Assembly: GCA_037903355.1 (NCBI GenBank)
Contig: JBAJFE010000038.1
Span: 496,001 to 560,000 of the forward strand
Source: Trichuris trichiura
Taxonomy: Eukaryota; Nematoda; Enoplea; Trichinellida; Trichuridae
DNA: 64,000 nt
Direction of reading: 5' to 3'
A model generated the notes under the pieces. The model had not been told where the DNA came from. It made no database searches and saw only the letters and a program-made list of their open reading frames with translations. Shown here in pieces: positions 1 through 64,000 of this stretch; position 1 is the stretch's first letter; each line of letters begins with the position of its first letter. The position numbers and the translations under genes were made by a program.

Positions 1-1
1 A

Positions 2-2378
2 CCAGATGTTGATAAAGCAGTTAACGCGGCGCGATCTGCGTTTACTCGTGGCAGTCCTTGGAGGAAAATGGCAGCATCTCAGCGAGGCGCAATCTTGAAC
101 AAACTGGCAGAACTGCTGGAAAGAGATGTTGCAACGTTAGCTGTTAGTAAAAAAATTCTTGCTCGGTTGAAGGGACCCATGTGCTCTGTTTCAAGACATT
201 GGAATGTAAGGATGTTGGAAAGCCATTTAAAGACTCAGTGCAAGACATCTTTTTTGCTGCTCGAATACTTCGATACTTTGGCGGCTTGGCCGATAAGCTA
301 AGCGGTCGAACAATTCCAACTGACGGCCCATTTTTTGCGTATACTCTATTGGAACCTGTTGGAGTTTGCGCCGCCATTCTGCCTGTAAGTTTCCTTACGC
401 TCATCTTTCGACAACTAGTTATACATTGTAGTGGAACTTTCCGCTGGTATTACTCTGCGCTAAAGTGGGCCCTGCTTTGTGTGCCGGATGCACAATGGTG
501 ATTAAGCCTGCAGAACAGACGCCTCTGACAGCTCTCTACTTTGGCTCTCTTGTGGTTGAAGTACAAGAATTACCGGCATTACATTGATTACTAAAGTACT
601 TATCATTTCATGCTGGCCTACCCCCGGGAGTGATTAACATTATTCCTGGATTTGGACCTACTGCTGGTGCTGCGCTTGCTAATCATCCAGACGTGGATAA
701 AATTACATTCACGGGCAGTACTGAAGTGGGAAAACTAATAACGGAAGCAGCTGGTAAAACCAATTTGAAAAAAGTGACCTTGGAACTTGGTGGGAAAAGC
801 CCAAACATCATTTGCGCTGACTGTGATCGTAAGAAATTCCGTACAGAGAAAGAACACTTCTGTTTCAACCAAAACGGTTTATTTTCAGTCGATCATGCTG
901 TCAAAACTGCGCATTTTGGCGTTTTTGCCAATATGGGTCAGTGTTGCACAGCCGGCTCAAGATGCTTTGTACAGGAAGAAATTTACGATGAGTTCGTTGC
1001 CAGGGCCGTAGATATGGCTAAAAAGAAAGTTGTTGGTGATCCGTTTGATCCTAAAGTTGAAAATGGTCCCCAGGCACGCTGTCAGTTAGATTTCTACCGT
1101 GTAGCTACAAATACTTTGTACGACAGATTGACAAAGAGCAATTCACAAAAATTAAAGAGCTCATTGAAAGCGGGAAAGCAGAAGGTGCCCAACTGATGTG
1201 TGGAGGAGGGCGAAAGTTCTCCGAGGGATACTTCTTTGAACCGACTGTCTTTGCCGGTGTTCAGGATCATATGCGCATATCGAGGGAAGAAATCTTCGGG
1301 CCTGTTCAGCAGATATACAAATTCAAAACCTTAGAAGAAGTATAAGTTTTATAGGAATCGTCGGCAACTGCCATTATTTTACAATTGTACCATTTTAGGC
1401 TATAGAAAGAGCGAATCGAACTCATTATGGTCTTGCTGCAGCCATCTTCACGAAAGACGTGAACAAGGCTATCTGTGTGGCCAGTGCCCTTGAAGCCGGA
1501 ACCGTTTGGTATTACTATTCGTTTTCGTAGTGCTAAAAACGTAACTGGGAACCAAGAGGCGATTCGTTCTTAGAGCTTTTGCGGTTTCGCGTAGCTTTAA
1601 ACTTCACTTCTTTCGCACTTTTGATTGCTAAATACCGGATAACAATGTGAACATTTGCTTATAAACACCAATATGACTTTTATGTCTAATGCCCTCTGTT
1701 ATCAGAATCATATCTATCCGCATGAGTTAATTAGTTCAGCTTGACTTGAACGTTTTACCAAATTCAGTTCTTATTCGTTCATTGCGCGACAGAATTGGGC
1801 AATCAAATCCTAGTCGTGCACCAAACCTTGTAGAAGATCGAGATATGTAGTAAGCAATTCGTATTGTTTTGTTTTTTGGAAAAGGCTGAATAGCAGATTT
1901 TCGGAGCGGATGTGTTCTGCAGCTCAGTGGTGGTTTTTTGTACAGAACTCTCAGTGTTTTTAAACCGAATCGACGTATTCATTTAGTTTTCATGCCTAAT
2001 CAGGTACCTCTGGCGGACGGCATCCTTACAGGTCATTTTTTAACTATAGAATAGTGGCAATGGAGTTATGGGATGGTTATGTCTGCAACTGTTGGCTGAT
2101 TATTTATTGAGCAATCAAACTTAGAAATATTGCAGGGTCAATTGCTATCATGTGGTGAATCCGCAGGCTCCCTTTGGTGGGTACAAGCAGTCTGGCATCG
2201 GGCGAGAACAGTAAGTCTATCCTGTGACGAATGCCATTTTCGCTAAAAAAATTTCTTAAGCTCCCTGGAAGGTGTCAAGGAATATTGCGAAGTCAAAACG
2301 GTGAGTTATTTTACGAAAACTGCTAAGCAAACATTAGAATTGCAGGTTTATGTAAAAATCGACCAAGAGCATCTATGA
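2..2378 (+). CDS. Aldehyde dehydrogenase (ALDH1/ALDH2 class), 5' end outside window
   Basis: NAD(P)-dependent oxidation of aldehydes to carboxylic acids, probably retinal- or acetaldehyde-type, cytosolic or mitochondrial. Exons deduced: 2-142, 196-384, 432-560, 612-828, 889-1073, 1127-1339, 1399-1508, 2136-2210, 2261-2300, 2346-2378. They sum to 444 codons including the stop in one frame, against about 500 in the family, so roughly 55 N-terminal residues lie left of the window. Visible family motifs are PWNF-like (P|WNFPL across intron 2), [20 protein letters not shown], the general-base motif ELGGKSPN, the nucleophile motif [16 protein letters not shown] and [13 protein letters not shown] near the C-terminus. 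Introns are 45-63 nt except one of 627 nt. Oddities: the intron after 560 ends in TTTCAT where the frame demands TTTCAG, and the intron after 1073 starts with GC. Product certain; activity of this copy less so. Confidence 0.93.
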
Positions 2379-3358
2379 CATCACGATGGCTTATTTAGCT
2401 GATTAACGCTTTGTTTCTGGAAAAATCAAGACAGATATGGTCGTTATCTTTCTGAAGTATGCTTTTTAGGTTTAGGTCTTTTAGGTAGAATTAATCTTTG
2501 CTGAACGTTATGAGAGGGCTTGATTAGCGAACCTGTAACAGTGTGCGACATATCATCAATAAATGATGGATCTTCACTGGCGTTCTCACGCAAGCCAAAT
2601 AATAGTTCATAATCGCAACAGTGATCATCCCTGACCGATCACTTTTATCGTTTCTTTGGCGTTTCCCTGTCAGTAGTATCAATCCCCCTTACGGTGGAAC
2701 ATAAAGACAGTGTGTCGAAGTTGTTTCTTTAGTTTAACATGGTGGTGCGATATGTTGCAAGTGTTAGTTTGACCAACCCATAGACTAGAAATTTTTTCAC
2801 CGCATGAGCTACAAGTTCATTAAACTTCAGTAAATAAGCAATTTGACTGAGAAATTAAAGCATCCAAAAGTAGAAATGAGTGAATTTGCTACATTTAAAA
2901 CAGTTGGGTTGGTTAATGTTGGTGTCTACATTGCACACATCTGAAAAAAGAAGTGGTTCATTCTTGACTAAAGAGGGAACAAGAGACGTTTAGAAAACTT
3001 CGATCCTTATTTAAACATGCATCAGAAAAACAGAAAAGTATTTATACTATGCCCGAATGGACAGTGACTGAAAGTAACTACTAATAAAGGAAATCTCACT
3101 CAAATTTGAGTCCAGCAATGGGGACATTAAGCAAACTCAGATCCCTTTTATTCAGACCATCTAGGCCAGGCATGTCAAACTGATAGTTCCATATTTATGT
3201 GGTGATGAGGGCCGCGCAGATGACTAACTGACGTAATTTAATATAAATTATTGCAGAATATTTTTATTCTTTAAACTTAGAAACACAATGTGCACACACA
3301 TGGGTTAGCTATGTTCATGAATGAAGTGATGAAGCAGTTTAACAAAAAAACGGAATTA
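2379..3358. other. Intergenic, no gene seen
   Basis: AT-rich sequence between the aldehyde dehydrogenase stop and a transposon. No exon with paired splice sites or recognisable peptide was found on either strand. A few TTTAGGT-like hexamers near 2467-2490 only vaguely resemble telomeric sequence. Confidence 0.5.
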
Positions 3359-4864
3359 CAGTAGGCCCTCGTTATTCGCGGTTTTTGGTTCCAGGACTTT
3401 CCGCGTATAACAAATTCCGCGTAAAGTCAAGTCCCCTGCGCAAAATATAGAATCCTTTGTAAATAACATGCGCGCTTTCTCGTGTACACTACAAATAGAC
3501 ACGAAATTGCTCGTAGTTACTAATATCAATTAGTGTTAAATAAATAGTTTAGTGAAGAACATATTAAAGAAAATAATGACATTCAACTATCCAAAAATAT
3601 ATTGGAATGCGAATTACTTTCAGAATACACTGTTTCAGCTGTACGCGAAATATACAGGCTTTTATTGTTACGGTATTGCCCCGTTATTTCAGTATAAACA
3701 AAGTTAGTACGAAGCTACGGACAACATCGTAACAATAAAGACTGCGTACTCCGCATGAACTACTACAGTTCCGCGCAAAGAAACTGTTTCAATGATGTAA
3801 GCGAAAAGTAAAATCGCTGAACCTCAGCTGGCACCATTGATTCCAGTACGTCTTTACCAACAATCGTTGCTTGCACCTTCACATCAGCTTTATCTTTTAC
3901 TTGAATGTTAGCTAGGTAGAAGATTTTTCAGGCGGTATGACCTTTTCCGCTGAGTGGCACAGTTCATGCTCATGATAAGTCACTGGTGATCCGAAAGGCC
4001 TATGTTGAAAGTTAATTAACTTCTGCTGGCTGCAGAAGCAAAAGCGTTCCGGAAGCTTTGAGGCAACCATCTTCTATTGTCACCTAAGCATAAAATTCTT
4101 CTCTCAGCCTTCTCAATCTTCAACAATTAAAACCCAGGTCGTATAGCAGCTGTCAGTATTGAGCAACGACTATCTTGGATGAACTTAATGGGGTGACGAT
4201 TCTGACATCCATTTGCACTTTTCACTAATAGAAGTGGTTAAACTATGCTGCAAATTTCATTTTTTTTACTTAAAATTGTTGCACACAAACGACATTTCAA
4301 GTTCAGTAGACTAAGCTGTGCTGTTAGCATTTTCAATCTTTGCTGTTGTTAACAGACTTCTTAATCCATCAAGCAGGCAATTAGCTTAAGCAAATTTAAA
4401 ACTTTGCTGCATTAAGCGATCTTACAATGTTTCTTCAGAAAACGCATGCAGCCTTTCTGAGACAGTCAATATTGAAAACTTAACTGCTTCTATGGGTAAG
4501 GAAGTTCATTACTATTCATAAGCCATTATGATTTAAGAAATTGACGTACAATAGCATGAGGCACCTAAGCTTAATTTGGGGCAATGAGAAACTAAAAGCA
4601 ACAAGTGAGTGATAGCTCATTGGAGTAACACGAGGTATTAGCATTACGCGCAGGGTTGAGAAGACATAAGAATAGAAAAAAACATTTTCTCAGGCTACGT
4701 CATGGAATCCTACCACTACATACACAAAAAAGGATACTGCGCTGCTATCATGTTCAGCAGCGGTTCGTCAATCTCTGCTAAAAATTAAGTCATTGCTTTC
4801 TAAAGACAAACCGCGTTGAGTCAAATCCGCGAATAAAAAGACCGCGTATAACGAGGGCCTACTG
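3359..4864. mobile_element. Non-autonomous pogo/Tigger-like DNA transposon, about 1.5 kb
   Basis: The two ends are inverted: CAGTAGGCCCTCGTTATTCG begins at 3359 and its near-perfect reverse complement ends at 4864. The inverted repeat carries on imperfectly for some 60 bp, with GCGTATAAC and CGCGTAAAG/CGCGTTGAG blocks. Both ends abut TA (3357-3358 and 4865-4866), the target-site duplication expected of Tc1/mariner/pogo elements. The CAGT start and GCGG-rich terminal repeat resemble Tigger/pogo termini. No transposase reading frame of useful length lies inside, so it would depend on a transposase made elsewhere or is a decayed copy. Confidence 0.8.
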
Positions 4865-4866
4865 TA

Positions 4867-5228
4867 TAGAAAGGCAACGTAGACTTGTATGAAACAACAA
4901 CGAATACATTGTACAAAATTCACAACCGTTTTAAACGAAAGTTATTTACGACTATTCAGTCATTTTGTATAGAATGTTTTTGTGTGGGTTGGCCGCAAAC
5001 GTGCTTCCAAAGGGCCACCAATTTGACATACCTGATACTGGCAGCAATGAAATGTTACGAGATGAGCTCCAAATGCGTTCTACAGATGTACAAAGCGAAG
5101 AGCGTTCTGTGCTTTGATTGCGCACTTTAACGAATTTATCCTTACTTGAATCTTTTTTTAAGTCTTACCAGTGTCCAAATTTTGCCGCAGTATGAGCTGC
5201 AGAGGCAGAGAAGGTTGTCGGTATAGCA
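4867..5228. other. 3' flank of cadherin gene
   Basis: Between the transposon end and the cadherin stop codon on the minus strand. It probably holds the cadherin 3' UTR. The open frame on the plus strand at 4885-5130 has no recognisable content. Confidence 0.4.
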
Positions 5229-6341
5229 TTATTTACTCATGAAACTATAGTAGCTGTCTGAAGACAATACCGAAGAACCTGGCGGTAGCATCACCGGGCT
5301 GCTGTTTGAAGTACTCATCAGGAGAGATGTTCTTTCTCGCTCGAGGCTAAAAAAAACTTTGTATATGTGCGAAAGTTACTTTGTATGCATTACCTAAAAG
5401 AACGAACGAGAAGAACGGCTACGACAACAGAAACGATGGCTACAACAGTTATCACGCATATAAGCGTAACATCAATGGTGGCTAGAGGTAAAAATGATGA
5501 CGAGCCGCTTTCCCAGGAAGGCGTCGGCAGTAAGTCCGTCTCTACGCTCAGCAGTCGCAAATGTTTCAGATCATCTTGAATCAACGGAAGTACGGCCTCT
5601 AGTCGTCTGAAGTAAATGAATTTCTCTTTTCTGAGGTCACTGTCTTGCCTCACAATAACGATTAGAAGTGCGAACCTACCTGTACAACGTAAAAGGCTTT
5701 ACCGGCTCAAGGGTTGCCTTATCTACAGCGTAGACGTCAATTTCAGATCTGAAGTGAAACTATCGCTACTGAAATAACTCTCAGCGAAAAAGGAAAACAC
5801 AAAAATACCCTTTCGCGATGACCGTTCTTAACGGTCTGACTTCATCTAAGTGAATGAAAAATCCTACGTGTTCTTCTATTCTCCTGAAAAAGAATCATAT
5901 CTCGAGTCAAAAGTTGTAAACCGATTAAATTTACGCGTATTGTAATTTTTAAAAAATTCAGGAGCGGACTAGAGCTAGAGTGCAAAGCAGTAAGACTTAT
6001 TCCCGCGGCGCACTGTAAAGGAAACTCCGATTGCAAAGAATGTTACCGCTAAACCTAGCGAATAAAGTGAAATGAAAAACTCTGGTGTGAGCAAAGGACT
6101 CATGTTTCTTCATTTCTATTAAAGGATATCTTTCGCCATGAAAGCAGCTAATAAAGTGTAGATACATGATACAGCCAACTTATGAAATGCAGATTTACAG
6201 AATGTACTGGCAATGAAATGTAAGTTTAGATCGATGCAAAAACAATTCTCACCTTTCCGCTGATCGTTTATAAGATGCAACATAGTCTGGACCTCTCAGC
6301 ACGCTCAATTTGACAGCATTTTCATGTGCAATTGGTATTAC
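5229..6341 (-). other. Cadherin membrane-adjacent domain, TM helix and tail
   Basis: Four exons at the C-terminal end of the cadherin. Exons 6253-6341 and 5680-5748 encode a segment (VKLSVLRGPDYVASYKR, then EIDVYAVD) without a calcium-linker motif. It sits where CDH23-like proteins carry their membrane-adjacent domain, with an LEAVLPLIQDDLKHL helix following. A hydrophobic run of about 25 residues starting near TIDVTLICVI (about 5395-5480) is the transmembrane helix. The cytoplasmic tail is about 45 residues, begins RSFSLERERTS and ends YYSFMSK. It has no beta-catenin-binding region, so this is not a classical cadherin. The intron between 5680 and 5648 would be only 31 nt. Confidence 0.75.
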
Positions 6342-9300
6342 CTAAAGAGTGCTCAATGAAAGAAGTAACAGCCAAAGCGAAGTTGAGTTAGTAATTATAA
6401 GAAGATAAGTTCCACAGAATGCTTGTTGTTTCTATCCTAACCTTCTGTACCAAGCAAGCACCGAAAACAGAAATGTAAACAATTGTCAACTTGAATTATC
6501 ATGCTGAAATCTTTCCCCTTCGCACTTTTTGTGTGACTGCGTAAGACGGAATTGAAACGCAAAAAACACTGTACAGAAACAATGCACAAAGTTGCTTTCG
6601 CAATCCAGTGAAGTTGAATAACGAAGGCTACTTAGTAACAACATAAAAATCTTTTGCAAATCAGGTTCAGTAACGTTAACTTATTAGGCGCTCCAAAACA
6701 CAAAATGTCATATCAGCTATCCGGTTATCTCTTTCTAAGCAGCTGTGAGACTGAACTGTCTTTCTTAGAGTACAAATTAATTTTTTTACGGTCATCAGTA
6801 ACCGCGTCATTAAATGGACAAAGGTTCGTTTGCCCCCGTTCGCAAAGCAGCGTGCAAAAGGCAGTAATACATCGCCGCCTACCGCAACTTCTTTCCTCGT
6901 ACTGTGAACAGAATCAGTTGCCGTAACGGTGAAACTAAAATGGTGGTTATCCGTTCCATCCGAAATTTCCGTCCAGTTTGCACAGCTGAGGAGTCCAGTT
7001 TCGCGGTTAATCAAAAATTTGCTAGAATCGTCCGTAGCACTGTTTTCAATGAAATACGAAACGACTGAAGTTGTGTCTGGGTCGACGGCAGTAATGAAAC
7101 CAATTTCGCAAGTTTCGCCAGTCTCTGGCCTCTTTAGGTAAAACAAAGCCGGCGAACCCTCTTCTTCAAAGTGAGGCGAGTTGTCATTTTCGTCCAACAC
7201 GCTGACAATTACCAAAGTTGAGTCCGAACCGACCTCAAGCAGATCTGCAAAAAAAAACAGGCACAAGTAATTGCATCGCTGCCTGGTACAGGCAGCGTCC
7301 TGCGTGTTACCGCTAAAATTGAATTTCGCTGGCACTTCTCTGGCCATCCTAGTCGGGAACAAGGAACATTGAACAACTATAACGTAAAGGCTCTGGTTTT
7401 CACGGTCAAGCGGTACTGTCGTGTAAAGCTGTCCAGTAATTTCATGTATTGCAAATCGGCCTGGAGAGAAATATGCGAACTTCATCAAAACAAACTAGAA
7501 CGCACGCCAGCCAAACAAAAAAGTTATTAGTAGGAAGATTGGTGATGAAAGCAGGTGTTATTCAGAGTAACAATATACCTTTATCACCGCTCCTCAGCTT
7601 GTAGAACGTAGGAAGATCACTCCTGTTGAGTGAACAGTTCAAGTTCAGTAGGAATTGCGGGGGAGGAAGATTTTCATAAACACTCGTCCAGTATTCCTTT
7701 TCCACGAACGCCGACTCATTTGATCGTGAGGCATAGAACAACTCAATTCCGTATGACAGCCCCATTTCAGTAAACCTGTTTACAACAAGTGTGGCAGCGG
7801 TCACTAAGGACAGCTGGTTTGTCGGCATTTTTGCCAGAGTGGAAGGCAAAGTACCTATAAAAAATGCTCATCCAGAGGAAGCTTTGTGTCTTCATTTATT
7901 TATTCTACCTCTTTACCGTTGACTCTGTGTGGTGCTCAGCTTTAATGACCTCTTGGCCCTACTCAACGCGCCCCTCGGAGCCAAAAACTAAGCCAGCCAT
8001 CACATACTGCTTTTACTTATGCCTAAGCCTATACATAAGGCTTCTGCTTATGTAAGGGAAGAACCAGAGGGCTGAAAATAAGATGCCCGCTACGATGGGA
8101 GCTTTGTTTAGGCTCCGTAATAGCGGGCTAATAATTGGTGGAGGTATGCGCATTGAGGGGCCATCGAATATGAGCACCACGTTGACTGAAGACCCAAAAG
8201 TTTACTTTTCAAAGATATTGTTTCAGAGACTATAACCAATTCACAAAAAAAAATTTTGTGCATGAATTCCTTTCAAACTGTATGGTACTCGTCAGTCATA
8301 GCCGAAACTCAAAACAGCATTTCAATTGCCGCAAATTATTGAGGCTCCAAGTAGCATAGAACCTGTTCTTGCAAAGAGATGCGTTACCAACTTACCTTAC
8401 AAATTAAACTCTGTAAGGCTTGCTTAAGCCTCACTTGGCGTTGCTCAAAACACAGAGAATCATATTGAGACGGGAATTCCATTAACTATTAACAGAATAG
8501 CTCGAATTGGAAGTACACTCGTTTATAACGGGCGCGCATGTTTCTACTGTAGGTAATGAGATGAGATGACCCGTTAGAATAGTTACTTTCAAGGTAAACA
8601 TAAAAGGTAAATGAACAAAATTTAGCTCGATTGAGGTAAAAGAAAAAATACGTTCCACTGGCAGGTTGAAATCTGTACAAACCTGGTCTGGAAGTTAATA
8701 AAAGCTTTGGACTGTGCTCACTGAGAAATGATACGTTACTACTGGAAATCTGGGATTCACAGTTATCCTCGAGCAGAATGGATATCTACAAAAGTAAAAC
8801 TAGGAATGAAGAAAGTAAGGTACACGCTAACATTTGCTTCTGCTGAGAGAGAAGGTCGGCCAAGGTCAGATGCCCTCACGGTAATGTGACTTTCTGAGCT
8901 TGCTATATTAGCCAGGGGATATTTATTTTTAATCATGCCTACAGTGAGAAACAATAAGGAAGAATAGCGAAACAGTCGAATTTTACTATACCATTTTGAT
9001 CAATGGAAAATAAATCTTGGCCAACAATTAAGTCGTAGGTTACGACACCATTGAGACCGCTATCCAGGTCAAAGGCATGAACACGCCCAATCTGAACATA
9101 TAGGAAGTTTCATGCACATATTTCTTGCTCATGCCTAATTCAACTCACCGTTATATTGACATCTTTTCCATTGGTGACGTTTAGCTGAGCTGGAAGCTGA
9201 TCAAAAATGGGAGCGTTGTCATTAACATCCACAACTGACACTAATACAGATGCTGAGCTGCTGAGAGTAGGAAGTCCATGGTCGAATGCCTACAAAAAGA

Positions 9301-12300
9301 CGAAATCTGCTTAAAGTCACTAAAGCCACTGCTGAAATTTGTAGAAAACTCCTTGTCTTTTATGCAGCTAGGGAAGCTACTATTATTGCTCGGTAACTCT
9401 GGAGTTGGAGGCATTAGCTGCATCGCTAACCTACTACATAAAACTTCAATGAAAAACGGTCCTTCAGTATGTGAATAAAATAAGTGGCTTCGTAATCAAA
9501 CATTCCATCATAAATTAAAGCAGACGACCACGCTCATTCTTTCAGTCGACATCCGGTAGTTTAAAAACTGATCAAATAACATTCTGGATAATTTTGAAAA
9601 TCTGGTGCCTTTTAATGAGTCCAAAAGTTATCATGCTGAACCTCACCTAGGCTTCACTATCGCCAGTTTTCTCTGAAATTAAGCTGGTGACAGCCCTATC
9701 GCTTAAAAAAGAACAAGGTGGCATCGAAGGCTCTGAGGGTACTTCTTGTTCTGCATGTTTACCTAAGAACCGCTCGTCCATCCCTTGTTATTAGGGCCTG
9801 TTTTTGAAAATCTCAGAAACTAAAAGTGGGCAACTGAGAGACTGTGCTGAAAATCAACGTGAAAACATTCTTTAAATTAAAGGCAATAAGCGTGGCTATA
9901 CCAGAGAAGCAAATGCACCATGCTAAAGCGTTCATTATGATTGACTTTCCTTTGTTTATCAGCGTATTAATGTAACGCGCAGTCTCGCGCGCCCATGACT
10001 GTTACGTTAACATTTACGAAGTTGTTGAACAGCCGATTCCCAGTGCTCAAAACTGTTAATAAAAATGTTAAGCAAAAGATAAACTTTAGGAATTGGAAAG
10101 TTGATATAGCGTTGAAGACTGAAAAGCTTTTAAAAAAGACTACTTTGCTTGGCTAAATCCTTTGGCTGTAAACGTTAAAAATTACGTTACAGAGGAAATC
10201 TCATGGCAGAAAGTTCTATAATGACAAACGAATCCCGTTTACCAAAATCTGATATTCAAGCCAAGGGAAGCGGATACACAGAACTTGCAAGCAGAAGTTA
10301 ATTACCAGCACTGTGAAGTTAAATGTATCGTTCATTTCTCGATCAATTCGGCTGGAAACGTAAATGCCACCTCCGTTACGAACAATGAATGGCAGACCTG
10401 AAATTAAGAAAACGTGTCAATTAATACGTGTTCTACAAAAATCATGGCATCATAGCCAATCAGAACACAAATCACAGAAAGATCATGGCAACATACACAC
10501 AAAAGTTGCGGTAAGCATGAAAGCAGAGGTGAACTTGCCTTCCTCTAGTATTGCATATTGAATTTCGCCCTTGCCACCACGGTCTACATCGTACGCTGAC
10601 ACGTAGCCAATTAAAACAGGATTATTATAAGGCCCTTCAGGAATGGAGAAAGTATACAATGATTTCCTGAACTTTGGGGCATTATCATTGACGTCGTTGA
10701 CCACGATTTTGACCTGAAAATCTCTTTCCCTATTAAAACTAGAACACAGTAGCGAAAGCTAATGCATACCGCTGCAAAATCTATTTCTTCGCCGCAAGAT
10801 CCCTCAACAAGAATCAGCGTTTCCATATCTGTTTGCTCCCTGTCGAATGCTCGCGTTGAGAGAAGGCTAGCCTTAGAAACATGAAAATATTGTACACCGT
10901 AATATTAAGGCAATACTTACATTGCCAGTTAGCATTAGACCCAATTTGGATTCGTGTCCGAAAGACACTATCTTACAAGACATCTTATGCAGATCAGGGC
11001 ATGAATGGTTCAAATGGCCAATAAGACTTCCTGCAACGAACAGTTAAACGCTATCTCACTCACTAAGCTATTACAAAATGAGAAAACGTAATGGAAACTT
11101 ACCTGCAGGCATGTTTTCATCAATGGAAAAACTGAAAAGACGGTTGGTAAACTTGAAATATACATGGTTGTCGTATGTACCAATGGCACGAATAGTCACT
11201 TCTATAGGACAAAACAGCCGAAGGGAGATTTGACTGGCCACAATGGGTACAACGTAGTCATTGCCGTCGTGCAATACTTTTGCAAGTGGTTTAGACACGA
11301 TTAAAAGATCATGTTGTTCATCGAGAGCAACAGGCATCTCCTTCGCCTTCATTTTGCTTGCAAATCGAAAAAAGAAACGCCGACCTTGTTCGGTAATAAG
11401 TGATGATAAGATGAAAATCGCAGTTCCAAGCGCAGCATTTCTAGGAACATTGACAGTCACGTGGTCTGCAACAAGCATTGTTCTACAACTTCTCGGCGCC
11501 TCGAGCATAGTCAGTGGAAAGGTAAGAACTCGATTCGCAGATGCCTTCCACTGCTGTAGGTAAACTTCGACGGGCACCAGACTTATACTGACATTTGCTG
11601 TAGAAGATAAACCTGAGCCTTCTTGGTCAGTAGCTAACACGAAGAATTCGTATCGTCGCTTTGCTGACGATACAAAATCGCATACAGTTGTAACTCTGCC
11701 AAAGTCAGGATCTATGTGGAAACAGGATGCGTCCTTGCCTTTCAATTCATACAAAAGTTTTGCGTTAACTCCTTCATCGAAGCTATCAACTGCCGTTAGT
11801 TCCTATAAGCGTGGATTCAATGTTACACACTCTCATTTGCTATAATCTCTAACCGCACTCAGCGGGTGGCCAGGGCGAACGGAGAGCGGTAAAATTTCGA
11901 AAAAGCTGCCACGCTGAAACACTGGTGGATGGTCGTTAATATCCATGATTTGAACAGCTACTGATGTGAAACCCTGAAAACGACGCCCAGATGAAATGTG
12001 AAAATCAGATGAATTGATAACAATCATCGGAAGATGGAAGTTTAGAAAAGTAGACAGAACCTCTAGTTCAGCGCTGGAAGGGACTCCTAAACTGACAGCA
12101 AAGACGACAGTATCATTGTCTTTTCGATAGGTAAGATTAGTGTTAGTGTATACTTCACCAGCCTAAAAATCAAGAGCGGAAAAGAATACTGGCAAAGTTC
12201 AGACCAAGACCACCTGACTAATTTGAAAAAAGCCTGCTTGATGGAATGGAATGACAGTAAAGTCAACGTTATTGGAACCATTGACTTGCAGCTTTCCCAC

Positions 12301-15300
12301 AAAGGAATGATCATTTCCTTCGTAAACATTAAACACATGACTCAGCTGATGGAAGGAGGATGCAGCCGCTGCTTTCTCCACGTTTTGCAAGCATCGAACA
12401 TCAATAGTAGCCGAGGCCTACAAAAAAATGGTTTTAAGAAGCTTCAAAGATCTCAAGCAATGGACAAACATTGTCTTTAAAAATTCCGTCAGTAACTGCA
12501 ACTGTTATTCGGTGAATACCGGCAGTAAGCTGGCCATATGATTCCTCTATGGAAAGTAAAGCAAGCTTCGCGTCGACATGAAACATTCCTGTATGTGAAA
12601 TAATGAAAACGAATGAAACAGAGCTGAAACTTTGGAAGACCTGTGTCATCTGAAACAATTTGGTAAGTCAAATCAGAATTGATATCCATATCAACTGCAG
12701 ATAGGATCGCAAACGGTATACCGGGTGCCATTTCGCAGGGTATAGACATGATTATGTCTTTCACTGCAAAGCTTGGGGCATTATCGTTGATGTCGAGGAG
12801 TTCTATTTCCAACTGAAAAGGGATAAACTATCAGTGCCTATGCTTAAGAAATAGGTTACTCGTACTCGGGCAGCTGATATCAATGTAGGAGTGCCATGAT
12901 CACGTGCTTCGATTAGCAAGAACAAATGGCTGCGTTCTTCTCGGTCAAGTGGACGCAACAATGCTATGGACACCTCAAAACACAACTACCGCTTAAATCT
13001 ATTTTAAAAACGATTACGACAAATAATTAGCTCAGAAAAGTCATTTTACATTCGAATGCAGATATCCCTTAGTACTCTTCTTAACAAGCAGAATCACCCG
13101 TTGAAGCGACTGGAGACAGGCGGCAAAATTAGGTCCATTTCGGAAGTGCATTTGCTCAATAAATTATCACGCTTTATTTGATTCTTAAAGGACATCTCGC
13201 TGCTGTTCTATGCCAATGCGCAGGTCCATGGCATTTAGACAGGTGCAAATACTGAACTTTATACGGACACGTCGGTCTGCTTTCACACGTGTATTTAATT
13301 ACAGAAACTTTATACTAAACTTAGAGATTTATGCGAAATGTACTTAATCGTTACGGAAGAAGCTCCGTTATAACGTTTAAAATGTTCATTGCCAGAGCTT
13401 TCGAGTCTGATCTCCACCTGTCATAAGCGGTAAAGAAATATAGGAAATAACGATAGGAAATGTAACAAGTGAAGCAGTGAAACAGAGTGAAGTTTAAATT
13501 TCACACTTCGCAATGTTTCGCTCCTTCACTTGTAACGTTACCTGTCTTTATTTCGCATCCTTTTTTACCATTGACGACGGACCAGGATTGGACACGAAAC
13601 CATCGGCAATCAACATTTTAAGTGTTACAACAAGACTTCTTCCCTAACAATTAAAGATATCTCACGTGAAGCTCTACAGTTCCGCACCCGGAAGGTACAC
13701 TTAGAGATTTAATAACTTAAACAGAGATTTAACAAGTCGCACTACGTAAGCAGTTTTTATTTTACGTATCGAATCAGGGTCAGGATTTGTTCTCATTAGG
13801 AAAAAACAATACGAGATCAAAAGTCAGCTAAATGCTGCTGCAAGCTCTGGCAGTACTATATTAAATTGGAAGAAGCTGCGAAGTCAGCAACAACATTTGC
13901 TGTCCTTACAGCTTCAATTTTAACCTCCTGAACTTTTCAACCGGGCTAATCTTTAGCTCGTCTTCAGCGGATAGGTAGAGAGAATACTTTTCTTTCTACC
14001 TAACCGTCGTAGAGGAGCAAAGAAACAATCTGAAAGCTCCGGTAACAAATTTATTCAACGTAATTATGGGGCATTTTCGTGACAATAAATTTGTACATTC
14101 TGCACGAAGTTTAAGTCCACTGTTCTAAACTTCATTTACTGAACAAGCAGTTATAAAAATAACAAATAATCTAAACAGTACTACTTTCTTGGCTAGTTAA
14201 GCCTAGCTGGCGCTCGGGATACAAGCTTTCTTCACCTTCAACATATTCTAACTACGTATCTTGAAATTAGACTTAAACTTGAACTGAGGCAAGAATATTG
14301 TGGTTGCCTGACCACCTATAGGCATGCATCTCCTTAACTTCCTTTTATTTTCCTTTCTTTTGACTTCTTAACTATACTGTATTCGTTTTTACTCAGACAC
14401 GGTTCAGTGAACAGACTATGTCAGGAATAGCCCATGCTGTCATTGCAACATGGTTGCCTGAAGGCGCAGGCAGTATCATTGTTGAAATGAGAGTACCCAA
14501 ATCAGCCTCGACAAATATTTTTCAGCGTATCATGCATTGTAGCAAACTGACCCAAAGAAAATAACTCTACCAACGTAAAATTTCCGGTTATAGTTATTCG
14601 AACTGCACGGATTGTAAAATTTCAAATTAATAACGCATTTTTAACGGATTCTTGGGATTTCAGAATTTTTGTACCACTCGAAGTGGTTTGTTCAGACCTT
14701 TTGAAAAACAAAACTTTCAGGACATTCGCGTCACGTCCTGTCAAAAGACGAGATGTCAAACATCAATGACCTGTACGGATATCCCGAAGTCGTTGTTTTT
14801 TAAGAAAATGTCACTAAACATTTTGACGAGTATTATAATTATGCAACTAACTATGCAGTTGCAAAAGCTACCCTTGAAATTAAAAACTAGTGAATAACAA
14901 ATGTTCACTCATACTTAAATCTTAAACGCAAAATAACAGCATTGAGGTCTAGCTTTTAAGTTCGGTTACCTCATTTTTCTTTACCAGATTTCTACAAAAT
15001 AGAATGCTAATTAGTTTCATATCCCTTGTACAAAAGAGAAAAACCGTTCGGAACTGTGAAACAGTTGTTTCTGTCCTGCAAGAAAAACCGGAAATCTGAA
15101 TATCGTTTTAAAATTCACACATTCAAAACCGCGATTACTGAAGAGTTGTTCATGGGTTCGCATGAACCCTACCCCACTCCCATTGATTCACTAACCTTAT
15201 CCGGTGCTTCTTTCTGCACGTGAAATAGCGCAGCTAGGGATTCAGGCAGAAGCCGGAATGACATTGTCCCATTGTTGCCTTCGTCTGGATCGCGGCAATA

Positions 15301-18300
15301 TATTCCCAACCTTGAACCAACACCGCTGGGTCCTAAAATTTTACAGTAACCCTTGCGTTACTGGTGCTATGACGCACCCTCCATTATGAGCCACGAGTAT
15401 GCGGCCTCAAGAAAATGAGGTGGATTGTCGTTTACGTCCAGTATTGTTATTTCGACCGTTGCCGTGTCCTGAAAACGAAAAAAAGCTTAGCATTATACCA
15501 AACTGCCAGTTTGTTGAACAGTTTTACGTATCCTCCAAAAATAAAATTTGTTTTCAACGCCTTACTTCAAAGAGCCAATCACAGAAACTGTGGGTACCCG
15601 AAGCCAATCCAGCATGCCCCTCAAAACAACATTTAAAATATTTAATTAACTCGTAAAAGGCTTCATTTAAACTTCGCTGTGAGGACTATCCCGAGATGAT
15701 CCACATTACCTGCTGAACGGTGTTTTCTCATAGCCCAAACCTAAACTTTACAATTGAGGGAAAACTGAAAGAGAAAAATATACCGAGAGGTTCCCTTTGT
15801 CAGTGACCATAATTCTCAGCCGAATGCTTTGTTCAAGCTCTCGATCGAACAAACGCAAAGGAGATTTGATAAGGCGTCCAAAATGATCTATTTCTACTAA
15901 GTCGTTGAATTCACCATCAAGAAGGCTGTATGTAAGGTTAGTATCAGTTGCATCTTCATCTTTAGCCAGTAGTTCCAACAATATCGTACCAGGGGCGCAG
16001 TCCTGAATGAGAATGATTGAATACCTTAATTAGTGTACCTATTAAACCTGACCTCCGGAAATGAAATACGGTGAAAATGATGGTCAAATTGTGGAGCGAA
16101 TTCATTTATATCCTCAACTTTAATTCGCATTAGCGTCACAGCAGTGGAAACACCATCAGAAGCGAATACCTATGGCGATGAAACTATGAAGGACAAGCCC
16201 ACCGAACGTATCTAGACTTACTTTCAGACTAACAATACCCTGCTGATCACTTGACAAACTCTCTAGATCAACCATTTGACTAAATACAATGCAGCCGTCT
16301 GCTTTAATCAAAAAAAGTTCGTTCTTTTCCAGTGAAAACGTTACCTATTAGTAATAAACACAGTTTGGTGAGTCTTTGTTCCATTTAAGTGTACCTACGT
16401 GTGGAGGTAATGACGTTCTCAGTGCCACACAAAATCCTAGATGCTGATTAGCTGGTGTATTTTCACTAACAGAAGCATAAAACACAGGGGCAATGAACTC
16501 CAAACTCATGCGCTTCACGTCAGGAGCATGTACGCTAATGGTAACCTTAAGCAATAAAATTAAAGTATGAAAATTTATATTAGACTTAGTTTATCACCGG
16601 CACATCAGAGTATAGTGATTCATTGCTTGGGTTTCTGCCTCTAACAATGCACTTTTTGATCAATGAAAAGTTGCTACAGAACTCTGGCGTTGAAAACAAA
16701 ATACCCTAAGAATGACTTCAAAAAAGCAGCAATACAACAACTTAGCCATCCTACCGTAACATTATCCATCTGTAAACCAAAAACTGCTGGCAGCAGTTCG
16801 TAAACTGCGCTGCTATTCGCCAGTACGGCATGGAACCGTTTCAAAGGACTATATTTCCTTAAGCATGCTCTAGCTTGAACGTAGAAATGGAGATTGCAAA
16901 AAGCAGGATTGCTAGAACTGGATCTAGTGAATCTGAACCGCACAGTGTGCGTTGCATTCAACGAATGCTGCCCATGGTCACGTGCGACAAGCGTTACGAC
17001 ATAATCGCCATCAGCAGGTCTTACGGCAAGCGTCAAGCGCCCTGTGGCACCGTCAAGTTGAAATACAGCATTGTCGCTTTGTATTAACTTGTAACTGATT
17101 GCATTGTTGCCGTCTAAGTCACTATCAGCATCCGTAGCAGAAATATTTAGCACTATATTTCCTGGTTGAACAAAGGCGGGTAGCACCATGCGATCTGGAA
17201 TGATGCCGAAAACTGGAGCGTTATCATTGACATCAGTAACATAAATGTTAACCAGTGCAGGATTGGATAAACGCGTTTCAACTCCGTGATTAAGAGCCTG
17301 CACGAGGAAGGTGTAATTCTTTGTTGATTCAAAGTCCAATAAAGCTGTTGTTCTCACAATTCCAGTAATAGGGTCGATAGTGAATGGCAAAGAAGCATTA
17401 GAGGCAAAACGATATGAAATGTTTCTTCTTTCGTCACTTGAGAACGGTACAGAGGCACCGATTTGAACTACAGCACTGCCCACAGGGATATCCTCAGGTA
17501 CTGTAGCTGAATATTTCGGCCGAAGCAAGCGAGGCGGCCATGTATGGCAGTCTGTCACATTGATAATGATAGTGGAGTAGCTCTCGCGTGATGGAACTCC
17601 GTGATCAAAAGCGACAATAGTGAAGTTGTATAAACTGGGCTCAGATAAAACTTCAGACGTCAACACCCAGCCAGTATTATAATCTATAGTAAAGGGCTGG
17701 ACTGACCGTTTTAATGCGTAGCTAACAAGACCATTCTGACCAGCGTCACGGTCACTAGCGAATACTTGGATAACCCGAGTCCTTTGTTCCGCATAAATGG
17801 CTATTGTCGCCTCGTAAACAGATTCGTTAAACACAGGGTAATTATCGTTTTGGTCGATAACTATTATCTGAACAAGAAAATAGTGACAAGTTGCGCCTGC
17901 TGGGGTAACATCACGCTTATAGCAGCCGGAAACATTTAACAGTAGATCCTTGGTAACCTCGTAATCGAATGGTTCTGTCACAGACATCCAGCCAGTATGA
18001 GGGTCAACATAGCAGCAACGTTGCTCTGGATTCGTAACCATATAGTAGACGTTATGAATTCCCGTTATATTCAAAAAAAACTATCGACAAGAAATCTTAT
18101 CCATGAAGAAAGTTTTACGAAAACGGCAGCAGACCTGGTAAATGTTGGCCGGTGTTTCATTTTCGTGCACAAATACAACTGCGTCCACGGTATCGTTTCG
18201 ATCCACGGTTTTCTCCATGCTTTTCAGTTTATAGGAGACATCAGGCAACAAATTCTGAAATTCAAAAGCCAGTTAGTTGCACAAGCTATTGCCGTAAAAT

Positions 18301-21300
18301 GCTAAAATGTTAAACAGCTGAAACGGCTGCATTTGAAACAAATCTCAGACGTAAAATTGAACTCATTGAGCTTACAGTTTTAAATCCAGTTTACGAAATC
18401 AGTTACCCAAGTTATGAAAATGTAAATAAATTTGAAAAGAGCAGACACTGGAAAAAAATCAGCTGCTCGTTAAAGTACAACCAACTTAATTTCTGTGAAA
18501 CCTGAAACCTGGTCAGACGTAACGTAAACGTTTGAAAATGAAGATTTATATACTCGTTACAAAGCATTCTACGCTGCACGCATGGAAAGGCATATAAATC
18601 CAGGTACACAGATTGTTAAAAATCTGACTGACGCTGACGAAATTCCGCGTACGCAAGCACACCTCTTTTGTAAACAATGCAGGTCAAGTTATACTCAGAT
18701 TCTTCGTGCACGTAGTGGAAAGTCTTATAGGAAGTTCGCACGTTTCAAACGCGCAGACGAAGCATGCACATAGTTTTAAAATGTTTAAACAATTAAGACC
18801 AACAGTTACGCGTTTTCATTAAAGCATAAAATATATCCACATACTAACCAATTTCCATATTCAAGTACGCTAGCTACATGCTACATGGTTTATTTTTGCG
18901 CGAAAAATCTCAAAACCTTCGGGATGCGTTTGGTAGCATCATCAGCGCCTTTGTCGGACAACGATGGTGACGACAGGATCAGACGCATCTTAAAACTTTG
19001 CTGACGATCACTCGCATGCGCATTAAAAAAGTGCGTTTAAATCTATACAAGAAACCAGTTTTCTTTTTCTCCTTCTTAACGGATTTTTAAATTTTTTCTT
19101 CTAAAAAAGTTTTTCGCGGAATTTCCAACCCGCATTTGTATTCGTAAGTTTCGGCAAACTCAGAGTTTGTAAAAAACGCTGTAAGTCTTGTAATAGTAAA
19201 TGATAGGCTGCTAATATTATAAACTGGTTTCTAGTTTCTTTTAAAAAATTTTTTCCATGGAATTTCCAACTCGTTTTTTAAGTAACGTTTATGCATGTTA
19301 AGCTCTCCAAGAATTTAAGAAATTGATTTCGAAAGTTTCTGAAACCTTGAAAATGTGATGTTTTGTACGGGGCTGTAAGTTTTCATATTAAAGTGTCGTT
19401 ATCACGGATCATGTGTCCCGTTGGAATATAAATTGAACATAAATTTTCCGGAGCTTTTGGGCCTGTCGCGACCCGTCTTTTGGGTTCGTCACTCATCGTT
19501 TGACCGCTGAAGACAGGTCGCGACAGACCCGAAAGCTCCGGGAAATTTATGTTCAATTTACATACCAACGGGACACATGATCCGTAATAAAAACACTTTA
19601 ATATGAAAGCTTCTGAAACCAACATGAACGATTGCAAAACAGTTTAGATACAAAAGTTGGTAGTGGTTCAAAAATTCAAGCGATGATTTAACTACGGTGG
19701 TACCCAATTCGAGTAATACAGAGAGAAGCGTTGAAAATCGACAATGAAACAGATCATTACGTAAAAAAGTGTTACGTACGTAGGCATCAGTAGCTGGAAG
19801 GCGATCGTTGTTCAGTGCCTTGGCACGGTATGTAACGGCTACTATTGCAGCAGAGCATACGCCAGTGCTTGTGCCATTATGGGTCACAACAAAATCAGAA
19901 TTCAACGGCACGGTAACGATCTTAACGGTTGAAGACCATAAGCAAGAACGCGAAAAGAACGGGGCAGTCTCTTGGGATTTCTAACTTTGAAAATTACTGG
20001 TCTGCCGCTAGACATTGACGCATTCGAATCTCGCACTAATACTCGATCAGTTTTCGGTTCCAGGTAGAACAAATCTCGGTCTTTCTCCTCCTCTGTTTCA
20101 ATTGCAAACTTCGTGACTTCCTAAACACAAGTTGTGGTAAGACGAACAAGTAATAATCCTAAATTAACCTGACTAGCATATAGGCGGATAATCTCAGCCC
20201 CCATAGTGGCTGACACAACAACATTGATTCGGCACAGTTGAGGAACTGACTGCGACCCAACAAAACGAAAGTGCACCTTAGCAGTTGCGTTCATTTTTGG
20301 GTTATCCCGTTGCGTAGCCTAGAAGCATTATGAAATCGAAGTGTTTGCCAGACAAAAGTCAAGAGGATCACTAAAACCTTAAGTTCAACGTCCATAGAAG
20401 AATGTATCATGTGATACGGGATTGTACTGTTCAGAAAAATTGTTCCAGTGTTTTCGTCAATCCAAAACGGATCAGCATCTAAGTTGACTGACATTTGAGC
20501 AAATGGGCTCGATTACAGAAATCCCACCTTGCAGAGAAAAGATAATCGGTGCGTTGATTTGAGAATCCCCGTCTCTTGCACTGATTATAGGCGATATCTG
20601 GATTACAGAACCAACTAGTGTATTCTACGAAGAAAAGGAATAAGATTTCTAAAATAGCACTTACACACTAACCACAGCGACGCTTCCGAAATAGTGCGTT
20701 GAGCTCAATACTGGAGGTAAGTCGTCGCTGTCAATAACGTGAATCGTCAACAAAGCCATGCTAACCCTCTGTCTACCCCAAACGGGGTTATCCTGTCAAT
20801 GTTCAAACTAATAAAGTACACGCTGCTACGAAAGAACTGGCTTAAGACAAACTTTCGCAATTATGTTTAGACGGTATACACGGTCCCCGAAGTCATAGTC
20901 GAGCCTTTTCAGCAACCTCAGGAAAATTATTCTTGGAAGCTGATTTCTTTCCCACATGTTGCTAGCGAGAGAAAAAACAGGTGGCAGAGATTCAAGCTTC
21001 CAATAATAATCTTCTAAGGTTGTCAAGGAAAACATATTCTCTTCACCAAGAGCCTACGAAATTTCGATAAGAGAGCACGAAAAGTACTAACAGCAATGAA
21101 TTTACGTCAATTTCAAAAGAGATATTATACAACGTAGCTGGATCCCAATCGACACATATGATTGGTGTTTTTATTAGTACATTTAAGGGGTTATCCTGAA
21201 AGGTATTGCACGTGAGCTGACGCAGTTGTGTCCCAGAATACTCACCTCAGCTACTTTCACTTCGTAGGGCAACCCGTACCACTCAGGGGCATGGCGGTTA

Positions 21301-21720
21301 GCAGCGTTAATTTGAATAGCAGCCAAGCTGACTCTATCGCGGTTGCAAAGGACAGATACATTTACAGTAACTTGCACTTGAGCAAAAGGATATTTAGGCT
21401 GAAGAAAACGGTATTTAAAGCTTCCGCGAGACTAGTGACAAACCGCACAAGATACAAACTGTCATTTGTTATAAGTTCTATTTGACCTTCAGGCACGCTT
21501 TTGAGCATAAATTTGTCTGCATAAAATTCAGAGAGACTTCCTTCAATGTAGAGCCCGCCTAGATCAGCGCCAGCTGGATCCATTGTGGTAGAGATGAGAC
21601 GCGTACCTAAAATTATATTAAAGAGCCAAAGCGTGGAAACATCCAACGACATACCAGCTGGAATGGTTTCGTCAATTTCAATAGTGGAAACAGCGCTATA
21701 ATTCTTTGACACTATACATC
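5229..21720 (-). CDS. Giant cadherin, type I membrane protein (5' exon not assigned)
   Basis: Calcium-dependent adhesion protein. Exons, N to C: 21449-21720, 21246-21398, 21106-21195, 20853-21053, 20667-20792, 20528-20624, 20378-20487, 20169-20318, 19986-20120, 19780-19920, 18135-18254, 16755-18080, 16399-16545, 16222-16344, 16053-16169, 15784-16002, 15378-15468, 15196-15332, 12860-12985, 12641-12812, 12470-12588, 12214-12417, 11854-12162, 11103-11802, 10921-11030, 10770-10871, 10539-10713, 10306-10397, 9149-9289, 8992-9091, 8826-8938, 8683-8785, 7579-7854, 7311-7460, 6883-7244, 6253-6341, 5680-5748, 5394-5648, 5229-5346. The sum is 7,640 nt and stays in frame. Calcium-linker motifs include DVNDNAPVF, DINEFAPQF, DVNDNPPHF, DINDNAPSF, DINDHPPVF, DVNDNAPKF, DVNDNAPIF and DENDNSPHF, so roughly twenty cadherin repeats. 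There is no EGF or laminin-G domain. The membrane-adjacent domain and short tail recall CDH23/Cad87A-type cadherins rather than classical ones. Several borders are uncertain by a few bases, notably exon 5. Confidence 0.93.
7918..8186. repeat. MITE-like inverted repeat in cadherin intron
   Basis: Within the 828-bp intron between cadherin exons 8683-8785 and 7579-7854. The left end reads GTTGACTCTGTGTGGTGCTCA and the right end TGAGCACCACGTTGAC, imperfect inverted repeats that extend through GGCCC/GGGGCC blocks. Inside is a second palindrome (CCCGCTAC near 8088, TAGCGGG near 8122) and a TTAGGC-like GCCTAAGCCTA near 8020. A short non-autonomous DNA element is the simplest reading; no clear target duplication was identified. 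Confidence 0.5.
12986..15195. other. Long cadherin intron, 2.2 kb
   Basis: One of the two longest introns in the cadherin model. The flanking exons join in phase 0 (DK to LCFEV). No coding exon, repeat with recognisable ends or RNA gene was found inside; it is plain AT-rich sequence. Confidence 0.6.
16755..18080 (-). other. Cadherin exon 12, the largest (about four EC repeats)
   Basis: A single 1,326-bp exon, unusual next to neighbours of 90-300 bp. It encodes about four cadherin repeats with linkers DQNDNYPVF, NVTDCHTWPPRLL (degenerate) and DVNDNAPVF, and typical DRDAGQNGLVSY and DADSDLDGNN calcium-binding loops. Many N-glycosylation sequons (NVS, NES, NFT, NIS, NAS) fit an ectodomain. The 3' border is a GTAGGA donor after DNVT; the 5' border is a TAG acceptor followed by eight T's. 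Confidence 0.9.
18255..19779. other. Cadherin intron carrying PLE-type repeats
   Basis: Intron between the DAY-ending exon (19780-19920) and the NLLPDVSYKL exon (18135-18254). It contains T-rich tracts at 19070-19110 and 19230-19290 that resemble the T-rich tract at 33165-33240. It also contains the inverted repeat at 19333-19612. No coding exon was recognised. Confidence 0.6.
19333..19612. repeat. Head-to-head inverted PLE-terminal repeat
   Basis: Two arms of roughly 110-130 bp face each other around about 19500. Each arm contains CAACGGGACACATGATCCGT, a TTCAATTTA block, CTCCGG and a GACGGGTC/GACCCGAAAGC-type stem. The right arm has the complete core CTGAAGA (19506-19512), then AGGTC, loop, GACCC and GAAAGC. 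The left arm is diverged (TTTTGGGCCTGTCGCGACCC). This is the same family as the repeats at 28.4, 38.2, 45.4, 45.8 and 50.8-51.7 kb. Confidence 0.75.
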
Positions 21721-22621
21721 CTGAAAAAGAAATAAATAACTAGGATATACGTAAACTTTCAATTGCTACCTGAATAACAGTGTGCCATTGGAAGAAACGA
21801 AGTTAAGTAAAGCAAAAAATTCATACTTTGCGACCAGTATGCTCTGCAATGCATCAAAAGTTAAACAAACATTGCTACCAATTTCTTTTCAGTGATCAGT
21901 CATGCTTTTCAGTGATCAATCATCAATCACGGATTAATCATGGATTATTCTCAACATTAACCTGTTGAGAAACTATTTCCGCAATATAGACCATATGAAC
22001 GCGTGACTACACGTTACAGTGTACAAGGAACAATACATTATTCAAACTCATCACGGCTTTTTCTCCTCTACTATCACAACAGCTGGGCATTAACATTTAT
22101 GAAAACATACTATGCCATTTTGCCTATGGGAAATTGTACTGGACTTATCGATGCATTATCATAACAAAGGCATATGGATATCTGGATTTTTCAGATGTCC
22201 TGAATGCTCTACGTTATGAATTAACTATCGTTATGTCCACATCTCTTGTTACTGATGGAGACGTGAAAATAAAGAACGACAATTTAAATCAGAAAACCCT
22301 TTAAGGACAGATAAAATTCAGCGCAGAGATATAGTGATGGTGAAAACCATGTAGCGAAAAATGCAATGGCCTGAAATTGTTGAATATAACGCAAACTTGT
22401 CAAAATAACTGCCATAAGTATGCCAAGTACCTTGGAACCACAAAAGTAACTGCTATATGAAAGAAACGGTCCATATCCTTTACATAAGTCACTTTGTCCG
22501 TGATCATTTTCAAGTATGAATCGGCTGTAACATTTCCGTCAAAGAAGAATGGTTTGAGCCAATCACTAAACCAAATTCTTGCCCAAACGACAAGACCTGA
22601 GGCGTTCTCTTCTCATTCAAC
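21721..22621. other. Probable long 5' cadherin intron
   Basis: Immediately upstream (minus strand) of the first assigned cadherin exon, which begins after a TTTTTCAG acceptor in phase 1. No exon was recognised in this stretch. If the exon ending at 22622 belongs to the cadherin, this is a single intron of about 0.9 kb. Confidence 0.4.
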
Positions 22622-23241
22622 CGAAGATTCGCGTCAGACAGTGGATGATGTTATGGCGGTTGACGTAACAGTTCAGTTTGAATAGCACTTCGTCAGTCCG
22701 CAATAATTTGTCAATGTCCAACGCCTTCTTCACGTTTTCCAGGAACGTACCAAGAAATTCAGATCTCTTACGGTAGATGTCTTCCATCAGCGTGTGCAAC
22801 AGTTTTGGATAATAGGCCCTGGGACCTACTTCCCGCATAATTCGTCGAACGCTGATTCACAAAAAAGCCTTGTTCGACAGAAACCAGAAGAGCAGATTTC
22901 TTTGCGGTTTGATCGTGAAATTCTTCTTTTCCTGTTTCGAAGATCAAAACAACGCGGTCGAATAGCGTATGGCACATCATCAACACTTCTTCTTGCTTCA
23001 CACCCAGCGACGATGTTCCTCATTGCCTTAGAGCTTTAGACGAAAATATTCGCTCCAGCATTTTGCGACTTTCGCGAAATTGCCATACTTGTATTCCTGT
23101 TGCTTGTACTGTTGCTGAACAAGCTCTTCCTATGGGAGCTTGCCAGAACTCTTTAGTATCAGAGGGTAGCCTGTTCTGTAAGCTTTCGAACGGTACTACT
23201 ATCAACTCAGAGCTGCACACTATGGCAAAAATAAAAGTCAA
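22622..23241 (-). other. Candidate cadherin 5' exons or decayed gene
   Basis: From an ATG at 23241 the minus strand opens with a signal-peptide-like MTFIFAIVCSSELIVV and runs to a TGA at about 23020. The same frame then continues open (GTSSLGVKQEEVLMMCHTLF) to about 22768. A second frame (YYPKLLHTLMEDIYRKRSEF) runs to 22622, ending at TTCG|GTTGAA in phase 1, which matches the phase of the first cadherin exon. Either undetected short introns join these pieces and supply the cadherin N-terminus, or this is a separate or decayed gene with an in-frame stop and a frameshift. I do not recognise a domain. Confidence 0.35.
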
Positions 23242-23398
23242 GTAAAGAAAGAATGCTAGCTTTGGCCCACCTTTTATATGCCCATTACAATGTCAGAAAC
23301 TTCGAAGAAACAAAAAGGTATGCATGGAGCACTTCTAAACCCACACAGTCCAGACTATTAATAATAAAGTTTAAGCTGATTTACTGATGCGAAGCTTG

Positions 23399-23567
23399 GT
23401 AAAAAGCTTTTAATTGTATGCAAATGAATGATCAGAGTTTCGGGACTGATCTTATTCCATCGTCAACGTGATGGCAAGGGCTAATGCTGACGATGCAACG
23501 ATTTCAGTCCTGAAAGCTCTGTACATTCATTCGCGTACAATTAAAAACTTTTTATTGTATTTCTCAC
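23399..23567. repeat. Inverted repeat with CTGACGA/GAAAGC core
   Basis: The left arm (TTTTAATTGTATGCAAATGA...) and right arm (...TCATTCGCGTACAATTAAAA) are inverted copies about 70 bp long. Between them lie CATCGTCAACG (minus-strand TTGACGATGG...CCCGAAAC) and plus-strand CTGACGATG (23487) followed by CAGTCCTGAAAGCTC. The structure parallels the other head-to-head repeats in this window but with different flanks. Confidence 0.6.
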
Positions 23568-23717
23568 GAGCAAAACAATAGGGATATCCGTAAATGACGT
23601 CACGAAAACTTGGTTCTCGTAACGCAGTTGCACTTATGTTTCGGTCATTCCGTTGCGTTCAATGTTTAAACTTTAATTTAATTTTCTTCGTTCTCTTCGT
23701 AAAATCATATACAAGTA

Positions 23718-24034
23718 CAGTTAAAAATTGACTACCTCTATATGGCGACCACCTAAGTTGACCGAATTTTGACCAGTTGGTTTGTCAGCGCGTTAATAAG
23801 CGCAAGGACAACCGCTGTAAGTGGGAAGTTGACCGCTTTAGCCTGACGTGGTATATGGACGCAATGCTAGTTTGCTCTCTGCAGGTTGACCAGCCTGTTG
23901 GGTGGACAACTTACGGAAATTCAACTGCAATCTATTCAGCTGAACCACCTATACCCACTGCCTCTTATGCTAACCACCTATGTTGACCAGTTTTCCCCAG
24001 TTTCTTGGGTGGTCAACGTATGGAGGTTCAACTG
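23718..24034. mobile_element. 317-bp TA-flanked MITE (Tc1/mariner/pogo type)
   Basis: The left end CAGTTAAAAATTGACTACCT and right end AGGTTCAACTG are inverted repeats, with TATGGCGACCACC facing GGTGGTCAACGTATGG. They are flanked by TA at 23716-23717 and 24035-24036. The interior repeats the theme GTTGACCACC/GGTGGTCAAC several times. No transposase is encoded. Its termini differ from the 3359-4864 element, so it belongs to a second family. Confidence 0.75.
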
Positions 24035-24036
24035 TA

Positions 24037-25975
24037 CTTCTCCCGTGTGGCGGGAATATGGTCGTTTAAAAACCTAAAAAATTTTGCGTTATGACCCATG
24101 AACTACAGGAAAGATGATTAAATGCTTGTGGAAATGTTATAACGAAAATATAAGACTGCCAATACGAAAGAACTAGTTTTTCAATAATCACTTAAAGATT
24201 GTCCCACTTCAAACATCTGAACGACGTATTAATCATGAAGTACAAACAAAGCGACCAAAGTAAAAGTATAAAAGCACATGTGAAAATTTGAACTTATAAG
24301 AAAAGAAAACGTAAATTCATCCTTTCGCTCTTTTTCTCTAAATGCACTATGCCAACGCAGGAAAGCAAATAGTACACCTAAAAAAGAAACGAATAGCAGA
24401 TCACTAAAAGCGACTCAGCATTGTACTCAGTATACTGAACCGTAATGGATAGAACAAATGTATTCACGCAAGTTAGAATATAATGACGCTACTGCGCAGG
24501 CGTACAAAAAGACTACATCGTGTGTCATGCTTAGCGGCGCTGCGCCGATATCTCCTAAAACATGACGTTACTTTTCGTCCCGGACAAACCGTGATATATG
24601 GAATTCGCGAACGAGAATACTGCGCACAACGAGAGCTGGTTGTATTCGAAATTTTGGCCTTCGGTATTTCGAGGGATCCGCATTTCCACTATTCAGTACT
24701 CTGGCTTTTAGTATTTCGACCATTCGACCTTTCGACTTTCGGTCATATGGCACAAACTCTATCAGTACGTCATTTTAGGCTTCTAGGACCTTGTCAATGG
24801 TCGTTCTGAGGTTACGACGCCATCACGCATGAACACGTGCACCTATTACGAACACTTACCTATTCAATGTGAAATCTCGTGTGTTGCCTAATGCAAGCTT
24901 TTCTTTGAGCTGTCCCATCTCCTTCATGTTTATGCATATACCCCTCATTACAATGGGAGTCGCCTACGTAATTCTCAACGGAATGGACGCCTTCTCTTCC
25001 CTTAACGCAACCTTCTTAATATTAAGTCCTATGCTTTCATGAAAGCATAGATAAAAAAATTGTTATTGCCAGCCTAATATATCAATCTGGATCACATGGG
25101 AAGATACAATGATAGATTTATAGCTGCAGGTTAAGTAGCGACCGTGAATGAAAGAGGCACAAGCGAAGTTGACTACTTACAATTCATACTAAAACAGTTC
25201 ACACTAATTACCAACACTTATGCGCAACGAATTACAGTAACGAAATTTCAGCGAATAAACCGTTCATTACCGTTTTATGAGTCGCAAAATCATTTCACTC
25301 GTTGTTGACGATCCGAGCACGTTCAGAGCAAATAAAGTATGTCGACTCCAATTTGCCTTCAGGTCTAAAAGGTATAAATAAAGGAAGCACAAAAGATTCC
25401 AACCTGAAAGAGAAGAATAGGCAACTAGGTAAGCCTAACAGTCGTAAGTATAAAATAAACGTCAAACACAAATTAGAAGTTGAAATAAGTACTCCTAAAT
25501 TTTTGCCTTGAAGACCTTCAGGCTGGAAAGCGACCTACCTGTCCCTGGACAAACCAATCAAATAAGCGACATCTAGACACTGCACACTCGTTCAGTAGCT
25601 CTATGATCTATCCGTACGTTGTCCCACTTTCGTCCGGACCAACAGAGCGCAACAAAAGGGCGATAGACGCTGCAGGAAAGACTGCAGTCACGTGGCCCTT
25701 ACTTTTCCCTTTCAACCTTGGAGTTCAATAAAACAAAAAAATGTGCACGTCCAGAGTAGATATTGCGCAAAGCCTTGCAAACTTGTGATTTCTTGCCAAC
25801 TCTGGCCTAAGCAACTGCAATCACTACCTGAGATGTTAAAGGTACAACATTTTGCTAAACGAAAATTTAAGATTGAACATTTTAATTCTGCGTAACGAAA
25901 AGCAAGACTGGCCATTCTCTCTAAACTTGGCACAAGATCATTCTCAGAGATCAACTCTAAAGCTTTCCCGCCTCG
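24037..25975. other. Intergenic, no gene seen
   Basis: AT-rich. A curious block at 24640-24750 contains repeated TTCGA(A/C) words (TTTCGACCATTCGACCTTTCGACTTTCGG), which also creates an open frame of no recognisable identity. No exon was supported. Confidence 0.5.
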
Positions 25976-26609
25976 TTATGCATCTTCACTTCCAGATAAA
26001 GCTGAATAACGCACGTTAGAGCGACGCTCGCCAGGAGCAGGTCTCCGGCCCTCCAAAATCAAAGCGATAATCTAAAAATAGTACTCTTATTATTATAAAG
26101 CTATTTGAACGTTTACCACCTTGCGCCTGTACCGATGAATTATTACTATGACAACTAGGACTATGATCAAAACATTAAATTTCGTTGTCCAACTGCCGTA
26201 CGCGTCCATTGAATCGGCTGACTTCCATTGGATGGATGGTCCTATGGAATGAGCAAACACATTCTTTTCATCATTGCTACGCAATATATCTGAAAAGTTA
26301 ATGGTGAATGAGTTATATATTTGCTAATGAACATATATACATAATATATATCTTGCGCACTTTGAAACCACCTGACCTTCGGGTACTGCAAAGCTAACAG
26401 CACGACAAGAGTTAAAATTGGCGAACTTTACAGAATGCAACTGTTCCCATAAAAAAATTATGAATTATGAGGGTTGAAGACGTTGTCTATTTCTCTACGT
26501 AAAAAGAGCCTGCAAATGGTCGTAATTTCTTTTACATGTTCTTCAATGGATATCTTACATCAACGGGGAAATGGTCACAGTAATACGCCACTGATTGTAA
26601 CTTTCACTG
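25976..26609 (-). CDS. Type I membrane protein, 3' exons only (unrecognised)
   Basis: Five exons join in frame on the minus strand: 26559-26609, a 28-nt microexon 26482-26509, 26377-26440, 26120-26289 and 25976-26071 with the stop. They encode the C-terminal part of a membrane protein. There is a beta-rich luminal stretch (QWRITVTISPL, then SCRAVSFAVPEDI), a 15-20-residue hydrophobic helix (FNVLIIVLVVIVII), a basic stop-transfer HRYRRK, and a 31-residue tail containing LEGRRPAPGERRSNVRYSAL. The introns are 42-87 nt with GT-AG ends. I do not recognise the family. 5' exons should lie above 26609 but were not resolved. Confidence 0.6.
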
Positions 26610-29600
26610 CTGATTTAGTAAGACTTAATGCAGACAGTTGTTGTCTATATAGAAACGAATTGCTTTGAATAAGGCATGCATAGGGCATAGAAGTGTAACC
26701 TTCACTTGTACGAATGAAATTCACAATTTAACTTATACATATAAGTTTCAGCCAAGGCTTACCCTTCCTTCATGCCATTGCCTTTCAGTTCAATGAAGCA
26801 CCCTAATTTAACTCCTGCTTCCTTTTAAAGCAATTAGTAAGTTTCGCCGATAAGGCTTGGGAGATGTATCGCAAGTACGCAAGCGAAAACAAAAGTGAGA
26901 CGACCTGGCAGAAAACCAAAGTTGAAACTGTGTTGAAAATATTTAAACCTGGCAATCAAGAAGCCAGTAATGAAATTTCAAAAGTTTTCCTCCTGAATTC
27001 AATGAGAAAAATAATGTACGTGGTCGCATAGTAAGTGATCGCTGTCACGGGTACACCTTGCAATTCGTTAAATAGAAATAATTTAATCCGTGAAATATGA
27101 CTATGTGCATGAATTAAAGACAGGACGTTTGTTAACGGAGTGATGAGTCTTCATCATTGATCTTTCCGATCTTGTGCTGACGATGGGACTAGAACGCCCG
27201 GAAAGCTACGCAAGTATTCCCAGTGAATTTCCTAACAACCAGCTCATCCACCCGTTAGCGAAACATTTTTTGTGACTTTTACAGATGGAATTACAAAGAA
27301 CGGGAAGAAGCCATGGAATTTCAATAAGGAATACGTGTATGAATTAATCATCGCAACAATCACGTAAAGGTCAGGTCAATTATATGCATCGTAATTCATT
27401 GCAAACTTTAAACTTTCTTAATGATGATGCCATTGTAGAAAACAGACTGGTCCACTTTCTAAAAAAAATTTGAAGTGCAATGATAAAGTTCTAATCCTGT
27501 TCCTACCAAATAAAAAAAAGATGCAATTGCTCAATAAATTACGGTGAAGGATGCAAGAACTGAAGTTAAATAATATGCCACTTTTGACAGGAGGTGCACT
27601 TAACCATAGTTCGTTAAAGAATGTACTTAGGTCACCTCAGAATTAGGATGCTGAGAGAGAGGTTTCAAAATTCAGAAGAGCAAACTGAATAACGCACGCG
27701 TTTTTCAAAGTTCCGTGCAAATTTTTTCACCATGTGAAAACGTCGAGATTATTGATCGCGGAAGTTATTACTTGTTCGATCTTAATGTACAATGCTCATT
27801 ACTCACCGGATGTTAAAGCTATAACATAACAGCTAGTTGAAAGACAACTTTCGCTTGCAGAACTCAAATGCGGTTTGACTTGCTTACGTAATGTACTTCG
27901 TACATCTGATCAGGTAAATGTCCAAATATGTTGACAATATTTAAGGTGATGATTCAAGTATTATTTACTTACTGACTGCGCCGGATTACTTTACCTTCTT
28001 TCACAATCACAATTGCTGCTCGCTAAATGAATGACGTACAAGAACATCTGGAAAAAGTTAAGAAACAAGTCGTTAACATATATGAAAAATGGATAAAACT
28101 ACATATTACTTGGAACAGACAAGAAACACATTCACAAATATGGAACACAAAAATGGATAAAAACGTGAATTGACGCTGGAAAAAAATTGAAAAATAAATC
28201 TATATGTACACACAAAAATTTTACAAGATATACGGAACAAGGGAACTGGCAGCTGATAGACACAGCAGAAAGCTCCAACAGAAAACTTTAAAACTCTCGT
28301 TTTAAACCGTTAAAAACGATTGAAGGTTGACCTCGCTTCGCAAACCACATTCATGTTGTAACCGCTGAAGACGGGTCACGACTGACCCGAAAGGCACTTC
28401 ATTATGAACACCCAATCTATAGCTAAAATTGCATAATCTCTGAAGGAATTATCCTCAGTTAAAGGCTCGATAGATATAGGCAGGTTAACCGGCCAAAAAC
28501 ACTGATGCGTCGAAAAAACTGATAAATGCGACCCATATCCAGCTGACCTTCAGACCGACGTCTTGAACACAACTGAATTTTTAATTTGCTTTTCCGATTT
28601 GGTCCTACTCGCAAGACACAAGCTAGTCGTACTTCTGAAACATTTTGAATTACAAGTGAAAAAATTTCGACGAGACGCTATGTACTTCCTACTATTAATA
28701 CCCGAAACATATTCAAACTAATCATCCCCATAAATACAGGCGGCTTATTTTAATAAAAATCTGTAACTCTCTAGTGGCATACATATTCTCAAGCGAACGA
28801 GTAACAACTGTTCAGTTCGTCTCCTAGTTTTAGATTCCTCTAATCACACGAAGTACAGTAAAACTTCCGTACCCACAGGGGATATGTCCCAGGATGAGCA
28901 GGGATTAATAGCGAATGGTTATGAGCACGTACATAACGTAACTCTAATAATGAATACATATTAGATTCATGGTAAAGTTTTTGTACAGGGGATCCGTCGA
29001 TAATCAAATCATTAGCGTTAAAGAATTAGTGGAAAATTCTTTAGCGCAAATGATGGATCAACAGTGCTCTGGAAAGCTCTGGAATACCAGATTACAAAAG
29101 GGCCTCACACACAAAAACGCTACCATAAAAATTCTCGCAACCGTTACCAAATGCTACGTATTCAACATAAAACGTTCTTGCAAAAATGAATCACTTTTCG
29201 TTGACACCAACATTTTCCAGGTAGCCTAGCATCTAACCAGTGTTCCTCAAGGAGGTAGGTCGATGTGCATGTGCTCCTCCTAGATAACCGGCCATCGAAC
29301 GGTGCTACTCATGGGAAGCAGGCCAGGAAAAACGAACATCGACTCAGGTTCGATTCACAGGCTCCCATAGCATCCCAAGTTAAAAAAGCTTCGTTGCTTC
29401 ATAACTCCCAGAACAACAGTCTACATGCAGGCGGCGGTACGTTGTGACAGCAATTTATTTGACTGTGAGTTTTAATATTACACAGTTATTTACGGAGAAT
29501 GAAAGACTGTAACGGCTACTTAAGATCTCACACGCTCACTTATTATAGAGAAGGCGCAAACTATTTATCTATGCTTAAAAGCAATTTTTAAGTCTTCAGA

Positions 29601-30898
29601 CCTATTTACCGAAAATTTAGTCTGCAGTAGCAGCAGCTCAGTGAATTACTGATAAAGAAGCGTACGGCTCCACAACCTGCTCGTTCTCCATCAATAAGGA
29701 ATCGCAAAATGCTAGTTACCTCCTTTGTCCGAAGAGGATGGGCAACATAAAAAAGCATGGAAACCAGAGATAATTCGATCAGCAATTTTATTTTTAATGA
29801 CTAATTTGATTCGCACATGCTAAAATCCCAGCGACCGGTTCTACCTCTTATGCGTACCATGAATTGAACAACATTAAATTGCGCGAGACGAGAGAGAAAT
29901 GATAGATAATTGAAATCGCGGACACAACGAACAGGCTATACTTCCAAGATTATGGAAAACTGCATTTCTTAACATGAGATAAGCTTTCATTTTGTTAGAA
30001 ACATAACAAGACGCCCGTTCTCGGCAAAGATTCATCACTAAACAGATAGCGGCGGATATTTCAAAACTATCCTATTCCATTTTCAATGCCAGTTGAAGTC
30101 GCTGTAGCTTTTGTTATTATTAAGGTTTTTCTGTGTCTTGTTGTATTTGGTTGTAAAAGTTTCAGCGTACTGTGCTACGAAGTGTTCAGGCGATCAAGAA
30201 ACGATCACTACCAGTAGTAGACTGTTACTTTTCAATTCATTCCACCCATAAATGCGAACGGAAACTCGACAGTTCGCGAAAATATCACAATTAATTAAAA
30301 ACTGAATGGCTGACAAATAGCACAAGGTTAAACAACCAATGATAGACATCTTGCGCTTGCGCATCACAATCCGGTTTAATTGACGTACGTTTTGCAATAC
30401 AAAACTAAACACTCTCAATTATAAGTTCATACCAAAAGACCTGCAGATTCGAAAGATAAAGTTAACGGTCAGCCTTCTTCTATTAACGGATAGTTGGAAA
30501 TGTATTGTTACTGAAGCCTTCCTTTTCATTTGAAAACAGTTTTATTAATGGAAAAATGGACTCAAAAGGAGTGAAACACTTTAAAGAATCTAAAAAGAGC
30601 TACGTATTCTAAAGCAAAAAATGCTTGCACAACTGATGCAATGCGATTCGCTGAAACAGCTGAGCAGTCGTTACACATTTACAATACTTTAACAGAATTT
30701 TGCCACTAACAATCAAATAAGCCAAGCTGAAAAAATTTAAGGAAACAAATCTTTCTACAATTTCAATTTTATCTGCAAACGAAGTCACAAGTTCGTTAAC
30801 TTCAATGTCAGTTTAAAAAGTTCGTTTTGTTACACAACTTTGCAAGTTAACTTGACCAGCAAGAAACCCTTAACTTAATATGCGAAATAAATGCCTAC
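26610..30898. other. Mostly unassigned AT-rich sequence with isolated repeat cores
   Basis: It may hold further 5' exons of the type I membrane protein, but none was resolved. Two repeat cores stand out: CTGACGATGGGAC...CCCGGAAAGC at 27177-27206, and CTGAAGACGGGTC...GACCCGAAAGG at 28365-28393. A TA-flanked CAGTAAAACTTCCGTACCCA at 28859 looks like a transposon end without an identified partner. A possible additional exon of the next gene, beginning at 30772 (KIEIVERF), is weakly supported. Open frames at 28969-29229 and 29265-29447 (+) have no recognisable content. Confidence 0.4.
28365..28395 (+). repeat. Solo PLE-terminal core motif
   Basis: CTGAAGA followed by CGGGTC, a short loop, GACCCG and AAAGG. 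It is a clean 6-bp hairpin within a CTGANGA...GAAA frame, preceded by ACCG as in the other copies. The sequence downstream (CACTTCATTATG) is only partly similar to the other family members. Confidence 0.6.
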
Positions 30899-31391
30899 CA
30901 AATTGTGCATTTGGCTTCCCAAAAGGCATCACTGCACCTTTCCCAGTGATCCTGTCAAAGCGATCCTCAACAGATTCACTTCTACTGGTTGGCAGATGCA
31001 AGTAACCTTCATTCTGAAAGTTCTGCATTTAGCTGAATGACAGATTAGGAAAACTAAGCCTACTAAACGGGAAAAACTGTAACAAAAAAAACAGGGCTAC
31101 TTATTAATTTGAAAATAACAGAAGGGAAATACTAGGCTGCTAAATTAAACCATCTTCTTATTGCTGTTTACTTACTGATTTTGGAGATTCAGAACCATTT
31201 GTTACAGGAGACAACTTCAATGAGACGGTTTCATCTCCACTTGCAGCAGTAATTATCTTTGATTCACTTGGAACAAGAGGTACTGGGGTTTTATTGATAA
31301 TTGATGAATTCGCCAGTGACGCATGCATTATCCCTGCGGTTGTATTCGAATCGGAAGAATTCTGAGCTAATTTCAAGAACGAAGAAACTAT
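30899..31391 (-). CDS. Two exons of an unrecognised gene
   Basis: Exon 31176-31391 (acceptor GTGTTCAG, donor TCA|GTAAGTAA) encodes 72 residues rich in Ser, Thr, Asn and Pro (SLANSSIINKTPVPLVPSES), a low-complexity linker. Exon 30899-31013 (acceptor ACTTTCAG, donor TTTG|GTAGGC) continues in phase 0 with YLHLPTSRSESVEDRFDRI and TGKGAVMPFGKPNAQF. Strong splice sites, compatible phases and protein-like composition support real coding sequence. I cannot name the family. Both ends of the gene are missing; an upstream exon must lie above 31391. Confidence 0.55.
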
Positions 31392-34300
31392 CTGAACACT
31401 GTAGGATTATGAGCTAAGCCAGCCTACCACGATTGGTACCCACATGAAGCACAGACCATGACAACACAAATGCGAGCCATACTTCAGTTGCATGTTTAAC
31501 CGGATATTTCGAAAAAATCATTGTTCGATCCAAAAGTCACAAACAAAATAAGGATAAACAGTTTGTTCACATACCCACAGCAACAAAAGCGATAATTAAT
31601 GATCAGCAGGTTTATTAATAAAGACTTTCATACGATACTACATTTTTATTTAAAAAATGGGTTTCTCAGAGCGCCTGCAACATGAAAACATCTTTCTTTA
31701 AGTTAGCAGGATCTCGAGAGCGCGTACAACCGCTACAACATCAACGAGTGTCCAGTTATGTTTTTTAATTGATGCACAGGTAGTTACTGTAGAAGGGATT
31801 GCGTGCCGTCAATGCACTCCGCAAGTTATCCAGTCGTTCCGAGGCAAAATTGGCGAATGCCGCTGGCTTGCAATTAGCCGAAATGTACTACCCTAATAGC
31901 ACCGTTGCAATAAAGAAAGGCATTCAACTAAATGTGAAAACTCGACACAGAAATCGCGAATGCTTGCAGCGTCCTACTTAATTACTTAAAATCACCTGAA
32001 GCTTCTTTCAGCGTTGCGACGTTAGGAAAGCATTGCGTCGATGTGAATAAAAGTTAATGGTAAATTAAGGAAGCCATGTAAGCAAAACAATGATAGGCGT
32101 GCGGCGTGGAGACAGTTTGACGTGGGAAAACTTGAAACTCTGTGACTGACGGCAAAGAGAAACTATTCTTATTACTGAACTTGTATTGTTACTTCATTTA
32201 CCCCCTTTGCCATATTGACTCAGTCCTCTTCTCATTTTCCACTCACACGAAAGAACGACAGGAAAATATGCTACAGTGTACCTCTTTCAGAAACCAACAC
32301 CTAAATGCATCAGAACAGAGGCATTTCCCCAAGAAAAAAAACTATCGCGTCTTACTCATCTCTAAAAATTTTGCTGCAGCATTTCAGTCTGACGGAGGCA
32401 GTCATACTATTCCCTGTCACGAGGAAACGAGAAATGCAAATATGCCCTCAGCTACTTTGACTGCATATCCATGAAACACAGAAAGCTTGGCTTGCCAGCG
32501 GGATTATTCTCACTTACGAACAAGCAAACGTTGAGCAAGTGTTTAGGAAGTTAGATACGGCGATTAGAAATTGATTTACACGGTTATGGTATTCTGCGTC
32601 ATCGTGATAAGTTAAATAGCTACTTCATATACAGAAGGATGTCGTTTCTTTCTGAGAGGTAGAGAAACATGATGCTTTCTCACTTTTTTCTCCTGTCATA
32701 TGACAGAATTTATTTTGTCCATGCTATGCTTGTCGCAAAAATTTCAAGTTGTTTTCAGCGGCGCACATGTTTACGGTATAACGGCCCCTAACAGCCCAGA
32801 TTTAGCGCCTTCGCGTCCTTCAGCATATCCCATGAAAGGTTCCGCTGCCGAACATTGCTAATGAGAAACGGGTGCACTTTCGAAATATCCCAGAAAAATG
32901 TACTGTAGTTTTTTCCAATAATACAGGCATCCCCCAGCTAACGAAAGTTAATGAGACCGGAAAAATTGTTCATAAAACGAACACTCGTAAGTTGAAGAAG
33001 CAATTTCTGTTCCTTCACAAAGGAGACCCTTTAACGCGGATCTGATCTCCAGAAAACAGTCTGCCAGGCTTTACTAATAGGGGTCACAACGCAAGTGAAC
33101 ATGCACATTAATACTCGATAGTCAAAATAGAGACGGCGCGAGTGACAAAATAGGTTTTCTCTCTTTTATTTTTTTCTTAACGAGTATTTTTTAATTTTTT
33201 CTTCTAAACTTTTTTGCGGTTTTTACAACCCTTTTTTAAACTAACGTTTATTGCATAAACGTTAAGTGCGAAGCTTTCGGGTTGAATCGAAACCCGTCAT
33301 TAACGAAAATTATGCCGTCCGTCGGATCGGTCTTCATGGTTGCAAGCCACTCGGTCCGACCAACTTTGGTAGAGAACTCAGCTTTAAGCTCTTTTTTGAA
33401 CCGCCTAGTTTTGGTCCCACCTAGTCAGTCAGACGGTGCAACGAACGCCCAGCCGACCTTCCGCGATGGCGACACTAACAAAAGAGCAACAATGAGCAGA
33501 CAAATGATATATACCCGTCTGTTTTTAACTAAACTGAAACAACTTCTTTCCCGTGACTCTGCCTTCTTTCTCCTGAGCGTTTCGTTATCCTCTTTTCTTT
33601 TTCGTGCCCGTTTGCACTTGATTTTCTTTTTCCATTTTTTTCCTTTTCTTCCTGACGGTCGCTTTTTTAGATTTTTTTTGACGTACTGAACGTGTAGGCA
33701 AGAAACGTTAATTTGAAAAACAGGTTGAAAATACAGCAAAAGAATTTTTAGAAAAAAAATAAGTTTTCGGCAAAAACAATTTATGAAACGTCAATTTTCA
33801 CTGAAATAATTGGAAAGCTGCTGATCCCAGTGGAATGCTGAAACCGCGGAGGAATAGCTGACGGGCAGAGTCGCAGTGTCCTATGTATCAACCTGGAGGA
33901 GGCATTATTGTCCAATCTACATGTCTGCCTCGGTGGAAAATAGCTGATGCACTTTTTCAGCTGCCGCCGTTGAGACAGAAGGCGACTCCAGAGGAGAGCG
34001 ATTAGCCGCTGTTACCTTGATTTGCTTGCCACAAGAATAATTCGAGAAAGAGTGTAGATATCATGGATATGAGCCAGAGTTATGAGGACTAGCTACCAAC
34101 TCTGTTTGCTCATCTGTCAGCAGCATGACTGGACACTCGATGAACTCGAGCAAAATGACACTGACTGGCCGCTACATGAAGGCCGGAAAACGGTGCAAAT
34201 TGTAAGAGCCTGCTATTGCTCCGTTGCATTTCTTCGTAAAACCAGGGGAACGCCTAAACAGAAGCGAAAGTAGGTACAAGTCCAGTTTCTTCGGGAAAGT

Positions 34301-34999
34301 GAGTATTCGTTAAGGCAGACGGTAGGGCACTTGAGCCGTTTAGGTTCAGACCTCAACGGCATTGGGAAAGTCGTGAATGAACATCAGCGTGAATACACGG
34401 AACCCAGTTGAAGGATTCCGGATGTTTAGAGCATGTCAAGTTGTGAACTCTGAAAACCCGATTACCTCGATGGGGCTCTTATCGAAGAATAAACAGTTCA
34501 GAGAAAGGTGTCACTGTATCAATGACACGAAGCTTTGTTCCCACTTCCGTATTCAGATTTTGATAACGCACTATGTTTTAGAACTTTGGTATATCTTTAT
34601 GACAGGCTGAACTTAATAAAACTTCATCTGCAGTAATTGGTTTCCACTTGTTCTCTAACGGTATTAGAAGAATTCATATAAAGTTTTTTCTCTTTATTAC
34701 GAATCTCACTTAACGCAAGACGAGAATCTTAAAAGCTACGTATTACTATTGCTGCCAAGTTTGCAACTCCCTCTATCCTAAAGAGAAGGTTTATTTAGTA
34801 AGTCAAGTTTTTCGATAAATAAATAGTACTTGCTTATCATTCTAACTAACGCAGGTCAGGTAACTCGCGTAAAGGTGAACGAAAGGTTACAGATGATAGT
34901 TGCGCAAATATTTGATGTTGGTTTATTTGTCTGATTAACGGTCATGCAAAGCCGAGTAATAAAACTCAACTTCATGTGAAGTTATTTTGTCAGTTGAAG
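31392..34999. other. No confident gene; T-rich repeat and pyrimidine-rich tract
   Basis: No exon was recognised. The 33160-33300 segment matches the T-rich tracts near 19.1-19.3 kb and ends in a minus-strand GACGGGTTTCGATTCAACCCG/GAAAGC core at about 33262-33296. The 33540-33680 stretch is strongly pyrimidine-biased, which creates an artefactual Lys/Arg-rich frame on the minus strand. The stretch just before 35000 ends in TTTTGTCAG and may contain the 5' part of the following gene. Confidence 0.4.
33165..33300 (-). repeat. Diverged copy of the T-rich/PLE-terminal repeat
   Basis: TTTTTTAATTTTTTCTTCTAAA, then AACGTTTAT...CGTTAAG, then GCTTTCGGGTT...AACCCGTC (minus-strand GACGGGTT...AACCCGAAAGC). 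The same order occurs around 19.08-19.3 kb. The CTGA half of the core is lost here. Confidence 0.5.
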
Positions 35000-35284
35000 A
35001 TGCCTATCTCTGGAGGACTGTGGGGTCTTCTGCAAAGGTATCTCTATGTCCAGCTTCCAGACGAAAGAGTCGTGATTGGTCGTTTTGTTTGTGTCGACCG
35101 CGATTGCAATTTGGTGTTAAGCGAGTGCACAGAGTATAGCGCTCAGGAGAGTCCTAATGCTAACCAAACAAATGGCATTGTGATGGAAAAAACTCGATTT
35201 CTTAACTTTGGACACGTTCCCGGGCGACATATCGTTAAACTTAAAGTTTTGGCTGAAGATGCTCCTTGTCTTTTTCATCGGTAA
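35000..35284 (+). CDS. naa38: LSM-fold protein, NAA38/LSMD1-like
   Basis: The reading frame gives an Sm/LSM fold: LLQRYLYVQLPDERVVIGRF (strands 1-2), then VCVDRDCNLVLSECTEY (Sm1 motif with D and N in the expected places), an insert, and FGHVPGRHIVKLKV (Sm2-like, GxVPGxHIV). The CVDRDCNLVL...CTE and VPGRHIV signatures are those of NAA38 (LSMD1), the auxiliary subunit of the NatC N-terminal acetyltransferase. An ATG at 35000 is a plausible start. A good acceptor (TTTTGTCAG) ends at 34992, however, so an upstream exon may exist. The frame stops at 35284, but CATCG|GTAATT just before could be a donor. Confidence 0.75.
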   Translation: MPISGGLWGLLQRYLYVQLPDERVVIGRFVCVDRDCNLVLSECTEYSAQESPNANQTNGIVMEKTRFLNFGHVPGRHIVKLKVLAEDAPCLFHR

Positions 35285-35598
35285 TTTCCATTGACGCATT
35301 CTTTCGCTTATAAACCTTTCCAATCGTTTCTGAGTTAGTAATCGCGCACCTATTCTTTCCTGGTTTTGTACTAAGATTCTAAATATTTTCATCTCATCGC
35401 TGAATGTGCAGAATAGCAAAGATTAGCTTTGCTAGGCGATCTTAAGGAATCTTTGATTTCTGAGGTCACGGATGTAAATACGTTTGAATACTTGTTTTGT
35501 TCTAACAGGAACAAAATTTCATTTCTAAGTATAAAATTATCCCTCTTGTCGGATACAGTGTTTATTTCATGTGTGTGATAGACGTTCGCTGCATGTAG

Positions 35599-35815
35599 TT
35601 TCATTTCTCGGATTGAACTTAAGGATATTGAAAGTGACCAGAAAAATTTCAATGAGGAAAACGTAGAAGTGCGGCCCGTCATGCACGAAGATGGATCCAG
35701 AGAGATGATGATTTATAATAGACCACACACCTGTATATCAGTAGTTCACATGCGTACATTTATTTTAAGTATTGCTTGTTTTCTATACATTTGTATTTCA
35801 AATCATTTATCATAA
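35599..35815 (+). CDS. Possible second exon of the NAA38-like gene
   Basis: After a GCATGTAG acceptor, the frame compatible with the phase-2 donor at the end of the LSM exon reads FISRIELKDIESDQ, then NFNEENVEVRPVMHEDGS. This is polar and protein-like, unlike random AT-rich sequence. The frame then runs into a hydrophobic stretch before a TAA at 35813, so the true end is probably earlier. Alternatively it is an exon of a separate gene. Confidence 0.3.
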
Positions 35816-37119
35816 GTAATTTGTACAAGATGAGAGGACGAGATTGTTACGTTGCCGTTGAAACGCGCGGTCAGGTATGAGAATAAATTTATGCATTTGT
35901 TGAACATTTTTAACACTTAAAAACGAATTTGCAGCTAATTTCTCTATTCGGTTTGATTTCCACTGTATTCGACCTGCCAACATTTTGCCTGAATGTGGAT
36001 ACCATATAGTAGAACTTAACGCTGCTTGATCCAAAGAATTCCAACGCTCATTTCTCGACCTGCTCGAATTTGAAGAAACGGCTCTGTGCTGCACTGACTG
36101 TGTAAAGTGGTATTCTGAAGGGGCAAGGTGAATATGGAGCATATGGTAATTCTTTCGATCCTAGCTGCAGAAGACTTTATAACTCTGAAACTACCTATAT
36201 GCTTTGGCTTGCAACGGGATGACGTTTGCAGCTTCTCTCGCAAAATTCATACCACATTTATAGATTGCCTGCAGTGGAAGTCTGCAGTTGCAACAACTCG
36301 TAATATGCTATGCAAATTTGTTCCCACTCTACAGAGAGGAACACTTTCTTGCTACGAATATTTTCCTTTGGTATAGAGGTGGTTCCTTGTCCTGGTTCGT
36401 TCTGTTCGGATTGTTGTGCAGCGCCCACTTGTCGTCGCTCGCAATGGCCCGCGACAAGAAGCTCCTTCTTCTCTGTTGAGACAGGAACCCAGATGGTTTG
36501 GCACCCAGTTCCTGTAGTTTTAAATCATACCAAGTATATATACAGGGAGATCTACGATCACACGATGCGCGTCGAGTGCTTCTACGAGTCCTGATGTGGC
36601 AGTTGAGTTGCCTTCACGCAGTACGTTCAAGTCTACATCTGCAGTTTCCAGGCTGTACAATGAACACAGTCTCTCGCTCACATCGGAGCTCCCACTACGA
36701 GTGCAGCTGTACCATTTTCGGCTCATGCTTGCTGATGTGACTCCGTCGCCTCAAGTGTTGCGCTGAGCTCTCTTTGCTTCTGTCATCCTTCCTGCTTCTG
36801 TTGCTGTTTTATTCTTCGTTTAAACAGAAAAACCATGAACATTTTTGTTACAGGTGTCAAAATGATGGTGACACGAGGAGTGAACGAACTTCAATGACCA
36901 AATATTTTTGCTACTTACATGTAAACTATTTTCTTTTCTCCAAAGTTTCTACAACATATGCACAAAACAGAAGCTGTATATGATATAGATTCAAGATATG
37001 GAATTTCAGCATTTACGCAGTATGCTTTGCCTATGAATACAAGACCTGCTACAACCACGGTTTCCGTGGTATACATGTAGTATGCCGAATGTACTTGCAT
37101 ACGAAGAATATTTACGTTA
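35816..37119. other. Unresolved stretch, several overlapping open frames
   Basis: Open frames occur on both strands here (for example + 36128-36376 and 36498-36740, - 35810-36142 and 36520-36726). None gives a recognisable domain or a convincing exon chain. A short ATG exon (MRGRDCYVAVETRGQ, from 35829, donor CAG|GTATGA) is possible. GC is higher than in the surrounding DNA at 36400-36750, so a gene may be hidden here. Confidence 0.3.
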
Positions 37120-37289
37120 TACAGTAGAAACTCGATCATCAGAAATAATTGCTGCAAATGGTGGTTCCAATAACGAAAAATTCTGATAATTGAGGTTTTC
37201 TTTGTTTATTGATTTTTCTTAAATGCGTGCATTCTAAGTTGTACTACTCGAAGACCATCTCATACGCGCGAGAGCTCAGTTTCATTTAA

Positions 37290-37676
37290 ATCGTATGAAT
37301 ATCATTCCAACCCTGACTGGCATTAAAATCAGGATCAGCGTTTAGCATCGCGTTAAAATAAAGCACCTTTTCGTATATCACCGGTCCTGATATTGGGTTT
37401 CCGGCGATGAAAATCTGGATGAACCAGACAGATGGCTTCCTTGACCTCTTCAACTTTAGAAGATCGCATAACTTTCCGGTTGGTGCACCTCACCTCATCG
37501 ACCAATTTTTTCGAGTAATCCTGGATGACATCTAGCTTCTTAACGGCAGAGACCGTCGCGGCGCCGACACCGTACTTTTTACTTAATGAACGGCCTGATT
37601 CTCCTCTTTTCAGCATTTCTATTGACTTAGACTTCTTTTTTAAAGAAAGTAGTATCCGCTTTCTTTTTGAGAACAT
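37290..37676 (-). pseudogene. Tigger transposase fragment (CENP-B-type HTH)
   Basis: The minus-strand frame from 37676 gives a psq/CENP-B helix-turn-helix: KRKRILLSLKKKSKSIEML, KRGESGRSLSKKYGVG, ATVSAVKK. After a frame change it resumes with the second DNA-binding segment (LNADPDFNASQGW), matching the Tigger pattern of NASxGW before KFKKRH. The sequence breaks off before the DDE catalytic domain. The element is therefore inactive by itself. Confidence 0.8.
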
Positions 37677-38102
37677 GGCATATCGAGAAAGATAAGCCTA
37701 TTCAATGGTCAGAAAGTCTAAGGAAACTGGTGAGGAACGCTAGTGACTCTGCAGAACAAATCAACCTTTCAAAGAAAAACTGTATGCATTTTTTGAAAAG
37801 AGAATCCAGATGCTAGCAATTGCTTTGGGGCACTGCTCGCACGAGCGACTGCCCTCCAATACTTAAGTACAGACTACTACTAAAGTAAAGGCAGTTTACT
37901 CGGAAAGCAATTCGCAAGACTCTAGAAACAAAAGGCATCCTTTTCGGAAATCTAAACTAGTCCTTTTAAAATATAACAGGCTTACTACCTGAACAGCGTT
38001 CATCGTACTGTAAGTCAATTTTTCTTGCCAGATTCCGATAATCAAGTTTCTATTGTATAAGACGTCTACGTGGTGCACATTTGCTTATAAATAGGATATC
38101 TA

Positions 38103-38366
38103 TAAAAATATAACTTTTTGGTACGGGACCATAGGTTTTCATGTTTGAACTAATTGCTCCTACAGAGTTTGTCCCGTTGAAAAATACAAAAACCTTTTAA
38201 TGGAAGGCCGTAGCTTTCGGGCCGCGCGTGATCCATCCTCGGCGGTACTAAAACTTATGGCTTTCCATTAAAGTTTTTTGTATTTTCAACGGGAAAAACT
38301 CTGTACAAGCAAACAATTCAAACGTGAAAATCTATGGTCCCATACCAAAAAATTATATTTTTAAAA
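38103..38366. repeat. Palindromic PLE-terminal repeat inside the Tigger element
   Basis: Two arms of about 110 bp in inverted orientation. Each contains, from the outside in, ATATAACTTTTTGGTACGGG, a CAT-AGGTTTTCA block, a GAGTTTGTCCCGTTGAAAA block, TACAAAAA and CTTTTAATGGAAGGCC. The 50-bp centre holds GCTTTCGGGCC and a degraded CATCCTCGGCGGT. The sequence GTACCAAAAAGTTATATTTTT is the outer boundary also seen at 45.95 and 51.65 kb. Confidence 0.75.
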
Positions 38367-39501
38367 CGGGGGAATATGTAAAATTAATTTTATCATATAT
38401 AAGAGCGCAACTAAATATTACGATTATCGCAGTTTGTGAATGAATGACTTACCATTTGCTTTGCCTGGAAAGTACATCAACAATATAAATGCAGCGTGGT
38501 TACCACTAATGGATGTGCTTAATATTGCGGATCCGTTTGATTATGTTTACAGCAAAAGTAATCTGCATATTAGCTGCCCTGTAATATAATTCGTGAACTG
38601 CCTAACACGTCGCATTTAGGCAGCTACAGCAATCTGTACAATGTCTGCAGTAACCGAACGGGAAATCTTACTGAGCTAAAAGAGTCTGCAACAAGTACAG
38701 ACAGTGAAAGCTAAACCGGATATAACCGCTGCAACACTGAACGGAAGCATGCAAGTAAACACAATCTCGCTTAACACTAAAAATTACCATATGGAGAGAG
38801 CGAGATGCATGTTACGTTACTCAGTACTGGACCCAAAGTACACGACAATTTTAATAGGCTACAGGATTACATTCGTGCACCAGTCGTTTCAAAGCGGATA
38901 CAACGAACCTTGATTCCAATAAGATGACTGAGATGTTGGGTGATACAGAAGTAAGTATTCTCCACGTCATTTCTATTTTAAATAACCAACCTAAACTAGT
39001 CGGCCTCCGAAATGCTAAAACCTAAGCCTCAGATGAATAGCAAGTTTCTATATTTTAAACATTTGTATAGGGTGCATGTTTCACAATTGAACCTCAGCAC
39101 ACAATTACCGTACATCGCTATTTAACCGGAAGTCAGATACGAATTATTCATAACTCAGTTTGCGCTGAATCAGTAAAACGGTTCTTGTTCTTGCGTCCTA
39201 CAATTTCTGTAGGCTACAAGATTACTGCAGTCTTCGATTGCGTCCACGGATACTGCAGAAAATAATCGTGGATCGTAAAGACCATCTGGTCAGCATTGAT
39301 TTTGAATCAGAAATAAGAGCAAATGATTCGTTAAAACAAGGTACAGATCTATAAAGCAAATAAGTAAAAAAGAAATTCCACAATATGCATCAATTAAACA
39401 TAAAAGTCCTTGATTATCAAAATTTTTCGTTATCAGAACTGTCGCTCACGCCAACTGTTTCAGTTATCCGAGCTTCTACTGTTTCGAGTAATCATTATTT
39501 G

Positions 39502-39581
39502 CATAATGGAAAAGTTTTATTATGGAATTTTTCCCGTTTAATTGAACGGGAAAAACTCCGCAATAAAACTTTTCCATTATG
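39502..39581. repeat. Compact palindrome, 80 bp
   Basis: CATAATGGAAAAGTTTTATT and AATAAAACTTTTCCATTATG face each other around CCCGTTTAATTGAACGGG. It continues outward on the right with GAAAACATACGCTCCCGTAC, the same outer block as in the 38.1-kb palindrome. It directly abuts the right end of the Tigger element. Confidence 0.75.
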
Positions 39582-40714
39582 AAAACATACGCTCCCGTAC
39601 CAAGAAACCACATTTTCATCATTATTTGCATGCTTTTTTTCAGTGCTAGTTTTCCGTTGAGACTAAATAGTATAATTTATTTACCATAAATTGTGGCTTA
39701 ATTACTACTAAAAATCTTGCAGTATTTAGAAACTATCAAACAAACTATTGCATCATGTTTGCATATTCTGCATTCGTAATGTAGTGTTGACAAAAAAATG
39801 ACCGTAACTTGAGTCGTGTCAAGCTACATAAGCTTTTAGTAAGATTTACAGATGTCTTTCACTTCGCATCACGTAATATTATCAAGCAAGACAAAAAGCG
39901 TTTCACCCTGGTATAGTTTGTTGGCAAACCCTTACTTAGACACATTTTTGACTCGGAATTTTATTGTGCTATTCATAACCAATGTCTCAACGCATTGTTT
40001 TTTACTATTACATATGGACATGACGAACTTGGCCATAGTAATCCTCACTGACAAACAAAATTTCCAATGAGCCAAAGTGATCAAAAATGATAAAATGAGC
40101 GACGCTTCTCACTGAACTGTTACTGAGTGTATATTGTTGAATATTGGTCATTACATTAGCTCACCAACGAATTGTTGCATAAACTGGTCTGAAATGAACA
40201 AGAAATACAAGATTTTTGTCGTAATATGTTTCGAGGACATCCTCTATTCAAATCTTAGTCCCTGTCTTAGGAATATGTAACGATACAGTGAACCATGCTT
40301 AACATGTTTCCAAACAAAGAAAGTCTAGATGTTGCAACCTGATGAGCAAAATTTGAAGTCATTATGTTTGCTGTATTTCTCTGAACATACTACATTACCA
40401 GAAATATTTTTATCACAATAACCAATGCTCCCGTTGAATAACTAATAGAAACGGCTAGCTGGCTGGCTGGCTAAGCACAAAAACTCTACAGTCCTGTGCT
40501 TGAAAAGCGAATTATACAGATCGCCAAAGGCGAAGAGAAGTTTTAATTCCAGCGCACATAATTTATCTGTTAGTTAACATGTATGCAACAGAATGTCAAT
40601 CTCTCGAATAATAAACCGGCACGTTTCAAGCTTCAAATCAAATATAGAAGATTCACTCAGGAAAAGCTCAGCAAAATTCTGACAAGGGCGGTCAAGCAGT
40701 GTCCGGTGAGCGCT
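39582..40714. other. Intergenic, no gene seen
   Basis: AT-rich sequence between the palindrome and the stop codon of the aerolysin-like gene. Probably includes that gene's 3' UTR. Confidence 0.4.
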
Positions 40715-41933
40715 TCAGCGAAGCAGTGGTCTTTCACTTAGAGTAACTGTCTGGTTTGAAGCAAACTGAAAAGTGCATCTGCCAGATGATCTTATCATTA
40801 CCCATGATTTTTGAATTGAAATTATTTGTCCACGATCAACTACTGCTGAGTTTTGATTCTTCATTTCGTTGAAAATTTCTACCACATTGGCCGTGAACGG
40901 CATAATAATTTCGTTGTTTCGACTTCGCCGTAATACGACACATACATTGCCGCTAAGCCTGCTCATTACCTGAAAAAATGGTGAAAATGACTGTACTGAT
41001 AACATGATGTTTGCGTCGTTCCTAGTCAATTACAAGGCCTATGTAGGCTATTTAAAAGCCTGTTTCGGCCATTGCTGAAATAAAAAATTGCTCCTACTAT
41101 AAGTATTAAATATTGTAAACAGATTACCGTTTATTTATGTTAAGCTTAAAAGGGGACACGTCACACTGCGTACATCAGACGATAAGGCATTATTTTTAAT
41201 TTTGTCTGTCTGGTAATATCCCTAAGAACGAGAGCATATTTTTCTGGGTGTACAGCAAAGGCTTTATTCTGAGAGATTTATTCAATGGCTTGCTATGAGA
41301 TCTTCAGAGTACTGAAAACGAAATATTGCAGTACTCACCGTGAAATTTCCTTTGTACACACGTTCCTCTATTTTCAGCTCTGCAACAGTTTCATACTTGG
41401 CTGGTACAACAATAGCGGAATCGACGCCCCAAATTAAAGACTCGACCTGTGCCTGCTCCTGTCCTTTGTTAACGTGAATTTGATACTTGAAGCCTGCCTT
41501 GAATTCCAGAATTTCGCACGGCGTGTTCAACGTTAGTTCTGCCTCAGCACCCATGTCAAACCCCTGCTCTCGAAATACCAAGCAGACGGACTCAGTGGCG
41601 CGTTCAGCTTTGAAAGAATATGCCTTTGAAATTGGACCACATTGGGCCAGTTGGCAAAATATTTCTGAACCTTTACCTTACCTGCTCACGGTCGGTATCA
41701 TTCTTGAAGAATGTTCTAAATAGAGTGTAGGGCTTCGTAGAAACATTGCCCCATTGGATGAATTCAGGGTCAAGATGCTCGATGGTGAGCCGGTTGGTAT
41801 TAACTTCAAAAAGAAGATCGCTTCTTTCTATTCCTCTGTAGTCGTTCCGTCCCTTGGAAAGATGCCTAATCTGGTCAAACATGTGCCATGCGTAGTCCTC
41901 AATCACTTGCTGGATGTCCAAAATCTTGGGAGG
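40715..41933 (-). CDS. Aerolysin/ETX-MTX2-fold-like protein, 3' exons
   Basis: Three exons are clear: 41682-41933, 41339-41623 and 40715-40969 (stop), all joined in phase 0 by GT-AG introns of 58 and 369 nt. The second and third exons encode long, alternating-polarity beta strands. They include a GAEAELTLNTP and FKAGFKYQI segment, a WGVDSAIVVPAKY stretch and a GNFTV-type hairpin. This is the pattern of the membrane-spanning beta domain of aerolysin-like beta-pore-forming proteins and related animal proteins such as follicular-epithelium yolk protein. An upstream exon at about 42074-42259 is possible. The natural role in animals is varied (storage, immunity, digestion), so nothing says it is toxic. 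Family call is from pattern memory only. Confidence 0.6.
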
Positions 41934-42073
41934 CTGTGAGAGAAACGACTGCGTATCTTTGTTACCTTTTATCATTTCTTTCTGTCAGCTTGCCCGCTTC
42001 ACGTTGAACTGAGCTGATTGCATCGCATTAGTGCTATTGGGCTTTGCGCAAGCACAAGCTGCTGCAAAAGAAA

Positions 42074-42259
42074 TCAATACAACTCTCTGAGTGGTTCTTT
42101 CCTGAAAATCACTTTCCATCGTGGTTTCTGATGGAATAATTTTTCACGCATCTTTATGGTAGCAACAGCTATTGGCAACTGCCCCTGAAATATTTCTTTT
42201 AAGGATTCGCTTATATAATTTATTTTACGGAACAGACCGCACCTTAAAGGAGCAGGCAC
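42074..42259 (-). CDS. Possible 5' exon of the aerolysin-like gene
   Basis: A 61-codon minus-strand frame starting MPAPLRCGLFRKINYI with basic C-terminal composition lies about 140 bp upstream of the first clear exon, next to a TTTTGCAG acceptor at about 42066. No secretion signal is obvious. The connection to the downstream exons is not established, and it could be a chance frame. Confidence 0.25.
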   Translation of the reverse strand: MPAPLRCGLFRKINYISESLKEIFQGQLPIAVATIKMREKLFHQKPRWKVIFRKEPLRELY

Positions 42260-43944
42260 AATTTTATAAAAATCGATTCCTGCGCGAGTGTAAGCTTGGT
42301 ACGTAAAGCTATAATCAACGTCATTCGACTTCGCATTTTATCGAGACAGTTTATGTTCTCATCTGATTTATTTTACAGTAAGTTAAATTGCTGAAATAAA
42401 GAACAAAATTAGTCAACATTTCAACAGATGGAAACTTATTTTCCTTAAACATTGTTCGTTTGGAAGAAATCAAAAGAACCAAAGTTTCATAATTACAAGG
42501 CTTTCCTAAACCAACCTATTACTTTTGAGCGCTGTGAAGACATCGACTTCACGGCTAGCAATCTGAATGCACTACCTGCGCTCTATGGTTGGGTATACGT
42601 CTATTTCTAAAGGTTTACTGGCTTTCCTCTGATTCATTTTATCAGTACTGAGAATTAAACATGTCAAGCTTATCACATTTAGCGTCAACTCACTTAAATT
42701 CAACTACAAGAATAATCGGGCATGCACACGTGTATACCTCAAATTATGACGCTTCGCTAATATTTTAAAGTGGGATCTGTTTGATTGCTTAAACTTTCTG
42801 CTGAAGTTTTTTTTACATTCGCAACTGCGTGCACATATGAGTTAATTTAATGCTCGGAGCTTTCGGGACGAATGTCGTCATTTGCAAAGATCAAACTAAC
42901 GTAATGCAGTGTGCGGTACACTGATTTACGATTACCCCCGTTTGAATAATCCTGATTCACGCAAACGCCGCTGCTTACTGTGACGTTTTTTTATTTATGC
43001 TGTCTTTCATATTTGTATCACGAAGTAAAAACTGGGATGTTTAGAACAAATTTGCAAAATTTCATAGGTATAGTGGACGAAGCAGGAATAGGGTTTGAAA
43101 GGGCTTACATAAATTTTGAAAAACTTCTACAACAGACAAAACGCAACCATACAACCTACTGAAAAAATGTTCGGTGAGAAGAAGAAAAGTGAATCGATGC
43201 GACCAAGATCATTGTTCCAATATTTCAGTAAACTGCCTCATTTATCCCAACCTTCAGCAGACCACCTTTAACATTTGGTCACCATCAATATTGTGGCGTT
43301 ACTCTTGCTCGGCAAACATTTCATGACTCAACGAAAGCTCAGACTATTATTAACTTTGTTCAGCAATAAGATTTTCAGGACTTTCGCCTGTGGGGATTAC
43401 ATGGCCATTTGCTGATGTATCATTTTATGTGCCCTTTACTTGTACTTTCTGGTGGAAGCTCCTTGTAATAAGGCCCGTAGGTGCAGTTGCCAAACGCTAA
43501 ACGACTTGTCTAATCTGTGCCAAAAAGTATAAGAGCAGCTTGGCTTACGTTCATCGTTGAAGATTGCTTAAGACACCTGCAAATCCAAAATTATAGTAGA
43601 AGGCAGCGAGTTTACAATGAAGAGCTCGAAACCATGCTGGTAGGATACAACCTGTCAAACTGCCTACGTTTGGCCTTATAGTTGGCTGGCTGTAACCATT
43701 TTGCCTTCGCCTTCAGAAATCAGTTCCGTACTGTCAATTGAATGTCTGACGCTGCTGGTTCCCTCACCAGTACCCTTCACATTGAAAAAACCTGTTCGCT
43801 TTCAGCGCCGCCTCTATACCATTTCGCCAAACCATTGCTATCCTGTCCTTTCCTGTCTATCATGACAGAGATACTAGACAATTGATATAGATACTGTTAG
43901 TGTATTACCTCGTATTCCTGGTTTTATGTAAATTTATCCCTTTT
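42260..43944. other. Intergenic, no gene seen
   Basis: AT-rich. No exon chain or repeat ends recognised. Ends at the inverted flank of the Penelope-like element. Confidence 0.5.
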
Positions 43945-45600
43945 TTTGTATTTCCAATATGATGGCCTGTGTATGCCGTTCTATGGTTTTATATTTATGT
44001 AACTCCATTTCTTCACATGTTCTAAGCGCTCGTGTATGCAATCAATTTAGCAATTGGAGCGCGCGACAAAGTTTGTCCATAGTGCACTTATTTCTGCTTT
44101 TTGATCCTGACTGTATGTCACGATGTGTCTAATGCGAAACGCTTCTTTAATTCTTCGTAAGCGTACGTTATTTTCATAGCATAAGACCTTTGGTTGAAGA
44201 GGCTGGTCACAAAGTGCCGCATGTTCCAACGCAGCGGAGACTTGAATAGCTTTTTTCATGGTAACACTTGGATCCAGCATCAGTCTTCCGCTTTGTGCAA
44301 TTACTACTGTTTTTAAGAACGGTTTTTGCGTTCTTGTAACTTGCGAGCTTTTTTATGCGTTCAATGAACCTATGTTTCAAAGTACTGCCTGTTTCCCGAT
44401 GTAGATTCCTGAGCAAGCACATTCGACCGCGCAGAATAACCCTTTTTTTTGTTTGCTAGGATTTTCGTTCTGTCCTTACGAAGAATTGACCCGAGATTGG
44501 GAAAACTGTAGTTTACGTGCATCGTATGGATCTGCGCGCATAAGGCTGCTAGCACGCAAAGGCTTGGCTTTATCTTTATTGAGGAACAGCAACGAACTGA
44601 ATATAAACAAGAATGTCTTCGAACATACAACCTTCCTTCGTCCTACCGCCGATCACCACTCTCTCGTGGTCTATCCTTCTCCTTTTATAATCCCATCCGC
44701 GGGGTCCGGCCAGGTCGCAAAGCCATTGGCTAAATGCATCTGTTTTCGACATGTGCATTGTGTCATGTGACATGGGGAACGTCGTCCAGCGCTGTTTACG
44801 TCAACAGCGCAAGCATCGTTGCCCTCCAAAGTCAAACCACCGTTTGCGGAGCCGGACCCATGGTTATCCGCCACAGAAACTCTTGAAAAAGACTCGGAAG
44901 CTTAACTGTCTGCCTAGTCAGACAATCTTTTCGCTCAATTTTGCAACACAGGGGATCATTAAACATGAGCTATGCAAAATATTTGGTTCAAGCGATTCTC
45001 GGTTGCGAAGTTCGGTTTGGAACACGCGGTCAATAAAAGATTTCGTATAATCGTTTTTGTAGAGGATCTTGCTAATGTAGTTAAGCTCTGACTGGAGATA
45101 TTCGGGATTCCACAAATTTATTGCTCTATCGATCATTCTAGAAAGAATTCCACGCATTACCAAATGCAGGTGATGCGATGAGAAATTGAGGTACTGGTCT
45201 GCATGTATGTGGGCTTCATGTAAACTCTAGTTTGTGCGAATAATCAAGGCATCCAGAAAGGGAAGAGTTTTACTTTTTTCTTTTTCCATTGGGGAAACAA
45301 TTTGGTTTGGGCGGATGCTGTTTAGGAAGTGTAGGAATTGTTCTTCTTTTCGATTTCTTATAATTACGAAGATGTCATTTACCTTGACGGGTCTCGTTTG
45401 ACCCGAAAGCTCCGGAATGTTAAAAATATTATCAACGGGACAAACTTTCCGTAAAAGAAACTCGAGATGTCATCTGCATACCTTTTGAAAAGGCGTGGGA
45501 CGTAGAAAGACGTAGAAACAGAATAACATATATATATATATATATATATAAAACCATAGAATGGCATACGCAGACCATAATATTGGAAATACAAAGATGG
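43945..45600 (-). mobile_element. Penelope-like retroelement remnant
   Basis: On the minus strand the degraded coding region runs from the RT palm (RLFKRYADDI, about 45500-45460; then FVIIRNRKEEQFLHFL, SIRPNQIVSPMEKEK and TLPFLDALIIRTN at 45375-45230). It continues through the RT thumb (NPEYLQSELNYISKILYKN, about 45110) to a GIY-YIG-type endonuclease (CSGIYI about 44410, ETGSTLKHRF about 44390, SAALEHAALCD about 44240, RLRRIKEAFRIRH about 44150). RT plus C-terminal GIY-YIG is the defining PLE architecture. At least four frame changes and several stops make it dead. The remnant is bounded by inverted copies of a 50-bp sequence (43949-43998 and 45550-45600). Confidence 0.85.
45379..45465. mobile_element. 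87-bp repeat insertion splitting the RT catalytic motif
   Basis: AGATGTCAT at 45370-45378 is repeated at 45466-45474. Removing the insert and one copy restores the RYADDIFV motif of the reverse transcriptase across the join. The insert contains GACGGGTC, a short loop, GACCCGAAAGCTCCGG and CAACGGGACAAACTTTCCGT, the central part of the dispersed PLE-terminal repeat. It lacks the CTGAAGA half of the core and the outer GTACCAAGAAG block. Confidence 0.8.
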
Positions 45601-45814
45601 AATAAATTTGCATAGAACACGGGAAAAACACGAAACGATTTAGCATGTATGAAACAACGTTTACATGGTAAGATGGTTCAAGATATACGCAACCAGAAAC
45701 GCAGTCGGCTGGCAGACAGAGAAAACTTCAAAAAAAGCATGACTTTAAAACACTGTTTTAAAGCGCTAAAACTGATTGACTGGCGATTTCGCTCCTTCTA
45801 ATTACATTAATTTT

Positions 45815-45970
45815 AATACCACTGAGGACAGGTCACGCGCTGCTCCAAAGCTACGAAATCTCATCAAAAGTTTTGTATTTTAACGGGACGAACTGCGTAA
45901 GAAGAAACAACTGAAACATGAAAACATTTGCTCCTGTACCAAAAAGCTTTATTTTCAAAGCATCTTTATG
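45815..45970 (+). repeat. PLE-terminal repeat copy
   Basis: ACCACTGAGGACAGGTCACG (a degraded core), then CAAAAGTTTTGTATTTTAACG, GGGACGAACT, a GAAACATGAAAACATTTGCTC block, and CCTGTACCAAAAAGCTTTATTTT. Same order of blocks as the 38.1-kb and 51.5-kb copies. It lies just upstream of the PLE remnant and could be its terminal repeat. Confidence 0.7.
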
Positions 45971-46219
45971 ATTCATTGTAAAGTCTTTTGCACGATCACT
46001 TAAGTGAACGTGCATGAATTAGTTTTTCTTTAGCAAAGTTAGAAATAGCTTCGCAGGTTAACTGCAAGGGTCTTTTCTTGGTTAACTCTTAAAAGTAATA
46101 ATGTTTGAAGCTTCAATCTTTTCAACTTGAGCAACATTTGTTTTCGATGAGCAGGTTTGGCAATCAGATACTAAGACGGGTTTGGTCTTGGCACTTGTCC
46201 ACGAAATAGCCAAAGCGAA

Positions 46220-46582
46220 ATGGAGTTAAAACTCCGTACTTACCCGTCCAGGCGCATGTCCATACAATACAATTGCATGCTGCTGCTAAACAAACGTCTA
46301 CATGCTCCTATACACTGGAGTCTCGAAGGAGAACGAGAGAAAGCTAACGGGGCAAGGAACGACCAAGTAGAAAACCTAAGTTCTAGTTTAACATCTATTC
46401 CGTTAAAACAGATTAAAATTGCTTTGGGAAACTCGGAAGACGCGATGTGCATTGAGATCCTTCATTGTAGAAAGCAACCTTTGTCAAATGATGCCTTCAT
46501 CTCTGTTTCATCGAAGAAAAAGGGGACTATTTTAAAAATTTTCGGTTTTAAGTCTTCAAGTATGCGCGCTGCGCCGTATTGA
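46220..46582 (+). other. Unassigned open reading frame
   Basis: A 120-codon frame with start (MELKLRTYPSRRMSIQ) and no recognisable domain. The opposite strand is also partly open (RILEDLKPKIFKIVPFFFDE). It lies only 190 bp upstream of the proteasome gene start. Either strand could hold a small exon; neither is convincing. Confidence 0.2.
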
Positions 46583-46769
46583 AAAAAGATATTTTCCGAA
46601 CACTTCCTCTCTCGCTCTCTCTGGTTGCTATCACATTAAAAAGCCTGCGAATTCTATAAATACTGTAGTTCTGGTTAAGTTGATAAGCTTTTCGAACGTT
46701 CTTGTGAAAGTGTTGCTGCTGAAAGTTCCTACGCTCATCTCGTTTAACTAGTGCAAAAAGATAATCAAT

Positions 46770-47845
46770 ATGCCTGTCAGCGGAGTCACTTTTGGAGGAG
46801 TAGCAGCAATAAATCCGTATGACCAGATGATGGAAGGAGTAAGTAAATGATTGTATATTCCATGTGCTGCTTAAAATTTAGCCGTAACTTATTCAAGCAG
46901 TTTTTAAGTTAAATCGGCTTTTTCAATTTCGCAGAGTTATTTCAGACTACGCTGATTGCGTGCCAGTATGACGGAGGAGTTATCGTCGGTACTGACACCC
47001 GTACGTCGAGCGGGTAAATTACTTTAGCTTCCTTTGACACTTTTCACGCTTCTGCATAATAGGGCCCTTGTTGTATGCCGAACAAGCGACAAAATTACCC
47101 AAGTGAGCCGGTACATTGGTGTCCTTCGGTCAGGCTCTTCTGCAGATACGCAGGCAATAACCGACATTGTCAAATATCATATTAACTTCTACGAGTTTGT
47201 GCCAAGTTGGAAAAATTGCTTTACTCTAACCTGTGGTTACGTAGAATGGAACGCGGAGAGCGGATAACTGTTCATGCAGCAGCGCAAATCTTTCGGGACA
47301 TCAGTTACCGTTACAGGGACGACCTTACCGCTGGCTTAATTGTTTGCGGATGGGACCGTCAAAAGGGAGCGCAGGTTTGTTAAAAAGTGTTGATGTTTTC
47401 GTAGTCTGTCACCTTCCTCGATTCCAATCAAAATTCAGAATGAACGAGTTTTTTAAGTTCGCGAAATACCGAAACGCTTTTATTTTTCAAACGGTGTGCC
47501 TTCCAAGTCTTATCCATCTGTTATAGATCTATTCCATTCCTATTGGCGGTATGATACTACAGCAGTCTTGGACTGTTGGTGGTTCTGGTAGTATGTACGT
47601 ATATGGCTATTTGGATAGCAATTACAAATCAGGCATGTCTCAAGAGGAATGCATTTCGTTCGTTAAAAAAGGTACGGCAGTTCAATACGCTTTCTCATTT
47701 AACGAAATTGTTTTAAGCGGTTGCACATGCTATTAATCGCGATGCAAGCAGTGGTGGTTGCGTACGTATAGCCGTAATCAACAGTTCAGGAATACGAAGA
47801 CAGTTGTTTCTTGGCGACCAAGTGCCTTCTATGCTGAAGCACTAA
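46770..47845 (+). CDS. PSMB6: Proteasome subunit beta type-6 (beta-1, caspase-like site)
   Basis: Catalytic beta-1 subunit of the 20S core, cleaving after acidic residues. Exons 46770-46838, 46946-47013, 47063-47194, 47245-47374, 47527-47671 and 47718-47845 give exactly 224 codons including the stop. The short propeptide ends MMEG. The next exon opens with the N-terminal nucleophile: TTLIACQYDGGVIVGTD, so G(-1)-T1 straddles intron 1 and D17 is present. TSDKIT supplies K33. LRSGSSADTQA, SYRYRDDLTAGLIVCGWD, GGMILQQSWTVGGSGS and LDSNYKSGMSQEECI follow the family closely. RDASSGGCVRIAVI and LFLGDQVP complete the C-terminus. The five introns are 46-152 nt. The propeptide, at about 23 residues, is shorter than the vertebrate one. 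Complete and apparently functional. Confidence 0.96.
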
Positions 47846-48568
47846 GCACATGTTTCTCACATATTAGTGGTGCATGAAACCTGCGTAACAGTAACAGACC
47901 ACTGTAAAGTTGTCTATGCCTAATTTTGTTGAAACTAAAAGCAATTATGCGCAGCGACTTACCTGTAAGCTTATTTGATCGTTGGATCAACTTGATTTTG
48001 ATCCGCCTGAGTTGGTTCAAGCGAATTCTTTTATATCCCATTAATTGTTGTTACACAATCTATTATTAATGCATATATAGCTGAGTAGTTGTTCGATCAG
48101 TCTTTGGAAATGAGTATGTCAAACCGTAACTATTAGTAATTCATTGGACAACTGTGTTAAGCTTTATCCTTTATAGGTATTCGTCTTTCTCCAGCTAACA
48201 CGAAACTTAATTTTACCCACATAAGTGCCAACTTGCAATGTCTGATATAGCTAAAATGTTTGTTTGCATTAAGAAACTGTTCACTCGCGAAAGAATGCTA
48301 AGTTTTTGAACTCATAATGCGCTGATAGGTTAGCACATTTTTGTAATCCCCTGTTTGTATGCAGGTGAGATTTTTCGTCTCGCGTTTTCTTCCATTTCTG
48401 CTCATAATTTGCGAACGGCTATTTTTGTGCAGTGTTCTAAGTGCCCCCTAATTTATAGTTGCAATAACGTTGGTTATGTTTAATAGTGGCAGCACCCCGC
48501 TCAGGACGAATACGATTCCGGAACCTGTAGCGAATAACATTTCATTTTATGGCGGTCCAACGGGCGCC
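47846..48568. other. 3' flank of the proteasome gene, no gene seen
   Basis: AT-rich sequence likely including the PSMB6 3' UTR. No exon or repeat boundary recognised. Confidence 0.4.
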
Positions 48569-48589
48569 CTAGCCTAAGCCTAAGCCTAA
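48569..48589. repeat. Interstitial telomere-like repeat (TTAGGC)3
   Basis: CTAGCCTAAGCCTAAGCCTAA is the complement of about three units of TTAGGC, the nematode-type telomeric hexamer. It is followed by ACATAAGGTTTATGG. A shorter relative, GCCTAAGCCTATACATAAGG, lies at about 8021 inside the cadherin-intron MITE, so it may be part of a repeat rather than a telomere relic. Confidence 0.5.
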
Positions 48590-48823
48590 ACATAAGGTTT
48601 ATGGGCCAATAACCTCCTGCATTCACTAATCACACTTCGGTACGCAATATGGTCGCGCGTTGCCGTTTGAAGTTATCGCCTTAGCCGACGGAGGGCCGAA
48701 TTCGGACTAGATCCGTCCAACTTAGCGAAAAAAATGAAACACTTGCGAGGACTGTTGCAAAACATCTTGTACTTTAAAAAACAGAATATTGCCTGAATAA
48801 TCGTTACGCTAAAGTCGCAAGAA

Positions 48824-49250
48824 TTACATTGTATCGTATGCGAAATTGTTAAGGTAAGCACGTAGATAGGATAACATCGATGTACTGATTATAACAAAGG
48901 CAAAATTATTTTCGACTAGCCACTGTGATGTTCTGAAAGTGTCGACATTATTGAATACATTTTCCACTAAATCTTCTATGAAAATTTTAGAAAGTGTGAG
49001 AGAAAGAGGCCTACCCATTGGCGCTCAGTTATTTTATGAGAACCTGTTTTGGAATCAGAAATAGTAATAATCTCCTTTCATGCAAAAGGACACGATTTCG
49101 ATATTAATAATATAGAATGCGCGAAGTTGTGTTCTTTGCATATATGGGCGCTACCGATATTGAGTAATTTTTACAGGACATCGACCATATTTGTCATAGG
49201 AATGCATGTAAACAGAGCTTTGATATTGTAGCTCGCCGTAGCTTCGTGGG
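48824..49250 (-). pseudogene. Second Penelope-like RT fragment
   Basis: On the minus strand near 49018 the sequence MGRPLSLTLSKIFIEDLVEN is the conserved PLE/RT motif around MGSPLSPxLAxIFMExLE. It is followed by NNVDTFRTSQWLVENNFAFV, a diverged continuation. Upstream frames are interrupted by several stops. This is an independent, older copy, not part of the 44-45.6-kb remnant. Confidence 0.6.
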
Positions 49251-50825
49251 ATGGTGTAGTCATTGCTCAGCTTAGAAGCGCGCTGTCTTTTGCGTAGGGT
49301 ATCTTCCCGCTAATGGCTTCGACCTGGTCATAAGGCAGGAGTATAACCTTGACTTCACGCTATTTATGCTTGATAGGATAGGAAAAAAGGTCAAACGTTT
49401 ATGTAGGAAAACTGTTTAGGACATACTCAAGAACTTGAAACGCTCGAGATCCATCCGTATAGGAACAATGAGATCTTGGTTCCTCTTGCAAAACAGGCTT
49501 AGAAGAGTTTATCGAATGAAATGCCGCTGAAACGCCTTGAGTGCATCAAAAATGGGCAATGCTTTGTCACGGAAGTTCCTGGGAACAGCACGTGTAGCTT
49601 GTTACAAGAATACCATAGACTGATTGGAAGGTGTACAACCAACTGGTGACGAGTGAACATAGGCATTAGTCCTTGAGAAAGTTACGAAAAATTCCATCAA
49701 TGCTTCTATACTCGGTGAACATTCTTGTCATTGTTCACGTGGCGTATAACCAAAGGCTGCAAGTCGTGAGAGCCCTTCTTGATAATGTCATCGAAAATGC
49801 TCCTTTCACGCAGAATAACCCATCGATGAAAATAGACATGGTAGTGAAGTTAAAAGTGCGAAGCACCCTGATCAATTTGTCTAGGTGTTCCATGAGCGCT
49901 ACAGCACTTCTGCGTGGTAGATAATTTACGAAATTCAACAACTCTGAACTATGTGATGGCCAAGCGAACATCGTTTTTAACCCGCCTTCTGATGACTCAA
50001 CAACTCGGTTCGGAAAGATTCTTGTTTATGTACGTTTTAGTTCTGTCTTTTTCTGCTGATAAAACTGTCTACCTTTTAACTGGATGCCTTTCGTATGTAT
50101 TTTTTAACGATAGTGGAATTAGTGCGCATCGGCAGAAAGTTAAAAACAGGTAGCTGAAAATGAATTATGAAATAGTGATTAACGTTTATACAAAGATCTT
50201 AACTACAGCTCAGAAACGTGTCACAGCGAAATGGATTGATCTTTGTTCCTACGTCTAAGCAGCCTTCTTTCCTGGACATCATCACTTCAGTTGAACTTCG
50301 CATAGTTGAAGCTGTAACCAACAAGGCTAACCAATTTAGATTTTCGCTCTCACACTTACTGCGTAGGAACCGAACGTGACGTGGATTAATGCTGCGTTTA
50401 TTATTTCGGAGGAGCCAGAAGCTGCATTAACTGGATGAAGACGACGCTAAGACCGACAAAGGCAGCATCGCACCTTTTATGTAAAAAATATCTCTGCATT
50501 TTAAACCATCGTTATATCTGGAACGGTTAGGTCAGACTCCATAGAGACGATTAAAAAGTCACTGTTTCTATTCTCTTCTGATTTAATATCTGAGATAAAT
50601 GGATTCACAAAGGTCACGTGATATTACGTCTGTGCCCTAAGCTTCATGTTATATACATTTATAAAGAGTAAAAGCGTTTATTTGTAAACTTTTCTGTTTC
50701 TTTTTCTTCTTATTGTTATTATTATTTTTTTTAGCATGGGTCGGTCTGCCGCCTTTCCGCCAAAGTCGGTCGGATGGAGCAGCTTGCTAACATAAAGACC
50801 GACCTGACAGGCGGCACAAAGTGCG
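49251..50825. other. Probable degraded repeat DNA, no gene seen
   Basis: No exon chain was found. Open frames on both strands around 49673-49971 overlap each other and lack recognisable content. The block at 50735-50820 (GGTCGGTCTGCCGCCTTTCC, then GTCGGTCGGATGGAGCAGC) is GC-richer than its surroundings and loosely resembles a block near 33320-33440. Confidence 0.35.
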
Positions 50826-50856
50826 CTGATGACGGGCCACGGCGAGGCCCGAAAGC
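50826..50856 (+). ncRNA. Hammerhead-ribozyme-like core (best match in window)
   Basis: CTGATGA (50826-50832), C, GGGCC (50834-50838), loop ACGGCGA, GGCCC (50846-50850), GAAA (50851-50854). This reproduces the conserved CUGANGA, stem II and GAAA parts of a hammerhead ribozyme with a perfectly paired stem II. The extra C at position 10.1 would pair with the following G and weaken the fit. I could not identify a convincing stem III with UH cleavage site or a stem I. Ribozyme activity is therefore unproven. Confidence 0.35.
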
Positions 50857-50929
50857 TTCTCATAAAACATTTATACAACAAACGCTAATAAAAAACGGGC
50901 AGAAATCCCGCTACAAAAAGATTAGAACA

Positions 50930-51665
50930 AAATATTCCATGTCAAGTTTCTTTTACGGAAAGTTTGTCCCGTTGATAATATTTTTAATATTCCGGAGCTT
51001 TCAGGTCAAACGAAACCCGTCTTCAGCGGTGTTAAAATAAAGCAATGAAGTAACGAAATTTTCACGGTGTTAAAATGATGTAATGTGTGTTGCGCGGGGA
51101 TGTTTTAACTGTTTAAAGTCGAATGTTCTAAAGTAGATTTCCTTGTGTCCTCCTCTTCTGTCTGTCAGCTAACCATTTTTTTGTTGTTGTGGATATATGT
51201 TGTTCCTCAGAAATTCCATTTTAAGGTTTTTCTCCATTTTTGTTGGTTTTCATCCGTAGTTCTTTGTTTTCTTTGCGTGTTTAGTCAAGTGAGCAGCATT
51301 TAGAGCGGGTGACAATGTTTGCCCATAGTTCATTTATTTCTGCTCCTTGATCTCTTGAAATTTCTGAAGAACAGCATATATCCACAACAAGAAAAATGGC
51401 TAGCTGACAGACAGAAGAGGAGGACACAAGGAAATCTACTTTAGAACATTCGACTTTAAACAATTAAAACATCCCCGCGCAACACTCATTACATCATTCT
51501 AACACCGTGAAAATTCGTTACGTCATTGCTTTATTTTAACACCGCTGAAGATGGGTCTCGTTTGACCCGAAAGCTCCGGAATGTTAAAAATATTATCAAC
51601 GGGACAAACATTCCGTAAAAGGAACTTGACGTGAAACTATACGGTCCTGTACCAAGAAGTTACAT
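50930..51665. repeat. Large inverted repeat of PLE terminal sequence
   Basis: The left arm (about 50930-51215) and right arm (about 51365-51665) are inverted copies over roughly 280 bp with few mismatches. Shared blocks are TTTACGGAAAGTTTGTCCCG, TTAATATTCCGGAGCTTTC, GTCTTCAGCGGTGTTAAAAT, GCGCGGGGATGTTTTAA and CAGCTAACCATTTTT. The right arm holds the core CTGAAGA (51545) with GGGTC/GACCC and GAAA. The 150-bp spacer contains the end of a PLE reading frame (- strand SRDQGAEINELWANIVTRS), homologous to the end of the 44-kb copy (SQDQKAEISALWTNFVARS). Confidence 0.85.
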
Positions 51666-51676
51666 TTACAGAACAA

Positions 51677-51958
51677 AATATTATTATTATTCTTCTTCTT
51701 CTTCTTCTTCTTCTTCTTCTTCTTCTTCTTCTTCTTCTTCTTCTTCTTCTTCTTCTTCTTCTTCTTCTTCTTCTTCTTCTTCTTCTTCTTCTTCTTCTTC
51801 TTCTTCTTCTTCTTCTTCTTCTTCTTCTTCTTCTTCTTCTTCTTCTTCTTCTTCTTCTTCTTCTTCTTCTTCTTCTTCTTCTTCTTCTTCTTCTTCTTCT
51901 TCTTCTTCTTCTTCTTCTTCTTCTTCTTCTTCTTCTTCTTCTTCTTCTTCTTCTTCTT

Positions 51959-52039
<81 letters not shown>
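51677..52039. repeat. (ATT)n-(TTC)~99-(TTA)n microsatellite, about 360 bp
   Basis: ATT units at 51677-51690 pass into about 296 bp of uninterrupted TTC (GAA on the minus strand) to 51986, then TTA units to about 52039. It lies directly at the outer end of the PLE-terminal repeat. The plus-strand frame of polyserine followed by polytyrosine is an artefact of the repeat. Confidence 0.97.
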
Positions 52040-52041
<2 letters not shown>

Positions 52042-53913
52042 ACGGCGATTTTTGTTTGAACTATTCTACTGGAAGTTTCCATAAACCAGTTTAAAATAGC
52101 TTGCTTGAGTTTTTAAAAACAGTCTTCAAAAATAAACTTTCACTCTCATAAGTGTCCGTACAATATTGAAGAGCAGTTAAGTACGGATTGAATCGATGCT
52201 AATTTGCTCATTTTGATACATTGCTGATAGCTTCACTCATTCTCCAGTCTTTCAGCATAGGCTGACGATGGAAGAATTAATGCACTGAAGTTTCCAACTT
52301 CTCCAGAAAGCCTTTTTCAAAGCAACAGGAAACTTGTCGGCTTACAGCGTGAAATTGCATGGTATGCTTTCTATTCATTCTGCATACAATTGCTAAAATC
52401 ATAGCTTCTTGTAACGAGGACGCAAATATTCATAATGAGCTATCTGTTTCTGGTACAAAGCCTATGGTATTGGAGAAGCTCAGCCAGACGGAAAGGTCGC
52501 AGATGATTACAACGCAGTGCATAGTACTCGCTGCTTAATTTTGTGCTCTGTTTTCATGGCGTTCCTTGACCTCTCTACAACGTCTAAGTGAATAATGGAA
52601 GGACGACAAGCGAGAAAATCAGGAAAAAAAGAGAGCTGAATGAGAGGTCAGCGATTTTCGTAATTGGAAAAAATATATTTTTTGGGTTGTTTCAACTCAG
52701 GTTGCGATGACACGTTATAGAGTCCATTCAAAAAGATCGACTGGCAGCAGCGCATGTAGTTTCCGAAATTTGTACAAGCTTCATTGACCTTAGCCGCCCT
52801 CCACCCGTCATAGTTGACGGTGAGAGAGTTTACGTTGTGTAAAGAGCGTCGCTGACTCTCTCTCTCTCTCTTTTGGTCGCTACTTGTAGTACCACAGATG
52901 AGATACGACGACATTCGTAAGGCATTTTCAAGAAATGCAAATTCTCTTCCACTCTGGCCCAAAACTTTAGCTGAATCCAGCAATTGAAAACAGCTTTGAT
53001 GTGTTGTACTCATCCTTTCTCACTATTCTTGACATATGCAAATACCTTACGTGTTCCTGGTATCGAGGAGTCCAAGTATCCTGACCCCTCCAGTACAAAG
53101 AGCAGATTAAATATGTTATTTTCTAGAAAACAAAGAGCACTGAATAGTTAGAATTCAGAATTGTCATCTTGTGATCGCTGATTGAGTTTCCAATCGTAGT
53201 CCTTTGATCCTCCCACATCAACCTGCGTAGTAAAGGAGGTGCGACTCCTGTCGACTCTCAACTCACTATCCTGCTGTTAAAACTCTCAAGCGCTTTGTAC
53301 CGAAAGTACAAGTTGTTTCAGCAACAAACTACAAAGCTACAATTACGTTTATTAATTGCGATGCATATTTCCTGAATACATTTGCAGAAGTCACAAGAAA
53401 ATGTGAATGAAAAAATAACCATTGCCGAACGAGTACAATATAACAGGTGAGTTATCACAGCACGTCCAGATAGACGTTTCGAATGGAAAAGCCTGAACCT
53501 TCATTCTACCTATACAAACAGAAACGCCATTCTGACAGTATTGCAAAATGATTAAGGTAGGTTAATTAAATTGAAGCGAATAGCTTTACAGCGACTGGAG
53601 TAGTCAGTAAAATGATGCAAGCCACGCAATGGACGATGTGCTTGACGAAAGAGATTCATGAACGAACAGCTTTCCAATACTATACCGAGCCATTCCAGAG
53701 CGCCGATCCTCGTTTAGCTCAAATGCTCTAAGGAAGTGACGCTGCGCTGCGGTCAACGACTGTCCATTAGACGCGTGTATACGAATATCTGCAGTAAAGC
53801 TAATATGGGAACAAGGAAAGATTGAACCGACAGGGAATCACCAACTGTCAGGTCGATACAATTTGTAACAGTGCAAAAAGATACTCTAAAAAGGAAACAG
53901 GAGAACAAAATTA
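52040..53913. other. Between the microsatellite and lin-54; one unassigned ORF
   Basis: The minus-strand frame 52648-53013 (MSTTHQSCFQLLDSAKVLGQ, then SGREFAFLENALRM) is 121 codons with an ATG and a mixed, protein-like composition, but it contains a CT-repeat-encoded stretch and no recognisable domain. A second CTGACGATGG word lies at 52262. The rest shows nothing supported. Confidence 0.3.
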
Positions 53914-56900
53914 TCAACGAGACACGGCTTCAATCAGCTTCATCAAACAGCTTCCTAATCCTTCAATCAATGTGCCTTGTATCGTTTCTTCGTCGACGAC
54001 ACCCTTACTGACCAATTCTTCTGCATTTGCGACAAGGCACCTGGTCATCGCTTCGACAACTTCGTCGTTGATAAACGTCTTTGGGAACCTGCAATTGGCG
54101 AAACGTATCAGTACGGCAAACTCGATAATAAGCCGGCAGTTCAAACTTCTTGCACACTGCTTTGTCAACAGGTTCGTCGGTACTGGAAGAAGGAGACGAG
54201 GCAGGATATTCGCATATTTGCGCGCTGTACGAATGAGACAAAGGTGACGAAGTTGTCAAACAAAGGTTGGACAATTGGCCCCGATTTCGACTCGATCGGT
54301 CAGCCTCCGTATTGCGACATCCGTAGCACTTGCAGCGTACCGTGCAAGATACTCTTGCCTAGGAAAATAGATTTCAAAATTACATATTCAACGCTTTCAA
54401 CGCTTGCCTCATAGCATTCACAATAGTTCTTCAAGCAACTTGACTTTTTACAGTTGCATCCCTTGTTGTGAAGGCGTTCTGTATCTGCCTTTCCTTTGCC
54501 TGCGTGAAAAAAAAGTAACAATAAGATCTGTAAGTCACAACGATCAATTCAGCAAAACGTTTTAGAATGCGGAAAACAGGGAAAGAAACTTTTAACGATG
54601 TCATTTATCAAAGCGCCCGCTGAAATTTTTCACCTCTGCAAGGAAGGCTTGACATATGAAACATCGTTGGAGGGGCCATTTTATCTAGCTTCGCAACAGT
54701 TGCGATCCAAAGAGCAAACGGCTCCCCTGAGGGACTGACGGGCAATGAATACCAGCAAAACTTGCGCTTCAGTTTTTACAAGCAGTTCTGCATAATTCTT
54801 AACGTCGGGGTGGCAAAATGTTCACAAATTTCCTAACATACTTTCGGCAATGCGGGCGCGTTGTGCAGCATTTCTTTCTAAGGCTTTCAAAGGGACCGCG
54901 TCATCTAACAGCAGCGACTCGTGTCATTGGAAAGCAAAAATAATGCTTATAACAAAGGAAATGTAAGAACAGTGTTGGGGCAAAAAAGTTGAATGGTAAA
55001 CAGCATGAAAATGCTAATGTAACCTACAATGTCGAGTTATACCGTACAAGAAATCACCTAACTGCAATGGAATAACAAAAATAAGTTACGGTCAGGAATG
55101 CTAAGTACGCTGCGAACAACCTGTTAATTAAACTGCGGACAAAAAATTCTATTCGCAATACAGTTTTGTTGTAAGACACTTCGACACATGTCGGACTCCA
55201 AATAGCAACTCGAATGTGACCTACTTTAAGGAGCGACGGTAAAACAGTATTACTACAAATTGAAGCTCGTACAGATTCCTACAACTATTATTGTACTCTT
55301 GTAAACGGCGGTTAGTACAAGTTGTACAGGCGGCGAAAATCTTCGCGATTTACATTTGAGAAAAACCCATTGGACTCAAACTGTTAATTTAATTTCTCCA
55401 CTGCTCCATCACCCGCGTAAGTCAACGTCAACGGTCTGTTTAATCGATTAAAAAAAGCCCTCTGAACAAACAGCTGCAAATTCAAACTGTAGTTAGCTAC
55501 TGGACATTATAATTTCACAAGTAAAAGCCAACTGTCAAGTATGGCGTTCCTAAGATCAAAGTAAAATGGGAGATTCTTCGAACTTAAATTTGACGTTCCA
55601 CCGAGACGCACCTGCGCTTCAATTATGGAAAATTGCACGAAAAGTTTTGCGCCACTACACGATTAGCTTAACCTTATTGATTAGGACCCAACCGAAAGCC
55701 TTTCCAAATTCCTGTAATAATATTTCTAATCTTCTAAGAACGAAAGTAAACACTACATGCTGAGTAAACTTTTCTGTATTTTCTATGACGCACCACTATC
55801 AGCTGAGCTAAAACAAAACATAAAAACAAAACAGGGTGTTTGTTCCACTTATAAATGGCCTCGTGGAGCTTCTAGAAGAAAACGACATGCTATACGTGCG
55901 TATACTTACGACAAAGCGCAGATTATTTACTTTATCGGTTATGTTCGGATGATCTCTCAAGGAAGTGCCCATAACGCCGCTGATACCGCGTTCACCAGTT
56001 TACATTTTTTTGACGTTATTTAGCAGGAAGAACAAAATGTTTCCAAACGTGATAGCTAATTGTACATGTTTTCAGTAACTGCCACACGGTAAGCTGTGAG
56101 CGCGAAATTTTTGCACCTGTTCTACATCGTTATCTCTGCCGAATAAGTAAACATTAAACGTCTTTCCAACGAAAGAAAAAACAAAAAGAAGCTTTTCCCA
56201 GTCGGAAATTAAGCGCGTTAAGAAAGAAATAAAAATTCATATTTAAGATAAGGCTTTTTTTGCTACCATCAACCTCAATATACACAACGACAGGTACAAA
56301 AAAGAGTATGTTACAAAGTATTCAAATGAAGCACGGTCAATGCCTCTCATTTCCACCTAAAAGTAGTTAGCCTACTACGCCTACGAAATAAAACAAAATT
56401 GAGGGAACATACAAAACTTAAGATATCAATAACTGCCACGTAAAAAAGATACTTCATTGATAAAAAAGAGATCCCATCGTGCTGACCCACCGATTTATCA
56501 TTCCTTAGCAGAACTGCCGCTTAGTTCTGTTAATATGATTGGCTATTCGCTCTCATTCCAAATGATTGAAGAACACTGCAATTAGTGAAGTTGCCAATGG
56601 GTGCAACAGTGACACCCTATCTATGAGAACATTGTCGCAGAAATTGATCAACTCGGAACTATTTGAAACGCGAAAATAGAGTCTTTAAAACGACTGGTAA
56701 ACCTTAGCCTAGATACGATTACGAATGCAACCCACTTCTCGAGCGGCAAGATGTTCACTCGTCTAAAAGGTGAAAGATATCATATGGAAAACCGTAAGCC
56801 TGTAAGGAACTGTAACGTATCTTTTCCGCGTAACAAGAGAGCATCCGGGCGCTCAATTCGACGCAAAAAGCAAGACCTGAGGATTCAAGAAAACGTGTAG

Positions 56901-59523
56901 CGACAGCGTACATTAATTCGACTTTCAAAGTCGTTCACTTGTCGTTTGAGCAAAAAACGAAAGTATACAATGCAGCATAAACTTTTCCAACGTTCGGCTT
57001 TCTACGAAACAGTGCTGGGCAACTTCCAAACTACAAATGCTAGCTTGATTCTCGTCGGAATTAATCACTATGCAATTACGTGAAGACTCGACGTATTAGT
57101 AAAACAATTCTATCCTGCATATCTTAGCGCGGTTATTAAACACGCGCTGCATACTGCTTATAAACCGCCTTCTTAATAACTTTATTATACGTTTATAACT
57201 TTTGCGTCAAGAAGAGTACGACGGGTTTAAGTTCTGGAACCTTCCAAATTAAATAACGGATTACGAACAGAAAAAAACGCGCACTTTAAATGAATACCGA
57301 GTAGGTAACAGGAATGCATCTGCAGCTTTCTCGAAACTGCGGTAGAAACTTCAACACGAGATTTAGATTCAATTTACAGGGCAACTTTATTTTAAAACTA
57401 CGCTTTGCAAGTGTCATGTAGATGAGAAAAGCTACGACCGTTTGAAGTACGCTGCTACTCCGTAAAATGTCAGCATTTGCTTTCTTATTAAGTGTATTCG
57501 TTAAAGGGATAGCTAGAATTGCTGGTTGAAAGCAAAGGCGTCGTCAACTACATGAACGAAATCGCCATTGACGGTTTTAACGAGTTGCGTCCTGGCGGCC
57601 GTATTTCTGCTGACTAACTTGACTTTTAAAACAGTTTTACAATAAATGCCAGCCAACCAATGATACGCATCGGTTCGAAGCGTGAATTTCAATTACGCCT
57701 AAAGCCGAGAAAGCATGCTATCAATCATTTCTTTACGAAAACTAAACAAAAAAGTCGAACCTTGGTAGGCGTAACGCAGAGCGAATACCAAAGAAAGATG
57801 TTATTAAGGAAAAGGTAGGAATTATTTGAAATGCCAATAACATTAAGGAGACAGGCTCAAAACGGGTAGAAAAAATAGGGTCAAAACTATTTGAAAATGA
57901 AAATAGAAACTGAGCCATTTACGCGGTGACTTGAATGGCAAAATCAAGTAACAACTCAACTCACCTATTTTTGGTTGAAATGCTAACGGATTGCGCTCAA
58001 GGCACGACTTGATCGCCTTGCTACGGTCCATTTCATTCGTAAGGTTGTTCAAACAATTTGTGCAATGGCAACCGTTGCAGAACTCCCCATTGGCAAAGCA
58101 ATCACAATACCTGCGCGGCCAAGTGACAAATGAAAATACGCATGCACGCACGTAAATAATACGCTTACAGTTTTAAGCATTGCGATTTTGTGCAGTTGCA
58201 GGGACGACGACTGTTCATCAGCTGTCGCCTACAAAAGTCACGCAGTGTCAACGTGCGACTGAGAAAAAATTAACAAACAATACATACTTTTTTACTGCCG
58301 CGCCATCTTTCATAACTGACACAGCGTCCGGCGTGGAAAAGTAGACCAATTTTCCCTCCGAACCATGGTGGTTCTGAAACGAACGTTTGCAAGGCGGGAA
58401 ATTCGAAAAAAAAGTCTCGTACGCTAGCAATGTGGGAAGGTGTCGATGGAGAAACTGTAAAGTTGCCTAGTAAGTGACAAAGTGATTGAACAGGCGAGGA
58501 GTAAGTAACTTTTGAGTGAAAACCTGATAAAGCGTTAGCTGCGCTGCTTGGCACGACGTAGATATTGCTGCCGCTTTTGGGCACGATGAATCGACTATCT
58601 GGAGACAATTTTCGCTTCACACCGGTGTTCAGGAATTGCTTCGCCTCCGCTTTGACTATCAACCTTTGGCCAGTAGTCGGCAGTGATCCAGCGCCGCCGA
58701 AAACGTGTCTAGACATTTCATTCACCTTTACATGGCCACCAGAGCCGAATGGGTCACTTCTCGACGCAGAAACAACGGCTGATGAGCCACTCCTAACGAC
58801 GACCACCCGCGCAGCTGACGGGCGACTACCGTACAGAGAAGGCTTGGATAACAGCCGATTCCCGTGAGACGAAAAGCTCAGTCGCACTTTAGGGATAGTC
58901 GCTTTGCTTCTGTCGGCATTTAAAGAAACTGCTGCTTCCTGTGCTCTTGATGTCGTCGACGACGGAAACGCCTCCCGTAACGATGAACTAATGGGACCAT
59001 TGGGCATAACGGCACGGTCAACGATTCCAGGGCGAACTGATTTGGGCGTTGAACCTTTGCCTGAGTCCACGTGGGAGGAATTAATCTTAAAAAGCGGCGG
59101 CGAACCCGCGGAACTGATAGTTGACGTTTTGGAGGACAAATTTCCCGCCGACACACTGCGCCCCGATTGAGCACCAACCAGCTGATTGCACTTAGCGTAA
59201 ACGCTACGGACAATGGGCCCTTTAGTCGCAGAAGTGCTTGTTTCACTGGTAGGTCGCTGTTCGGGACTGACTGGCGATACGTATACACTTCTGCCGTCCG
59301 TGGTTCGCAACATAAACGCGTGGTGTGATCGTTTCGGCGTTGAAGCAGGTCTGCTCAACGCTTGCAGCTTCACTGGACCATCGGCACTGGTCACAACGCA
59401 CCTGAGCGGCTGCCCACTAGGTGCTGGCGAGACCGCTGCAGCAGCAATCGAACCATTAGCCACAACAGAGCGACTACTTGAAACTGCGTCGGCAGAATGT
59501 CCAGAATCAACAGAGCTATTCAT
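53914..59523 (-). CDS. lin-54: LIN-54 / tesmin-family CXC-hinge-CXC DNA-binding protein
   Basis: DNA-binding subunit of the MuvB core (DREAM complex), binding CHR elements in cell-cycle promoters. Exons N to C: 58423-59523, 58288-58373, 58169-58228, 57965-58110, 54408-54499, 54156-54358, 53914-54088; they total 621 codons including the stop, in frame (human LIN54 is about 750 residues). The first exon (367 codons) is Ser/Thr/Pro-rich and disordered, as in the family. CXC-1 is [12 protein letters not shown] joined to [19 protein letters not shown], then the hinge [14 protein letters not shown]-2 is [19 protein letters not shown] joined to [14 protein letters not shown]. All zinc-binding cysteines and the DNA-contacting tyrosines are visible. 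The C-terminal helices [20 protein letters not shown] and [16 protein letters not shown] match the LIN54 C-terminal domain. One intron is 3.5 kb and one has a GC donor. The start ATG (59523) could be preceded by another exon. Confidence 0.95.
54500..57964. other. 3.5-kb intron of lin-54
   Basis: Separates the two CXC motifs. Both splice sites are strong (ATAG|GTGAGT and CACGCAG|GCAAAGG). No nested gene, RNA gene or element with recognisable termini was seen; scattered short plus-strand frames (for example 55566-55763 and 55757-56023) carry no identifiable content. Confidence 0.6.
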
Positions 59524-60000
59524 TGGTTCCAGCCTCAAACGAAGTGGTACGTACAATGCGTCCAGCGGTCAAGCTTTTTTCAATCAAAACAGGACAAGAA
59601 AGCGTGAAAATCTCAACCGATACGACCTCCAATTCACAAAACATCAAAACAGCGCCTGACGTACCATGCTGAGCTGATGCGCAAGTACGGATACAGTATG
59701 GCAACTTTAGCTCTGAAATTTCTACGCGAAAGGACGACAGACTCATCATGGAACAATTAGCTAACATTTTCTGACACATTTTAACGCGACTTGTCATCCT
59801 AGAAACCAGATGTATTTGAATAAATACTACTTAAAAGAATATAAATTTGCCCTCATGAACAAATGAACTCAAATTGCACAGAAAACTCAAGCGAAATTAC
59901 AATAATTGTTTTAATCAAATTCTAATCAATTTCTGACCCTGATAAGGAACGAGGTTTTTGAAGGCGAGTGTTCACGAGCTAACATACCGTAAAACTATAC
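59524..60000. promoter_or_regulatory. lin-54 5' flank (approximate)
   Basis: Sequence immediately upstream (minus strand) of the chosen lin-54 start codon. An additional open frame at 59516-59797 overlaps it but is out of frame with the first coding exon, so it is treated as 5' UTR or flank. No specific regulatory site could be picked out. Confidence 0.25.
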
Positions 60001-60372
60001 TCAGGTATAATTACAAACCAGCTTACGTACAACGGAAAGAAGTGCTGGGCTGCTTGAAATTAATGTGTCAACTACTCTGCTACGAGCAGTACTATTTTTG
60101 GGTTTTAATTCTTTGCTAGTCCGTACGATTCTTAGTCGCATTTTCCTGTTGCGCGAAAATTTCAGTTTAAGAGTAATCAGCTGATTGTATGACTGTCGCC
60201 GGTGTAAGGGATCAAAAGAGCTGCAAAATTGCTGCTTGCCGCGGGATCCGTGCTTCGATTTGACTAAAGAAGACTTTCTAAGTGAGCTTCCGCAAAACTG
60301 AACGTGGTCCTTCAACGCAGAAGTTGGTCTTGACGAGTATTCCATAATACTTGAATCATTAGAATCAAACAT
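60001..60372 (-). CDS. Hypothetical small basic protein
   Basis: An uninterrupted 123-codon frame with ATG (MFDSNDSSIMEYSSRPTSAL). It is rich in Ser, Arg and Lys (HGSRGKQQF, NRKMRLRIVRTSKELKPK), with no signal peptide, membrane helix or known domain. It lies about 480 bp upstream of lin-54 on the same strand. It may be a lone exon of a longer gene or a chance frame. Confidence 0.35.
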   Translation of the reverse strand: MFDSNDSSIMEYSSRPTSALKDHVQFCGSSLRKSSLVKSKHGSRGKQQFCSSFDPLHRRQSYNQLITLKLKFSRNRKMRLRIVRTSKELKPKNSTARSRVVDTLISSSPALLSVVRKLVCNYT

Positions 60373-63300
60373 GCTTCAACATTAGGACTACGCTCTGCGT
60401 TCGGCTACTTGGCAGTCATAAACTGTTATGTAATTTAACTTTTGAGGAATCTTGGTCAATTTAATGCAATGCGTCTCCGCGTTCAACATTTAAGTCCCCG
60501 CATCCTGAGAACGGTATGCATGCGCAAGCGCAGGAAAGCTTGAATGCCTGCATGTCCACTTCTGAATGGCTGCAAGGTTTTGCAATTCTTTCTCCACAAC
60601 TTCACCGTGCTCGGCATTCTGTAATCAGGCATCACCCTTCAACGAAAGAAAATTAGCAGTGAAATAGCGATTCTAAGCATCTATTCTATACATAAAATTT
60701 ATCAACACGGTTTTGAATTTCTTTTAAAGCGTACATGCGAAAGTTAACCGGAGATTCACTGTTTGGGTAAAAGTGGATGAAATGCAAATGTAGGAAGACT
60801 ATTCTTTTAAGATTATCCAATCTAAACACTTAGAACGTGATTTTAGTAGCATACTGTTCACGCGGGCTACATCTGGGCTTATAAAAGAGCGTTTCATGCT
60901 TTCTAGTAATGGTAGTCATTGACAATTTATGCTAGGAAGAACTACTAAGCACTGAGTTCCGATTAAGCACGGATACAGCTAATTCCAGTGATCGGCGAAG
61001 AAAAGAAGCAACAAAAGTTTGAATAGTTGTTTTATCGTCTTTTGTCGGTATTTAATAAATCTGGTGTAAACAAATGACCGCATCTGACCTTGACCTCTGC
61101 CCCTGCCAGTACGTTCCTTGAATACAAATCAGCAAAGGTCAACAAGTTACCGCTATCGTATTTTCTTTCTTGAAGGCAGGTAATTACTTAATTTTTGATA
61201 AACTGCATGACTGGAACAGGTCAAGCAACTGAAATCCCAGATTAACAGGGAAACACTTCACCAAACCCTTAGTGCTATCGACACTGCGGTTTACAACATA
61301 TACGAAAAATTTAATGGCAATGGCAGCAATGCAATAGGAGTAAGAATTAATGCTGATACAATCCGCTTTAGTTGCCATCCAAAATGTCGACAGAAAATTG
61401 ATTGGGCCGGTGCACTTTTAGCGTTGTGAAACGACGGGAACAAGAAGATGATTATGCGCATAAGAGTTAGTAGCTCGGCTCTTTCCTGGCAAGCGGGCTT
61501 CCAATTGGTAAACGACATCTCTTAAGCCCGTCGTTTGCAATGTTGAACGTGCTATCCATAATTTTAATAACTGTTATAAAAAATTGAACATTTGTCACTT
61601 GTGCCAAACGTGAAGCAAGTCAATGCAGTTGCGAAGTACTGGTTCGAAACTGCTTGTTTCACAAGTGAAATGTAAACATATAGGCAAAAATATGAAGCAA
61701 AAGTTTCTCGTAGCTTACAGGTTTCACCTGACTCAATCACGATCACGAAGGGCAAGACCAAGTGAAAGCAGAGCCATTTTATAGAAAACATCTCGGTCGA
61801 TTACGTAAGAAATAGCCCGCATAGATATTTCAGGCAAGAGAAAGGAATGTCAGCAGTTCAAGGCTTGTCCTAGAGAGTAGGCAAGGTCAGTGGATTGACG
61901 GCATGGCAAGGAATTTTCGCGCACATGCCCCATAAAACTCGTTGGAATATTGAATATTGATCACTTGACGATTGATTGAACAATTATGCAAAGAGCTACC
62001 CCGTCAACGAGGAGAGCATTTCGCACAGGGCTAAAAGAAATTCCATTGGGAAGACAAACAGCCAAAGATATTAACTTCCGAAGATTAACAACCCTAGCAC
62101 TTTGTCACGCAACAGCAAGTTAACCTTTTAATGGCTGAGTGGCACCACTTCCACTGAAGTTTTTTTTAATCCCTTACTTATGGCGCTTAGTAGTCACATA
62201 CATGCGATCTGTTGCGACAGCCGTCCTTGCATGCGGTTATGAAAGATTATTACCTGCCTTACAAAACACGGGTTCTAAACGTTAAAGTGCTACCATTACT
62301 GTTGCAATGGAAGCTGAAGCCGCTTCTTGAATCATTGTTATAAACTCTATTCGATGAACGATTATCGATAGCATACTCACACTACCTGTGATCAATAGCT
62401 TTTGAGGAATGCCTGCTTAATTAGGAGATATTATTAAAGACAAGACATATATTATGCATTTGTTCAATGATGGCTTCCGTTGTAGTACATTGTGTCAGGA
62501 ATCTGAGTTATAAGGAGCTATGAACCGGTTGAATACCGCAGGTAAATATTGGTAGAATGTAAAGCGGAGGCTTCCGCGTTTGAAAGAGGTGACGTCAATC
62601 ATTGAACTAAATGATCGTCCTGTTCCGCAGTAAGGTCCAAACGGCATGGCACATTTGTTGAAAAAGTCGCAACGAAATGCATTATGCGTTATCGATTGCG
62701 TCCAGATAGTGCAAAACATTCCATTGAAGAGGGCAATGTTTGTTGATTGTAACCGTGTTGCAAATGGGGAATAAATGTTCGAACAATAAATGGTAGACAG
62801 TTATTATAGGAGACAGGAAAACGCTTTTGAAAGATGAGCAGCAGTACAAGTTTGCTGTTGTTGATCATGTGCGATGGTTAGCTCATCATTTTTGAAACAA
62901 TGCAGTGATATTATTATGAGTGAGCAAACGCAGGTGTTCCCCGAAAGCTTAGCAATTATAATAAAACTTTGAACTGGTAGCTGATCCGTACCAAAATGCT
63001 AATTCACACACCTGCTGGAGAAGTTATGTTTTCAAAGATAACTGTTTAAATAAAAAACCTTCACGTCGCAAGAGTTTTAGGGGGTTGCAAACTGGCAACG
63101 TTGAACGGGAAGTCATAACATCGAATTGTTTTCATGCAGCTGACCAAATCGTAAGTAGTTGTTTTTTCTTTTCTTCAGCCTTGAAAAAAAAACTATAGGC
63201 TGAGCATAATAGTGGCCGCTTGTCACTGCATTCGAGTTTTCATGACTAAAGGAAGACAGCGAATAGAAAAAAATTAATCGAATTAAACAAAAAGACAGTG

Positions 63301-64000
63301 ATGTTGAATGATACCTTTAATCAGAAAACGGTGAATAAAGGGGGTTCCCACCTTAAGTTGTCATTCTGTTCCAAATTAAGTTGAGACACGAGTAATCAAT
63401 ACGTTTAACGCCCAATCGGACCGCAGCAGTTTTCGAGTAGGAGTTTCGCTACTGCTCTCCGTTGGACACATTCGTTCAGTGCTGTCATTGCTGTACGTTT
63501 AGGTTTATGCTTAAGATGAAGTTGAATTCTCTAGTATTCAACGGATATCAGCACAGGCACGACCAAACGGATACGACAAACTGTAACCAACCTGTACTGT
63601 AGATTAGAACCTGTTGAACATCAGCGGTTCGCGAAGTCAGTCTTAACAACATTAAAATCTGGCATTCGTTTCCGGTTGAGAGAAATCACGCCATACAGAC
63701 CTACCCTGTAATACAGCAATTCTATTTTGAGATTAATAAGACAGTACATCATATATGTCAACTATTAATGTGCACACACGTATAAGATAGATCAGTTAGA
63801 TGTACTCAGCTGATGTTTGCAAAAAGATAGTAGTGATACAGCGATAACCCCATAAACTGCTTTCCCTGCTTGGTTCAATATTAGCCGGACGAAGCCACTT
63901 CTTTGAAGATAGAAAGTGTATCAGGAGAAGTGGGCTGCGTTAGGAAAGCATCAAGCTTTGTTTCTGTACTCTTCTGTATTTTTTTGCATATTTCCTTGTA
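60373..64000. other. Intergenic, no gene seen
   Basis: AT-rich with many short frames on both strands and no recognisable peptide. A pyrimidine-rich, poly-T-rich stretch precedes the window end. No repeat family from the rest of the window was identified here. Confidence 0.5.

Follow-up and report, generated by a model that had tools for sequence, protein, structure and literature searches.

The locus and its interrupted host element

The window, that is, the whole 64,000-nt stretch of Trichuris trichiura DNA analysed here (assembly GCA_037903355.1, contig JBAJFE010000038.1, positions 496,001 to 560,000 of the forward strand), contains an aldehyde dehydrogenase exon at 588-1196 on the plus strand and cadherin exons at 6676-7494 and 16674-18080 on the minus strand, the second of which encodes a FAT4-like domain. 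At 45383-45464, on the plus strand, a short repeat interrupts a fragment of a Penelope-like element (PLE), which occupies 43882-45498 on the minus strand, spans the reverse transcriptase (RT) and endonuclease region and matches locus L045 at 77-79% and loci L012, L054, L056 and L058 at 69-77%. This host is itself a head-to-head copy, its minus arm facing an inverted plus-strand arm (pLTR and tail) at 45542-45959. Translated separately, the minus-strand flanks of the insert give ...VPRLFKRYADDI and ...(V N)DIFVIIRNRKEEQFLHFLNSIRP (...RLFKRYADDI and (N)DIFVIIRN...), the PLE RT motif, with the codons for Y-A-D-D-I at 45466-45480 on the minus strand; the active-site motif read here in a preliminary description of this DNA is thereby borne out.

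That description also placed the insertion exactly in the catalytic motif. The position is right, but the target is a dead fragment: the host is 5'-truncated near 45498, about 33 bp upstream of the RT motif, its flank translations contain stops, and a second insertion, a 368-bp repeat at 44508-44875, interrupts a region across which the relatives are contiguous. The 5' truncation alone means that the hit on YADD disabled no complete RT gene. Since the host is a 5'-truncated and interrupted PLE fragment, the landing in YADD looks coincidental, and targeted insertion into an active RT was rejected on the same grounds. The 368-bp repeat looks like a solo LTR, because 12 of the 40 scored genomic places of this repeat form six same-strand pairs 4,408-4,409 bp apart, as LTRs would; it is flanked by a duplication of up to 6 bp.

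Target-site duplication and uniqueness of the insertion

The exact 9-mer AGATGTCAT is found at 45370-45378 and again at 45465-45473, bracketing the inserted segment. The exact 9-mers are separated by 86 bp (45379-45464), not by the 87 bp first given. The 9-bp duplication that had been described is exact on both sides, but its full size is probably 13 bp (45370-45382 and 45465-45477), as judged from the overlap among relatives and from the usual footprint of the PLE family. L058 and L059 each align to the left and to the right of the insert, and the two alignments share 13 bp, at subject positions 1495-1507; for L054 the overlap is 11 bp. The two 13-bp copies, AGATGTCATTTAC and AGATGTCATCTGC (on the coding strand GTAAATGACATCT and GCAGATGACATCT), differ by two substitutions; L056 has the uninterrupted 13-mer GTAGATGACATCT (coding strand), from which each window copy departs by a single change, so that the difference between the two copies is accounted for. 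On the 13-bp reading the insert measures 82 bp (45383-45464). The CTT with which it then begins (45383-45385, plus strand) matches neither the target nor the element when 5' junctions are compared, and is possibly filler.

Against this duplication it counts that the exact repeat is only 9 bp long, below the family mode, with the 13-bp version requiring two substitutions, and that the earlier of two flank scorings did not separate it from controls. The scoring was changed between runs, from one that rated full extension only to one that rated the best prefix, with controls reaching up to 8 both times. By full extension the window flank repeat scored 7, a value equalled or exceeded by 16 of 342 mismatched left/right flank pairs; by best prefix it scored 9, which none of the 342 pairs reached (maximum 8). 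The comparison with relatives is independent of either score and is the stronger evidence for a duplication.

All 18 relatives read across the site (L045-L062) lack the insert; L063, which is not shown across the site, was left out. The 5' junction pattern of the insert, with up to three mismatches allowed, has one occurrence in the whole genome. Together these results support an insertion that is younger than the host element and unique to the locus, and the reading of the insert as an ancestral part of the host was rejected on these grounds. Copies of the host carrying the same insert with no duplication, which the preliminary description had named as the observation that would speak against it, did not appear among these relatives.

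A Penelope-like family with two constant 3' ends

The insert was correctly recognised as part of a dispersed repeat. A genomic search gave 52 matches including the insert itself (40 scored of 442 candidates), with 50 of the 51 others listed at 93-98% identity and one at 86%, and a 35-nt core, searched with at most three mismatches, has at least 286 copies in the 72.7-Mb genome (142 on the plus and 144 on the minus strand), compared with none for the reversed control. The insert aligns at 96% identity to positions 2008-2091 of the long copy L012, which supplies the reference coordinates (ref) used below; it corresponds to the 3' terminus of the repeat and not, as had been proposed, to its centre.

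With at least 286 cores the family was sampled, not enumerated; the window and 75 fetched loci make up the sample and together provide 115 arms. Thirty-five of the fetched loci are the best matches of the repeat search and the 40 others were picked as having no partner listed nearby, so the sample is enriched for solo arms. Grouping of the matches that extend to ref 2070 with an identity of 86% or more gave 79 groups, 36 of them pairs and 43 single arms; as the pieces span 0.7 kb, some of these single arms may have a partner further out, and a detached tail piece of L022 is counted among them. Arms stop at two constant 3' ends, A, after AAACTCGA, and B, about 44 nt beyond, after the tail CATGAAACTATACGGTCCCGTACCAAGAAGTTACATTTACAAAA, with 57 arms ending at A and 58 at B (one of these 115 rows being the detached L022 tail piece). 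Their 5' starts vary, with 39 of the 115 at positions below ref 1940, 58 within 1950-1989 and 16 at 2000 or beyond, and the arms are mainly short (76 start at or past 1940) and often stand two head to head. A constant 3' end combined with a 5' end that varies from copy to copy is characteristic of reverse transcription that ends early and truncates the 5' side. The insert has an A-type end without tail (CTCGA, 45461-45465, plus strand), which in tailed copies lies just ahead of an ATG. In L105, a longer relative from another subfamily, the tail region, aligned by eye, reads as the start of the PLE ORF (ATG AAA ...), which places both the A and the B end near the 5' end of the mRNA.

The family has the traits of a PLE, namely an ORF with RT and GIY-YIG, inverted head-to-head pLTR arms with an optional tail, and short duplications together with 5' truncation. 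In profile searches of family ORFs, L054 matched RVT_1 and GIY-YIG above cut-off and L061 matched RVT_1 only; among the best 120 of 895 protein matches, the best-scoring ones are reverse transcriptases of Trichuris muris and T. suis (T. muris 50% over 95% of the query), and a PDB sequence search with L061 returned 0 chains. Of tandem pLTR-ORF-pLTR units in direct orientation, another PLE trait, the fetched sequences show two pLTR pieces in direct order, at L098. The window holds a second copy of the family at 50935-51673, an A arm (minus strand) and a B arm (plus strand) head to head with the 13-bp duplication AGAACAAAATATT; it adjoins a long trinucleotide microsatellite at about 51600-52090.

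A direct repeat flanks 30 of the 36 head-to-head pairs and measures 13-15 bp in 21 of the 36, a count made without a shuffled control; another two pairs gave 20-bp repeats that consist of microsatellite sequence. A script assigned one A and one B end to 34 of the 36 pairs, AA to one and BB to one (L097). The AA pair, L022, proved on inspection to be BA, its B tail lying behind a small extra stretch, which brings the mixed pairs to 35 of 36, against about 18 expected under independent choice, A and B being equally frequent overall. Because 24 of the 36 inverted pairs total only 137-345 bp, they are superficially MITE-like, and the repeat might be taken for one terminal inverted repeat of a DNA-transposon relic. 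The two arms of a pair are, however, unequal (A versus B end) with variable inner ends, the same sequence runs on into the RT/GIY-YIG region in L011, L012 and L042, the duplication varies in length and single arms insert alone, so that we give a DNA-transposon origin practically no credence.

A candidate hammerhead motif in the pLTR

The hammerhead consensus comprises CUGANGA, GAAA and NUH, and minimal type I hammerheads of PLEs are reportedly the subject of work by Cervera and de la Pena in 2014 and by Lunse et al. in 2017. Upstream of the A end, the family pLTR has the arrangement CUGANGA-C-stem II-GAAA-GCUC followed by the stem I partner, which makes it a candidate minimal type I hammerhead in which the core and stems I and II are present. 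The extra C between CUGANGA and stem II, found in 60 of 63 rows, is unusual with respect to the consensus. Among 61 distinct rows retrieved with the core alone, 51 form each of the first three pairs of stem I, whereas shuffles average 35.9 and do not exceed 42; with two more rows added, stem II is paired along its whole length in 44 of 63, whereas shuffles average 29.3 and do not exceed 37. As the rows are related, these shuffle controls are supportive, not decisive. In test folds L010 formed the expected stem I-stem II junction (z -1.84, 12 of 200 shuffles as good), and L017 and L007 formed other structures. An Rfam search of the window gave 0 matches at the gathering score and no hammerhead; a search of six loci gave 37 sub-threshold matches, none of them a hammerhead, mostly microRNA models on inverted repeats, which were taken as chance.

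Minimal type I hammerheads without helix III are known from PLE pLTRs (PMC7761336, PMC6466107). Going by the available portions of these papers, the family motif is like them in having no real helix III, in its location in the pLTR and in a palindrome (AGCU here) through which dimers may pair, and it differs in the additional C and in that no Rfam model matched in the scanned sequence. The insert retains a remnant of the motif at 45386-45412 (plus strand), with stem II at 45389-45393/45400-45404, GAAA at 45405-45408 and GCTC at 45409-45412, the predicted cleavage point of the motif lying between 45412 and 45413. Since the insert begins within the core, at ref 2008, and has neither the CTGAA (CUGAA) stretch nor the 5' strand of stem I, it is predicted not to cleave; the 5' end of the insert is a break inside the minimal hammerhead motif. 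Folded alone, the insert did not stand out from shuffled sequence (z -0.93 and -0.74).

That RNA 5' ends correspond as a general rule to the predicted hammerhead cut (ref 2034/2035) is not supported, in view of the 58 arms that begin at ref 1950-1989; only six of the 115 arms begin at 2033-2040 (L071 and L072 contribute two apiece, L080 and L099 a single one). Hammerhead-like cores belonging to other repeat families, one matching the insert at about 71% and one with the core CTGATGA-CGGGCC...GGCCC-GAAAGCTT, are located in the window at 19414-19594 and at 50826, which suggests that several PLE-type families may carry the motif. Another dispersed family has CCACCTCA-CTGACGA-C-GGAAC...GTTCC-GAAAGC(T/C)-TGA at L007:513, L030:3724, L031:540 and L074:622, with stem I pairs that differ from those of the main family in a compensatory way.

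Solo stubs and the identity of the insert

For comparison with the insert, a hand-picked set of 19 single-arm loci no longer than 181 bp, of which the window is one, was taken from 27 loci whose junctions had been compared, after seven longer single arms and the two-armed L009 had been set aside. When flank repeats are scored by best prefix, they lie above all 342 mismatched controls in nine of the 19 (L014, L043, L067, L068, L075, L078, L082, L102 and the window), whereas the earlier full-extension scoring had singled out seven, L082 and the window not among them. The eight other passing stubs are 71-176 bp long and have duplications of 9-16 bp; they have the A or the B end in common and start at different points. 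L068, at 71 bp shorter than the window copy, has an A end and a 15-bp duplication with 2 mismatches, L067 (140 bp) an A end and an exact 14-bp duplication, and L075 (168 bp) a B end and an exact 15-bp duplication. It had been suggested that independent copies with fresh duplications and constant ends would define a short non-autonomous element. The duplicated copies do exist, but because the eight stubs share only the A or B end and start elsewhere, the constancy of both ends failed.

These data bear directly on whether the insert might be a distinct short non-autonomous element of about 80-90 bp, SINE-like or retrozyme-like, with fixed ends of its own and mobilised by a PLE. It is indeed short, flanked by a duplication and provided with a 3' end common to many copies, and five of the 115 arms, those of L086, L089, L090, L091 and the window, form a small cluster of starts within ref 2007-2010. 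However, L086, L090 and L091 each belong to a head-to-head pair and do not stand alone, the duplication of L089 is not above control, the 5' ends of the arms are widely spread over the three ranges given above, and the 5' junction of the window copy is matched once in the genome. A SINE with two shared ends was rejected for the same reason, only the 3' end being constant. Animal retrozymes are small hammerhead-bearing repeats for which mobilisation by PLEs has been proposed (de la Pena et al. 2020; PMC7761336). Compared with retrozymes as portrayed in the accessible text of that paper, the window stub lacks the complete hammerhead that such a unit requires, has no unit ends and stands alone at its locus. 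We therefore regard a separate short element as very unlikely.

The ten solo stubs whose flank repeat does not beat the mismatched controls under best-prefix scoring may, at least in some cases, be old or be remnants of deleted pairs. They thus leave some room for the window copy having once been a two-armed head-to-head PLE copy whose B arm was later deleted, the more so as two-armed copies are common (36 pairs in 79 groups). On the 13-bp reading, though, the duplication lies at most 3 bases from the 5' break, so such a deletion would need to have ended almost exactly at the target junction, and this history too seems very unlikely.

The insert is thus, in our firm opinion, a severely 5'-truncated single-arm insertion of an endonuclease-bearing PLE, namely an 82-bp 3' stub of the pLTR (86 bp, 45379-45464, if the duplication is 9 bp). 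The insertion is real and ordinary in kind, a dead-on-arrival short retrotransposon copy and not a new miniature transposon. The preliminary description had held that the repeat was mobile as a unit of under 100 bp after the host had landed; a later insertion with a duplication did take place, but with varying 5' ends a separate unit is not supported, and the short mobility is a by-product of PLE truncation rather than a property of a separate element. Nor is such a stub unusual for a PLE terminus, as had been thought, since solo pLTRs and 5'-truncated copies are mentioned in Adineta (PMC3846280) and short products arise in vitro (PMC11167929), according to the portions of these reports at hand.

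Proposed mechanism and relation to known systems

Two published cases of PLEs provide the background, each drawn here from part of the published text. In Adineta vaga (Arkhipova et al. 2013; PMC3846280), Penelope families have inverted head-to-head pLTRs, a 31-bp tail that is optional on one of them, duplications of 8-10 bp in the cited copies, 5'-truncated copies and solo pLTRs, and one PLE has been found inserted into another. The family described here is like it in the inverted pLTRs, the optional tail, the 5' truncation, the solo pLTRs and the PLE-in-PLE insertion, and differs in its usual duplication of 13-15 bp (21 of 36 pairs). In the Anolis carolinensis element PAc (Frangieh et al. 2024; PMC11167929), each of the two target strands is cut and then extended, while reverse transcription starts at two adjacent internal RNA sites near the ORF start, the interval between which is the genomic tail; this position leads to short products in vitro, where the start site does not differ between strands. 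PAc, of the Penelope/Poseidon group, resembles our family in its ORF with RT and GIY-YIG, its hammerhead-bearing pLTR and, presumably, its two start sites with a tail and its cutting of both target strands. It differs in that its commonest start lies 111-118 bp into the ORF whereas the A site of our family is at the start codon; moreover, our family resides in a nematode, and its best protein match is 50% to Trichuris muris. The A and B ends match the in vitro picture of two internal start sites in the Anolis PLE.

By analogy, and starting from the ends, the truncation and the duplication that can be read directly in the window copy, we infer the following steps of initiation and arrest. The PLE protein would cut both target strands about 13 bp apart, the target lying by chance in the RT motif of a PLE that was older and already broken. 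Reverse transcription would start inside the PLE RNA at site A, and about 80 nt would be copied towards the RNA 5' end before arrest in the structured hammerhead region. The cDNA would then be attached, along with 3 extra bases, to the opposite end of the target, and the duplication would arise as the gaps were filled.

The near-exclusive pairing of one A with one B end may be read as one internal start site, A or B, for each end of the broken target. As both sites lie at the ORF start, an ordinary transcript started in the pLTR would yield only a leader of about 100-175 nt. The one-A-one-B rule and the start-codon position of the sites thus suggest that ordinary transcripts give rise to short leader copies, with which the 58 of 115 arms starting at ref 1950-1989 may be compared. 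Taken together, that the two start sites are used once each per insertion and that the PLE mRNA leader is a built-in mobile unit is a tentative proposal, to which we give somewhat less than an even chance. No statement of the near-exclusive one-A-one-B rule, or of one site for each target end, was found in the portions of the PLE literature searched. If the proposal is true, the hammerhead-bearing leader of the PLE mRNA would be a built-in short mobile unit, full-length copies would require tandem read-through RNA, and the window stub would be a one-ended form of the reaction.

A family with hundreds of similar copies in a small genome is a natural record of PLE integration, here consisting of 3' ends that are constant at A and B, target duplications that mostly measure 13-15 bp, mixed head-to-head arms and solo stubs. 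Such stubs or inverted pairs should not be annotated as SINEs or MITEs. The genomic record agrees with the internal initiation seen in vitro in 2024 and adds to it a testable rule, one start site per target end.
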